Assembly (NCBI GenBank): GCA_032718865.1
Contig: JALUTQ010000035.1
Location: 1,240,001-1,304,000, forward strand
Source: Tilletia caries
Lineage: Eukaryota; Basidiomycota; Exobasidiomycetes; Tilletiales; Tilletiaceae
Direction of reading: 5' to 3'
DNA: 64,000 bases
The notes under the pieces were generated by a model. The model made no database searches. It was not told where the DNA came from and saw only the letters and a list, made by a program, of their open reading frames with translations. The stretch's first letter is position 1; every line of letters starts with the position of its first letter. The position numbers were made by a program, and so were the translations under genes. Positions 1 to 64,000 of this stretch are shown here, one piece after another.

Positions 1-394
1 CTTGCTGATGGGTGACAAGCCAATCGTTCCATCCCAACTGTGCAAAAGCAGCAGTCTCTCTCGATGATGCGCCGCCGTCGTGCTGTGGTACACTGCTTGG
101 GTGCTGTGTGGTTGCGGAGGAGGAGAGGAAGGGCAGGACCCAATGCTCCACATTCCCGTCTTCCGTCCCGTCCGGCCGAGCTGGCACTGTAGGGACATAT
201 ACTTGTAGCTGTGAAGTCGAGCCGGTCTGTGGAGTGGCCTGCGCAGATGTCGATGGTTGCGCTGTCGCTGTCGCTGTCGCTGCGGGTGTCGCTGCTGCTG
301 GCGCTGGTGCTGCTCCTCGCTGCATGAACTTGAGTCCCTGCAGCTTGGAGGAGAGCGAGGCCACTGGCGCATTCGGCTTGTTCGCCTTGTGCAT
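1..394 (-). CDS. MPP6-family nuclear exosome cofactor (partial, N-terminal part)
   Basis: An open reading frame starts at an ATG at 394 and runs leftward off the window, giving about 131 residues without a stop. Residues about 13-26 read SLSSKLQGLKFMQRG, which matches the family hallmark (Leu-Lys-Phe-Met-Gln-Arg) of M-phase phosphoprotein 6. An Ala/Thr-rich spacer follows, then NVEHWVLP, which fits the second conserved block around a Trp. Known members bind nuclear exosome RNA and help Mtr4/Rrp6-dependent processing of 5.8S rRNA and other nuclear transcripts. The gene is divergent from the one starting at 553 and shares a roughly 160-bp promoter with it. The C-terminus lies outside the window. 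The family call rests on two short motifs in the right order, so it is good but not certain. Confidence 0.72.
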   Translation of the reverse strand, partial: MHKANKPNAPVASLSSKLQGLKFMQRGAAPAPAAATPAATATATAQPSTSAQATPQTGSTSQLQVYVPTVPARPDGTEDGNVEHWVLPFLSSSATTQHPSSVPQHDGGASSRETAAFAQLGWNDWLVTHQQ

Positions 395-552
395 CTTCCT
401 CTGCGAATATGTATGTGCGGTGGATGGGAAGAAGGTCGTCCTCGTCGTCCTCGAGCTCAAGGCCAACTGATATTTTTTTTCCCAGAAGATCGTACAACTC
501 GACGCTCACCATCCTCCCTGTCTGCAGAGTGCAGGCCCTGAGAATCCGAGAG

Positions 553-1483
553 ATGACCTCGTGGACGCGCTTCCGCCCGCTCCTCCCCGCCTTCGCCCTC
601 GTGACCGTGTACACCTCAGTCACCTACAACTACGCCGTCCAAGCCCGACTCCGACTCGAAGCCCAACGCCTGCACGTCCTCCGCCTGAACGCCCTCGCCG
701 AGCTCCGCAATGCCGTCTTCGTGAGCTCGCTCGGGCGGCGCGGAAGTAGGCAGGAGGACGACGAGGAGGTCGAAGAGGGCGTTAGGGGGTTGATCAGGTT
801 GGGACTTGACCCGGCGCAGGCGGGCTTTGGGCAGCTGCATCGCGACATTCTTCCTACTGCCACGAGCTCGTCCTCAGCAGAAACGGTCGCTGACGGCCCG
901 CGAACGGGATGGTCGGACGTATTCTTCGGCGGACCCAACTCGTATCGCGCGCAACATAACGGCGGTGCGCGGGACGGGACAGGCAGCACTGGCGAGACGA
1001 TGACGGAAATTTTACGGAGGGCGATGAAGAGCGCCTTCGCCGACTTCCAAGTGTTGGGGAGTGGGAGCGGGAGCGGGAGCGGGGCAGGCAAGCGCGCGCT
1101 GGCGGAGGAGGAGGACGAGGCGCTGGAGAGGTGGATTGAACAAGGTACGTTCCCATCTGCCAATCAAGCTTGTTCCCCCGGCGAGGCTGACCTCCCCTTT
1201 CCTCTTTCCTCCCATTCCCCCAGCCATGGACAACGAAGATCAAGACCTCCCTCAAACAAAACTTCAACCCCCTTCCTCCCCATCAATACCAGACCCTCCA
1301 ACCCCATTCCAACGCGTCCAGTCCGATCTGGCCCCCCCTGCGCCTGCCGAAACCCAACCACAGCAGCAACGAAGGAGAGCAAGAACAGCAGGACGGGACG
1401 AACAGACTTCTTCATCGGACGGGCGGAATCTAGACGGGCAACAACAACGAAGACCTGTACCTCAAAGACCCATCCTCATCTGA
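553..1483 (+). CDS. Hypothetical single-pass membrane protein, two exons
   Basis: Exon 1 is 553-1144 and exon 2 is 1224-1483. The intron 1145-1223 starts GTACGT and ends CAG, and the spliced frame gives 283 aa. The N-terminus has a short basic start and a hydrophobic stretch (residues about 8-28) that looks like a membrane anchor or mitochondrial inner-membrane segment. A predicted helical, Arg/Leu-rich section follows, then an acidic region with a Gly-Ser repeat, and a Pro/Gln-rich tail in exon 2. The unspliced frame stays open further downstream but becomes arginine-rich junk. I recognise no family. It converges with the Snu114 gene, whose stop is about 200 bp away. Confidence 0.5.
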
Positions 1484-1689
1484 AGAAATACCAACCAAAA
1501 AATGCCAAACTTGCGAATTCACATCTGGGAAGGGACACGAGCGGGGTTGTAGGCAGTAGTAGCATTCGGCGCGCGCGCGCGGGCGGGGCGAAAGCGAGCC
1601 GGCTCTGTTTTGCAATTGCGAAGCCACCCTTCGTTTGGAAGTTGAGCGGAAAAGAAAGCCTCGTACATCCGATCGAGCAGGGGATTGCC

Positions 1690-1814
1690 TCAGCTGAGAT
1701 CGAAGCTCGACGCGAGCGCGACGACCATCTCGCTGTCCAAGTACCTGTCGCGCGAGGGAGAGAGAGAGAGAGGAGACGGTGATCAGTCAAGACGAAAAAT
1801 CCCATCAACAAGAG

Positions 1815-1870
<56 letters not shown>

Positions 1871-4800
1871 TCACTGATTGACAGAGATAGCATCACTCAA
1901 CCCCTTCCTCCTCCTCACCTTCAGCACGAAATCCCTCGCAAGCCCCAAGGGAGGCGCCGGCTCCAACGGCCTCAACACAACACCCTTATCCAACGGGTCC
2001 CCAGGGACGACCTGCCAATGGTCGAAAATCTGCACACAGAACGCCTGCCCCTGCGTCAGCGCCCGGAGGTCCGTCTCGAACCCGTTCGCGTCCATCACGG
2101 GCAAATACGCCTTCACGGTGCTCAACGGAGAGCCAGCTTGCGGGATGTCCTGTACCACATGGCCCCGTCGACGCGCTAGGACTTTGTACACCGCGTCCAC
2201 GGCTGTCGGTGGCGTTTGCACCTCTACAAAGTACACGGGCTCCATCAGGCGCGGTGTGGCGAGGAGGAGGGAGGAGTAGCACACCCTCCGACTCGCGGGG
2301 ATGATCTGCCCCCCACCTCTCGAGATCGGGTCCGGGGCAACTTGCGCGTCCAAGATCCGGAACTTCACATTCCGGATCGGCTCGTCGCAAAGTGGGCCCT
2401 CTCGTGTCGCCCATTGGAACCCCTGCCGGATCGACTCTCGGACGTTGTACAGCAGCTTCTTGTCGACTTCCGAGGGTAAGGTGTCGTCCATCAGGATGTT
2501 CGGGCCGTTCTCCTCCGGGCCGAAGGCCCAGATCGAGCGAGAGGCTAGGAGGTCCCAGTCGTATTTCTCTTGGAAGTGCTTGCCGAGTTGCTTGGGTGGC
2601 ATGCGGATGTGTACCCGGCCGGACTCGATGTCTTCGGCGATCCCCTTCTCCAACGGCTCCGCGATGATCGTCAGCTTGTTCCTACACACTCAAAACCAGT
2701 CAGCATTCGTATCGCCACCAAGGGAGGGAGGGAGGGAGAGAGAGAGCACTCACTTCTTATTCGCCGTCTGCGCATAACACTTCACCGCACTCGTCTCCAC
2801 AACCGTCTCCCTAAACTGAACGACAGGATCACTAACCTTAACCTCAATCTCCGCAAACACCTTCCGCAAATCATGCAGCACCGAATCCAACATGACCTCA
2901 CCAGTCCCCAAGACCACATGCTCCCCGCTCTCCTCGACCTTCGTGCTGATGAGCGGGTAGGTCTGGTTGATCTTCCGCAACCCGTCCAGCATCTTGGGCA
3001 GCTCGGCCGGGTTCAGAGGTTCGACGGACACTTTGAGGACCGAGGACGTCATATGGTCCAGCCCCGAACACACATACCGCTCCTCCTCGCCCACATCCGC
3101 GCCCAAGACCGTAGCACTCTTCACCATATTCGCCTCCACGCCGGAGAGGAGCACCAACGAGCCCGCAGGCGCAGCCTCCAACGGCAACGTAAACCGCGTA
3201 TTATGAATCCCCACTCCCAGCACCGTAGCACGCGCCAGATCCTCGCCGTCGTCCTGGGTGTACCCTTCCCCGAGGACGTTGACTTGGTCGCCTACATGCA
3301 CCGTTCCCGAAAGGACGCGTCCGAAGGCCCGCATGCCCGAGGCGTCGCTCGTCGGGAAGAGCTTGGTGACGTGGATCACCAGCGGGCCGTCCGGGTCACA
3401 GTTCGCGAGGGCCGCGAATAAGGGGGACGTCTCCATCGACTGCGGACCCGTCCATATCCTCGACACCTTCGCCAACGCGCCTGCCTTCGGCGATGGGATC
3501 CCATACACCATCACGTCCGCCAAGCCCTCACTATTCCCAAAGAACTGATTCAACACGACCCGGAGCAGCGCGCGGACATCCATCTTGTACACCGCTGGCT
3601 TGAGGTGGATGCCCAGCTTGGACAGGGTGAGCTTCAGGCTGTCCGTGTCCGAGGAGAGCACGTGGGTGTAGAGCTTGTAGAGCGGTTCGAGGATGAATTG
3701 GACGAAGGAGCGCTTGTGTTCCGGGTCCGGGGCGACGCGGGTGAATTTCCGGGAGGAGGGGACGTAGTAGATGTTCCCCCACAGCCGCTTCGCGAACTCG
3801 TCCACATCAAAGCGCGCCGCCTTCTTGTTCCTGCCGCCGACGTTGCTGTTATTCTGGGCGTACAGCTTAGCAAAAGAGCGCAGGGTGAACGACCAACCCA
3901 TCTGCGTGCTCGCAAACGCGACGTTCCCGCGCTCGGGAGCCAGTCTCCGAGCCGGGTTCGAATCGAGGCTCGCAATGAGCGCATTCACCTGCTCAATGGT
4001 ATGTTTAATCTTGAAGTACGCCTCCACGGGCGGTAACCTCAACTCCAAAATCAGCCGATCCACCTTATTCACCACGAGCACGATGGGCAGACCCTGACGG
4101 ATGACGTGGCGGATGATGTGCTCCGTCGAGGCCATGACGCCCTCGACTACGTCGACGACGAGGAGGACGCCGTCGGAGAGGCGGACGGAGGCGGCGACTT
4201 CGTCTTGGAAGTTCGGGTGGCCGGGGGTGTCGAGGAGGTTGAACAGGTAGGATTTGTTGTGGGTCGTGGGCAGGACGAGGGTGAGCGGGGATGTCTTTGT
4301 GGAGATGCCGCGTTGGCGTTCGAGGATGGTCGCGTCGGTGTAGCGGGTCTGTTTTGGGAAAAAGGGGGGGTTAAGAGGGTAAGACGAGGGAAGGCGCGAA
4401 CTGGGAGCGCTGGTGCATGTGATACGCACGTCTTTGTCCATATTGATCTCCATGCGATGACTTTCGAAGAGGAGCATGTCCTGCGGAGTAAAAAAAAAGC
4501 CATGGTTAGCCCATCAGCCATGGAGCGCAGTATTAATAAGTGAAAAGAGGAACTCACCATGAGACTGGTCTTTCCATGATGGAGACCGCCAACGACAGCA
4601 ACATTGCGAACATGATCCGGAAACCCCAAGAGATTAGCCATGAACTCCCTATCAAACCTGGCCTCCGGAACGCCATCCCCGCCCTCGCCCTCGCCCTCCT
4701 GAATAGCAAACTTGCGAACCTTGACAGGCTCAATGATAGGGACGCTAATCGCCTGCGAGTCCTCCTCCTGCACGAGAGCCTCGACGTCCTCGCCGTAGGT

Positions 4801-5284
4801 CTCGTTCGCGGTCGGGTAGTACTTCTTGTCCTCGTGGAGGACGACGGCGTGTGAGGAGGATTCGTCGACGCGGATGAGGGCGTGTGTGGGTGCTGCGCCG
4901 ATTTGGAGGTCGCCGTCGCCGTTGTCGTCGTAGCCTTCGAGCGGGGGTGGTTGGTCGTCTTCTTCGTTGTCGATGTCGATGGCTGGTTGGTGTTGGTATG
5001 TGTTTGCTGCGAATTGGGCTGTGCGTTGTTGTTCGAGCTGTAGGGCGTGCTCGTCGTCGTCTTCGAGATCGGAGTCGAGATCTGCGCCGATGTAGTTTCC
5101 GCTGTGGGCGGAGAGGGAGAGTCAGGATGAGTTCAAGCTGTGTGAGGGAGAGATGGTATGTGTGGGAGAGAGAGCGCTTACAATTCCTGTGACAATGCAG
5201 TGGGGTGGACAGAGACCGAGGAGATCATCAGCAGCGAGCAGACGCAGACACACCCAGCGAAGCACTCACGTCGTAGTCGTCCAT
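1690..5284 (-). CDS. SNU114: Snu114/EFTUD2, U5 snRNP GTPase, seven exons
   Basis: The EF-2-like GTPase of the U5 snRNP drives spliceosome activation and disassembly with Brr2 and Prp8 in the nucleus. Exons on the minus strand are 5284-5270, 5186-5182 (5 nt), 5101-4558, 4480-4430, 4348-2754, 2681-1875 and 1744-1690. They total 3,072 nt, giving 1,023 aa (the human protein is about 970). The protein opens MDDYDEFGNYIG, the conserved Snu114 start. An acidic N-terminal domain follows, then the P-loop HHGKTSLM (about residues 181-188, split by an intron), LDTPGHPNF (G3), NKVDRL (G4) and the C-terminal EF-2 domains with [25 protein letters not shown] and RRRGHV. The last exon gives a short tail ending at 1690. 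The last intron holds a long CT tract. The match is residue-by-residue over most of the length, so the assignment is firm; the last exon is the least certain part. Confidence 0.95.
1745..1874 (-). repeat. CT/GA microsatellite inside the last SNU114 intron
   Basis: The final intron of the Snu114 gene (donor GTGAGT, acceptor ACAG) contains about 25 uninterrupted GA units on the plus strand (about 1817-1867), read as a long CT tract on the sense strand, plus shorter CT runs near the acceptor. A tract this long is prone to slippage, so intron length probably varies between strains (inference). Confidence 0.85.
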
Positions 5285-6356
5285 GATTGCCTATGGCTAT
5301 GGCTATGGCTATGCGCTGCGCTCGTTGTTTCCTTACGCTGTCCCAGTTGAGCAGATGCGATGCGATGCGATGCTGGTGGATGCCAATTGCCAGCCAGGAT
5401 GACCTCCATACGGTATGGCCTATTATGGCTATGGGATACTGTATGCGATGCCTTTCTTCCTGTGCTGAATGCTCCACCCACTTTCGTTACGCAACGGCTG
5501 CCCTCTCACTCACTCGCGTGGCTGAGCACAATCGTTTTTTGGATGTGGAAAAGCGCTTTTGGCAGCAGTTTTTGGAAGGCCCAGCAAATGCAAAGGGCAA
5601 GGTCGCTGGGCTGGCACTGGCTCAGACGGAGGCAGGGAGAAGGGAGAGCTGTGCTGTCTGCTGTCTGCGGCCAGGCTCAGCGCTGGGAGAGCGGGGCGTG
5701 CGTGGACATGGGCGATGGGAGTCAGCGTGTATTCATGCATTGCTCTGCGGGCAGGGACTCATCCCACACACAGACATCGCATCGCACCGCATCGCTCCAT
5801 TCACGCCTGGGATCGCAAGTCAGAAGAAACGATAGGGAATTGAGATTGAGATTGAGATTGTGGGAGACGAGGACCGCAAGAGGGAAGGAGATCCCCCGAG
5901 GAGAGAGAGACACCTTGTTGAGCAGGGAGCGTCCTTCGAAAGTTGAGAAAACACCCCTGCCACCCGCTGCGACCTGCGACCTGCTGCTTGGTGCGCCGCC
6001 CGTTCTTCACTCTTGCTTGTCCCATGATAGAGCAGATCTCGCTGTGATGATTGTCGAAGCCTGCTACAATAAAGGGAGCGTGTACAATGAGGAGAGCGGT
6101 GGGGAGAGGGTGGTGGGAGGGAGCGGTGTTTATATACCTCTGATTCTCTCGGCCGAGTGGCGAGCTATGAGGCGAGGTCATGTCCATCACACAGCACGCT
6201 CGTCCCATCGGTCAGTCAGTCTGGCATCTCGCTGTCGCAGCATTCATTCATTCACTCAGCTCGCTCTCTCTCTCTCTCTCCCAGCCAGCCAGCGAGGGAG
6301 CGAGGGTGTACACTGTGCAGCGCAGAGGTCGGCGCTTCCCCCAGCAGCAGCCCACA
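5285..6356. other. Intergenic region between SNU114 and the Spo7-like gene
   Basis: About 1.07 kb between two divergent genes. It holds short repeats (a GGCTAT run near 5287-5315, ATGCGATGCG near 5355-5370, three GAGATT units near 5840-5860) and a TATATA-like stretch near 6130. Open frames here have no recognisable protein character. I see no gene or RNA. Confidence 0.5.
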
Positions 6357-7877
6357 ATGCCAACCCAACGGCGACACCACCACCTGCCCTCACACGCCCT
6401 AATCCCAACAACCCCCTTCCACCCAACCGCAAACCCAGCCGCGTTCCGGGACCTCCTCATCTTCGAAGAACGCCTCAAACAAGCCGCAGCGCGCTATACC
6501 CGCCGCAAACGCAAATACCAAACACTCCTCACCTTCCTCCTCGCGGCTACCCTCACCTCCGCCTACCATGCTGCGGCGAGCAGCCCGCATTGGAGTGGCA
6601 TTCTCGATCTCGCCCTCAGGTGGGCTGCGGACCCGGATACTGATTATCGGACGGGCTTGAATGGGGCGGAAGATGTGTCTGCACAGCGGATCGCGCACTC
6701 ACACCACCGGGTGCGGAAGGGGATCAGTCGGGTCCGCGGCAGGGATACAGCTGCCGGCGCCGCAGCCAACAATAATGCGGCTGAACGAAGACAGCGGCGC
6801 AGCACCGGCGGAGCTGGAGCTGGAGCTGGAGCTGTCGCTTCCGCTGCGGGCAAAGCGAAGGGCGCTGTATGGGACGTCGTCGATGCGGGCGCGGACAGCG
6901 CCGCGGCGGTCGTCTCGGCGGCGGTATCCGCTGCTCTTGCCAGTGGGAGTGGGAGTAGCACGCTCTCTAGCAAGACGAACAACAACAACAACAAGGGCAA
7001 AGCGAGAGCAGCCTTCGCTTTCCGCACTGACTCGCCTTTAATATCAACTCCTCCTTCAGCAGCCGACAAAGCCAGCCTGCTCGCCGCCAGCAAAACAGCC
7101 CAACCTTCCTCCTCCGCAGAGGAAGAAAGGACATACTACACCCACGCCGACGGCGCCGCCATGCTCCGCTACTACCTCTGGGTCGGCCTCTTCCTCTTCT
7201 TCTCCACCACCACCTTCCTCTTCTTCGCCTCCGGCCTGTACTCGGAACGCATCGCGGCGGGCGCGACGTTTGTGCCGCAGGCGAATCGGGCGTTGGGGTA
7301 TTATAATTTGTATTTGAATACGCGCACCGGCAGGGGGGCGGGTGGGGGCACGGGGACGGGGACGGGGACGGGGAGTAGGGAGGGGAGTAGGGAGGGGAGT
7401 AGGGAGGGGAGTAGGGAGGAGGGGCAGGGGCAGGGGCAGGGGCAGGGGGAGAAGCGCGGGAGAGGGAGGTCCGGCCTGGGCAGGGCCGCGTCTTGGTTCT
7501 GGGGCTCACAAGCTCCTCCACCCTCCTCCCCTTCCCCCTCCCCCTCCGAGAAGGGCAAGAAGAAGTCCAAACTCGCCTCAAGCACCTCCAACTCCAACTC
7601 CAACAGCGACGACGACTCAATCGTAACCCGCGCGCCGCCCTCCCAACCCACACCCACCCCAACATCCAACCCATCAAACCAACCACCGCCCTCCACAAAC
7701 CCACGCGGGGAGCTCCTCCTGGGCCCGCGTGTACATACCGAGTTCAGGCAGGGGTATGAGCGCTACCGGGCCGAGTTTGAGCGGAGGAGGGCGATGAGGA
7801 TCGAGGCGCAGCGGAGGGGGAGGGGGTGGGGTGGGAGGGTGTGGAGAGTTTTGAGGGGGTGGGTTTGGGTTGGGTAG
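6357..7877 (+). CDS. Spo7-like regulatory subunit of the Nem1 lipin phosphatase
   Basis: A single exon of 506 aa. Residues 29-70 (AFRDLLIFEERLKQ, then a basic stretch and a hydrophobic helix) match the Spo7 signature, in which an FRxLLxxEExL helix leads into the first membrane span. A second span lies near residues 270-292 (YYLWVGLFLFF...), followed by the typical FVPQANRALGYYNLYLN. A C-terminal Arg-rich block (EFRQGYERYR) also fits. Spo7 holds the phosphatase Nem1 at the nuclear/ER membrane, where the complex dephosphorylates lipin and controls phospholipid versus triacylglycerol synthesis. The spacer between the spans is unusually long and low in complexity, and residues about 340-365 are a GSRE/GQ repeat encoded by a GC-rich minisatellite. 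The start was chosen as the first ATG before the conserved helix. Confidence 0.82.
   Translation: MPTQRRHHHLPSHALIPTTPFHPTANPAAFRDLLIFEERLKQAAARYTRRKRKYQTLLTFLLAATLTSAYHAAASSPHWSGILDLALRWAADPDTDYRTGLNGAEDVSAQRIAHSHHRVRKGISRVRGRDTAAGAAANNNAAERRQRRSTGGAGAGAGAVASAAGKAKGAVWDVVDAGADSAAAVVSAAVSAALASGSGSSTLSSKTNNNNNKGKARAAFAFRTDSPLISTPPSAADKASLLAASKTAQPSSSAEEERTYYTHADGAAMLRYYLWVGLFLFFSTTTFLFFASGLYSERIAAGATFVPQANRALGYYNLYLNTRTGRGAGGGTGTGTGTGSREGSREGSREGSREEGQGQGQGQGEKRGRGRSGLGRAASWFWGSQAPPPSSPSPSPSEKGKKKSKLASSTSNSNSNSDDDSIVTRAPPSQPTPTPTSNPSNQPPPSTNPRGELLLGPRVHTEFRQGYERYRAEFERRRAMRIEAQRRGRGWGGRVWRVLRGWVWVG
7366..7455 (+). repeat. Coding minisatellite in the Spo7-like gene
   Basis: Tandem 12-bp units (GGGAGTAGGGAG type) followed by 6-bp GGGGCA units encode the repeats GSREGSRE and GQGQGQ. 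All units keep the reading frame. Unit number is likely to vary between strains (inference). Confidence 0.8.
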
Positions 7878-8268
7878 CGAAGCGGAGCGCAGCGTAGCGT
7901 CGCATAGCGGAGCGTAAAGCGTAGCGTTGGAGGGCTGATTATACTCCCTTTTGGGGGGGCTTCGTCTTGTGCTACCTCCCCCTCCTCCTTCCATCAATCA
8001 CACTTTTGCCCTTCTGACTGCACTTGAGAAACGAAATCAGAAGTGGAAATGACTTTGGTTAGGGGCTAGAGAAACATCCTTGGAGAGCAGGTAGAGATAA
8101 ATCCAAAAAAACGAGAGTGGAGAGTATGAACAGCAAACGCGAAACGCGACGGGAGGGGGGGGGGGGGGATTAGAGAAAGCGGCACGTTAGAGTGAGTGTG
8201 GATAAGGAGAGGGGGGGTCCAAAGAACGTGAAAAGAAGAGGGGGGAGATGAAAGTCCGAGGAGGGGCT
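7878..8268. other. Convergent 3' region
   Basis: About 390 bp between the ends of the Spo7-like and FAD-oxidase genes. The first 50 bp contain short degenerate units (AGCGGAGCG/AGCGTAGCG). A run of 12 or so G lies near 8155-8168. No gene seen. Confidence 0.5.
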
Positions 8269-10320
8269 TCACCTTGGCAACGGATGGATATCCTGCGACC
8301 AACTCTCCCCACCCGCCGCCGCCAGCTCCACCACCTCCATCTTCCCCTGGCCCGCCTTCTTCCTCGCCTCCCTCTCCGCCTTCGACCCCAAATTCTGCGG
8401 ATTCCTAAAAAGATTCAAAGGATCATACCGATCCTTCAGCACGAACAGCCGATCGCGCTCCTCACCCGCACCATGGAACGCCTCCAACCAATCCTCCCGG
8501 TCCGGGTCCTGGTAGCACCCATACGAGCTACTCGCGATCCGTCCCTTCTCCAGCCCGGCCCGGAGCGACTCGTGCATCCGACGGACCCAGGACTTGCCTT
8601 CGGAGTCTACGACGCTGCCGGGCCAGGTGCCGACGGTCTGTTGGATGAGCCACATGCCGTCGACGAACGGGATCGAGGAGACCGCGCGGACCTCCTTCCG
8701 CAAATGGAAGGCATTATGCCCACCGAAGAGCTCCATGAACACATTCCAGCTCCACCGATTGTTGCCCACCCCGTTCCGGGCGCCCTCGTACAACATCGAG
8801 GCCCAGCCCTGCCACGCGTCCAAGGGAACCTGTTTGCCCACCGAGGGCCCCGCATTGGAAGGCGCGGCCGGGTTCGTCCTGATCAACGTCGTCTTCGGCA
8901 CATAGTTGTTATGCTCCAACCGCTCCTTGGCCGTATTGAGTTTATCGCCGGGCGCACCGAAGTCGTCCCACTCGCCCATCATGTCGAGCCAGTTCATCTC
9001 CTTGTACTCCGTCCCTGCGTCCGGTTTGGCGAGGGTGTCGCCGCCGCGGGAACGGAGCTCGGGCCAGAGGGTCGAGTATACCATCTCCGCTGCTGCTTGC
9101 GGGCCGTTGTAGATCCCGCGCATTCGGACCATGACGTCCCCCTTCCCATCGACTTTGGACATGGCGGGCGTGATCTGCAGATGGAACCCCAATTCGGAGG
9201 GAAGGTCCTTCCGACCCGCCCACGCGGTGATCCCATCCAACAACTTCGCAAAGGCCCTTGCATCAGGCACAGCCTCATGCCAACTGTGCTCAATGAACGT
9301 CATATTCGTCTTCCCAACATCCTGCGTCTTGAAGCTGAAGCAGGTGACGATGCCGAAGTGGTTGCCTGCGCCGCGCATGCCCCAGAGGAGGTCCCGGTGT
9401 TGGACGGGGTCGACGAGGGCGAAGGAGCCGTCGGCGAGGATGACGTCCATGCCTAGGATCGCATCGGCCGCGAGACCCCATGCGCGGGAGAGGGGCCCAA
9501 ACCCACCGCAGAGCGCATGTCCACCGACACCGACGGTCGGACAGGTTCCATGCGTCATAGCGCGCTTGCCCTGTTGCCAGAGCACCTTGACGACGTCGCC
9601 CAACCTGGCCCCGGGTCCAATATAGGCATCATGCATGTCCTTCTCGGAGAGCACGATGCCATCCAGTTTGGCCAAGTCGATCACGAGGGCACCATCCTGC
9701 CCGCCGCTCCCGCTGCCGGAGAACGAATGCCCGCCGGACCTGGCAGCAACGGGCACCCCACCATGCTGTACCGCGCACCGCACACAATCGGACACCTGAC
9801 GCGTCGCATTCGGGAACGCGACGGCCAGGGGCAGGTAGTGGTAGTTCAGATTGTCGGACTGGGCGCTGTTCCAGAACTCGGCGTCGGCGGGGGTGTGCAC
9901 CTTGATGCCCATGTTGTAGATGCAGGACACGAGTGTGCTGGATTCCTTGATTTTGACGGGCACTTGAAGCGGGGGCAGCTCGGCGTCGGTCAGGTGCGGG
10001 CGTTGGCGGGTTTGGATTGCGTGGGCTGTGGAGGCTTGGAGGGATGCGAGGGTGGCGGGGTCGATCTGGCGCTGCTCGCCTGCTGCTGCTCTGGACGAGG
10101 GCTCCCGGCGCGCGTGGGGAGGGGGAGGGCCGTCCCAGTGTGCATAGCGTGCTGCGATTGCTGACCGCTGTTCCTGTGCGACTGCGACGGCGACGGGTGA
10201 CGCTGTGGCTGTGGTGGTGATCGTGGCGAGGACGAGGACGAGGAGCACGACGGCGGCGAGCAGGCTGAGACTCCGCCTGGGTCTGCGTCTGCGTCTGCTG
10301 TGGTCCTGAGTGCTGCCCAT
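8269..10320 (-). CDS. Berberine-bridge-type FAD-linked oxidoreductase, secreted or membrane-anchored
   Basis: An intronless gene of 683 aa. The N-terminus is very basic (RRRRRPRRS) and is followed by a hydrophobic segment at about residues 19-40, so it is a signal anchor or a long signal peptide. The FAD-binding PCMH domain starts near residue 160. It contains ARSGGHSFSG with His198, the usual covalent FAD-linking histidine, and HGTCPTVGVGGHALCGGFG with Cys260 in the position of the second, cysteinyl FAD link of bicovalent flavoenzymes such as glucooligosaccharide oxidase. The substrate domain follows, and the C-terminal BBE motif is DRYDPLNLFRNPQNL. Such enzymes oxidise carbohydrates or alkaloid-like alcohols with oxygen, releasing peroxide. 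The substrate cannot be read from the sequence. No biosynthetic cluster surrounds it. Confidence 0.88.
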   Translation of the reverse strand: MGSTQDHSRRRRRPRRSLSLLAAVVLLVLVLATITTTATASPVAVAVAQEQRSAIAARYAHWDGPPPPHARREPSSRAAAGEQRQIDPATLASLQASTAHAIQTRQRPHLTDAELPPLQVPVKIKESSTLVSCIYNMGIKVHTPADAEFWNSAQSDNLNYHYLPLAVAFPNATRQVSDCVRCAVQHGGVPVAARSGGHSFSGSGSGGQDGALVIDLAKLDGIVLSEKDMHDAYIGPGARLGDVVKVLWQQGKRAMTHGTCPTVGVGGHALCGGFGPLSRAWGLAADAILGMDVILADGSFALVDPVQHRDLLWGMRGAGNHFGIVTCFSFKTQDVGKTNMTFIEHSWHEAVPDARAFAKLLDGITAWAGRKDLPSELGFHLQITPAMSKVDGKGDVMVRMRGIYNGPQAAAEMVYSTLWPELRSRGGDTLAKPDAGTEYKEMNWLDMMGEWDDFGAPGDKLNTAKERLEHNNYVPKTTLIRTNPAAPSNAGPSVGKQVPLDAWQGWASMLYEGARNGVGNNRWSWNVFMELFGGHNAFHLRKEVRAVSSIPFVDGMWLIQQTVGTWPGSVVDSEGKSWVRRMHESLRAGLEKGRIASSSYGCYQDPDREDWLEAFHGAGEERDRLFVLKDRYDPLNLFRNPQNLGSKAEREARKKAGQGKMEVVELAAAGGESWSQDIHPLPR

Positions 10321-10919
10321 GCTGAGTTGCTGATTCGCTGGGTGGCAAGCTGTCCGCTGTTATTGCAGTCGTTATTGCAGTCAGTCCAGAGGTGAAGGTG
10401 GGGTGCACACTGGACAGCAACGAAGGTAAGCCAAGCCAAGTCGAAGTTGGAAGTCGAGCCTGGGAATGGGGAACAGGCTACCGCCACCACACACTGCTCC
10501 AGTGCCTCGCTCTATTTGGCCCCGAATAAGCTCAGCAATGTCGTCAGTTATGTAAGCTCTCTGGGGAAAATAATCTCATCTCGCCGTTTGCTTCTACCGT
10601 TCACACTTCCCTTTGGCTGGAACGGGACCAACGATCGAGCATGGCATCGAGCTCGACCTCGCCTACCTTCGGTCTGACCCTTTCCCGCCCAGAGATGGCC
10701 CCTGGGCATTGGTAATGCGCCCAAGAGTATGTTATACGGGAGGCAAGGAATACGGAGCCTTCATTCGTTATTCGTTTTAAGGATAAAATACTTGGGTTCC
10801 GGGACCCCCGGGTCATCAGTGGAGAACGTTTCTTCAACAGTCGTGATAAGATGTGATGCGTAGACGTGCGCGGTGCGAAACCGGAGAGAACGTAATCCCT
10901 TTCAACGTGCTCGGTGTGC
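10321..10919. other. Intergenic region upstream of the FAD oxidase
   Basis: About 600 bp holding the oxidase promoter and the 3' flank of the disrupted repeat-protein gene. The right part (from about 10,850) resembles the corresponding flank near 13,870. No gene seen. Confidence 0.5.
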
Positions 10920-12729
10920 TCAGTCGTTCACAAGCTCGGCATCGGCGCTCGGCATCGGCGCTGGGGGAGGAGGTGGAGGTATGTTTAACGGGTTGGTGGG
11001 GTTGAATGATATGGGCCATCCAGCGCACGAGGGCCAGAACGCGAGTATGAAGGCTGGGCACCACGTAAAGGGAGGAAACGTCTCCATTGGTGGGACGGCG
11101 TCGGTCATCAACGGCGGCTCGGGTGCGGTCACTGTCGGAGCGTCCGTTGGCACCGCTGGAAGGTCTGTCAGGGGGGCTGTTGGGAGCGTTGCAACATCTG
11201 TCGGGACCAGGTCCGGAAGCGTCGTCGGGAGCACGATCGGGAGCGTCGGGATCGGGTCCAGAAGGTCCGTTGGCATCAGGGTGGGGAGGTCAGTCGGCAG
11301 CACGGGGGGGAGTACTGGCAGGAGTGACGGAAGTGTCGGAAGGACCGTCGGGAGAACAGTGGGAAGGACCGTCGGAAGGACAGTGGGGATAACTGTCGGG
11401 AGAACAGTAGGGAGGGTTGGGATGACCGTCGGAGGCACAGTCGTCGTCGAGGTAGTGCTGGTGGTCGTCGCCGTGGATCGCGTGGTGGTCGTAGGTCGTA
11501 TCGTGAAAGTGAACCGAGTACGGGTGCGGGTGCGGGTGCTCGTCGGTCTCCGGCTGACCGTGCCTTGACCAGGATAGCCAGGGTAGATGCTAAGGAAGGA
11601 AAGGAAGAAGGAAGTAAGGAAAGAAAAGAGGATGAGGATTCGACTCAGCAACCACGGGACAGTGTGTCAAGGTCGTCGGCAAGTGTTCAAAACTCACAGC
11701 CGGCAGTTGTTAGGATTTCTCCAGTAGTCCCAAAAAGCCTGGAGACACGTAGCAGCGATGTGTCTTGTCATCAGTAATCATTGTTCAGCGGATTGAATGA
11801 CATGGTAAAGAGAAAACTGGTTCCAAGACTCACAATCGTACACCCCCAACCTGCCGGGATGATTTTTGGAGCGTAGTGTTCTAGGATAGGCCGTAATGGT
11901 GTCCGGGAATCATACCTGGCGGTACTGTCAGTTAAGATGATCCGGGAACCATCCGGCTTAGATGATCCGGGGATGCTACCTGAGTATGCTCCGCGGATCA
12001 TACCAAGTGCAACCATACTGAGATGCTCCAAAAACATTGTCTGACGACCCTTCCCGCGCGCGATGGAAAGCTCTGGTCACGTGGTTGCTGGTGAGCAGCT
12101 CCAAGTCCACAGACCACCGAAAGGTCTGAGTCTCACAGTCTCATAATTATCCGGAGAGATCTCAAAAAATTCACTGTGGCTTTCCCTCTCAATTGATGGT
12201 CACGTTTGACATTAGGAACCCTTGATTCGCTGTATTGCTACCCGTGTGATGAGGTGATGAGGAGGTGGGAAGGAATGGTGGGGGGGTGTGATGGATGGGA
12301 GCGGTGGAGGTGGGAGGAGAGGACGACGAGACGACGACCATGGTGCGTGCGTCTGCCTGGTGCCACGGACTGCGGGGAACTCGTTTGTTTGGGTTCGCGT
12401 CTCAGTCACGTGCTCACTACCTCATATGGTACTGGAATGACCCCTGGTACTGTCCGGGAATCCTCCCATAAATCATTCCAGAATGCTACCGCTTTGAAGT
12501 GCTAGATGCTACCAGGTTCATCCCGCTTTAGTCTATCCAGAACGATACCTGTACAATACACGAGTTTGACACTGGTATCATCCCGCCAGGTTGGCCGTGT
12601 ACAGCGACCTTGACGAGCCACCACGGCGCCGACCTGGTGCTCCGGTTCGAGAATCGGGTGAGGCGCCGCCAAGACCGAGGCCGAAAGCTGGGTGGCGAGA
12701 ACGAAGGCGATGATGACTCCTGACTTCAT
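10920..12729 (-). pseudogene. Secreted Pro/Thr-rich repeat protein, copy 1, split by a transposon
   Basis: This is the same gene as the intact copy at 13979-15153. Exon 1 starts at 12729 (MKSGVIIAFVLATQLSASVL, a signal peptide, then APHPILEPEHQ...RQGRCT). It is interrupted at about 12600 by a 0.76-kb element and resumes at 11840 with the last codons before the GTGAGT donor. Exon 2 (11738-11698, 41 nt, FWDYWRNPNNCRL) and exon 3 (11589-10920) are intact. Exon 3 encodes a Thr/Arg stretch, an array of P-T-V-L/I-P-T units and a short Cys/Trp-containing tail. As it stands, translation from the original start ends inside the element, so the gene is probably dead. The downstream exons keep their frame, so the insertion looks recent (inference). 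Confidence 0.8.
11841..12599. mobile_element. Non-autonomous DNA transposon (about 759 bp) with inverted ends
   Basis: Comparison with the intact paralogue places both ends. The left end reads CACCCCCAACCTGCCGGGAT and the right end, reversed, reads CACGGCCAACCTGGCGGGAT; they match at all but three positions and continue with GAT. The element sits within the palindromic tetramer GTAC of the target, so the duplicated target can be read as TA (Tc1/mariner-like) or as GTAC/GTACA. The interior contains many scattered copies of GATGATCC, ATGCTACC and ATCATACC-like words near both ends, as expected for transposase-binding subterminal repeats. No transposase ORF is visible, so the element is non-autonomous. 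Superfamily is uncertain. Confidence 0.78.
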
Positions 12730-13978
12730 GATTCGGAATGTGCAGGAAAAAAACGAGGAGGAGTAGGCTTTGAGAAGAGGAGGGATGGGTAATAAAGACT
12801 CGTTTTATACCTTTTCCCTTAGCCAGTCAGTGTCAGTAGAAAGGGTGAGCCCGTCCAGGAGAGTCAGGAACGCGGACACGGGCTACCTCTTCTTCCCGAA
12901 GATAGAAGAGGAACCATCATTCTGCACTCAAGTGGGCGGAACGAAGGGTTGGATCAGAACGTTAGCAGCGATCATAAACTCTTCCCAGCATGGCATCGTT
13001 CCGAACATTAACACAGCGTACCAAGGATAGCGATGTCCAATGTCTTCCTGCATCGGGTTGAGAACGGGAGCCGGGATTCGCTACGTGCATGTGCGAGCCT
13101 CCGTAGCAGCGATCACGGGCAGATGCCACTTCACGGTGATCACCCAGACGGAAGATCCTGTTCACGACAGGTTTGTGGCACATAAGTAGGTTGGGACCAG
13201 GCACGTGGATCCGGGAGTTCTAATGTTTGGAGAGGAAGAGGATAGAAGCACATTCGACGAGTTGTGAGCTTCTGTGTTTCCGGATTTGGTCTACCTGGGT
13301 CCTTATTGACGACTGACGTTGGTGATGAGAGCCGACGTAGCGTGGGAAAAAGGTGAGACACTGCAACAAACAAACAGCAAACAAACAAAGGACGATCAGC
13401 GATCAGTAATGCAGCAACGAGTGTGATGGAAATGGATAGCCACCAGTCGGCATGAAACGTTGCGTTCCACAAAAGTCAAGCGACCCGCTGAAAAGGAGCG
13501 CAAGGTAGGCGGGCCTATGCAATCAAGTACGACGTTCGACGTCTAACCCTCGATTAGACATCGCGCTTCCGATCCCCTTTATACGCAAGAGGGAGAAAGA
13601 ATTTGCTCACTAGGACCTGTTAGGGAAATTGTCTAGATGCTTTGTATGTGTGTGTTCCAAAAGGGAAGAACTAAGCACCTCGCCGTCAATACAACGTCTT
13701 CGATCTTCGCGTGCGGGAGCACACCCGTCGACCCCCGTCCGGCGTCCGTCCCCGAAGGCGAGCACCCCTCCATCGATTTCACCTATAGCCCTCGAGTGCA
13801 TCGGAAGGTCGAGCAGCGCGGACGTGGAGAGACACCAGCTAAGTAAAAACCTTTCCTTAGCATTCGTGAATATGTGATGTGTGGAGACGTGAGGCCAGAG
13901 ACGGATCACCAACCACCTCCAACTCACTCGGGGTGCTCAATTCGTTTCTGGGGCTCGGCTCGGTGTCGCTGCTGCAGG
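12730..13978. other. Duplicated upstream region of copy 1
   Basis: About 1.25 kb between the two repeat-protein genes. It is homologous to the region upstream of copy 2. Open frames on the minus strand (for example 13140-13472 and 13610-13927) are not conserved between the two units in the same frame, so I treat the stretch as promoter and spacer. Confidence 0.55.
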
Positions 13979-16310
13979 TCACAGCCCCCAGATGAACATC
14001 AAGAACTCGCAAAAGTCTGGCCACGAGGGGAAATCCGCGGCTGTGCAAGTAAAAGGAACGGGAACGGGAAGGGGATCGAACGTCTCCACTGGCGTTGACG
14101 GAGGCTCTGGGGTAGTCGCTGTTGGAACGTCCGTTGGGGCTGGGATCACGGGCGCTGCGGTCTCGTCGGGAATGACCGATGGGAACACCGGCGGAAGGAT
14201 CTCGGACGGAAGGATTACTGGCGGATTGGCGATAGCGTCTGTTGGGAGCGCCGAGGGGAGCGTCGGGAGGTCTGCCGGGATCACGTTGGGAAGGTCTGTC
14301 GGGAGGACGGCGGGAAGTACTGTCGTAAGGGGCAGGTCCGTCGTAAGGGGCTCCGTCGGTAGCACTGACGGGAGCGTTGCGAGATCGGTCGGGATCAAGT
14401 TCGGAAGGTCGGTCGGGAGCGCGGTGGGGAGGGCGGGGGGAAGCACGATTGGTAGCGTCGGGATCGTATCCGGAAGGTCCGTTGGGAGCACGGTGGGGAG
14501 AGCAGTTGGGAGGACGGTGGGGAGTACTGGCGGGAGTGACGGAAGTGTCGGAAGGACCGTCGGGAGAACAGTGGGAAGAACGGTCGGGAGAACAGTAGGA
14601 AGGGTTGGGATGACCGTCGGGGGCACAGTCGTCGTCGAGGTAGTGCTGGTGGTCGTCGTCGTGGATCGCGTGGTCGTCGTAGGTCGGATCGTGAAAGTGG
14701 ACCGAGTACGGGTGCGGGTACGGGTGCTCGTCGGTCTCGGGCTGACCGTGCCTTGACCAGGATAGCCAGGATAGATGCTAAAGGAGGAAGGGAGGACAAA
14801 GATTTGATTCAGTAAAGAATTGATTCAGCAAAGATTTGATGCACAGCAGAGGTCGCCAAGGTTGTCGGCAGTGTTCGAAACTCACAGCCGGCAGTTGTTA
14901 GGATTTCTCCAGTAGTCCCAGAAAGCCTGTAGACACGTGATAGCGATGCATGTTGTCATCAGAAATTGCTGTCCAGCAGATTAAATGCCATGGTCAGAAA
15001 AAGTACTGTAAGACTCACAATGGTACAGCGACCTTGACGAGCCACCACGACGCCAGCTTGGTGCTCCGCTTCGAGAATGGGGTGAGGCGCCGCCAGCACC
15101 GAAGCTGATAGCAGTGTAGCGAGAACGAAAGCGGTGATGACTCCTGACTTCATGGTTCCGAAGTGTGGAGGAGGAAGGAGGAGGACTGGGCTGCAAGAAG
15201 AAGAGGAAGCGGATGAAGACTAGCCGTGAGATCCGGCAAAGAGGGATGAGGGGCGATGGTGGGAGTGGGTGACGAGAGCCAGACAACGTACAGCCCTTCG
15301 CTTTATACCTTTCCTTTCCCTCAGTCAGTCAACATCAGTATACAAGGCAAGTCCGTCTAGGAGAATCAGGAACGCGAACACGAGCACTCACTTCTGCTCC
15401 CGAGGGAGAGGGGCCATCGTTCTGCACTGGACACTGCGCAGCAAAGTCCTCCTGTGCAGTAAGCAAAAATCACACAGAGGAGCTTAGCGAACGTTTTTCT
15501 CGAATCTCGCCCCAAACGGGCGGAACGAAGGGATGGAGCAGAACATTAGCACTGAGCAGTAAACCAAAACTCTTATCAGCACATCATCATTCACCATCCC
15601 AGCGTAACAACGCCCCGAGGAATGAGGATGGCGATATCCAATATCATTCCCGCATCGGACTGAGAACGAGTAGTTGAGCTCTGGGCCTTCATTACCTGCG
15701 CGAGCCCGCTGTGGGAGCGTTCACGGCCAGCTCACGGAGATCACCCAGGAAGAAACCTGCGGCACGAAGGGGTCTGGCCCTAGGCAGATTATAGGACCAA
15801 GCAGGCGGATCCGGGAGTTCCACTGTTTGGAGCGGAAAATGATAGATATGCATCCGATGAGGGTCGCCCTGTGTTTCCGGATTTGGTCTGGCTGTTCAAA
15901 CGTGTGGATGAGGGCCGACGTAACGTGAGAGAAAAGGTGAGACAGCGCAACAAACAAAGGAACGAACAAACTAACAAACAAACAAACAACGATCAGCAAC
16001 CCAAGGAATACGGAAATGCATAGCCAGCAGTCGACACAAAATGTTGCCGCCCTGCGAAAAGAACTTCCCTTCCCATCGCGCAAACAAGGCGTTCCTTGTT
16101 ATCGTCCCATATCGAGAAGCCAAAGATCCCGCTCGAAACGAGCGGTGTAAGCCGTAAGGCGGGGCCCAGCAACCAAGGACGACGTTCGAACCTCGGAAGA
16201 CATCGCGCTTCCGATCCCCCTTTATACAAGCAGGGAAAAATTGGCCGTCAGGCCCTACGAAGGAAGTGGTGAAGATACCTTGTGCGCGTTCCAAAAGGAA
16301 AGGAAAGAAA
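13870..16310. repeat. Segmental duplication, unit 2
   Basis: Partner of the block at 10,860-13,680, lacking the transposon. It carries the intact repeat-protein gene and its promoter. The divergence is visible as many scattered substitutions and small indels, more in the upstream part than in the conserved exon 2. Confidence 0.75.
13979..15153 (-). CDS. Secreted Pro/Thr-rich repeat protein, copy 2 (intact)
   Basis: Three exons (15153-15019, 14926-14886, 14777-13979; donors GTGAGT, acceptors ACAG and TTAG) give 324 aa. Residues 1-21 form a clean signal peptide (MKSGVITAFVLATLLSASVL). A short mature N-terminus follows with Cys43, the exon-2 block FWDYWRNPNNCRL, then IYPGYPGQGTV, a Thr/Arg-rich stretch and about 150 residues of P-T-[VDA]-L-P units. 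The C-terminus is a small domain with two cysteines and Trp/Phe residues (FTCTAADFPSWPDFCEF). The layout suggests a wall- or matrix-associated, possibly O-glycosylated secreted protein. I know no named family. A paralogue broken by a transposon lies 1.2 kb downstream. Confidence 0.75.
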
Positions 16311-17205
16311 CCTCTCAGAGTCTCCGTCCGTTGCCCAAAGGTGGGACAGAATTCGTATGGGCAGGGGCAAAGTATCTCGCGCTCGAATGGTCCAGGACCA
16401 AATAATGCCTCTGTAGACCCGCGTCCCTTGAGCTTTTCTCGATAAGATGTGATGTTGATATGGGCCGAGGGGGGCGCGGGGGCGTCGCGAGATCCCTCAT
16501 CCAAAAGGCGGGCTATAGGTTCCGAACCAGCGATGAGAGGCCAACCTGTCTTGCGAGGGTGCGATTCGATTCACGACGTCGGTGAGGAGAGCGATCGAAA
16601 GGGCCTCCCTCGTGCGGAAGCAAGTCATATCGTACGCTCGCCGCCCAGCTGCCCGTAGAGTTGAATAGGAATCTTGAAGCCGTCCGAACAACACCTTGGC
16701 GAGAGCCCGTCATGCTGCAAATCGTACGAATGAACCGAAGATCTTGCCGCCTCGCGTTCGTTCAGGAACTTCGGCCACTCCGACTATCCTGGCGCCTGGC
16801 AGCTTGCAGAAAAGACCAGTGGAAGCCGATAAGTTCGTCGTTCCCGCCTGGAATTCGAAGTCCATAGCTTGTTCTGGGAAGTCCACGAGGCTCTGGGGGG
16901 AGTCCGACTTGGGATGTGCAGATGTGAGAGGGCGGTTAAGTTGTGAAGGAGGAAAGGACACAAAGCAAAGCCAGTGTGCATACTTGGACGGTATGAAAGA
17001 GAAGGAGGGAGCGATGGAAGGCGGGACGTTGAGCAAGAGAAAGAACAACACCTGGGAACGGTTCTGGAACGGAAACGCGACCACGCGACTCGAGAACGAG
17101 CGCGTCGTGCCAGAAGGAAGCCAACACTCATGCCTCATGCTCATCTCACTGACGACCACCATCTCACATCGATCCCATTTCCTCATCCTTTACTGAATAG
17201 CGAAC
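15154..17205. other. Long intergenic region
   Basis: About 2 kb. The left half belongs to duplication unit 2. The right half (about 16,310-17,205) contains only short or compositionally poor frames. A 177-aa frame at 15971-16504 (minus) has no visible domain and overlaps the duplicated spacer. A promoter for the gene at 17206 must lie here. Confidence 0.45.
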
Positions 17206-20200
17206 ATGCCACCGAAGCAGACGCGCAGAGCCAGTGGCTCGTCAGCAGCGGCGGCAGCGGCGGTGCTGCCGGCGGGCTCGTCCTCGGGCACTGCGGCCGC
17301 CGCTGCCGAAGCAGGCCCCAGCTCAACCTCAGCTGCTTCAGCTTCTGCTTCCACTTCCGCTGCTGCGCTAGTCACAGCTTCACCGTTTACATCAAAGCCA
17401 CCACCCAAGAAGAGAGCGCGCATAGCAAGCACCGCTCCCAAACCACCAAGAGCACCAAAGGCTCCCAAGGCTACCAAGCCAACCAAGAAAGCCGCATCAA
17501 CCACCACTCCCGCCGCTTCGACTTCAACAGCAGCAGCAGCGTCAGCCTCTTCTGCTTCAGCCACAGCGCTTCAAATACCCTCACGCATCGCCACCCTTGC
17601 AGAAAAGTCTCCCGAGCACTGCAGATCGGTCACAGAAGCGACAGAGGTGGCACGCTACCTCGAAGCCAAACTCCGCGCTCATACCTCCCACGGTCCACCC
17701 GAGATGATGCTCAAGCACGTCCACGGAGCCAAGTCGCACACCTCCTTCCGTCGACGCACGCGCGGCTCCATACCTAAGACCGACGCCGGCGCCATGGACG
17801 AGGACAAAGACGATGAGTTTGCTGATGCGTTGACGTCCGATGATGAGGGCGAGGAGGACCAGGATGAGGCGCAGGGTGGGGCTGCTGCGCTTCTCATGCT
17901 CGGTCAGCCGTCGGTCCACAGGGACGAATATGGACGGACGGCTGTCAAGGCCAACAATCTGACTGAGCTTCTGGCCATGCGAAAGGACTACAACAAAGAG
18001 AAGAAGAGGTGAGTTCCGACCCAAAACTGCGCATGTATGCGGGTCTATGTCGAAACAAAGCGCAGCCCCATGCTGATCAGCGCTCTCCCTCCTCTCATCA
18101 ACGCACAGACTTCTCGAAAAGACGTTGGCGTTCTGGCAACGCGTCGAAATTCTTGGGGCCAGACCGCTCGAGTCCGCTGTCAAGGTGTGAGTACCCTTTG
18201 TGCTTGGACCATGCGAAAACCACCCAGTCTCTGAACAAACGCATTTAAACTTGATGAGAATGCAGGGCACAGCATTCCCTCGAGCTTGCCATCAACTTCA
18301 GCCTGCCCCAGGAAGGTCTCGCCATCCTCCTCAAAGCCTTCCTGGGTCTGCACGCCGCTTTACCCCGCGCCAAACAAGGCATCCCGCAAGGTTTGCACTC
18401 CTCCTGGGACAGCTTCTCCAAACTCATCAAGTCCTACCAGTCGCATTTCGGCTCCAACAGCACCATCTTCGCCAACCTCCCGCAGACCCACTTTGACTTC
18501 CTTCGCACGCTCGCCGAGACAGGTTCCCACCTCGGCGTCATGCGTACTCACTTTCACGAACACATCAAGGAGCGCGCTGATAAGATCTTCCGAGTGCCCT
18601 CGTCGTATTCGTACGCCATAAGCTCGTCCCAGGACGAGGAGGTCACCTGGAAGATCTTCGTGGGAGCCACCCAGGCATTTAACGTCTTCCTCGTCGATCA
18701 GATGGCCGGCCTGCTCGGAGCTGATATAAGCACGCGCTACCGTCGGGCGACCCAGCACAAGGACGGTCCGGCGCAGAAGGAACTAGCTGTCTCTAGCACC
18801 GCGTTCAACCCGAACGTCAAGGCTCTCGTCACTCCGGCGATGCTCATGAAGGGCATCAGCTCCCTATACGACCCGTTCCTCTCCGATTTTAAAGCTGTGG
18901 TTCGGGAATCGTACCACGAGGTCACAGTACGCTCTACCAACCTGACCACGTACAACAAGTTCCCCGCCCTCTCCGGACCGGACTGGATGACGTTCACCGC
19001 AGCGGAGCGCAAGATCCGATTCGTACACGTGCTCGAGCGGATCGAGATCATGGAGATTGACCTCAAGACGTTGTTGGTGCACATGGAGCAGAACGAGATG
19101 CGCTCCAGCGCGCATCGTACGGAGGAGGATTGGCTGTCGGGGATCGCGATGTCGGTCGAGCATCACAGGTGCTTGAGGGAGAAGGTTGGGGCTTCGAAGG
19201 TGGTGCAGGAAAAGCTTTTGGCGCAGGCTAGGCCGATGCTTGGGATAGCAGGGATGCGAGGGAAGAATGTGGAGGGTGGAGGTGGAGGGGACCCTGGGCC
19301 GGCTGGTGGCGGCGAGTCGGGAACAGGGGCAGATGTGATCATGTCCATGCCCGGACCGTCCGCTGTGGTCATCCCGATCCTATCCCACCTGAACCCGGAC
19401 GTGCGCGAGCAGATGTTCGACCCGGAAGGCCGAGTAGCCGACACACTCGACATGGCGCGCTGCCTGACCCGCCTCGTCCGCTACCGCTTCCTCGAGCTGA
19501 GCCGGATCGGCAAACCCTGTTTTGAGGCGGCCTCCTTCCATGCGCACACGATTCCGAACCGGATCAAGGCGCTCTCGTCTACGCTGGGCAAGGACTTCCG
19601 GAAGGGCTACTATGCGACAGACGAGCAGATTGCCGAGTGCGCGTGTCGGTTCTGGGAGGTGACGATGTGCACACTTGACTTGCTGGCCTCTGCCCTCGAG
19701 CGTCTGACGGGCCCGGAGTACGTCGATGTAGACGAGGTTTCGGACCTGGAGAAGTTCTTGGTCGAGGCGGAGCGCGGACAGCGGGAGTGGTCTGACCAGG
19801 CTGCGCTCACGACGGAGGTCGCCCGCTTGAGACTCAAGATTGCGAATTGGATGGTGGAGCTCAGGGCGCTGTGTGCGAACGAGGTCCTCGTGCCCTGGCT
19901 GTCTCGCGTGAACTGGAAGCTCGAGCAGATGGACCTGTGGAGACCGCAGGGCACCGTCGTGCCGCAGGACATCGCGACGGAGTGGACCGCCTTGAAGAAG
20001 ACGACGAAGATCGACTGGGTGTGCGGGGCGAGGACGGAGGGAGAGACCGCCGCCGCCGCCGCCGCCGCCTCCTCCTCGTCGACCACGGCGAAAAGGGAGC
20101 TGACCGAGGAGCAACACCAGACGATATCCTACTTCCGGCACATGTACCTCGTCCGTCTCACAGACGCCACCTCATCCTGGGCCCTCCGACTGGCCGGCTT

Positions 20201-21483
20201 CGAGTGGGCCAACAAGCTCCGGACGACGACGCCTTTTAGTCGGACGAAGGCTGGTGCGCAGCTGGAGGCGCTGAAGCGCGTGAAGGCGGATATTAAGCTA
20301 GCGCATGGGCGGGATGGGTGGCAGGTCAGTGCGCGGAGGGCGGAGACTGTCGTTGGGGCACTGAGAGCGCGTTTCCATTCGTGGAGGGCAGGTGTGGAGA
20401 ATGGGGCTCGGTTGGCTGCTGCTAGGAGTGGGAGTGGGAGCGGGAGCGGGAGTGGGGATGGAGATGGGGATGGGAATGGGGACGAGGATGAGGATGAGGA
20501 TGAAGATGAAGATATGGATAATTTGGCTCCGCCGGCTCTTGGCCCATCATCTTCCTCGAACAACAACAACAGCTCATCCTCCTCCTCGAACCTCAAGTTG
20601 CCGATGCTCTCCTTCATCCCGCAAGAATCGTCAGACGCGATGCGTTCGGTCTATCGGACTGTGCAGATTGTGTATCCTGCCGAGTCGGAGCGGCGGGCGA
20701 GGGTTGGGGGATTGGCGCTCGCGTTCCGGGTGTTGATCGATGCTGTGGCGCTGGAGAAGCTGAATGATGTCCCATGTAGTGCGGCCAGTGGGTCAGGCGT
20801 TCAAGCTCGAGCTGCCTCAGGATCAGGAGTTGGAGAGGGGGCCTCGGAATCGACGTCTACGGCAGCCGCTATCACGGACAGCCCGTCTGCTTATACTGCG
20901 GCTGCGCAAGCAGCCCGCAAGCAAGCTTCGATCCAGCGCGAGAAGCAGATGGCCAAGGAGCGCGATATCAAGCTGACGCGACTTCCGCGGGCGGGCAAGG
21001 CGTGGAAGATGCACTTCATAGCTTGGCATGTGAGTCTATTGATCATTAATCTCTTGTTGATTTCCGGTGATTTTCAAGGCCAGCCCATCTGACACATCCT
21101 TTTCACAGGATTTCCGTCCGGAGGAGTTGAAGTATGTGACGACTGGCTCGGGACAGACGCCTGAGCCATACACGAACGAGATCCGCAAGATGCTCTCGCT
21201 CCGACCTACGAACGACACCGGTCTCTCGCCCGGCTCGTCCTCCACCTCAGCAAGCACCGCCCCTTCCACCGAGGGCCCGTTCGGCGTACCCGGGCCCTCA
21301 CCCGCCGGCTCGGTGAGCACCCGCGCGTCGACGAAGAGGGGCCTGCCGATCCGGGCTGCGGATACGGAGTATGGGTATGGCGATCTGGCGATTACCTATC
21401 GGGAGAGGGTGTTCTGGATGGAGGTTGTGCGGGCTACGCTTGGGGGCAGTGCGGTGCAGCTTGCGAGAGAGCCGGGGGAATGA
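17206..21483 (+). CDS. Large unassigned, probably nuclear protein (1,339 aa), four exons
   Basis: Exons are 17206-18008, 18109-18186, 18266-21029 and 21109-21483; phases match at each junction and total 4,020 nt. The first 130 residues are Ala/Ser/Thr-rich with a basic cluster (PPPKKRARI) that looks like a nuclear localisation signal, then lysine/proline repeats. Residues about 200-230 are acidic (DEDKDDEFADALTSDDEGEEDQDEA). From about residue 265 a long, mostly helical, ordered region follows (LLEKTLAFWQRVEILGARPL and onward) with conserved-looking Trp/Cys content and no catalytic motif I can name. A second acidic run near residue 1,020 and a C-terminal block starting DFRPEELKYVTTGSG complete it. 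It could be a chromatin or cell-cycle scaffold, but I cannot support a specific function. Confidence 0.75.
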
Positions 21484-22065
21484 TGTTGAGGAGGGTGTTT
21501 CCCCTGAGCGCGGGAAGGAGAGGGGGAAGCGGAAGGGGGAGAGAAATTCAGAAGTTGAGATGAGATAACCGGAGAACGAAGAGCGCAAGAGGAGACGGAA
21601 GGGATAACAGGCGGGTTTCCCACTCTGTACATGTATACACAGTTACGATGGACATTCAAATGCAACCCGCGACAACTTGTTTGTGTTCACGCGTTCGAGG
21701 CGAGGCATGTGAAGAAGGGAGAGCGTGGTCCGAGCCTGGCTGCAGCGCGAGGTCCTTGTCATTTGGCTCTGAACCTGAAGTATCCCAGTCACAGAAGCAA
21801 TCAATCGAAAAAAAACGTCCTGGAAAGGGGGCAGCTAAGCCAGATTCCTCAAGACGGCCACAGGGCCAGAGTGTGGATTGCGTGTATACATACTTCGAAG
21901 GGGACGAGAGGCTTGATGTATGTATGTAACGTGCGCAGGTGGAACTCAAGAGCGTCCGACGACTGTTTCGACCATACTCTGCAAAAGAGTGAGAAGACGG
22001 CATCAGAAAAGGAAATCAGGCATGAACCAAGCCGAACGAGCATCCCTTGCCTCCTCCCTCAGGCC
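21484..22065. other. Intergenic spacer
   Basis: About 580 bp between the large unassigned gene and the thioredoxin pseudogene. I see no gene, RNA or repeat beyond short purine runs. Confidence 0.45.
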
Positions 22066-22622
22066 TCAGTCTCCAAGTTTTCCGGACTCACACGAAGATT
22101 TCTTTCGGGTTTCGCACTCGGCAGTTCGTTCAGGCTCTCGCCATTCAGGAACAGCAGGAAAAAAAAAAAAAGGGGGGGGGGGGGGACCGCCCCGATGCCG
22201 TGCTCCTGGGCGAGCCTCGTTCGCAGCGTTCAAGGTCGACCCGAGACGAACTTGACCTTCTCGGAGGATTCGGTTGCCAGCGAATGGATGGATGGAGGAC
22301 GAGATCGCACGGGACGGGGCCGGGCCGGACCACGTCTGTGCGCCACGCACAGAAGATTTGGAGGTCAGTTGGTATATACATACTGCGACGGCGGCGGCAG
22401 CGCAATCAGACACGATATGGGAACATTTTGACTCACTGCCATGAAACAAGGCGACTGCAGTCGAGTAAGAAGAGCGCCTTGCGTCAACCCCCTCACTATA
22501 TGTAAGCTGTAAACTTGAAAGCATGCATCGAGCGAGATGAGGGACTCACCGAACGATCTTGTTGTCTTCGACGGTCTTCTCGAATTCAGCGCGGGGGTGG
22601 TGGTAACGGGAGTGACAGACAT
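22066..22622 (-). pseudogene. Thioredoxin pseudogene with lost redox cysteines
   Basis: Read on the minus strand from an ATG at 22622, thioredoxin pieces appear in order but in different frames. They are EFEKTVEDNKIV (the usual N-terminal helix), a degenerate VALFHG in place of VVDFxA, TWSGPAPSRAIS in place of TWCGPCxxIS, SEKVKFV, LAQEHGIGAVP, and FLNGESLNELPSA. Both active-site cysteines are replaced (WCGPC has become WSGPA, about 22316-22335). At least three frame changes separate the pieces. The cis-proline segment (normally MPTFxFF) is replaced by homopolymers, 11-12 A next to about 13 G on the plus strand (22158-22187). A thioredoxin normally reduces protein disulfides; this copy could not. 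Confidence 0.72.
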
Positions 22623-23101
22623 GATGGTAATTGGTACCAACGTTTTTCTCTGGCTGCAGGGGTTGAAGCAGATTTCGCAACTGAGCGTGAAGAGGGTGAG
22701 CGGACGTCGGGAGGGAGGAGATAGACGGGTTTGAGCGAGACTTTTATTACTCTTCCTTCGGCTCCCATGCTGGATGGTGGTGTGATTGCACTTCCGAAGG
22801 TTCTTCGAGAAGCGAGCAGCGCGTAACCACTCCCCGGCTGGAGCCTTGGAGGGACGACGCGGTGGACGTGATCGAGGGCCGAGGGCCAGGGAGTCAGGGA
22901 CCAGGGAAAAGACCTGCAGAGACATGTCACACTTTCAGCGCGTGATCGGAATCTACGATGGAGGGGGCAAGAGAGAGGTCAGGAGGTAAACGCAGGGGTC
23001 AGTAAAATCGCAGTCCAGCTGTGTGTGCTGATCAAGCGATTAAGCACGGCGACCTCGAAGCGCCGCATCGGCCCTGTGTGCGTGGGACCGAGAATCTACT
23101 T

Positions 23102-23145
23102 CTACTCGGGCCCAATGATGTGAATGCCCAATTGGGCCCGAGTAG
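23102..23145. repeat. Perfect 15-bp inverted repeat
   Basis: CTACTCGGGCCCAAT at 23102-23116 is followed after 14 nt by its exact reverse complement at 23131-23145. It could be a hairpin in an RNA, a transposon footprint or a protein-binding palindrome. Confidence 0.8.
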
Positions 23146-23190
23146 GCTTGGGCTGGCGAGCGGAAGGAGGTTGTGGTGTGTTGGATTGTG

Positions 23191-23292
23191 GTCGTGGTTG
23201 AAGGGAAGAAGTCAGCAGGGAATGCTGGCCAGACGACCTCAGGAAGGAGGTCGTGGTTGAAGGGAAGAAAGTAAGCGGCCAGACGACCTCAG
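23191..23292. repeat. Short tandem duplication (two units of about 50 bp)
   Basis: Both units start GTCGTGGTTGAAGGGAAGAA (23191 and 23250) and end GGCCAGACGACCTCAG (23241 and 23292). The second unit is about 9 bp shorter. Confidence 0.8.
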
Positions 23293-23968
23293 CATGTTAG
23301 GGGAATGAGATGAGGGAACTTGTCATCTCCATGCGGCAGTACGCAGACAGGGGACGCTGACGAGAAGTCCCAAGCGACGGTTGATTGATGATGCTGTTCC
23401 CAGAGATAAGTTGCTAGAAGGTACTAGACGAAGCAAGGGCAAGAGAAGGAGACGGCGAGGAAATCAAAAGGGAAGGAGGGAGGAAATTGCCAAGCGAAGA
23501 CCCCAGAAGAATGGGAGAACCAGCTCAGGAAGGTAGAGAGCGTCTTGAAGAAGGAGTGACGATTTGAAAGTGTGTGTGTGTTGTATCCAAACGAGGGTGA
23601 AAGGTGGGAACGACCCGAACCCGAACCTGAACCTGAATCCGAGGGGGAGACGCGAGACCGATAAGATAGAAAGACAGGAGGGTTGGGGTACAAGTGCGTT
23701 GGTGACCTTCGAGAGAGAGATCGAACGCACCCTCCAACCGATAGGCCCAAAAAAAAAAAGACGGAAGCGAAGAGCAGAACGGAAAATAAAAAGTCGAATC
23801 TCCGCGAAGGTGAAGGACGAAAGGTGTTATCGAAGTGGTGAAGAGGAAAGCCCGAGAGAGAGGTGGAGGCTTGTGCGTGTCCCAACGAGAAGGTAAGGTC
23901 GCGATCCGGAATTTTCGTCGTTGTTGTTGTTGTTGTTGTTGTTTTTCGTAGGCCGTTCCTTTCGTCGC

Positions 23969-24752
23969 TCACGCGCCTACAAGAAGGAAGAAAGCAGCCG
24001 CAACCGCCATCGCCGCCGCCGCTCCAACCGGCGCCAAACGAACGGCCGTGGCAGAAGAAAGGGCAGTCCTGTCGTCGGCCGGTGTGGCGTAGATCGGAGG
24101 AACGGCGTACGAGGGCACAGCGTAGGCGTATGCTGATGACGTGGCTGCTGAGGCGGAGGATGCTGCTGATTGTGCTGTTGCTGTAGTCTCTACGTCGGAG
24201 TCGGTCGTGCCCTTGTGGTGCTTGTGCTTCTTGTGGGCTTTCCTGTGGGAGTGGGAGTAAAAAGATGATGAGTTTTCGTGAGAACACGCTGTTGTGGGGG
24301 ATGTATGTATGCACTTACTTGGCAGTAGGCTCGGGCAGTGCACTGGCGCTTTTGACCTTGCTGAGGTCGAAGACGAGAGTGCCACCGGCGGCCTTGTTGG
24401 AGACACCATGCTGACCTGCGCAGTTCGCGCTGTTCCAGCTGATCTGCGACTTCGGCTGGGCATCCGCACATCCGCCATCAGTCCAGCAGTCGATGAGTCC
24501 CTGCTGGACGCGACAGTAGCAATCAGCGTCGTCGGAGTAGCAGGGCCCATTGGGGAGCTTGTCCTCGAGGGCGTATACGTTCTTGAGACAAGACTGGATG
24601 GCATCGCGCTTGGAGGCGGAGCAGGTTGCGCCCTTCTTGACTGGGGCGTCTTCGTCTGCCTTGCCGCCTTTGCCTGCGTGGACGGAGTGGATGAGGGCGA
24701 GCAGGAGGGAGCAGATGAGGAGGAGGGTGAGCGGGGATCGCGGGAACGCCAT
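23969..24752 (-). CDS. GPI-anchored eight-cysteine surface protein
   Basis: Two exons (24752-24319 and 24242-23969, donor GTAAGT, acceptor CACAG) give 235 aa. Residues 1-26 are a signal peptide. Residues about 40-105 contain eight cysteines, including a C-Y-C pair (PCYSDDADCYCRVQQGLIDC), a pattern reminiscent of CFEM-type fungal extracellular domains, although the spacing is not a strict match. A basic KAHKKHKHHK patch, a Ser/Ala-rich linker and a C-terminal hydrophobic segment after small residues indicate a GPI anchor. The likely location is plasma membrane or wall. It is divergent from another GPI-anchored protein at 25586, with about 830 bp between their starts. Confidence 0.78.
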
Positions 24753-25181
24753 GGCTGCGGATGGCAGGGAGAGAGGCAGAGGGAGAGAGAGGGAGAGTGA
24801 GTGAGTGAACGAGAGTGAGATCAGAACGAAGATGAGATGAGATGATGGTCGAGAGTCGAGGGGCTCATGCGCAAAGTTCACGTCGAGCGGTCCCATGCAG
24901 CGGAACACGGAAGCACAAGCGCCACAAGCACCCGTCACATGCATCAAATTAGAGTTCACGCCCAGACTTTTTACGCCACGAATTGATCTGCAAAAGCGCA
25001 TTTTTGATCTGCAAAAGCTGCAGCCGCCCTTTGTGCTTGACTGCCACGTGGTGACCGGTGATCACAATCGAGGGCTCGGGGGCCGGGGCCGCTGACGGGA
25101 CCTCCTGATTTGGACAGTCCCACTCGCTCTCTCAGGCTGAGCGCTGCGCTGCTGGCCTGCTGGCCTGCTGCTGGCATGCTA

Positions 25182-25214
<33 letters not shown>

Positions 25215-25585
25215 GTATAATCGTGCCGAGTGCCGACGTGTTTGTGGGCGGAAGAACGTTGAATTGCTGAAGAGACGACTGCGATACAAGGGCCCGAGTG
25301 CCCGCGTGCCTGATGAATGTGACACAAACCCCCTCAAAAGAGTGATTCAGATCTCGCTGCCGCTTGATGAGGACGACCACGACGATCCGCCTTCAGTTCC
25401 CAGTTCACAGCAACAAGCGCAAGCTTCATAGCAAACAACAGCTCCAATCGCGTCGCCCCCCCCTGACTGCTTTTGCCCACACTCTTTTAAACGTCCCTTA
25501 CCCACAGTCTTTACTCTCCACTCCCACTCCCACTCCGTCCCTACTCTCTCCCCACCCACACCCTTCAAAACCCAGCCAAATAGCC
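24753..25585. promoter_or_regulatory. Divergent promoter region of two surface-protein genes
   Basis: About 830 bp separating two outward-facing GPI-protein genes. It includes a GA/CT-rich leader next to 24,780-24,810, a CTG triplet run of about ten units (25182-25212) and a C-rich leader before 25,586. Shared regulation of the two genes is an inference from the arrangement only. Confidence 0.5.
25182..25212. repeat. CTG/CAG trinucleotide microsatellite
   Basis: About ten consecutive CTG units, preceded by degenerate CTGGC units from about 25,147. Non-coding as far as I can see. Confidence 0.9.
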
Positions 25586-26253
25586 ATGTTCCGCATCGCC
25601 CTCCCCTTCGCCGCCGCCCTCCTGGCCTTCAACGTAGCCGTCAGCGCGTTCGAAATCACCAGCCCTGCCTCGGACAAGTACTGGGTTGCCTGCTCGAACA
25701 ACACCCTCAGCTGGAACTCCAACTCCACCGACGCCGAGTCCTTTGCCGTTGCCCTCATAGACACCTCCAACACTCCCACCACGCCCTCGCTCGTCAACGG
25801 TACGCTTTTCTTTCTTGCTTCCCGAAAAAAGTCTTCTGCTGACTGACCACTTCTATTCACTTCCCTACTACAGGCAACTACCAGATCGCAAACGGTCTCC
25901 AGACCTCCGCCGGCTCAGCCGTCATCGAGCTCAACTGCGTCTCCCCCGCATCGACCTACCAGGTCCTCTTTGTCAACGGCTCCCAGTACGAGCTCGAGCA
26001 CCCGCAGGTCTTCTTCTACGGTAACAGCTTCGAGATCAAGCCCAACGGAACCACTCCTGCGCCTTCATCCAGCACGCTCGGCAGTGGGGGACTCACGCCT
26101 ACCGTCATGTCCAACGGTGAGATCGCTTCGCCTTCTGCTTCCTCCTCCACGGCGGCTGCTCCCAGCGGCGCGGCGGCGCAGTTCGGCAGCATGGGCGGCG
26201 CGACCGCGGCTGTCCTCCTCGGTGTTGTCGCTGGCGTTGCTGCTCTGCTCTGA
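25586..26253 (+). CDS. Ser/Thr-rich GPI-anchored glycoprotein (Kre9/Knh1-like N-terminal domain)
   Basis: Two exons (25586-25799 and 25874-26253) give 197 aa. The signal peptide (residues 1-20) is followed by FEITSPASDKYWVACSNNTLSWNSNS, the typical start of the fungal Ser-Thr-rich GPI-anchored family: a beta-sandwich domain opening with I-x-x-P, then a W and an N-T-L-x-W-N motif. The domain ends around VFFYGNSFEIKPNGT. A Ser/Thr/Ala-rich stalk and a hydrophobic C-terminus (GATAAVLLGVVAGVAALL) signal GPI attachment. Several N-glycosylation sites are present. Members of this family sit in the plasma membrane or wall; some relate to beta-1,6-glucan assembly proteins, but the role here is not defined. 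Confidence 0.85.
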
Positions 26254-27183
26254 TGGGGGATCATATTCGGCGCGGGCTTTGGGGGGGGGGTTCGGTCGGG
26301 AAGGGGGGATATGCGAAAGTTGTGGTAGCCCGGCCCTCTCTTATGGCCCCTCGGAAGATGAGCCGCCAGGCCTCCCGAGGGGCTTCCCCCTTCCACACAG
26401 ACCGACCTTGCCCACGGACCCAAGCTCATTCCTACCCTCGAACGGACCTTTTCCCCTCATCCAACCCTTCCGTCCTACGCCCACCCCTTAGATGGACACT
26501 CTCCCTCCTCTTTCTTTCGTTTCCGGTAATCGCATCTCCGCACAGTCATCAACCCTCTATCGAGCCTTTCTCCATCGAGAATGATGCTTCCCTTTCTCTT
26601 GGTGTTGTGGTGGGCAGTCCACGGCGGACAACGCGAGAGTGCTAGTAGTAGTGGAAAATTCGATGGTGCCGCTTGACGCTTGACCGCCGGACCCTTGACC
26701 CACAACGTGTCCCACTGCCCCGCACTTCCACACTTCACCGCTTCACCAACCTCATCGCCTCTCGCCTGGATTCTCGAACCTTGCACAACGAGTAACGACA
26801 GCAGTCAGCACGCCAGTTGGGAAGTGCCCCCAGATATAGGTTCTAATCTCCGGCGTGCTCGTTTGAAGCTTACTTGAAGCTTGAAGGCTCGAAGCTTGAA
26901 GTATCATGCGCGCTGACGACAAAGTGGCGACGGTGGACGCTAACGCGCCTTGTCTCACTCACTTCGATGTCTGTGTTTCGACGATCGTCGAGTCCAGTTT
27001 GATGGGCAGTTAATTTGACACCCATCGGCCATCGCCCAGCTAAACACAGCGGAGACTTACCAGAAGCGTACTTATAGGTCTAGCTGATTGATTCTGACTC
27101 CAGCTTCTTCCCTCACCCCACCCCCTCGCTGACACTTCCATCCCCCCTCCCTCCCCTCTTTCGATTTCAAAACTTGAAAAATC
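26254..27183. other. Intergenic region with the duplicated lipase promoter
   Basis: About 930 bp. Near 26,860-26,905 a cluster of CTTGAAG/CGAAGCTT words occurs. From about 26,680 the sequence is related to 29,905-30,368 upstream of the second lipase (for example AAAGTGGCGACGGTGG at 26,921 and 30,068), so the lipase promoter was duplicated with the gene. Confidence 0.6.
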
Positions 27184-28645
27184 ATGCAGCTCCTCAAGTC
27201 CGCAGTCGTCGCCTCCGTCGTGCTGGCCACAGCCGTCGCCGCCGCCCCCTCCACCGAGCGCCTCGCCCTCTCCCCGCGTCTCCTCAACCTCGGCGGCAGC
27301 TCCAGCAACGCAACCGCCGCCGGCCTTCCCTCCAAGGACGCCTTCTACAGCCCCGCCCTCGGCACCGACCTCTCCTCCAAGGCGAACGGCGCGATCCTCA
27401 AGTCGCGCATCGTGAAGCCGACGAGCTCGAACGCGGCGACGGCGTATCAGCTGTTGTACAAGACTACGGGTGCGCTGGGTGAGGCGGATGCTACGGTGGT
27501 GACGATTCTCGTGCCTAAGAAGCCGAAGTCGCCTGCGCAGATCGTGGGGCTGCAAATTCCGGAGGACTCGGTTGCGAGGGACTGTGCGCCGTCGGCTGCG
27601 TTGACTTCGGGTACGAACTCGCCTGCTTCGTTTGGTCTGACGTTCACCAACCAGGGTCTTGACGGCTCGTTGAAGAACGGGTACTACGTGGTCGTAAGCA
27701 TCCAGTGCCATTTGCATTCCTCATCTGGTCTGTTTTGTTGACCCCCTCGATGATTTCTCTTCCAACTTTTTAGGTCCCGGACCACGAGGGAAGCAAGGCG
27801 GCTTCGTTCGTCGGACCTGTTGAGGGCCATGCCGTCCTTGACGGTCTGTTGGCTGCTACATCCTTCCCCGACGCCATCCCCGGCGTCAGCCGCAGCACTC
27901 CCATCGCCATTGGAGGCTACTCCGGTGGTGCCCACGCGACCGCCTGGGCTACTCAGCTGTACAAGTCCTACGCGCCCTCCCTGAACATCAAGGGTCAGGT
28001 CATCGGCGGAACCCCGGTCGACCTGAACAGCACCCTGTACTTCCTCAACAAGGGTACCTACGCCGGCTTCGCTGCCGTCGGTATCGTCGGCGAGTACCTC
28101 GTCTACCCGGACCTGAAGCAGTACATCGACAGCATCATCTACCCGAACGGCACCGCGCTCTTCAAGGAGCTCATGACGAACAAGTGCATCCTGGACGTCG
28201 CCTTCGGATACAGCGGCACCGATGTGTTCTCCTACTTCAAGGTGCCTAACCCGCTCGACAACGCCGTCGCCAAGAAGAGCCTGGCGGCGAACCTCCTCGG
28301 CAACGACGGCAAGAAGCTTCCCATCCCTACCATCATGTTCCACGGAGATGCCGACGACGTGATCCCGTACCAGGACGCTGTCAACTACGCCAAGTCGCAG
28401 TGCGCCAAGGGCGCCAAGGTGCACTTCTACTCGGACGCTGGCAAGCAGCACATTCCTGAGGGTACGTTTCTTTCTTTTTTGCGCTGAATATCCCGCCCGC
28501 TTTCTTCGCTTAGTGAGAACGAGACGAAAGCTGATTACCTCTTCCCTTTCTCCATCCCTTCGCAGAGCTCAGCCGAGGAGATAGCCTCGTCATGTGGCTC
28601 GACCAGACTCTCCAGGGCACCGCCGACCAATCGTGCAACCTGTAA
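27184..28645 (+). CDS. Secretory lipase (LIP family), copy 1, three exons
   Basis: Exons 27184-27693, 27774-28461 and 28566-28645 give 425 aa. The signal peptide is MQLLKSAVVASVVLATAVAA. The alpha/beta-hydrolase of the fungal secretory lipase family (as in Candida LIP proteins and lipase A) shows the nucleophile motif GGYSGG with Ser220, a candidate Asp364 in HGDADDVIPY and His396 in GKQHIPE. These extracellular enzymes hydrolyse triacylglycerols and other esters for nutrient uptake. The gene is followed 1.7 kb later by a paralogue in the same orientation. The two encode products of identical length, but this copy lacks two introns found in the other. The first intron is essentially identical in both. 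Confidence 0.92.
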
Positions 28646-30368
28646 AGAGGATTTACCCCCTACGAAATTTTGACTCTGCCCCCCAAAACCCAGCCCAACC
28701 CGAGTGGGTCAAACCGCAGCCCCACTCTTTTCCGCTCGTGGAAACCACCCTGACTTCCGGTCTACCGCCCCACCTCTTCTCCAGGCCCTTCCTGTCATCA
28801 CTACACACAGTGCCACTCCTTTTTTTGACTTATTGCCTTCCCCGCCCCTCTCCTGTCCTATATGTGCCACACACACACTATATACACGCTCCCTTAATTG
28901 GACTTTCATTTTTTGCTTGTGAACAGTGAGGTGAGTCAGTTGGAAACGGCGCAGTCAATGATTTGATTGGCGATGACATCTGCTTTCGAGATCTGACCTT
29001 TTGCTTTCTGACTTCTGACCACCAACATGCTGAGCGCTGACATCTGGTAACCACCACACAGACCAACTCTTCGCGCGAGGAGTGCGCGTTGATTCGGTAT
29101 TCATGCTGTTCACTACTCACTGCTGCTGGTCGCTCACCTCTCCGCCTCCTGACCTTTGCTTTCTCCTTCTCAGTTGACCCTCCTAGCCACTTCTCCCACC
29201 CCCTCACCCTCCCTTTCGCTCTGATATCTCTTCCCCCCTCTCTTTCTGCCCACCCTTCTTCTGGATGATCAAAGATCAGCACGCCAGCCATCCTCCTACC
29301 ACCCTTGGCATGCCCATCGCCACGTCCCTCGCCCTCTTCTCCCTTCGCAGCAGAGCCCACATCCACCTTACCAACATTGATTGCTTTCCAGGCTCCGTGT
29401 CACGTGTGCGGCATCGGTAGTCTCACCTTCCCCCTGCTCCCTTTCTCTCAGCCACATAGACACAAGTTTACGGAATCGACGCGCTCGGGCCCCAAGATCC
29501 GTCTTCGGTGGGCGTGGGATCGAGGGCCGCTGTAGCAGCTTATAGAGATCGGTGGGAGCAGTCGTCGAAGATGGTCGGCAACATCGGCGCAGTCTGTTGT
29601 CTTGCGGCGAAACAAATCGATTGCAACGCGTCAATTGGTCAACGTCGAGCACCAGGCTCGAGCACCATCACATGTCTCATACATCAGGGCACCTCCACCA
29701 CCTCCATTACTCGCCAACATTCACCATTCACCTCCCTCTCGCCACCCGAACACCGCCCTCGACCATACACAAGTCCAGGTAAATTCGATCGGCACTCGGC
29801 AGCATGTCCAGTCTGGCGCATCGTCCCCGGCACGACAACGGTTCAGGTTTATACGGGACCCAGCGGCATTTGTACTGCTGGTAGAGGCGTAGAAGATGTG
29901 ATGACTGATGATGTGGCCGGACCCCTTGGCCAGCTTTGAAACCCCCAGGAGGCCCCATTCCCCAGGCCTCGTGGCCAATGCCCCGCACTCCACACTCCGC
30001 AGAGACCAGCACCCTCCGACACAACCTCATCAGCACATCCGCGGTGGTGCGCGACCTCAACCACGTTAAAGTGGCGACGGTGGGCACTAACTTGCTTGTC
30101 TCGCTGCGGTGTTTGTACTCTAGATTGACCGTCGATTCTCAGAAGTCTTTAAGCAGCAGCAAGATCTACTCACCCATCGCCCAGCTGCAGTAATATCGAC
30201 TTGCGGAGACTTGCGAAAAGCATTAAAAGGACGTTGGTCTAGCTGATTCTGATTGCTCTCCTTCACCCCCTCCCCCTCGCCAGTCTCTACCCTCATCCCA
30301 CTCTCTCGCTGATACTAATATCGATTTCCATCCCCCATCCCCGCTCCTCGATTTCAAACTTGCAAGCC
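28646..30368. other. Intergenic region between the two lipases
   Basis: About 1.7 kb containing the 3' flank of copy 1 and the duplicated promoter of copy 2 (from about 29,905). The middle part is C/T-rich. No protein-like frame or RNA was recognised. Confidence 0.5.
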
Positions 30369-32043
30369 ATGCAGCTCCTCAAGTCCCTCGTCGTTGCCTC
30401 CGTCGTGCTGGCCACAGCCATCGCCGCCGCCCCATCCAGCGAGCGCATCGCCCTCGAGACCCGTCTCCTCAACCGGGGAGACATCACCAGCATGGAAGTT
30501 CCCGCCGGCCTGCCCTCTACGGACTTCTTCTACAAGCCCGACTCATTCACCGACCTCTCCACCAAGCCGCACGGTACCATCCTCAAGTCCCGCAAAGTGA
30601 AGCCGACGTCCTCGAACGCGGCGGCGGCTTACCAGCTGCTGTACAAGACCACGGGTGCCCTTGGGGATGATGATGTCACGGTCGTGACCATCCTGGTGCC
30701 GAAGAAGCCGAAGTCGCCTGCACAGATCGTGGGGCTGCAGGTTCCAAATGACTCGGTCGCAAGGGACTGTGCGCCGTCGGCTGCGTTGACTTCGGGTACG
30801 AACTCGCCCGCTTCTTTTGGTCTGACGTTCACCAACCAGGGTCTTGACGGCTCGTTGCAGAACGGGTACTACGTGGTCGTAAGCATCCAGTGCCATTTGC
30901 ATTCCTCATCTGGTCTGTTTTGTTGACCCCCTCGATGATTTCTCTTCCAACTTTTTAGGTCCCGGACCACGAGGGAAGCAAGGCGGCTTCGTTCGTCGGA
31001 CCTGTTGAGGGTCACGCCGTCCTTGACGGTCTGCTGGCCGCTACATCCTTCCCCGACGCCATCCCCGGCGTCAGCCGCAGCACTCCCATCGCCATTGGAG
31101 GCTACTCCGGTGGTGCCCACGCGACCGCCTGGGCTACTCAGCTGTACAAGTCCTACGCGCCCTCCCTGAACATCAAGGGTCAGGTCATCGGCGGAACCCC
31201 GGTCGACCTGAACAGCACCCTGTACTTCCTCAACAAGGGTACCTACGCCGGCTTCGCTGTCGCCGGTGTGATTGGCGAGTACCTTGTCTGTGAGTCATGG
31301 ATCGGTCCTTCCCGTCAAATGCAGATTCTCTCTGTCTACATAAGTTTGTCCATCTCTGACATCTGGCGTTCTACCTTGGATAGACCCGGAGCTCAAGCAG
31401 TACATCGACGATAATATCTACCCTAACGGCACGGCGCTGTTCAAGGACCTCATGGACAACAAGTGCATTCTCAACGTTGCCTTCGGATACAGTAAAACTG
31501 ATATGTGAGTGCGATCCAAGGGGACGGGGGTTTTGTCCAGCAACGGTCTGGTTTCCCCCCAGCTAAACTCACAACGTTCTCTCTCACATCCTGTTCCCCT
31601 TTCCCCTTAAAACAACAGCTTCTCCTACTTCAAGATTCCCAACGCCCTCGACGACCCCATCGCCAAGAAGCGTCTCGGTGAGAACCTCCTCGGCAACGAC
31701 GGCAAGAAGCTCCCCATCCCTACCATCATGTTCCACGGAGATGCCGACGACGTGATTCCGTACCAGGACGCTGTCAACTACGCCAAGTCGCAGTGCGCCA
31801 AGGGCGCCAAGGTGCACTTCTACTCGGACGCTGGCAAGCAGCACATCCCTGAGGGTACGTTTCTTTCTTTTTTGCGCTGAATATCCCGCCCACTTTCTTC
31901 GCTGAGTGAGAACGAGACGAAAGCTGATCCCCCCCTTCCTTCCCTTTCTCCATCCCTTCGCAGAGCTCAGCCGAGGAGATAGCCTCGTCCAATGGCTCGA
32001 CCAGACCCTCCAGGGCACCGCCGACTTCTCGTGCAACCTGTAG
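30369..32043 (+). CDS. Secretory lipase (LIP family), copy 2, five exons
   Basis: Exons 30369-30878, 30959-31289, 31384-31504, 31619-31854 and 31964-32043 give 425 aa, the same as copy 1. The start was set by homology; an in-frame ATG lies three codons upstream. Signal peptide, GGYSGG, HGDADDVIPY and GKQHIPE are all present. Introns at 31290-31383 (inside YLV-Y/PELK) and 31505-31618 (inside KTD-I/FSYF) have no counterpart in copy 1. Sequence identity with copy 1 is patchy. Intron 1, the GYSGG region and the 3' exons are nearly identical, whereas the N-terminal exon and the block between the extra introns diverge, which suggests gene conversion. An extracellular fat-degrading enzyme is the expected role. 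Confidence 0.92.
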
Positions 32044-32708
32044 AAAAATATCATGGGAAAATGCCTCACGGAAAGTACTCCCTCACCAACCCAACCCTTG
32101 AGTGGGTCCAAGCCGCAGGCCCGCTCTTTTCCTGCTCGTGGAAAGCCCTGCTTCTGGTCTACCTCCCGTCTCTGTTCCAGGCCCTTTCATCGCTTTGCGA
32201 TGCCACTCCTTTTGTGACTACTCTCCTTAACCGTGTACCACACACCAGACTACCTACACGCTTCCTGCATAATCAGACTTGCCATTGTGCTGCAAACGAG
32301 TCCCCAGAGTGGAGAGGAACGATACGGTTCAGGCTCCAAGAAAGCCTTCGAAGTGATTTGTACAGGTGGAAGGCAAGTGTCATTTGCATTGGAGGGTACA
32401 AAAGGGGGGTGAAGGGGAAGATATACATGTGTGTTAGGCGTACAGGCGATGGAAGGGACATTTCGCGAAGAAGGGAGGATGGGAGAAGCGTCTCTGCAAG
32501 AATGGGGATGGGCAAGATGGCGGGAGGTAGGAATGACAAGAAAGAAAATAGAAAGAATAAAGACTACAAGTTTCGTGAGGTTACAGATTCGAGGGAGGGG
32601 GAGGTGAAGCCCGCGCGGCGCAAAAAGTGATACAAGAGGTCGGGGTTGGGGCGCTGTCGTTTTCCACCGAGAGGAGGGAGCGTCGAGGGAGGAGCAAGAA
32701 GGGCAGAT
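32044..32708. other. Convergent 3' region
   Basis: About 665 bp between the second lipase and the choline-transporter-like gene. No gene seen. Confidence 0.45.
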
Positions 32709-35700
32709 TCAAAACGGCAGTGTCCCATCCTCCTCCATTTGGAACTAATGACCGGGTCCGAACGCAGTGGAGAGGGTCACGTCAGCACACACACACACAC
32801 TTCATCTGAGGGTGGGAAGTTAGAGGGCACCCATGTTGTATACTCACAGCTTCGTCGGCCTTGGTACAGTGCTCATCTTGGAGCTGTCGGTCGATGGCCC
32901 AGCAGAGGTAAACCGTGTCAGCGCTAACGAGGAGTGAATCCGTACAGGGTCGTAATTAAGAAGGAGAGAGAGGGGAGCGTCAGAAAGATTTACTCCCCAG
33001 CCTCAAAAGAACGGAAGAGAAAGACTCACGCATTTCGAAGGACGTCCGCACAGAGTCGTAAGGTCCAATACGGCACCGCCGCACAGAGCAGGCCGACCAG
33101 GGGCGCATCGGCAGGGACGTGCAGCTGATGTGCGCTGAAGAGGAACCCAGCAACGCCGGCCAGGAAGGAGAGGGCGATCGTGGTCATGTCGAGCAAGAGG
33201 TTGATGACCAGTCCTGTTGGAACGAAAAGGCACGAAGAAAATCAAGCGGTTCAGCGAAGAGCAGGGATAAGCAAAGGAGAAGAAAGAGAACGTACCATCC
33301 ATGACGCCCTTGACCCCATGCCTCCCCACAAGCCTGCCCGCCCTCCGAGCCCCCTTCCAAAACCCTTCCCCAGTAACACCAGTATAAACAAGCGCATACT
33401 CGCTCACACTCTGCGCCACAGCCGTCAGCCCCGCAAGGACAGCAGCCCCATGCCCCACAGGCTGCATCCAGATCGACAACCCCCTACTAGCGACGTTATC
33501 CAACCCCAGCGCAATCGGCCCCACACCCACCCCGGCGCCAGCGGCAGAGACAAGGCGCTGGGAGGCCGAGCGCGCGATGGCTTTCGAGACGCGCCGGGCA
33601 CACCATGCCACGATAGTGGCGAGGCGGAGGAGGGAGAGGACGAGGGCGGCGAGGATGATGGTGCCGAAGGAAGGGCCTGTGGCGCGGGAGAGGGAGGCGC
33701 GGACGACGTCTTCGGGGCTTGGGGGGATGGGTCCTGCCCCGCTCCCGCTTGTTCTCTTCTTGGCGTTTGGGCTGTTTGGCTGGTCTTCCTCTGCGAGCCA
33801 GGCTCCCGGCGCTGGTATCGGGCTGGGCCCAGCTACGTTCTCAGCAGCAGCAGCGGCGGCGGCGGCGGCGGCAGAGGACAGCCCAGCTTGCGAAGCCGGT
33901 GCAGGAGGCACGCCAACGTTCGCAGGTGTTGTCCTCGAAAGGGCAGGCGGCGCATGTGGACTCGCCCCTTCGGGCCCCGTCCGATGGAAGTACCAATGCG
34001 AGACGACACCGGCGATCGTGACGCGCTGGATCCCCCTCAGCACAGCCCAAGTCCACAACCACGTCCCAAAAGTGATCCAAGCCAACCAAGCCGCGCGCGA
34101 ACTCGTGATCCAGACCTTCGCCCCCTCCTCCTTTCCACCTCCACCCGCGGAAGAGAAATGACCCACAAGAAAAAGCCGGGCAAAGATGGTCAAAAAAGGG
34201 ATGGTAAGAAGGATAAAGATGCCCAGCTGGGCCAGGGCGACGAGGAAGATGTACGGGTGGGCGAGCAGGATTGAGCAGCTTAGTTCGAGGACTGCGATGG
34301 AGCGGGAGAGGGCTGCGCGGCGTTTGTATACCGAGCGCGCGAAGAGGAAAGCCATGAGGAGCGGGATGAGGGAGAAGAGTCGGAGACTGGATGAATGACC
34401 AGGCTGTCAGCACATTTCAAGAGCATTTCGTACAGAAGAATAGAAGGAGGGGAAAAGACATACCCAGTCGTACTCCAGCCTCCGCCCGTCCACTGCTCGT
34501 CGTCATACACAAAACTACCAGCAAGGGCCCATACCCATCCAAGCCCAAGCACAGCAGGAATAGCAAGAAGCGCATTCCTCACCCACACCTTGGCCGCTCC
34601 ATCTTCCTCCCCACCGCGATCTGCCGGACCCAATGCAGCAGACCCCCCACCCAGACGCTGAGCGACGTGCCTGAGGATCCAGAGGTTGGCAAGGGACGCG
34701 ATGATGGAGAGGAGGGTGAGGAGGATGAGGATGGGTAAAGTGCGGGTGATGGTGTAATACGACGATGGTCTCGTCGACGGACTTTCCGGTGCCGATTGCG
34801 GCTGGCGAAAATCACAGGATCGAAAATTCAGCCCACTCAAGAATCTCTAGCTTTTAAAAGAGAGAAAGAGGGGGGGATACGTACCTTGGCACCAAAAGCG
34901 ACGCCGCCAGCGACGAGGAGGGTGAACGTGGTCGCACTGGCAAAAACGACAGCCGCGCTCTTATCGTTGTACTTCCCCCTCGCCATCCGGCTGAACCAGG
35001 GTCCCCAGCCGTCGTTGTCCACATGTTCCGGGTGGACGTAGATGACTCGTCCGGAGCGGGAGAGGGTCTCGTCGTGCGCGTCGTTCGTATCGTCTTCGTT
35101 TTCGGAGGAGGAAGAGGAGGCATCTGCTGAGGAGGGACGCTGATGCCTGCGCCGTTGTTGGTTGAGCATATCTTCCTCCTCTTCGGAATTGTAATACTCG
35201 TCCTCCTCATCCTCATCCTCCCCTCCCTCCTGGTCCTCGCCATCACCATCATCATCATCACGATAGACCTTCCTCCGATTCCTCCTTGCAAAGCGCCGCC
35301 GGCCATCTCCATCATCATCGTCCCCACTCGCACTGCCACTATCGCTAGAGTGAGGCGTGGGATTTAAGATGGAGCTGCGCGGACTCCCACCACCAGCAGC
35401 GGCCCACTGCGAGTCCCTGGGCAGAGCGACGGAGTGCAGGTTCCTCGAGTCGGAGGGATCATGTTCGTCGTCGCTGTTCGAATGACTGTGATGATCCTCG
35501 TCGCCCTCATAGGGATCTCCGAAGGGATCGCCGCCGAAGGGATGTTGGTAGGGAGCGTGCGCTGCTGCCGCTGCTGCTGTGTGGTTGTGCTGGTGGAGCG
35601 GGTCGTAACCGTAGAGAGCGGAGTAGAAGAGCGGGTCTGCGTCGAAGTTGGCTGGTCGCTTGGAAGGTGCTGCTGTGTGCTGGCGTGCGGTGGGTCTTGC

Positions 35701-35880
35701 TTGAGCTGTTGGTGCTGCGCTGGTTGCGACGAAGCGACTTCCGCTTGGTGCTGTTCCCGGCTGCGGTGGGGATGCTTCCGATGCATTCTGGAGATGCTCG
35801 TGCTGTTCCTTGTCTTCGGTGCGGAAGGGCCCGTAGGCGGAGGAGAGGAAGCGAGATGCGTATGTGGAGAACGAGGTCAT
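32709..35880 (-). CDS. Choline transporter-like (CTL/Pns1) membrane protein, six exons
   Basis: Exons on the minus strand are 35880-34885, 34801-34464, 34386-33296, 33213-33030, 32923-32848 and 32744-32709. They total 1,725 nt, giving 574 aa. The first roughly 300 residues are cytosolic and low in complexity: His-rich, then strongly acidic (about residues 180-250), with many Ser. About ten hydrophobic spans follow from residue 310. The C-terminal half carries the CTL signature: ALVYTGVTGEGFWKGARRA, then GVMDGLVINLLLDM, and LRNAADTVYLCWAIDRQ. CTL/Pns1 proteins sit in plasma or organelle membranes; choline transport is established for animal members but not for yeast Pns1. The last exon is only 36 nt and is the least certain. 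Confidence 0.87.
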
Positions 35881-36692
35881 GGCTGCGGACGAGGACGAGG
35901 ACGAGGAGGAGGAGGAGGGCGATGATAAGGAATACTCGATGGAGGCGCGGACAAGGCTGAGCGCGGGAACAACAGAGACAGCAGTCGTCGGCGATTCGCA
36001 GAGGTGCAGTGCCGAGCAGTACCTACCAGTACCACAGCGAGTGAGCGAGTCAGTGAGTCAGTGAGTCAGCTGCGAATACGATGCTGATCGTTGTCGTTGC
36101 CAGTCAGGAGCAGCGAGCGCTCAGCGCAGGCATATTGAATATTGATGGCGACATGCACTATTCATTTTCTGTAATCTAATCAGTTTACCACAGAAAGTCA
36201 GCAGGGCTAATCTCTTCCGCTCTCCCACTCTCTCCCATCGACCCACTCACTATACTGTCCTTATTTCCCACCTAACTCTTTGAAGTAAGGGATCCTTCTC
36301 CGAGTCCTGCATCGCCTGCATCAGTCCCACGAATCACAAGGAAGTAGGAACAGACCGCGCATCGCAGTACCGGGGCAACGCTGGACTGCTGGCCAATGAA
36401 TCTCCCGACGGGGCGTACGCAGATGAATTGACCTGACTCACGCCCTTGTCTTTCACCTCATCATCCATATCTTTTAGCCGCCTTGCACTTCCCACAGTCC
36501 ATAGACGAACGTTCACAGCATCAACAGTCGACAACCAAACGTCGGTCGGTTGATGGTATGGATGTGTATATATACGGGCGAGCTGCCCACTCTGACTGAA
36601 GCCTTCCCTCCCATCATCAGCAGAAACCTCAGTCCTCTTCCCCAACTGCCACCCACTCTGCTGCCACAAACATCACATACACCTCAGCAACA
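35881..36692. promoter_or_regulatory. Divergent intergenic region
   Basis: About 810 bp between the CTL gene and the small secreted protein gene. It contains a GAGTCAGT run (about 36,043-36,070). A TATATA box-like stretch at 36,567-36,573 lies about 120 bp before the plus-strand start. Confidence 0.45.
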
Positions 36693-37305
36693 ATGTTCTA
36701 CCCTCGCCTCCTCTTCCTCCTTCCCCACCTCGTCCTCCTTCTCGCCACAGCTGTCCGATCCGCCCCCGTGCCGGACACTACAGGCTGCACTTCGTGCCCG
36801 GGTCTGTCTCGTACTGTGAGTCCAACGATCGTTTGGTCTCGTCTTGTACTTTCCTTCCACCAGACATTTGACATCTCTTCCTTTGTGACGTGCAGCTTCA
36901 AGCCCGCGGATGTTTTTCATCCAAACCAATGATCGAAGAGAACCCAGCCTGGACAGGGCTGAAGTACGCAGAGGGTGAGTGTTCACATAGTCAGCGGACG
37001 ACCCTTTTACCTCAACGCCAGGTCCATCTGACAGCAAGTCGCCTTTTTTCTGCTGTGTGCGCGGAGCAGAAGAGATTGAGCGGCGTCTGCAGGAAGCTCG
37101 GGAAGCTTTAAAGCGGGCACAAGATCAACCGGCCGAGTCGCAGCACCACGAGCCGCACGGAGAGCAGGACGAAGGGGTGATTCAAGAGATAATGGAGATG
37201 CCCGGCATCCATCAAAGCCAAATCAATCTTTGGGAGCTTCAGATCGAGAGCCTCGAAGCGGAACTTAAGGCAATCCGGTCGAAGATCAACGCATTCCCGT
37301 CTTGA
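36693..37305 (+). CDS. Small secreted coiled-coil protein, three exons
   Basis: Exons 36693-36815, 36896-36974 and 37070-37305 give 145 aa. Residues 1-24 form a signal peptide (leucine-rich, ending VRSA). Three cysteines are in the N-terminal third (GCTSCPG and RGCFSS). Exon 3 encodes two helical segments rich in Glu/Lys/Gln with heptad-like spacing (EEIERRLQEAREALKRA; LWELQIESLEAELKAIRSKI), separated by a polar His/Glu linker. Effector-like or wall-associated roles are possible, but nothing specific can be claimed. The splice phases agree at both junctions, which supports the model. Confidence 0.65.
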
Positions 37306-40300
37306 AGGGTCGTAGGAGTAATGTACATGTGTACCACCTGCGTTGCCATCCTATTTCTTCCTCATGTTCTTCCCATCTTCTGGATTCATTCAATCATGCA
37401 CACACATCTTCTCCTTTTCCTGTATACCATGGCTCCAGCCTCAAGTGTATACGCGCTGGATGCTGGCTGATTGTTGCCCTCATTGGTTATGACAGGAGCC
37501 TCCAGCATCGACGATGAGCGTGTATGTGCACAGACGTACATACATATGCACCTCGCCAACGAGCCCCCTCGGCGCATAGCTGAGATCGCGACAGAAAAGA
37601 AGGCAGCGGTCTTCAGCGCTTCAGCGTTTACGTGCACAAATTTACGCAACAAACAAATAGATAAACAAATCCACCCTATCGGATATCGGCTTCTCAATAT
37701 CAATCATCACTCTCACCCCCTCTACGTCTTGAATTATCTATTCGCCGGAAAGGAAAGGACAAAATGGAGTGCCTTGTGTCCAGGCTATACTATGTCTCAT
37801 CCCCTCTCTCGTGACTCGTCTCCACCTGCTCGACGCAGAAGCGCGAAGTCAGATGAAGGTCAAAGGGGATCGAAATGCACTTGCTGGTGAAGAGATGATG
37901 GACAGTACATCTTTCGTAGCCGCTTATCCCATTGGCTGGTTGTGGACTTCTGACCCAACTCTTGTGCCATTCCAGCACTAGATAAGTGACCTGGCATAAG
38001 CTCGCTCCGAGCCGGATCTGTCGTCGACGCCGTTCATGCAAAGCGGTATCAAAGTGTGTACTACGGAGCGAGCCAGATGGCATGCGGCGGTAAGGCAGAT
38101 GGAAAATGTTCCCGTCTCTACCATCACTCTCTACCCTCTTGTCGGTACATTTCGCTTTTCATGCCCACAGAGGTGGTTCGCTAATTGGCCTTCCCTTCTC
38201 TTCTAGCAGACCTGTCCATACATAAACAGGATAAAGACCGAGACCGATCCGACGACAAGGCTGATCAAGATCAAACTAAAAAGACAGCGGTTCTGTTTCG
38301 ATCCCAAATCTGAAGAGAGTTCCTCACGGTGCGGACTGTCTGCACGGAGCATGTCAACAGCCTGCAGATTGTAAGCCCCGCACTGAAGCTCACCTTGAAG
38401 TGAGTTTCGTATCCTTACGCGGCTGCGAGAAATGAGCGCTGACACTTCGCTCCCTTCCACAAGTCGCTCCATTGCCCTGTCCGATGTAGGCTTCCGGTCC
38501 CCTCCCGAAGAAAGTTTGCACGGTACACCTGCTGCAGTCTTCCAAATCTCGTCGAACGGCCGTTGCGCGCGGCTTCCCGACCAACGAATCCAATGTATCG
38601 GTGCATCTCCTTTCGCTCAGCAACTGTGACGAAAAGATAATCTTATTGTGGCTCCGGTACATCGTACTAGGATCGGACGGAGAAGACTCGGACCTGGAAG
38701 TTTCTGGGAATATAGGGCAGGTCATTCGTAGGGTAGATAGAGGCTAGGGGCTCGTTGTCTTGTTTGTTGCGATGTTACGCGTTACGTTGCGAATATCGGA
38801 GCGTTTTCACGATTTCAGTACGTTCACGTTTTGATCGCTTCACAATCGCTTCATATGTATGTACTCACTGGTACCTTCACTGGTACCTTGAAGAAGGCTC
38901 CAATGGATGATGGATGGTCGATCGATAGCTCGGAGCCTTGTGCGGCCACATTCCTCCTCTCAGCTCACATATACTTAATACCCTTTGGTTCGAGGGAGCC
39001 CTTCTTTTCCCCATCAGCAAACCCGGACCACAATCTCAGTTGTGCACAGGCTCGAAACGTTGAAGGACGTCGACCGCATCTTCGTCATCGATCAAGGTCA
39101 CGTAGCAGAACAAGGAACGTTTTCAGCTCTCAAGGATGGAGAGGGGCTGTTTGCAGAGATGTTGAGGTCCGGTACCCGTATGGCGCGATCTATGGAGGAC
39201 TTGTGAAGCCCAAAAACATCGCCGTTCTCGAGCTGTGATGAGCAGCCATGTTTCGTTCAATCTCTTCTTCTTACTGTTCTGCTTCTAAGCATCTGACCGT
39301 CTGACCGCACACTTGAAGATTACTCAATTTCTGTGACTGAGGTCGGCTGTGGACTTGTAGGTCCACAGACGAAGCAGGTAGAAGCTGCATCGGCAGCTGC
39401 AAGAACATGATGAATCTGGAGACGGGCCGTCAGCAGTAAGCATCACAAATGCTTCGCATCGATGTCAACTGTCGGGCATCTGGCAATCCCAAATCGACCC
39501 GCCGAGCTACACAATGACACGTCGAAGGCCGCCTATTATTACCTAGACTTTGGGCTCGGAATTGGCATTCCTAACTCCTGAAATCCTAATCCTGGCGAGA
39601 AAGCGGATGATGAACGCGACAGAACGAAGTAACAGCTGACATTCCCGTAGCATCCCATCTGCCTCTCTATCGAGGCCCATCCCTTCTCTTTCTGCCAGGT
39701 TTGCGCGAGCCTCGAACCTTCGGTACTGGGGCCCCTTTGCAAATTTAGGCCCCGTCAATGACATCTTCTTTCTTTGACCGACAAAGCGGCATACAACAAC
39801 TTTTCGTCCGTCGTCCTCTTCGCCTCTTCCTCGGCGATGAATCAACCGGAGCTCACTTTGGACTTTAGCGAAACGACTGATCTCAGCAATCGGAATGTAA
39901 CACGCTCGGCGTCACCCCAAATGGCTACATGAAATACATCGAGCAGCCTGTGGCACTCCAATCGTCGTCGCGTCGCATTGTGCAACCGGGGCAATGACAT
40001 TTCGTTCCTCACGATTCTGGGACGAGTCAGTCCAAATGCTTGCTTTCCGGGCACGGCAGAGAAACGCAGAAGGTCCTTGTGCAACCGTTATGGGCGAAGC
40101 AAGCCATCTCGTCGGCCCAGCATCTCAGCGAGACGATGTGCCAATACCATCTCTCGCATCGATCAGCGAAGTGGAAGAGAAGACACAAAGTATTGGTACG
40201 TGCTCAAAAGAGAGGCCATCCCGCGACCAGTATCAACACCCCGTATCCGGACTGATAATGCTGTGCTTCTGATTGCCAATTTTCGAAATTATCCTTCACC

Positions 40301-40362
40301 CACTCGATCAAGAGTTTAAGGGTACCCCCGAGATGTGTTGGCCAGATTGCAGCCTGACGGTT
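37306..40362. other. Gene-poor region with gene debris
   Basis: About 3 kb. The only recognisable protein is the ABC-transporter fragment at 39013-39206. An 89-aa frame on the minus strand (38203-38472) ends in a hydrophobic segment of about 20 residues (FSLILISLVVGSVSVFILF) and could be the last exon of a tail-anchored protein, but I could not connect it to upstream exons. Confidence 0.5.
39013..39206 (+). pseudogene. C-terminal fragment of an ABC transporter nucleotide-binding domain
   Basis: The translated stretch TRTTISVVHRLETLKDVDR continues with IFVIDQGHVAEQGTFSALKD and ends RSMEDL before a stop. This is the H-loop region (VVHRL, normally IAHRL) and the following D-loop-distal strand of an ABCB/ABCC-type ATPase domain, the last 60-odd residues of such transporters. 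Walker A, Walker B, the signature motif and all membrane spans are absent upstream, so only the 3' end remains. It is probably a relic of a rearranged transporter gene. Confidence 0.75.
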
Positions 40363-42940
40363 TCAGGTTGACGACCTAAACTTGTACAGCGCCTTCGCGA
40401 CGTACAGCGCCCGGCTGACAGCGCTCATCGTCGGCTCCAGCGACTGAGGATGGAAGCCCAATTTATCCATCAGCTCACTTCATAAGAAAGCATGAGTAAG
40501 GCCAAGGAAAACACTTACCCGATCAATGAACGCAAGCGCAGCCTCCCCCGCTTCATCCCCTCCTCCAGCATTCGCCCCAAACTTCCTAGCCTGCCCCCTC
40601 AAATCCTCAATCCTAACACCCGTCTTCTCCAAAATCCCCGCCATCCGAAGGGCCCTCGTCCTCCGCTGCGCCGGCGACAGCTGCTGTGGCTCTTGCTGTT
40701 GCTCCTCATCTTGTTCTGCTTTGGCGGGTCGGCGGATGGAGATGGAGACGGCGGATTGAGGGGCGACGGCGGACCAGAATTGGCGGAGGAACTCGGTGGT
40801 GGCTGCGTGGGAGGATAGTAGGGATTTATGCAGTGCGTCGCCGAGGAGTTCTGTGAGGCACAAACAGCTCGTTCAGGGCTCCAAAAAGGGGGAGAGATGA
40901 TGGAAGGGAAAGAGAGGAAAGAAATCTCACCTTTGCCAGTCTCGTGCTTGAAGTCTCTTCCTGCGCCGCCGAGGACGTTGTTGAGTAGTCGTTTCATGGT
41001 GCGGACCATGTTCTCGCGTGCGGGGGGCTTCCACGCGCCGAGGTGAGGAACGAGGGGCCACCTCTCAAGCTCGTCCGCAATCAGTTGCTGGATCTCCTCG
41101 TTCGACTAGAAATCGAATCAGAACAAAACCATAAGTCACTTCCTAGAGCTTACAATTGTGCGACAGAGTGAGCTCACCATACCGGCCACCTCGTCCTCGT
41201 CCGTATCCATGGCATCCACATCCACCCGAGCCTGCTGAGCAGTCGATCCTTTCCCTTTCCTCGACTGTGTCGCCTGTATGTTCAGCGGCACCGTCCGTCG
41301 CCGCTGACCCTCTTCCAGCTCATCAATCACGATCTGGCCATACAAACGTCGGGCGCCCTTCCCCCTCCTCCGCCCATCCATCTCATCGTCCTCTTCATCG
41401 TCCTCCTCATCGTCGTCGTCCTCGCTCCCGCGCTCACCAGGCTCAGCATACTCCTCCCCGACCCCCCCAATCAGCCGTCTCTTCTTCCGTCCTCCTCCTC
41501 CGGACCCATCATCATCCCCCTGCTCACCCAAGGCAGAATCAAGCAGACTCTGCGAGTGCTCGTTGAAACGTCGGAGGAGAGGTAGAGCACGTTTGCCACC
41601 GCCTCCGAAACCGGGGCGCATGGTCCAGTCTCGTTCGTTTCCTGTTTGGTCGTGGTCGTTTGCGGTGGAGGCGAGGTCGACGAGAGCGTCGTGTGGGTTG
41701 TAGGCCCTTTGAGGTTCGATGTCTGCGGGCGTGAAAGAGGTGGGTTAGCGCTGTGCAGAGTATCTAGTTTGAGTACAGGGGACATACCATCGTCTTCTTC
41801 TTGGAGGTACTGATCGAAGATGTCGTCGTCCCTAATCACATGTTCCGATGCTGCTGAGCGTGCTGACGTTCGCAGGCGTGAGTACAGTCTGGATGAGAAG
41901 TATCGCTTCCAGAAGTCTTGTTCCGAGAGCTATTGGAAGGGTGGAGATATTCAGTGACACTTTACTTCTCACAAATAGGAGTGATGAGCAAGGCTCACTG
42001 TATCTGGAACATTCTCCGAATAAGCTCGCGCGACGACAGGATACTGCTCAAACATATCCCTGACGATCTGGGGCGTAAGACTGTACCGAATCTCCCCGCC
42101 CTGATCCGTCGTCTTCTGCGGATCCGCCAACCGAGCATTCCTGCCCCTGCGCTGTTTCTCCGCAGCCCTCTCAGCACGCAAGAGCGCCAGTCGAGTCGGG
42201 TGCGACCAGAACTCGGCATCGGTCATGATGCGCGAATGGACGACTTGGCGATGCAGGGCGAGTAAGGAGGGGGTGGACTTTAGGATGTCGATTCGGATTT
42301 GAAGCTCGGTGCGGCGGGCTGGTTCGTCGTAGGCTGATGGTCGTGTGGCTGGTTTTGATGTTGATGTTGATGTTGATGCAGCGGGTGTGGTTGTCGTGGG
42401 GGTTCCGACTGTGCTTGTTGCCCCTGATGCGTCTCGTGAACGCTGTTGGACGGCGGGCGAGGCGGGAGCGGAGGCTCCTGCTGGAGACGAGCCAGAGGCG
42501 ATAGTAGGTTTCGGCACCGATACTAATGTCGAAGTCGAGGTCGATGCTGCTGTTTGATTACTGGAAGCAGCCCTTGCCTTGTTCTGTCTGATAATGGCGG
42601 TGATCTTGTCCTTGAATGGTTCTCGCTGTCCGACAGCAGCCTGAGGCGGTTCCGCCACAAAGTAAAGGACGATCTTCGAATTGAACCTCGAGGGGGCGTC
42701 ATGGTCCAACTTGAGGAGCATCACAGTCGACGCTGAGCCTGCAACGGAGACGGAGAGACCTGTGAGATGGCGGTGGGAAAGAGAAAAGGCGCGCACGGAG
42801 GTGGATGGATTCGAAGGGCGCCAGCTGATCTCGGTGGGAGAGAGGGTGAGTGTGCCTGCGACATTGGACACGGAGACAGCTGCGTGGAGAGAGTCGTCAT
42901 CGCCGTCAACAGCAGAACCAGAATCAGAACCAGAAGGCAT
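40363..42940 (-). CDS. TFB1: TFIIH core subunit Tfb1/p62, six exons
   Basis: Exons on the minus strand are 42940-41999, 41929-41788, 41722-41178, 41105-40931, 40850-40519 and 40443-40363. They total 2,217 nt, giving 738 aa. The N-terminal PH-like domain (residues about 20-125, with GTLTLSPTEISWRPS and SKIVLYFVAE) is followed by a Ser/Thr/Ala linker. Next come two BSD domains (ALHRQVVHSRIMTDAEFW near 235 and LSEQDFWKRYFSSRLY near 315), then DDIFDQYLQEEDD and RPGFGGGGKRALPLLRRFNEHS. The C-terminal helical region ends RALYVAKALYKFRSST. Tfb1 scaffolds TFIIH, which opens promoters and works in nucleotide-excision repair in the nucleus. The acidic insert near residues 420-450 is longer than in yeast. 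The order and spacing of motifs make the assignment secure. Confidence 0.92.
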
Positions 42941-43242
42941 CGCGACAGACTCCTACACCCAATTCAATGGGCAAGTCAAACGCAGATGGGCGAAGGTAAG
43001 AGCGACTTCAAGGCGAGGTCGAGGGATGAACCGGCGTTTGATAAGATAAGATAGGGAGATCAGGTCACGTGTTCCGTAACGCGTGATGTAACGCGTCTCA
43101 TTTCGGGAGTAAACAGCAGACAGGGGCTGGTTCCAAGCTGGAGCCGTGTTTCGATGGATTTCACTGCCATCACTCTCCTTCCTGCTTACCACCACCTTCA
43201 CCCATTCATCCTTCTTAGCTAGCGAACGAGTGAGATACCCAC
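42941..43242. promoter_or_regulatory. Shared divergent promoter of TFB1 and the 1,469-aa gene
   Basis: About 300 bp between two divergent starts. It includes GGTCACGTGTTCC (a CACGTG E-box at 43,064-43,069) and two copies of GTAACGCGT (about 43,076-43,098). Confidence 0.5.
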
Positions 43243-46200
43243 ATGCACGAATACGGAGATCCAGGTCGATCATATCAAATGCCGCTCGACGGGTCGGCAC
43301 CGCCCTCGCCCGCAGGATCAGCACCCGCCTCGCCGGCCAAGTCAGGCAAGTTCTCCTGGGGTTTCGGTCGCAAGAGCCGCACTCCCAGCCCGAATGCTTC
43401 CATCTTCGCCGGTCGCGACGATGACAATCAAGACGGCAGTGGCACGTGCGGTCGCAAAGCCAGCGCTTCTCCCTCCAGCTTTGTCGTCAAGAGTGTTATT
43501 CGCCAGCCTGGCGGTGTCAGTCTTGATGCTCAGTCTCCATCTTCGCCCGGCGGTACATGGTCAGCCTCGGCGTCCGATCCATCGCAACAGTTCGGTGCCG
43601 ATGCTGGCGGCAACGTCCACAACAATTCCTATCAGCGTCAAAAATCGCGTCCGGTTATGAGTCTTGGTGTCCCTGCCGGAGGTCCAGGAGGTGGAGTCGG
43701 CTACGGTGGAGCGCACAGTTCGAACGATGGACGGCCTGAGGCGGAAATGCGATATGCGGCCGCTACAAACGCTGGCGCGCTGTCCTTCCAGCCCGCCGCA
43801 CACGCTCCTCGATCTCCCCCTTCTTCGCCCACCCGGCCTGCCAGTCCAGGCGGTGGCATATCCGCCCAGCAGTTCCAGCGCAAAGTCCGCGATCGTCAGA
43901 ATAGCATTCAGAACCTACGCGAGCAGCCTCGACAAGCGAGTCCCGTCATTGAGACGCGACGGGCAGCGGATATTGCAGCCGACGCTCGCGCCTCGTCCAG
44001 AGACGCCGGTTGGACCAGGGAGCCTGACGTCTCCCATCAAGCATGGAACGGTCCTGGCCCGCAGCAACAAATGCAACTTTCTCACGATGGGCGACCGCTT
44101 CCTCCTCCTCATGGACAGCCCTTCCCTGCCAATATGAACCATGCATCAGGTGGCGCGTCCCCGATCTCCATTCCAAACTTTAATGGTGGCCGGGGCGGGC
44201 GCGACGATGCAGGACCGCCCGACAGCCCCTTTGGTACGCCATCACCGTACGATCGTCACTCGCCCGCTGGACCCGGCGGACCCTTTGGCCCTCCTTCTCC
44301 TGGCTTCGACCGAGCAGACGGACCTGACCCACGCGGTCGTTCCTCCAGCCCCGGCTTCGCAGGCCTCTTCAAGGGCATCTTTGGTCGCTCGCCCAAAGTC
44401 GATCAAAACTCAGCACTGCCGTCGACGGGGATGTACGATGACGAACACGCGTGGATGCAGGGTGATATGGGCTCAAACGCGCCCTACGACGCGTCCCGCA
44501 ACAGTCCCAGTCCGTCGGCTTTCCACGCTGGGGCCGGTGCGGGCGGACCTCCAGTGTCTTCGCTCATTATTCGAGGTCCAGCTCCCGCCCCCAAAAGCTC
44601 GATTCCGTCGCCCTTGCGCTTTGGTGCCTCGGGCCTACCCCCCACCGGGCCCGATCCCGACGAAGAAGAGGCGGCTCGTCAGAAGCGCGAATCCATGCTC
44701 CAGGCTCGACGTATCATTGACCAGGAGCGCCATCAGGCGATCGACGACGCCGTTCAGCGAAAACCGAGCACGGGTCCGGACTCACCCTGGAGTCCACGTC
44801 AAGTTGTGCATGACATGCCATTAGCGGCGCCCCCTGGTCGAGGAGCGAACGAATCGGTCGGAAAAGGGGTGAACCCGGCAGGGAGGAAACCGGTTCCGAG
44901 GATGGGGTCGGAAGATGAGAGGGCTGCTGCGATGTCTAGCTCGCGGAAAGAGCCACCAGCAGGAGGCGATGCGTTGAGTCGACTAGAGAGCATGTTGACC
45001 CCGGCACAAAGGTGAGTACTTGGCTCTTAAGCGCTTGAGCTTTCAAAAATTTGATCGTGCTGATCGCCTTCGCAATTTTGCCTTGCAGAATCATCCAAGA
45101 GACAAGATCGCGACAATTGGCTCAAGAACGAGCGGATGCGGATAAAATTGCACGCGCTACCGTTGCTCAAGCGAATGCACTGTCACAGCAACCGCCCACC
45201 ATCACGCCAGTCGTACAACCTGCCACTCCACAGCATCAGACGGTTTCTGCCATTGTGAACCAGGACAAAGGCAAAGCGCGTCAAGTGGATCCACCTACGG
45301 ACGATGACCTGCGGAACGGTGCGGGCGAAATTCCAGTACGACGTGGCTCGAAGAAGAGTCCGACAAAGCAGGTTCGGATTTTGGCTGCTCCAACCGAAGC
45401 TACTGCGCCGTCGGATCCAACACCTGTCCCATCCGTCGTGTCTAGACCCGCTCAAGCTCCTGCCCCAGCGCCGGCGCCGGCCCCGTCTGCAGGTCCAGGC
45501 AGCCGGACAGGATCAAATCTCATGCCTGGCGCGGGTCCACTGCCGAAGGACATGACCATGACCGACGCGCTCCAATTGATGATGGTCCGCTTCTACCGAT
45601 TCGAGCGCTACTCGATCCCACTCCTGCGCTTCCTCGAGACACGTCTGGTCGACATCGAGCGGGACGCACAGATTGCACTCCACCAGACGGACGCGCTCAG
45701 TCTGAACAGCGCGCGCGATCGGGAGATGGATCTTTGGGTTGGTGAGATGACGGGCATGATGAAGCATGAGATTGGGCAGTTGCGTGCGGCGTGTCAGGAG
45801 ATCAAGGAGGGGAGGGAGATTGTGGCGGAAGTGGCGCAGCGGATGAAGGTCAACGATGATAAAGCGAGCGAGGCTGCGGCTGGTCAGACTGTGAGGGTGG
45901 TGCCGACGCCAGCGACGGCACCGAAGGCCAATCCACCAGCGATTGCGTCAACCCCAGTTGCAGTTCCGGCAAGCAGCGGGAAGACAAGCTCGGAGGTCTC
46001 CGACGTGTTGGGGAGTCGCAAAGTGCCCGGGTCGAACGGCCCTGTCGCCGTGCCACTGTCAGCGTTCGGGACAGCCTCCAAAGTCGCGCTGATCCCAGCT
46101 ACACTCAAAGCGGTTCCGCGTCCTGACGTACGTAGCGCGAGTCCCAGCAGCATCACCGCTGATCCTGGACTTGGAGTCAGTCAGAAACTGGAACCGCAGC

Positions 46201-47729
46201 CTTTCATGGTACCTGTCAGCGACGTTTCTTCAAACCAGCAGAGCAAGGTGTCGAGTTCGCATCCGATACGCCACACGAACATCTCGAGTGCGAGCTTCCA
46301 GAGTACTGTTCCTATCCTCCCGGCTCCGGACCGGGACATCTTGTCGGACTTCCTAGCCGATGTAGAGGTGAAGTCACCGAGCGTGGACGCGGCTGCTCGC
46401 AGGGCTGCGGCTGCGGCTCTTCCTGCTGCTGATCGGCGAAGCCCGAGTCCGACTGGCAAGGCACGGCCGAGGTATACCTCTGCTCTTGGCGGGTCTGTGC
46501 TGGACAGTACGACTCGGACGCGCTCACCTGAGCGAGCACCTGCGGAGGTTCTCACTAGACCAATCGCTTTTGCGCTCCAGGATCGGGCGGACAGTCCTGG
46601 CCCGTCTGAGGCTGATACGAGTCGGAGCACGCAGAGCGTCGAGAACCGGCTGAAGGCGCTGTTGCGTGGACCGGAGAGCGCGGCTGCCGTTTTGGAGAAG
46701 AGCCCGACGATGGCCGAGGCCGAGCTCGAGAAGGAGGTGATGATGGGCCATGCCACGTCGCCTCCGGTCACGGAGCATCTGCGATGGCGGAGCAAGGAGT
46801 CCGGCACGTCGGAGTTCTCTACGCCTGATCCCACGACGCCGAATGGAGCTTCGTTCAACAAGGAGAGCTTCTTTAGCGGATTTGCTCAGGGCGGTGGTCG
46901 TGCTACGCCGCCACCACTGTCTTCCAGCCCCGACAAGGCTGCGGGTGTGTTTGGACTGGCGCCAAATCGCCACTTGAAGGGTTCGAGCTCGTCCTCTTTG
47001 GGCAACGGAATCATTGCCAATGCCACTGTCGCTGTCGCTGCTATTGCTCCTCCGACCTCAACGCGATCGGGCACCATGCCACTACACACAGCCGGTGCAT
47101 CCTCGTCTAGCGGATCTGCGACGACGAAGGGTATATTGCGCAACCCATCCCCAACGCGACTGAACGTTGCCTCGATGCAGCCGGTCCTTGGAAGCCCATC
47201 CAAACAGACCACATCCCCCGCCGACTATGCTGGCGTGCCGCAGGAGAAGGCGGACAGCATCAAGACGGCTACCCATGCGAGCGATACGTTGCGTGCACGA
47301 GCGGCCTCGTACCTGAAAGCATCGGCGGCGACGGAGCCGGTTGCCGAGGGACTTTCGCCCAAGCCCGGCTCGTGGGCTTCTCCGCGCCTTCCCGCATCGG
47401 CGCCGATGGGCGACTCTTCGGGCACGTCGAGCTCGGCGGATACAGCGGCGGCGCCATCTCCGTCGTCGGCGTCGTCGGACATCAAGACTCGTCTTGAAGG
47501 TCTGCCGGGTGGGTCGGGGGGGTCCACCGTGCGGAGTTCGACGTGGATGGCTTCGGACAGCACGAATACGAAGGATGCCGGTCGTTCGAACGGGACGGGC
47601 ACGGGCACGGGGACGTGGGGGACGACTACGACGAGTCAGTTCCGGAGGGCGAGCAACAGTAATGCTGGGGCTGTGGGTGCGAATGCGACGTTGAAGCAGA
47701 AGCTGGCGTTCTTCGATGCTGCGCGGTGA
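43243..47729 (+). CDS. Large unassigned protein with a conserved helical core (1,469 aa), two exons
   Basis: Exon 1 is 43243-45011 and exon 2 is 45089-47729; the junction reads ...PAQ-R-IIQETRSRQLAQERADADK in frame. Most of the chain is disordered, rich in Ser/Pro/Gly/Ala, with many SP and TP sites, as in cortical or cell-cycle-phosphorylated scaffolds. Two parts look ordered. One is the helix across the splice junction (SRLESMLTPAQRIIQETR and onward). The other, at about residues 745-830, holds MTDALQLMMVRFYRFERYSI and then PLLRFLETRLVDIERDAQ, with further helices. I do not recognise the family. A polarity, septum or signalling scaffold is a guess from composition only. Confidence 0.72.
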
Positions 47730-48745
47730 TTGGCGGTGGACCAACCCGACCCCTCCTCCCCGAGTGCGAGACAGAAATACGTACATACATAGTTGATGGG
47801 TATGCAGTGATTGCTGGGTGCTTCCATAGCATATAGAATAATGGATTCGTTTGCTGTATGTATGATCTTTCGCCTACCTTACCAATCCATATTTTCGGAT
47901 CTTCTCCAGCCAGCTTGACGTCTCTCCACCTCTCCTCCACGGGGAGGTTCGGCAAAGCAACCCTCCCCGACCTTTTCCCTCCAACATTCCCAGCAAGAAG
48001 GGCAGGCGGGCCTCGCGCGCGAGGTTTCATGGGCATGTCCACGAGGGGGCGTCGAGCAAGTGTCTCAGCATGTCCACGGGGCCCGTCCACGGGTCTCCCC
48101 TGCGCCTCTGACGCGTGCCGGCCTCATGGCGACAACGACAGTCAACGGCCAAATCAGTAAATTACCCATTGCAGCTTGTTCACGGCTCTCTCTCATGCCT
48201 CGCCTCATGCCTCATGCATGGCCTCATGCCTCATTGCATCCGCGGTCATCGGTCATCTCTCCGTGATGAACCGACACGATGACAACCACCCTTTGCTCGG
48301 TCTCCTTCTCAACTGACCGCTGACCCTCGAACTTTCCCCTACAATCCTTTCCTGACTCGAATCCCTTCTCCCAGGACGATAGGCTCGATGATCTTCTCAT
48401 TTCCCCTTCGGAGTTTTCTGGACTTTACGTTTCCTTCACGACTACCAGTCTCTCTTCTGATTTCCTATAAAGAGCGTGTATATACTCTTTCGTATCTTTC
48501 CCCCTTTTCGATACTTAATCACACTCTTACGTTCCTTCCTATCCTTTCCGCTTCATTCCTGCACACGTATTCCATTCTATCAGCCTTCTTTGGTGAGTAG
48601 TCTGATGAGGCTGTTGCTTCATTTGATTCACAATAATACCTTCCTTATTTATATACTGACGCCGCTTCTCCCCTTCCCGCTCCCTGAACGTCCTCTCTCT
48701 ATATAACCACCCTGACCTCCTCAACTCCTTCTTCTCACGGCAGAC
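47730..48745. other. Intergenic region
   Basis: About 1 kb. It contains a cluster of CTCATGCC words (48,188-48,235) and C/T-rich DNA before the next start. No gene seen. Confidence 0.45.
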
Positions 48746-49104
48746 ATGATCGGTCCCAACTTCTTATCCTCAGACCGCAAAGTCCTGGTGCAAGGCTTTT
48801 TCGTCGCCTTGGGCAACCTCGTCCGCAGCCCCTTCTCTCGGAACGTAGACAAGGCATCCATAGATAGGTACGTTCAGACGATGCATTTTTCAATAGCGTT
48901 TGGCAATCCGCTGACAGTCCTGTGATTGACTTAGCCACAGTAGGAGGCCCACATATTCGTCCTCACGATGCCCTGAACCGGACTGGGATTGAACCAAAGA
49001 CGGAAGGGCAGCTCCGCCGTGAGTCGAGGGAGGAATGGACGAACACAATTGCATTCCCTTGCGACCCAGATCAGATCTCAGCACTCACTCTTGGGAGAAC
49101 ATGA
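48746..49104 (+). CDS. Small unknown two-exon protein (102 aa)
   Basis: Exon 1 is 48746-48867 and exon 2 is 48918-49104, with a 50-nt intron (GTACGT...GACAG). The spliced frame joins KASID-S-PVIDLATVGGPHIRPHDALN without a stop and ends at TGA 49102-49104. The protein has an amphipathic N-terminal helix (VLVQGFFVALGNLV), a central polar part and a C-terminus ending SALTLGRT. No signal peptide and no domain that I recognise. The agreement of phase, canonical splice sites and non-random composition argues for a real gene, but a homology search was not possible. Confidence 0.5.
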
Positions 49105-49815
49105 GAGAGTTGGAGCAGAGGAGGAGGAGTTTGTGCAAACGCGATTGGAACAGAGAGCGAAGGTTTGATCTACCTTCGGGAGAGGTAAAGATGATCTGAT
49201 GAGGAGGAAAGCGTTCCTTCAGCATGAAAAGTCAATTATAGATCATCGTCGATGGGAACGTAACATTGTAACAGCATCTACGTTTGCGAAGACCATGTCA
49301 GCACATCGCGTTACAGGGCCAGATCGTTACCTGCTGTGCCAAGTTCTCTTCCAAAAACCTCCCTGCACTGCTTATCAATCGCTGGGCAGTTCCCCTCCAT
49401 TCTCCGACTTTTTTGAGCGAAAGCATTACGTGGAACAGATGTGAGTGAGGTCAGAAAGCAACGGGAAGGCTGTCAATTGTGTGGAAGTCGAAGCCGCGTG
49501 TAGGTGGGTGTGTACGGGGAATGGGGGGTCGTTGTTGTGGAAGAAAGTCGATCTTGCAAGCTCTTGCTCCTGGACGACCGCCTTTTACGCTTCGCGGTCG
49601 TGCTGAAGGCTTGTCCATGGACAGATTGCTGAGGCAAAGGTACCTCGTGAATTCGAAGTTGTGTGAGAAATGGGACATAGGCGATCCGGCAGCCTCCGTG
49701 CTCACGAGCAGTCACTAGTCACGGTCTATTGAAAGCCTTGAGGGTTGAGGATGCGAAGGTCGGGACTCTGCGAAAGTAGCGGCGAGTAGAACGATCCATG
49801 CCTTACCCCCCCCCC
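49105..49815. other. Duplicated flank of the viroplasmin-domain genes
   Basis: About 710 bp. The part around 49,370-49,720 (TGTGAGTGAGGTCAGAAAGC..., ...GTGTGGAAGTCGAAGCCGCG) is related to 50,770-50,990 and 51,500-51,790, so a spacer was copied along with each gene unit. No intact gene. Confidence 0.5.
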
Positions 49816-50209
49816 CTAGTCGTCGCCAGGAGTGGTTCGGATCTCTGCCCAGTCGCGCTTGGAGTAGGCGCCCCCTCTCGCAACGTACTCCCATGCCTCA
49901 GCAAGGTTGTTGCAGCCCTGAAACCTGGCACGGGGGTAACCATCTGTGGCATCTCTAGCGTCGCCCCTGTATGAGTAAGGAAGAAGAGGAGGAGACGGAG
50001 CAGATCGAGAGGGAAAAGATTAGCGCATGGCGAATATACCGCATCGATTGGATATCGCAGCTGACCAGTAGTTGAAGACTCCTATTTACGTGACGAGCGC
50101 GTTCATCAGCAATCTGGAAGCGGAGTGAGAGGAAGACTGGGAGGCTGAAAGACTGACCCGTTTCATAACCCGCAGCAACAGCGTAGTACCTGTATCCAGA
50201 TCGAGGCAT
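49816..50209 (-). CDS. RNase H1 N-terminal/viroplasmin-domain small protein, array gene A
   Basis: Three exons on the minus strand: 50209-50158, a 16-nt microexon 50081-50066, and 49966-49816; total 219 nt, 72 aa. Joined, the protein reads MPRSGYRYYAVAAGYETG-VFNYW-GDARDATDGYPRARFQGCNN and onward. This is the small fold found at the N-terminus of eukaryotic RNase H1, where it binds RNA/DNA hybrids or double-stranded RNA: YYAVAxGxxTGVFxxW, then GYPxARxxGF. No RNase H catalytic domain follows, so the protein is a free-standing binding domain. The donors are GTCAGT and GTCAGC. The nearest relatives are the two genes upstream in the same orientation. Confidence 0.78.
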
Positions 50210-51013
50210 GGTGGTGTTTCTGTAACAGAGATTGTGGAAAGAGGATCGAAGAATGGAAGAAGAGAGGGATGAGAAAGCAGCTAGAAGAGAATGGGAGTGA
50301 AAGTGAGGCAATGGAAGAGGAAGAGGATGAGCGAAGGAAAGCTCGTCTTTATACAGGTCTTCAGAGCACAGACGATGGGAGAGATGCCGCTCAGATCGCA
50401 ACCTTATGACAACGACGGTGCCGCGATCGCGACCGGATACAACATATTCTCTTCAAGCAAGCAGCGCTTGGTTGTCGTCGCATACCCGCTCCTATACGTC
50501 CTGCCCGACTAATCTGGGGACCGTTGCTCGAATTGGAGACCGGAGCGTGCGTAGAAGGCTGCTTGCTGGTGGAAGCAAGCACGGTCGGTATGAATCGCAA
50601 AGCTGGACCTAGAGATTGCTTCTGTATATACTTGTTGGGTTGGGTTTGATCATGCAACCATATACATAGCATGGTTGCTTTACTCTAGAATCCAGTAGAG
50701 TCTCTCAGCACTTAGCAGGTCCTTATAGAAACATAGAAAGACTCTCAGCTGATGAGTGTTACTCATCGATCGCTGGTCAATGGTCAATTCCCCCCGGTTC
50801 TCCGGACTTCCTTGAAAAAGGGTTACATGTGACAGACATAAGTGAGGTCAGGAATCAGCGGGATGGCATTCGATTGCGTCGAAATCCCAATTGCGTGTGG
50901 GAGTTGAAGAGATGCGATGTTGCAGAGCACATGCTCCTGAAGGATCGTCCCTCGAGATCGCGTTGAAGTCTTAATCCTTGGACATGCATGCGAGGCAAAG
51001 AAAGCACCATGCC
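50210..51013. other. Spacer upstream of array gene A
   Basis: About 800 bp. Positions 50,396-50,600 are a decayed relative of 52,795-53,000 upstream of the fused gene (shared CACCTTATGACAACG..., ...GACCGGATACAA, ...CGGAGCGTGCGTAGAAGG). A second duplicated spacer lies at about 50,770-50,990. No intact gene. Confidence 0.5.
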
Positions 51014-51413
51014 TCACATACTCGTGTGCTCGCCGTGGTCGTCACAGGAAGTCGCTCGAATCTCCGCCCAGTCCCGTTTGGAGCGAGCGCCTCCTCTCGC
51101 GACGAACTCGTGTGCTTCTTCAAGACTGTTGAAGCCCTGGTAGATGGCATGGGGATACCCTTCTATCGCAGCTTTGGCATCGGACCTGCAAGGAGATGGA
51201 AAAGAACCAGAAGAGAAGAAGGAACAATATCAGCGTCAGAAAGGCAACTAGCCCGAAGGAGAAAGTGTGTTGCTGACCACAACATGAAAACTCCTGGAAA
51301 CGAGATGAAGAGAAACGATCAGCTTCTCGGTGCAGAGTTTGTACAAAGCAGTTGGAACACTAACCTGTTTGATGTCCGAACGCAACAGCGTAGTACTTGT
51401 ATGATTTGGGCAT
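51014..51413 (-). CDS. RNase H1 N-terminal/viroplasmin-domain small protein, array gene B
   Basis: Three exons: 51413-51365, a 16-nt microexon 51293-51278, and 51185-51014; total 237 nt, 78 aa. The product reads MPKSYKYYAVAFGHQTG-VFMLW-SDAKAAIEGYPHAIYQGFNS and continues LEEAHEFVARGGARSKRDW. It is the most divergent member of the array but retains every family position (YYAV, G-x-x-T-G-V-F, W, EGYP, QGF). The donors are GTTAGT and GTCAGC. As in its neighbours, the microexon encodes the turn between the first strand and the helix of the fold. Confidence 0.75.
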
Positions 51414-51837
51414 GTTGGCTAACCTGTCGACGAGCTGAAGCTGTGACCGGAGAGAGGGTGGCTGGAACAGGAGATGTGAGCAACGTTGCTTTATAAACAT
51501 GAGAAGCAAAACTCACTCGTGAGAAATTTCGGGTGCCGCCTTTGGCGCAAATGAGTTTGCCCGAAACAGGGCGTTTGCCGGTTCATATCCATTGAACTCT
51601 GCGAACTACTTCTCATAAAGCTCGATCCGAGCGCTTCGATCGATCGATCGAGAACCTTGCCTGGCGGGCGAAAAGCACATTGGAATGCGCGGGAATCAAA
51701 GTGGTGTGGAAGTTGGGACATAGGCGATCTATGTCATGGTCGGTCGCTAGTCATGATCTCTTGAGGTGTTGGATATGCGAGGGTCGGGATACTGCGAAAG
51801 CAACGACGAGTAGGACTATATATGCATCATTTCCTTC
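51414..51837. other. Spacer between array genes B and CD
   Basis: About 420 bp with the duplicated spacer at about 51,500-51,790. A GATCGATCGATCGA run lies at 51,637-51,652. No gene. Confidence 0.5.
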
Positions 51838-52628
51838 TCAGTAGCCATAGTAGTCATCAGTGCTTCGAATCTTCTCCCAGTCGCGTTTGGAGTAAGCACC
51901 CCCTTTTGCGACGTACTCCCATGCCTCAGCAAGGCTGTCGAAGCCCTGGTGTCTGGCACGGGGGTAGCCATCCACGGCATATTTCGCTTCGTGCCTGTAT
52001 GAGTAAAGAAGGGAAGGAGAAGACGCAGCAAATGAAGAGGGAAAAGATGAGCACATGTCTGTTGTACAGCATGGATTCAATGTTGCAGCTGACCAGTTAC
52101 CGAATACCCCTATTCGCATGACAAGAGCGTTCGTCAGCACTTCGAGAGTGTAATGGAGACTGGGAGGCTGAAAGACTGACCCGTTTCGTAACCCACAGCA
52201 ACAGCGTAGTAATTGTACGCATTTTGATAAGGGCCGTAGCTTTCCGGAGTGGTTCGGATCTGCTCCCAGGCGCGCCTGGAATGGGCGCCCCCTCTCGCGA
52301 CGTACTCCCAGGCCTCAGCAAGGTTGTTGAAGCCCTGGTGTCTGGCCCGGGGATAGCCTTCTACGGCTTCTTTCGCCTCATCCCTGTGTGAATAAGGAAG
52401 GAGCATGGAGGAACGCAGCAGATGGAGACGGAAAAGATCAGCGCATTTCTAATGTACTGCACTGATTAAGTATCGCGACTGACCAGTAGTCGAAGACCCC
52501 TATTTACGTGACAAGAGAGTTTATCAGCGATTTGAAGCGGAGTGGAAACGATTGAAAAAGAGACTGAAAGACTGACCCGTCCAATGCCCCACAGCAACAG
52601 CGTACCAATTGTATCCAGATCGAGGCAT
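51838..52628 (-). CDS. Two-domain RNase H1 N-terminal/viroplasmin protein, array gene CD
   Basis: Five exons on the minus strand: 52628-52577, microexon 52499-52484, 52383-52181, microexon 52109-52094, 51994-51838; total 444 nt, 147 aa. Domain 1 reads MPRSGYNWYAVAVGHWTG-VFDYW-DEAKEAVEGYP and so on to RAWEQIRTTPES. It runs without a stop through a YGPYQNAYN linker into domain 2 (YYAVAVGYETG-VFGNW-HEAKYAVDGYP and so on, ending STDDYYGY). The gene looks like two array units fused after loss of the first stop and the second start: the linker occupies the place where the next gene's MPRSGYN would be. Two hybrid-binding domains in tandem would raise avidity for nucleic acid (inference). Confidence 0.78.
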
Positions 52629-52772
52629 GGCGATGCTTCTCCTTGATGGACTGAAAGTTGTCACAGAGCTTGAAAAAGGCGGATCTAGATATGAAAGAAA
52701 AGCAGCACCGGAATGGCAATGGGACAAAAGGGAAGGGCGACGGGTATGTTAGTCTTCATATTACATAGGTCT

Positions 52773-53063
52773 TCAAAGGATGGCACAGATGTCGCTTGAA
52801 CCGCACCTTATGACAACGGAGCCGCTGCGACCGCGACCGGATACGAGATTTTCTGCTTCAAGCAAGGTCCCCTTTTCGTCTCTTGGAATGTCCGCACGGC
52901 CGCGCTTGTAGGTTCCACCGGCCAATTCGAGGACCGCTTCATCGATTTGGAGGTCGGAGCGTGTGCAGAAGGCGGCGTGCTTGAGGACGGAGAAAATGAG
53001 GCCCCGGACCAAGACGTTGTGGACGAAACAGACGCTCGAGAGGCCTTGTTGGGGGTCCTTCAT
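52773..53063 (-). CDS. Unassigned 96-codon open frame upstream of the viroplasmin array
   Basis: The frame opens MKDPQQGLSSVCFVHNVLVR and has a helical, mixed-charge middle (DLQIDEAVLELAGGTYKRGR). A related stretch at 50,396-50,600 has several stops in the same frame, so either this copy is the functional original or neither is coding. No domain recognised. Low confidence. Confidence 0.25.
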   Translation of the reverse strand: MKDPQQGLSSVCFVHNVLVRGLIFSVLKHAAFCTRSDLQIDEAVLELAGGTYKRGRADIPRDEKGTLLEAENLVSGRGRSGSVVIRCGSSDICAIL

Positions 53064-53292
53064 TGGCGGATCGATGGTGCTTGATTCATCTCACTCGTCC
53101 TTATGGTGGTACTCAGACAACGCATGGCTCGTTATATAGCTCTCGCTTCATCCTTCTCGACTGAATGCTGCTCTGCTTCACCTTCACGACCGTGCACGGT
53201 ATGGTCAGGTTCCATTTTCTCCGCTGCATTTCAAGCCTGTACTATGTACAGACTAGTGCAATGGCCGAAGCCAAAGGGGTGCAGCTCCCAAA

Positions 53293-53314
53293 CGCCGATC
53301 ACGTGTGATCGGCG
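53293..53314. ncRNA. Candidate guide-RNA scaffold hairpin downstream of the Fanzor gene
   Basis: A perfect 10-bp stem with a 2-nt centre (CGCCGATCAC-GT-GTGATCGGCG) lies 135 nt past the Fanzor stop codon, within purine-rich DNA. In TnpB and Fanzor elements the guide RNA scaffold is read from the 3' end and 3' flank of the nuclease gene and ends at the element boundary, so this is where a structured segment is expected. That this hairpin is part of such an RNA is inference. Confidence 0.35.
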
Positions 53315-53448
53315 GCATTTTTCCGGAAAGAAAAGGCAAAAAGGGAAAAAGAAAGCGAAACGAGCGCAAGGAAAAGAGCGCAAGAAAAAGAAAAAGAAAA
53401 GAAAATGTAGAGGAAAAAGAAAAAGAAGAAGAGAATATGTCGCTGTCA

Positions 53449-54870
53449 CTAGTTGAGAAAATCATATTTCCAGTGGAGGAAAATGTTTTTCGCGCCATTG
53501 ACGTCTCGATCCGAGACTGTGAGACATCCGGGGCAGCGGTGGATTTCGCTGCCTCCAAGTCTGTGATTGACCGTGCCGCACGTTGAGCAGACCTTGGACG
53601 TCCAGTCCTCCACCACCTCGACGACCTCCATAGCTTCATTTAATCGGCTTCTGAAGCGACCGTGCGCCCACGTCATCATGGCTCTGACTGTCTTTCGCCC
53701 GATCCGCCTTTGACCTCGCCGAGACATCTGGTGCGCGTTGAATGTTGGCAGCAGCACAGTGTCGAAATTTCGCTTGAGGTAGCCACGCAGCTTCCAATGA
53801 AGCTCGTCGACCAGATGCCGGATTCTTGCACGCAGTCGATTTGCGGCGCGGCGCATACGGTAACGCTTTTTTGCTGTAGCTTGGGTTGATCGCGAGATCA
53901 ACTGATCCAAGTGCGTACCGAGGCGGAAAAGACGCTTGTGGTCTCCATCGCCAAATGTTGCCGCCATTCCCCGCAAAGGGTCGTAAATCGTGGCAAATGT
54001 CCGAACGCCGGGGTCAATGGCGCACATTTGTGGCCCACGTGCTGCAGGAACCCGCATCTTCTCTTCCCCCATGTCCTTCTGCCAAAGCAGGAACCATGAT
54101 CCGTTCTCCTGCTTGATGCATGCCCCATCATGCTCCAGCGATGGAACGTCGATCCCCGTCTGAATCTTGGTCTGGTGCTGACCTGGACCCAGACCGAAAT
54201 TTGGGATCTTGAGGCATCCTCCGTCCCAGTCACGTTTCCGAATTCGGAAGGAGGAGAAGAGCGCCCGCTTTTTCCGGAACTTCAGCTCGAAGTTCGGAAT
54301 TTTGCCGTCCCGAACGTCCGCCAAGCCATTCTGAAGCGCTGTATGGGCTTCGAGGCACGCCTGCTCCCTGATGCTGTATGGCACCGGAGTCACCCATGAC
54401 AGGTTCATGAGGGGAAGGCCATCCTCTGTGACTGAATGTTCCCGGACGTTGTTTAAAGAGGCGTTTGGGTGAGCCTTGAGGTACGCCACCGCCCGGTTGT
54501 ACGTCCACCTGAATATTCCAGCCGTTTTTCGAAGTGCCTCCTTTTGCTGTGTATTCGGCCGAAGCCGGGTGCGATAGGTCTTCAATCGCCAATTGTTTTG
54601 GCGCTCTCCAGGCCTGGTCCGACGAGACGGCGGTGGTGGAGGCACAGCGTCGAGGCGCTGCCGGAGTGTAGCGCTCAGCTCCGTGAGCATTCCACCGATA
54701 TCTTCATCCGGCACGACTGGATGCGGCAGGAAGGCGTATTTTGGTAGAAACCAAGTATTGATGGGCGCATTATGCCACTCCGCCGCCTGTTGTGTGCCTT
54801 CTACGCCAGGCCACAGCACTGATTCTGGTGCTACTGACCCAATCCAGGGCGCTGGCGGAGGGTCGGCCAT
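53449..54870 (-). CDS. Fanzor/TnpB-like (OrfB family) RNA-guided nuclease homologue
   Basis: A single intact exon of 473 aa. After a Pro-rich N-terminus (about 90 residues) comes the OrfB N-terminal region (YRTRLRPNTQQKEALRKTAG, RWTYNRAVAYL). Then come a positively charged wedge region (FELKFRKKRALFSSFRIRKR) and the RuvC-like nuclease. RuvC-I is MCAIDPGVRTFATIY with Asp286. The usual RuvC-II glutamate site reads TVLLPTFNAHQM and has no Glu. EVVEVVEDWTSKVCSTCG supplies an alternative acidic residue (about Glu421), as described for eukaryotic Fanzors. A CxxC...CxxC zinc ribbon uses Cys428, 431, 446 and 449, and RuvC-III is SDRDVNGAKNIFL with Asp456. Known relatives cut DNA at sites chosen by an element-derived RNA. 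No intron is visible, unlike most neighbours, and flanking DNA is A/G-rich, consistent with a mobile origin. Confidence 0.9.
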   Translation of the reverse strand: MADPPPAPWIGSVAPESVLWPGVEGTQQAAEWHNAPINTWFLPKYAFLPHPVVPDEDIGGMLTELSATLRQRLDAVPPPPPSRRTRPGERQNNWRLKTYRTRLRPNTQQKEALRKTAGIFRWTYNRAVAYLKAHPNASLNNVREHSVTEDGLPLMNLSWVTPVPYSIREQACLEAHTALQNGLADVRDGKIPNFELKFRKKRALFSSFRIRKRDWDGGCLKIPNFGLGPGQHQTKIQTGIDVPSLEHDGACIKQENGSWFLLWQKDMGEEKMRVPAARGPQMCAIDPGVRTFATIYDPLRGMAATFGDGDHKRLFRLGTHLDQLISRSTQATAKKRYRMRRAANRLRARIRHLVDELHWKLRGYLKRNFDTVLLPTFNAHQMSRRGQRRIGRKTVRAMMTWAHGRFRSRLNEAMEVVEVVEDWTSKVCSTCGTVNHRLGGSEIHRCPGCLTVSDRDVNGAKNIFLHWKYDFLN

Positions 54871-55509
54871 GGTGATCTGAATATAATAGATAAGGGAAAA
54901 AATAGGAGCGGTGCTGGTCAGTCTCTTGATCTAACGATGATGACGCAAAAAAAAAGAAAAAAGAACAATGAAAAGAAAAGAAAAGAAAAGAAAAGAAAAA
55001 AGGAGCGGTGCTGGTCACGTGGTTGGACTCTGCTAGTCACGTGGTCCGTCTCTTAATCTAATAATGATAAGGAGAAAAAAAGATAAAAAAAGATAAAAGA
55101 AACGAAAAAAACGAAAAAAAAATGGCAACGAACAAAAACTACAGAACGAAAAACGGCAGAAAGCTATACACAAAAAAATCGAAAAACGAATAAAAAAACG
55201 AAAAACATGAAAAACACTCACCCTGAAATTTCACCGAGGGACGGATGTTAACGCCGAAGAGTTTGTTCGACAGACAGTCACGTGGCAAAAACAAACTATG
55301 AGTCGACAAAAGGGCGAAGAGCCGAAGGGGGGGGGAAGAGAACCGTTACTTCACTCTCTCTCTCACTCACTCGCCCGCGCTCACCTCTTCTCCCGCCGCC
55401 CCAGTCCATCGCATTATTCATCCAATCACGCTCCCCATCACCTCCTGCTCGACACTCAGCACACAGCACTCAACAGCATACACACACACACACACACACA
55501 GCAGCGACA
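54871..55509. other. A-rich flank with a repeated motif, upstream of the Fanzor gene
   Basis: About 640 bp. Positions 54,904-54,944 and 54,999-55,070 share GGAGCGGTGCTGGTCA and GTCTCTTGATCTAACGATGA/GTCTCTTAATCTAATAATGA. Between and after them are GAAAA pentamer runs (54,969-54,998) and long A-rich DNA to about 55,220. Three TCACGTGG words occur (55,014, 55,037, 55,279). The right end of the presumed mobile unit must lie here, but I found no convincing inverted terminal repeat. A CA repeat (55,480-55,500) precedes the PUP1 start. Confidence 0.55.
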
Positions 55510-56700
55510 ATGGCAGCAGCATCAACAGCGCCCGCACCGCACAGCGCAGGCTTCGACTTCACCAACCACGACCGCAACGCCCTCCTCACGGGCAAAGGGT
55601 TCCCCGTCCCCAAGGCCACCTCCACGGGTACGACCATCGTAGGCACCATCTTCAACGACGGCGTCGTCCTCGGAGCCGACACACCGTGCGACCGAGGGTC
55701 CCAATGTCGCTGACAAGAACTGCGAGAAGGTGAGATCATTTCTCCCCCTTTCTCTCTGTTACATGCCCACGTTTTCGAGCTGACTGGGGAGAAAATCGTG
55801 TTATTTTAGATCCACTACATCGCGCCTCACATCTACTGCTGCGGAGCAGGAACTGCCGCCGACACCGAATTCATGACACAGCTCACCTCTTCCAATGTCC
55901 AGCTGCACGAGCTCCACACCGGCCGGAAATCACGCGTCGTTACAGCGATGACCATGTTCAAGCAGCGTCTTTTCCAGTGAGTGCTTTCCCTTTCCACCCC
56001 GCTCTCTCTCTGTGTACCTGGTATGGTAGGGGAAGCTGAGCACGATCTGGCATCTTTGTTATCCTTCAGACACTCGGGCCACATCGGCGCTGCGCTCGTC
56101 TTGGGCGGTTACGACGTTACCGGACCGCAGCTGTTCACCATCGCCCCGCACGGCTCGACGGACAAGTTGCCTTATGTGACAATGGGCAGTGGTAGTCTGG
56201 CCGCCATGGCCGTCTTCGAGAGCGGGTGGAAGAAGGACATGACTGTGAGTTTGATTTCTGACACCCACCTTTATGGATCGAAATTCCCCCAGCTGAATAG
56301 TCTTTCGATGTTCGAATGAATCAGCGCGACGAAGCCATCGCTCTCGTCACAGCTGCCATCGAGTCCGGAATTTACAACGACCTCGGCTCCGGTTCCAATG
56401 TGGACGTCTGCATCATCGAGAAGCAGGGAACGGAGATGCTCAGGAACTATCGGGTGCTCGCTCGGGAGGCCAAGGAACAGCGGTATGGATTCCGGAGGGG
56501 CACCACCGCGTATACCAAGGAGGAGATCTTTAGTATGATCCAGAAGCAGGGTGCGTTTTTCCTTCACTTTCATTCCTTGTGCTTGTCGAGGTTCTTCTGC
56601 TGTGGTTGGCTGACCTTATTTTCCATCTGCACCTGCAGATGTGTTCGGACTTTATGTTTTCCATCCCCGCTCCCTCTTCCCCTTTCTTCCCTTCACGTCC
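55510..56700 (+). CDS. PUP1: Proteasome subunit beta-2 (PUP1/PSMB7-like), with a frameshift in exon 1
   Basis: The trypsin-like catalytic subunit of the 20S proteasome. Exons are 55510-55729, 55810-55976, 56070-56244 and 56325-56550, then a poorly defined end. The propeptide leads to [21 protein letters not shown] with the N-terminal catalytic Thr. Then come [85 protein letters not shown] and [12 protein letters not shown]. In exon 1 an extra C (within 55684-55685) shifts the frame between GADT and the expected RATEG, giving an early stop. The rest is intact. The final exon after MIQKQ cannot be matched to the family. It is either a sequencing error, a pseudogene with an intact copy elsewhere, or recoding. 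Confidence 0.8.
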
Positions 56701-56762
56701 GCCTCCCACGACCCGTCTCCCATGACCGCATTTCCGCTCCCGGCCCCCTGTTCTTCACAGTC

Positions 56763-57069
56763 TTCTGCGGCTCTGTAGCAGTCATCTCTGGCGGTGCATC
56801 CGGAAACGGCCTAGCCGCAGCTACACTCTGCGCCAACTCACAGGAGCGAAGGATGGCAAGCCCAAGCGCAATGGAGCATGGTCGCCGGAGGAGGTCGACT
56901 TCCTTACTGAGTCGATTCAGAAGGGCTTCTTTTACGTTCTGTGTCCGGATAACGAAACGCTCCGCGAAGTCGATCTGTGAGCGCCTGGCTGGCCTGCAAG
57001 GCTGCATTCCCTCTGAACGTCCCCAGGCAGGGCGAGAATGCAGTGGAATATCTCCGATATCATCGAAGA
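56763..57069 (+). pseudogene. Collapsed short-chain dehydrogenase remnant
   Basis: Two ends of a fungal short-chain dehydrogenase lie next to each other in different frames. The first is SVAVISGGASGNGLAAATL (the N-terminal nucleotide-binding glycine motif). About 60 bp later comes WSPEEVDFLTESIQKGFFYV followed by LCPDNETLREVDL (the C-terminal block of one SDR group). A 2-exon end reads ARMQWNISDIIED after a small intron. The catalytic Ser-Tyr-Lys part, about 150 residues, is missing. The remnant sits between PUP1 and the CUE gene in the same orientation. Confidence 0.65.
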
Positions 57070-57228
57070 CGTGAGTATTCATAACATCCACATTGATTGT
57101 GTCCATCCTCGTGCGAGATGCTGAACTTCTTGATCGTATTTGCGCTTTTCGCGGACCACAGCGTCAGGATCTTCGACATTGACGACTACCAGCATGCTTC
57201 GTATTCAGGCGCGCAAAAAATCACAACG

Positions 57229-59280
57229 ATGGCAGCAACAGGCCGGGATCCAGCTACACTGCTCTGCGCACAACTCGAGGTACGTCTTGTCCCACACACT
57301 TCCCTTTCTTCTCCTGCCTGTAGCAACCTCACAAACTCTCCTGTGATCATCATATCAGGCCATCTTCTGCCCTGCGCTCGACCCTGCCCTCGTCGCAGCC
57401 ATCGGATATGAGCCAAATCAGTCCTTCGACCAGGCTACTCAAATCCTGTCACAACTCGTCCCGGAGTTAGAACCTTGGGAGCAATCTCAACCAACGACAG
57501 CAGCGCCTGCCACAAGCTCTCCCTCAGCTTCTACCTCCTCTTCTCCAGCACTCAATCAATCAGCATCACCGAAGGACACCGACCAGATCCCAGCCTCGGA
57601 CCCTATTTCAGAAACTCAGCTACACTACTTGCTCGATCAATGGGAAGCTCAGGGGACCATCATCATCCCAGCAGACGACGACCCAGTCCTCAACCTCACC
57701 GACGAGGAATCAGATCCTCTCCACAGACAGCAGTTGTCATCACCATCACCTCCCCAACAGGACAGTCCTAAATCTCCCCATGAGTCAACCTCGCGCTCTC
57801 CCGCTTCTCCACCACCCACTGCAACCACAGACGAGCAACAGCAACGTAACGACGAAAGCACACTTCCCTTCCTCGTCCACGCCTTCCCCCGTCTCTCTCC
57901 CTCCCTCCTCTCCTCCATCTTAGCATCCAACGACGGGAATCTCACAACGACCCTCGACGAACTCATCACCGCACAACTCATTGCTGACGATCCCGGCCTG
58001 CTACAAGCTCCTACCGCTGTGGTAGAGGAACGCACAAAAAAGGAGGCTGCTGGCCTTGATCTCGATAAGCTGGCGCATGGGACTAGGGCGCTCAGGCTGG
58101 ACGGCGCGAAGAAGAAACGGCGGAAAGGCGACGATGCTATGGGGGGAGGAGGCATGGCGCGTACCCGCTCGGCGGGGCCACTTGTCCGTCTGGGCGATGT
58201 TCGACAGGGAGGCGGCGCTAACGACGGTAATACGAGTGCGCCGAGTGAGGCGATGAGGAGGAAGCTCAAAGATGCTATCGATGCCGGCTGGAAGGATCCT
58301 AAAGATCGATTGGCAGTCGCTATACCAGCTCATCTGCTTCAACACACATCGTCCTCCGCCTCTTCGTCCAACGCGTCGACGACGTCCCTGCCCAGCTCGC
58401 CCTTCCTGAGCAGCACCTTCGATGTCGCCTCGGACGGCGATGTGGAAGAGGAGCGCAGACGAGCGATCGACGACGCTCTGCTTACTCAGGTTGATATGCG
58501 CAAAATTGCGAGTAGAGGGCATCGAGATCGATCCAGTGCGCACGATCAGAACACGCCACTAGCAGAGACGTCCACCTGGCTCCTCACCTCCTCCGTCCTC
58601 TCCCAGCTCATCCACCTACTCCGCCCCATCCCCTTCTCCTCCCCAACCTCAGCGGCAGTCGAACGAAGGAAGAAGAGGAAACGCAACCCGCCGTTGTTCA
58701 GCGAGACCGAGGCCAACGCAGTCCATGCCAGATCATCCTTCCACCTACCACGGACGCTCTCCCGACTCATCGGACGCAGCGCAGAAGTGTACGATTCCTA
58801 CAACCGCTCGTTGCTCAAGGCCTCCACCGAGGGCGACGGCGAGTGGGCCAAGGAGAAGGCCATCGCAGCCGCGTTCGACTTGGACGAGCTTGCCCTGACC
58901 ATCGCGGCGCTCGCGGGCATCGAAGCTGGCAGTACGGACAACCGAGCCAAGATGGCCCTCAAAGCGACGGGGGGCCGGTCCGAGGAAGGTGGGGATCCGG
59001 ATGCGGCGTTGGATCTGTTGGAGCTGTGGAATGGGTCGAGAGTCAGTTTGGTGCGGCCGGTGCCGGGGTGGGGATGTGGGATGGGGAGGAGAAAAGGGAG
59101 GAGGAGGAGAAGCCTTGGACGGAGGTTGTCAAGCCTATTCGGAGGAGTGCTGTGCGTCAGTTCCTGGAGACGGAGGAAGCGGCCGCGAAGAAGAAGCGTG
59201 GAGGGATTCAGATTGTTACAGAGGAAGTTCATGGGGACGAAGTCCCAGAATACGTGGAAGGATGTGAGCTGACCTCTTGA
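57229..59280 (+). CDS. CUE-domain protein, frameshift near the 3' end
   Basis: Exon 1 is 57229-57279 (MAATGRDPATLLCAQLE) and exon 2 starts at 57359. A disordered Ser/Pro/Gln part is followed at about residues 215-260 by LPFLVHAFPRLSPSLLSSIL and a following helix (TTTLDELITAQLI), the three-helix CUE ubiquitin-binding fold with its FP motif. The C-terminal half is helical and unassigned. At about 59,033 the frame changes: the annotated frame turns into Arg-rich text and stops at 59272. The next frame gives VESQFGAAGAGVGMWDGEEK and then KPWTEVVKPIRRSAVRQFLE to a stop at 59280, as if one G were missing from AATGGGTCGAG. The intended protein is therefore probably about 660 aa. Confidence 0.65.
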
Positions 59281-61821
59281 GCTTATACGGATCCTTTCCG
59301 CTCCCAAGTACTGCATCGTGGACGAAGAGTCAATGAACGGGAGCCCAATGTAATTTGAACATGAGTAAGGTGAACAAAGCCGACTGCGCTCGAGCCAGGG
59401 ACTTTACCAATGCTCACCTTCTTTCACCTGGTCCCGGGTGGCGGGGTGGCACGGAGCCGACGATAGATCTGGGAAGCCATGCAATGTCTTTGGCCACTCG
59501 CGCCGGTTTCAAGCTGTCTCATTCGACCTCGAGGTGTTCAGGCTGAACGTCCTGCTACAAAGCGCGCAGTGTGTGCAGAAGGACGCTTACGCGCTTACGT
59601 ACGAGTAAAGATGCGTTGCCCAAGTGGGCCCCATTCCAGTCTCTCAGCAATCAGCATGCCCTTTGGAACACAGGACGACACCCACACTGATGAGTACATT
59701 CAGGTGGTATGTACGATGATAAACTTTGCCATGCACTGACAGATCTTGTTGAATTTGCGCAAACAGTCCATCCAAGACGCCCGAAACCGGCCAAATAACG
59801 ACTAACGAGTGGGCATCAACAAATCGGAAGAAGCCCAGCAATGCGTTCCGTGTCGCAATCCGGCCGGAAAACAGAGTGGCATCACGTTCTCGTAACGTGG
59901 AAGGTAGTGAGTGATATCAAACTTATGCCACAGCTTCGTCGCCGATCGAACTGATCGTGGGTCTTTGTTGATCCTGTCATGGATTCCTTCGAACCTTCCC
60001 TATCGTACCGACAGTCCCACCAACCCCAAGAGTCCTGCAAAATCCACGGCTCCTGCTCAGGTGCTCATTCCAGCGTAACTTCGTCCTTCAGGTCGGCATC
60101 ACTGCAGGTGCGTCTATTCCGGGACAGCAACAGGCTCTACAGACGTAACGACTACAGGAGCAGCGCCGGAAATGGGGATCCTTGTTCATCGAACAAGTGC
60201 AATCTATAGGGTCCGGAAAGGACGACTGTGAAATGCTCCGACCCCATCTGCTTCGTGGTCTCTCTCTAGACAGGCTAAGGTCCATTCGAAGGAGGTCGCT
60301 TCATCAGCCGTCTTGTAAAGCCAAACCATTGCAAGGAGGAGATGGAGCAAAAGAAAGAGATTGTATGGATGCGATTGCAGCAGATAGCGTGAGGATTGGG
60401 TATAGAGAGCAGAAGAGGAAAGCTTTACTTATCAACCTCAGACTTATCAGCTTCAGAGGAGGGCACGAGCGAGCGCAGGGGAGAAGGGGCAGGAATCGCG
60501 TGGCGGAGAGATGGTGAATGAAGACCGGATCGCGTAGTATCCATCACCATTGCATGCCATCGGGACGGAAGATGCGCATCAGCCAACCGATCAAATTGAC
60601 CGTGCTCTTGGCCCAGAGGCCTATTGCCAGTACGATAGAGACCGCAGGTGCGGGAAGCAGCGCTGCTAAGATACCTTCCAAGGAACCTGATGACATGTCA
60701 GGGGTCAGCGCTTGATATCAGTGAACGCGCGAATGTGTGGAGGAACCTAGAAGACTCACCGGGCATATTGTTGCTTTTATTTGTAGACTGGAAGTTGCTC
60801 GTGAGAGGGAGGAGATCAGGATCGTCGATGGCTGAGAAACGAACTTGAGGTCGCGGATGGCTTTGTGTTCGCAGGCTGGAAGCTGTTCGCGGGTGGGGGA
60901 GACCAGGATGATTGATGGCTGACAGACGAACTTGAGGTCGCTGATGGCTTCTGGGTTGTAATGGACGTACAGGAGAAGTTGCCTGCCCCTTGTATAAGAA
61001 ATGAGAACTCTTGCGGGAACGTTTTTTTTCTTTCACCGACAGACGATAGTGTGGATGACAAATCCTCGATCTTCCGATACCTTCTTCCACCACAGCTCTG
61101 CGCTGGTCCATGACTGTAGTGATCGCGCAGGCATTCATGCACCTGCACCAGCCATGCATCGTGCATTGTGTATGAGAAAAAACGGCGATTCACGGTTGCG
61201 CAGGTTGGTACCAGCTCCTCATCTTTGATCTCGTTCGTTCAATCTGGGGGACATGCAACAACTATAACAATGGTCTATCTTCCCTTTCCCTTGAATAGAT
61301 TGCAGTTTATAGGACATCTCTTCAAGCGGATTCTTAGCATGCTCGGCGCTCGAGTGCTCGACGCTTTACAAGCACAAGAGCTCAACATGGGGAACGCTTT
61401 CTTTTTGCGCCTTTTGTTTGTTTGGTTGGTAAGTCATCATGAGACGAAATCGTGCCACGTTCTTTCCGCAGAAACGTTCGGAATGAGATGATGCAAGGGG
61501 CAAGGGGAGCTGACATGTTCTGGGATCTTCTTTTCCCACAAATGCGCCGGTCCGCGTTCAGAATTGCCTGCGCATGACAATCCTAAATGAAGTATGTATA
61601 CGAGGTGAGATTCCGGTGATCGTGATGGGTCCAGCGCAGAATCCAGACGTCGAACTTCTGACGCTCTTCCTCCACCACTTCCGACCTTCACTGAAGCATC
61701 GACCTGTGGTGACTGCGCTATGTGAGTACAACCATCTCCTTGGAATCAACTACGAGACATCCGCACTGCTGAACAGTCCCATCCTCTGCAGACTCTGCTG
61801 CGAGCGGACAAGGCGTTGGAC
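59281..61821. other. Long gene-poor region
   Basis: About 2.5 kb. It includes a tandem duplication of about 88 bp (60,786-60,953; CTGGAAG...GTTCG...CGAACTTGAGGTCG twice). Open frames are short and lack domain character. A frame at 61574-61820 could be a leader exon of the Gag-like ORF. Confidence 0.45.
60786..60953. repeat. Tandem duplication, two units of about 88 bp
   Basis: Both units contain a G-A/G-C-TGGAAG-start, GGGGAGA-CAGGAT, GATGGCTGA-A-A-ACGAACTTGAGGTCG and a GATGGCTT end; they differ by scattered substitutions. Confidence 0.65.
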
Positions 61822-62778
61822 ATGGCCCAGCAAAACCACAACATGGAGGCCATCGCTGAACCTTCCCAGCCGGTCGCTTCCGGTCATGGCGTCCCGAGGC
61901 TTAACAGCATCGGACCCGGAATCCTTACTACAAGTTACCCAGCACCAGAAATCAAGCATCTACGAGAAGGAGAAGGTCGACAAGCCCTCCTAGACAGACC
62001 CATCGATCCCGAGGTTCAGAGGGAGATGGACACCCTCACTCAACTCAGCACCAGCTCCACCCAGCCGCTGACTGCGAGCAACTGGCGCACGTGGAGTTTC
62101 AAGATCTGGACCACGCTCGCCTTCTTACCTATCACTCACCGAATGCTCGTCGGCCTCGAGTATGGACCAGGTATGAACAAGGCCGATCCTCTGGCGTACA
62201 CCGGCAGCTACGACGAGCGCTTGGACGTCATGCTGGGCAGATTCCTGGTCAAGACGCTTGATCAAAACTTCCTTTCAGCTGTGATCAAGAAGTTCGGCAA
62301 AAATGGCGAGTTGCGAGGGACTATGGTGCTCGATGTCGTCTCTCAGAAATATGAAAAGGGCGCACCACAGCAGCACAAGCTGGTCTCGAAGGAGATTTGG
62401 CGGTGCACCCAGGGAGCTACCGAAACTTTCAGGAACTACGGTGCCAGACTTCGAGCTCTCTACCATCGCCAGTGGGACATCGGCGAACAACAAGCTGAAG
62501 CGGAAGGCGACATCTCGGAAGAAAGCAAGATCTACCACTTCTTAAACAACCTCCAGCCCGACTTTCGTGGAGATGAAACCGACCGCATCTGGGCATCACT
62601 GTCGGACACAAGGATCAACGGAGGAACTGAGCTTGGCGAGGTCATTGCGCACATTGAGTGCATCGATCTTGACTTAAACTTGGGGGCAGCAAAGCCTCCA
62701 CAGGTCCCACAGGCTCCAAAGGCTAAGAAGAAGAACGTATCCCAGAGTTCGAAACGCGGACGACGGCGCAAACGATGA
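61822..62778 (+). mobile_element. Orphan copia-type retrotransposon Gag ORF (UBN2-like)
   Basis: A frame of about 318 codons. The core reads TASNWRTWSFKIWTTLAFL, ..., YDERLDVMLGRFLVKTLDQN, ..., TMVLDVVSQKYEKGA, ..., TETFRNYGARLRALYHRQWD, matching the layout of copia-type Gag polypeptides (a W-x-x-W-x motif followed by helical blocks). It ends in a basic tail (KRGRRRKR) with no CCHC zinc knuckle. No protease, integrase or reverse transcriptase follows in the remaining 1.2 kb. The start is uncertain: the frame is open a little further upstream behind a CAG acceptor-like site. It may be a relic, or a Gag gene kept by the host. Confidence 0.7.
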
Positions 62779-62851
62779 CTTCTTTCTCGGTGAACGCTCG
62801 ACATCTCGCCCAGTTGGATCCAGCTTTCCTGACGTTCTTCTGAAACAAATT

Positions 62852-62912
62852 CGCTACGTTTCTCTCCGCAAGAACGTTCGTTGTGCTACGTTTCTCTCCA
62901 GAAACGTTCGAA
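62852..62912. repeat. Repeated ACGTTTCT-CCGC-GAACGTTCG motif
   Basis: CTACGTTTCTCTCC(GC)A-GAACGTTCG occurs twice here (62854-62880 and 62886-62910). A variant (CACGTTCTTTCCGCAGAAACGTTCG) occurs at 61456-61480, so related words flank the Gag ORF on both sides in direct orientation. Confidence 0.7.
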
Positions 62913-63087
62913 CCAGTGTGACAACAGTTTAAAGAGCATCTTTGCATTCATTCGAAGAGCACGTCATGAACCTTGAAGTGTAAGTGCGTACAGAAAGCAA
63001 AAAACTGGAAGAATGGGCGAGGAAAGCAACAAAGAAGGGAAAGGGAGGATTTATGTACACTCCCTCAGCAAACCCGTTCTAATCTAT
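62913..63087. other. 3' flank of the right-edge gene
   Basis: Short spacer between the repeat motifs and the stop of the right-edge gene; nothing else seen. Confidence 0.4.
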
Positions 63088-64000
63088 TCATCGTCTCCGT
63101 CGTCCCTGGCCAGCACCGACACCACCCCCACCGCGCTCCTGCGGTCCCCGACGCCCATCTTCAACCCCTTGATCTCTGCCACCACCACCACCACCGCCGC
63201 CGCCGCCCCGCGGATCTCGATCCTGCTCGCGCTCGCCGCGCTCACGATCGCGTCCACCACGGCCTCCGCCAGGGTTGCGCTGCGACTGCTGCTGCTGCTG
63301 TGATGGCGGCGGCTTCTGGGGTAACCCACGGGGTTCACCGCGATCTTGCTCACGCTGCTGACCTCCTCCCCCTCCACCTCCGTCGCCTCCACCCCTTCCT
63401 CCACGCTGAGCTTGACCTTGACCAGCCTGCGCTTGAGCGGATTGCTGAGGTCCACCACCGGAACCTCGATTCCGGGAGCCTTCTCGCGCTCCTCCATTTG
63501 CGTTCCGCTGTTGCTCACCCCCTGCCTGCTGCTGTTGCTTTTGCTTCTGTTTCGGTTGCTGTTGATGCTGCTGCGCCGGCTCCTCTCCTATCTGGGGCGA
63601 AGGCCGAGCGGGTAGACTCGCTTTGCCTTTCTGGCCCTGTTGCTGCTTGGCAGGAGGCGCATCTCCTGGTCCATCTTTCGATGCCCGCCTTTGCTGTGCC
63701 TTCTCCGCCTTCTGCACAGAATCTTCAGCCAGACCAGCAGGAGGCAGCGGTGGCGGCGGCGGCGGAGGACCAGGCGAGGCATCACCGCCCGCCCCTTCGT
63801 CCGCACCAGAAGGCATGACCTGTCGCGCCCGACCCGCAATCTCAACGATCGGAGCAGCATGAGCAGCATCACCTTCCATCGAAGCATGTCCCGACGCTCG
63901 ACCCGCTATACCCATGTTGAGCATAGTCGGGTACAACGAGCCCGGCGCCGAGTTCCCCACGGTGCCTCCTCCTCCTCCGACGCTAGCAGAAACCGAGGCA
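63088..64000 (-). CDS. Gln- and RGG-rich protein, C-terminal part (partial)
   Basis: The minus-strand frame is open from the window's right edge to a stop at 63088-63090, about 303 codons; no start lies inside the window that must be used. The chain has a Pro run (GPPPPPPPLPP), a Lys/Gln region (KQKQKQQQQ), then Gly/Arg/Gln-rich text with several RGG/RGGR motifs (QRGGRGGGDGG, GGRGGRDRERGERE) ending GRRRR. Such tails bind RNA and are methylated in many RNA-binding proteins; the domain that would identify the protein lies outside the window. An overlapping frame (63084-63518) is open but looks like a shadow. Confidence 0.5.
   Translation of the reverse strand, partial: ASVSASVGGGGGTVGNSAPGSLYPTMLNMGIAGRASGHASMEGDAAHAAPIVEIAGRARQVMPSGADEGAGGDASPGPPPPPPPLPPAGLAEDSVQKAEKAQQRRASKDGPGDAPPAKQQQGQKGKASLPARPSPQIGEEPAQQHQQQPKQKQKQQQQAGGEQQRNANGGAREGSRNRGSGGGPQQSAQAQAGQGQAQRGGRGGGDGGGGGGGQQREQDRGEPRGLPQKPPPSQQQQQSQRNPGGGRGGRDRERGEREQDRDPRGGGGGGGGGGRDQGVEDGRRGPQERGGGGVGAGQGRRRR

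What the first reader, a model, noticed from the sequence alone, without database searches (positions are those of the whole stretch)
53449..54870. Intact Fanzor (eukaryotic TnpB homologue) in a fungal genome
The 473-aa ORF has the full OrfB/TnpB plan: N-terminal wedge region, RuvC-I Asp286, a zinc ribbon with four cysteines, and RuvC-III Asp456. The canonical RuvC-II Glu site is LLPTF, without Glu. An acidic residue next to WTSKVC (about Glu421) can take its place, which is the rearranged active site reported for Fanzors. The ORF has no stop or frameshift and so may be active, and it is flanked by distinctive A/G-rich DNA. The family is established; this copy and its guide are not known to me.
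Basis: partly seen in the sequence, partly recalled or inferred. Interest (0 to 1): 0.9.

Follow-up and report, generated by a model that had tools for sequence, protein, structure and literature searches.

The report
Multicopy Fanzor nuclease in bunt fungus
The reading frame is a genuine, unbroken Fanzor, a eukaryotic relative of the CRISPR Cas12 ancestor, in a repeated mobile element of a wheat-bunt fungus; the family is known, but the copies share one exact end while their other ends vary and carry pieces of host genes, which may show how such elements spread.

Summary
Window 53449-54870 (minus strand) is an open 473-aa TnpB-family protein with both published Fanzor fingerprints: DPG at RuvC-I (D286) and a relocated RuvC-II glutamate (E421). 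It also has four zinc cysteines and D456. Both fingerprints are in 117 of the 120 homologues listed (of 512); the other three lack the region. The closest solved structure is mimivirus Fanzor2. The genome is a Tilletia, probably the T. caries/laevis group. The protein alone is a new member of a known family.

New is the element. It has about 20 copies, five full-length and open. The last ~90 bp are its most conserved part (99%), fold as a candidate guide-RNA scaffold, and stop at an exact right end (18 identical 20-mers in the genome). Left ends vary: groups of copies carry different arms, several with host-gene 5' pieces, with ragged outer borders. In the window the arm is a broken proteasome-gene fragment. 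A second Fanzor family behaves alike. No IS607-type recombinase was found; Helitron Rep matches abound. My best reading is a Fanzor2-like element spread by right-end-anchored, one-ended transposition, as reported for Fanzor1 Helitrons. Recombination among copies is a serious rival. Cleavage, guide RNA and mobility are untested.

The parts
53449..54870 (-). Fanzor ORF, 473 aa, unbroken; D286 codon 54013-54015, E421 codon 53608-53610, D456 codon 53503-53505
53222..53314 (-). Right terminus of the element and candidate guide-RNA (omega-RNA) scaffold: strong hairpin, UUCG stem, terminal hairpin, and a last segment UGCAGC complementary to an upstream GCUGCA
   Evidence: 99.1-99.6% identical among copies; 53223-53314 folds at z -3.77, 1 of 200 shuffles as good; terminal 20-mer exact in 18 places
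53202..53221 (-). Host flank just outside the right end, where the guide of such an RNA would be read (inferred from known TnpB/Fanzor loci)
   Evidence: flank differs between copies; guide role inferred, not shown
53315..53448 (-). 3' non-coding tract, purine-rich on the + strand, variable in length among copies
   Evidence: 93.6-96.6% identity with 13-16% gapped pairs; purine content
54871..55350 (-). 5' non-coding part of the element, partly A-rich on the + strand
   Evidence: shared with several other copies
55351..55444 (-). Left segment shared by 12 places in the genome. About 210 bp present in L017 are missing from the window copy between this segment and 55350
55445..56647 (+). Left arm of this copy: proteasome beta-subunit gene fragment, head-to-head with the Fanzor, frameshifted in exon 1 and cut off at its far end

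Best explanation
The ORF encodes a Fanzor with a complete RuvC residue set (D286, E421, D456), of the Fanzor2-like kind. Its guide RNA would come from the last ~90 bp of the element plus the adjoining host flank. I found no transposase in the element and no IS607-type recombinase in the genome. Copies of two Fanzor families keep an exact right end but have different left arms with ragged outer borders, several made of host-gene 5' pieces. I infer that copying is anchored at the right end and runs leftwards past the element into the donor's flank until it stops (one-ended, rolling-circle-like transposition), probably with Helitron proteins acting in trans. Shown: protein family, active-site residues, copy number, exact right end, variable left arms, conserved foldable 3' end. 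Inferred: RNA guiding, cleavage, Helitron help, direction of copying.
Against: The ends are not canonical Helitron ends and no other repeat shares the right end. No common target motif, no TAM and no empty site were found; the window copy's outer flanks match different places. Copies with the same arm are mostly not sisters in the tree: L009/L017 and L014/L021/L022 do not group, L012 and L027 sit apart from their arm groups, only L011/L013 and L010/L024 group; so arms and ORFs have been reshuffled. Four copies (L015, L016, L019, L025) all start within 38 bp of each other near the ORF start, next to A-rich DNA, rather than at random. L028 is a partial duplicate of L025 including its flank. The loop-terminus pairing is only modestly better than chance (34 and 170 of 2000 shuffles) and the terminal DNA hairpin is weak (z -1.3 and -1.5). 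No RNA or expression data.
Confidence: 0.5

Rival explanations
1. The varied left arms come from segmental duplication, ectopic recombination, gene conversion and nested insertions in a repeat-rich genome; the element itself moves by some system whose left end I have not recognised.
For: Arm groups and ORF tree mostly disagree. L017 shares over 2 kb of the proteasome region with L029, which has no Fanzor. L022 and L026 share about 2.4 kb of arm. L028 duplicates part of L025 with its flank. Several copies are split by other repeats, for instance L010, and L032 with L018 look like one copy split by about 10 kb. DNA beside the right end of the window copy is itself a repeat.
Against: In the 14 copies compared the right flanks part right after the same end, except the L025/L028 duplicate and 1-4 extra shared bases in L009, L010 and L017. 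The second family shows the same asymmetry at 98.9-99.3% identity. No inverted repeat joins the two ends of the window element.
Confidence: 0.35
2. Copies arise by reverse transcription of a Fanzor transcript (target-primed, LINE-like), giving an exact 3' end and variable 5' ends.
For: Constant 3' end with variable 5' end is the LINE pattern; RVT_1 matches are abundant (150 scored of 378 candidates, LTR and LINE types not separated).
Against: No A-tail or simple-repeat tail at the right end. No target duplication at a left border: the 9-bp repeat in L014 turned out to lie inside a shared left arm. No other repeat shares the right end. The proteasome arm is antisense and keeps intron sequence; the ~207 bp missing from L010/L024 do not have intron edges.
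Confidence: 0.07
3. The protein is Fanzor1 rather than Fanzor2-like, in a Helitron2 element like CRe-1 to CRe-3.
For: One-ended Fanzor1 Helitrons are the closest published behaviour (PMC3627910 section 8).
Against: Mimivirus L79 (Fanzor2) is the best profile match in PDB at 3.3e-59, and no entry named Fanzor1 is among the 33 listed at E up to 1 or the 50 shown by fold, which excludes nothing. A loop-terminus pairing, predicted for Fanzor2 but not Fanzor1 RNAs (PMC10711439), is possible in both families.
Confidence: 0.12
4. The window copy is a fossil: open by youth, no longer expressed or mobile (not exclusive of the readings above).
For: It lacks about 210 bp of 5' region present in L017. Only five of about 20 copies are full-length and open.
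Against: Open frame, all catalytic residues, intact right end; selection among copies is a property of the family, not of this copy.
Confidence: 0.4

Closest known systems
Fanzor2 of Acanthamoeba polyphaga mimivirus (TnpB-like L79, PDB 9b0l)
   Same: Fold match over nearly the whole length, N-terminal part included; same alternative Glu seven residues before the first zinc Cys
   Different: 18% identity; Fanzor2 was described in IS607-type elements (PMC3627910), and no such recombinase was found in this genome
Fanzor2* in non-IS607 transposons of an alga and molluscs (PMC10711439, passages)
   Same: Fanzor2-like protein carried by something other than IS607
   Different: Those have terminal inverted repeats and target-site duplications; neither was recognised here
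CRe-1/2/3 Fanzor1 Helitron2 elements, Chlamydomonas (PMC3627910 section 8, read)
   Same: Constant 3' end, variable 5' ends, captured 5' sequence, called one-ended transposition
   Different: Fanzor1, multi-exon genes, 7-19 bp target duplications in many copies, ends shared with verified Helitrons; none of these shown here
MCi-2 Fanzor1 family, Mucor (PMC3627910 section 12, read)
   Same: Fungal; near-identical 3' part with several different 5' regions, each in 2-3 copies, much like the arms here
   Different: 11-12 bp target duplications with an ATAATT pattern; Fanzor1

Membership tests
Fanzor (any type) | RuvC-I motif DPG | tested here: met
   D286-P287-G288; 119 of 120 listed homologues have DP, one lacks the region
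Fanzor (any type) | RuvC-II glutamate at the alternative site just before the zinc finger | tested here: met
   E421 in 117 of 120 listed homologues, three gapped; definition from PMC10711439 section 23, read
Fanzor (any type) | D-X(125,275)-[TS][TS]-X-X-C4 zinc finger-X(5,50)-RD | tested here: met
   D286, 137 residues, T424 S425 K V, C428/C431/C446/C449, 5 residues, R455 D456; motif from the PMC3627910 abstract passage
Fanzor (any type) | RNA-guided DNA cleavage with a guide RNA from the 3' end | not testable with these tools
   A conserved foldable 3' end is there; no RNA or cleavage data
Fanzor2 | Protein closer to Fanzor2 than to Fanzor1 | tested here: inconclusive
   A Fanzor2 is the best match by profile and fold, but no named Fanzor1 was compared
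Fanzor2 | Carried by an IS607-type element with serine recombinase | tested here: not met
   Resolvase PF00239: 0 matches in the genome, 10 of 14 control genomes ring. So it is not filed as a canonical IS607 Fanzor2
Fanzor2 | Pseudoknot in the guide-RNA scaffold | tested here: inconclusive
   GCUGCA/UGCAGC in family 1, GCUAC/GUAGC in family 2; 34 and 170 of 2000 shuffles reach the observed pairing
Helitron | 5'-TC and CTRR-3' ends | tested here: not met
   Right end GCAGCG with varied neighbours
Helitron | Hairpin close to the 3' end | tested here: inconclusive
   Hairpin then 11-12 nt in both families, but z only -1.3 and -1.5
Helitron | Rep/helicase protein encoded by the element | tested here: not met
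   No such ORF was noticed in the window element; Helitron_like_N is elsewhere in the genome (60 matches), none at these copies' places
Helitron | No target-site duplication | tested here: inconclusive
   No exact repeat of 8 bp or more at a recognised left border in 14 family-1 copies; the three hits lie elsewhere (L010 in the ORF, L014 inside a shared arm, L023 beyond the shared stretch). Family 2: none of 6 bp or more at a border in 3 copies

The most novel reading that the evidence does not exclude
In Tilletia, Fanzor2-like elements move by one-ended, right-end-anchored copying. The same ~90 bp serve both as guide-RNA scaffold and as transposition origin, so each new copy automatically gains a guide against its own new site. 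Read-through past the left end carries host-gene 5' ends and promoters around the genome.
Probability: 0.3. Interest if true: 0.7.

Novelty: new variant of a known kind. Interest (0 to 1): 0.5.

Why it matters
How Fanzors spread, and what their nuclease does for the element, is open; in PMC10432273 (passages) the loci of GtFz1, NlovFz2 and MmeFz2 seemed to lack inverted repeats and a clear transposase. A family with about 20 copies, an exact right end and five open frames in one small genome lets guide, end and mobility be studied together. If the one-ended reading holds, it extends a behaviour reported for Fanzor1 Helitrons to Fanzor2-like proteins and ties it to host-gene capture.

Tried and rejected
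Canonical Helitron ends and a common motif beside the right or left ends were looked for and not seen. Terminal inverted repeats: three inverted pairs in 53200-55470, none joining the two ends. The same check showed that L014, L021, L022 and L026 share an arm and are not simply truncated, that L018 is probably the right part of the L032 copy, and that L028 duplicates L025; because of this I lowered the best explanation from 0.6 to 0.5 and the novel case from 0.35 to 0.3, and raised the recombination rival. Exact intron removal in L010/L024 was tested and rejected. A repeat sharing the right end was not found. An empty site was sought by joining the outer flanks of the window copy: no place matches across the junction, and the right-flank repeat breaks off at about the same point in C40 and C35. 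No Rfam family reached its cut-off (one match far below it). The family-1 right end has no significant BLAST match in family 2; the likeness of the two termini (AATGCAGC-G, AATGTAGCCG) is by eye. An organism call from a housekeeping gene was not made. Pieces of L031 that I took for prohibitin gave only a sub-threshold Band_7 match. Papers: PMC3627910 sections 8 and 12 plus passages; PMC10711439 sections 23 and 26 plus passages; PMC10432273 and PMC11423790 passages only; the Tilletia genome papers as search listings with the start of the abstract. No paper in the library holds both Fanzor and Tilletia or Tilletia and TnpB. Supplements and subscription papers were not searched, so an earlier listing of this protein is not excluded.

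Full report
What is there. The ORF at 53449-54870 is on the minus strand, starts with ATG, has 473 codons and no stop. NCBIfam calls it guided_TnpB at 103.5 bits (cut-off 100), and Pfam finds HTH_OrfB_IS605 and Cas12f1-like_TNB above their cut-offs; OrfB_IS605 itself stays below. The 120 homologues listed, of 512, begin with Tilletia proteins: 91% over 88% of the query (T. laevis), 96% over 63% (T. caries), 63% over the whole (T. indica). In a tree of the listed proteins ten leaves with the Tilletia ones form a clade, support 0.972. The genome has 38.1 Mb in 40 contigs, close to 38.18 Mb given for a T. caries assembly in an abstract seen in a listing (PMC10684912). The species is not settled.

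Active site. Of the 120 listed homologues, 119 have D286-P287 and 117 have E421; the others lack the region. The four cysteines and R455-D456 are kept in 116-118 (one has F at C428). The stretch at the canonical RuvC-II site is LLPTF here and mostly LLPxF in the others; 12 have Glu at 376 and 69 at 378, so only E421 is invariant. PMC10711439 (section 23, read) defines DPG plus this alternative glutamate as the fingerprint of Fanzors. Of the 20 copies fetched, 18 cover the site and all 18 keep E421 and D456; L019 and L026 do not reach it, and L019 has S at 287. The AlphaFold model (mean pLDDT 84.9, pTM 0.69) matches mimivirus Fanzor2 best, N-terminal part included, while the TnpB match starts at residue 93. 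Distances between catalytic residues were not measured.

A repeated element. The genome search gave 53 matches. Five are full-length and open, counting the window copy and one that covers residues 1-471; the rest are broken, partial or of more distant families. I fetched 20 loci (L009-L028; L009 is the window copy). The five open copies give dN/dS 0.29-0.54 in ten of ten pairs, and pN/pS over all pairs is 0.41; pairs are not independent.

The right end. In Fanzor orientation 14 copies compared stop at ...AGTACAGGCTTGAAATGCAGCG, and then the flanks differ, with these exceptions: L025 and L028 share a flank, L009, L010 and L017 share 1-4 more bases, L023 ends in A, L027 lacks one base. L016 and L022 have the last bases too, with other DNA just before them. 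The terminal 20-mer occurs exactly 18 times in the genome; one more place has three mismatches, while the reversed control pattern gives two such places. Identity in 60-base windows is 92.9-98.5% in the ORF, 93.6-96.6% with 13-16% gapped pairs in the first part of the 3' region, and 99.1-99.6% in the last ~90 bp. Those 92 nt fold at -38.0 kcal/mol, z -3.77; the 3' end of the second family gives z -2.16. The last segment UGCAGC can pair with GCUGCA, and in the second family GUAGC with GCUAC, a G-C to A-U change; shuffles reach this pairing 34 and 170 times in 2000, so it is only suggestive. PMC10711439 (section 26, read) predicts such a pseudoknot in Fanzor2 RNAs. One place (C5, about 897.8-907.1 kb) has both end segments but no Fanzor protein match.

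The left side. The left segment was found at 12 places (a thirteenth row matches only the proteasome part), against 20 rows for the right end, two of them in one copy. Beyond it the copies fall into arm groups: L009 and L017 with a proteasome beta gene head-to-head; L011, L012, L013 and L030 with another gene start; L010, L024, L027 and L032 with another; L014, L021, L022 and L026 share a further arm that joins a little inside the segment; L023 and L031 share one more stretch. Within groups the outer borders are unequal: for example L010 stops before L024, and L024 before L027/L032. L020 starts alone inside the 5' region. L015, L016, L019 and L025 start within 38 bp of each other near the ORF start, with unlike flanks. 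L028 is a partial duplicate of L025, flank included; L032 and L018 look like one copy split by about 10 kb; L010 carries a nested transposase-like frame of 562 residues. In the window the proteasome piece is cut off at its far end and frameshifted in its first exon, while L029 has the gene without a Fanzor.

The second family. Three copies on contig C34 are 98.9-99.3% identical, end alike at ...TTTCTAATGTAGCCG, and have unrelated right flanks. Copy B runs on into a gene with the ATP synthase g domain; copy A has that gene only up to part of exon 1; copy C lacks the first 261 bp that A and B share. I take B as nearest to the donor; that is an inference.

How it may move. Helitron_like_N has 60 matches, several in long open frames; the serine recombinase of IS607 has none, though 10 of 14 controls ring. 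PMC3627910 (sections 8 and 12, read) describes one-ended transposition of Fanzor1 Helitrons in Chlamydomonas and a Mucor Fanzor1 family with several 5' regions on one near-identical 3' part. The Tilletia pattern is alike in outline, but with a Fanzor2-like protein, no recognised duplications, no inverted repeat joining the ends, and ends that are not canonical Helitron ends. Against it, copies with the same arm are mostly not sisters in the ORF tree, so recombination or gene conversion has reshuffled arms and ORFs and could explain more than I allow. No empty site was found.

Verdict. The family is established and its presence in fungi is in print (PMC10432273, passage). What deserves a second look is the element: a multicopy Fanzor2-like family with an exact, conserved, foldable right end and varied, gene-carrying left arms.

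Noticed in passing
L038-L040, L043-L045 (contig C34, about 1247-1272 kb): A second Fanzor family (protein 39% identical, like P0007) with three copies 98.9-99.3% identical, exact right end and differing left borders; one copy abuts an ATP synthase g gene.
   Followed up: partly
contig C5, about 897.8-907.1 kb (L031 at its left end): A place with family-1 right-end and left segments 9.3 kb apart but no Fanzor protein match: a possible guide-RNA-only copy.
   Followed up: no
window 55445-56647; L017; L029: A proteasome beta gene occurs in at least three places; the window piece is truncated and frameshifted, L017 has a deletion, L029 looks more complete.
   Followed up: partly
L041, L042 (contig C28): Older Fanzor copies with stops, 84.6% identical to each other, of a further family.
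   Followed up: no
L010, 780-3350 in Fanzor orientation: A nested transposase-like open frame of 562 residues (hAT-like by recall) inside a Fanzor copy.
   Followed up: no
L015, L016, L019, L025: Four copies begin within 38 bp of each other at the A-rich tract before the ORF, with unlike flanks: a possible second preferred left border.
   Followed up: partly
window 52998-53217: The DNA beside the right end is itself a repeat (95.5% on C40, 88% on C35) that breaks off at about the same point in all three places.
   Followed up: partly
whole genome: Helitron Rep domains are abundant (60 matches) and several gene-5' fragments are repeated; gene capture may be common here.
   Followed up: no
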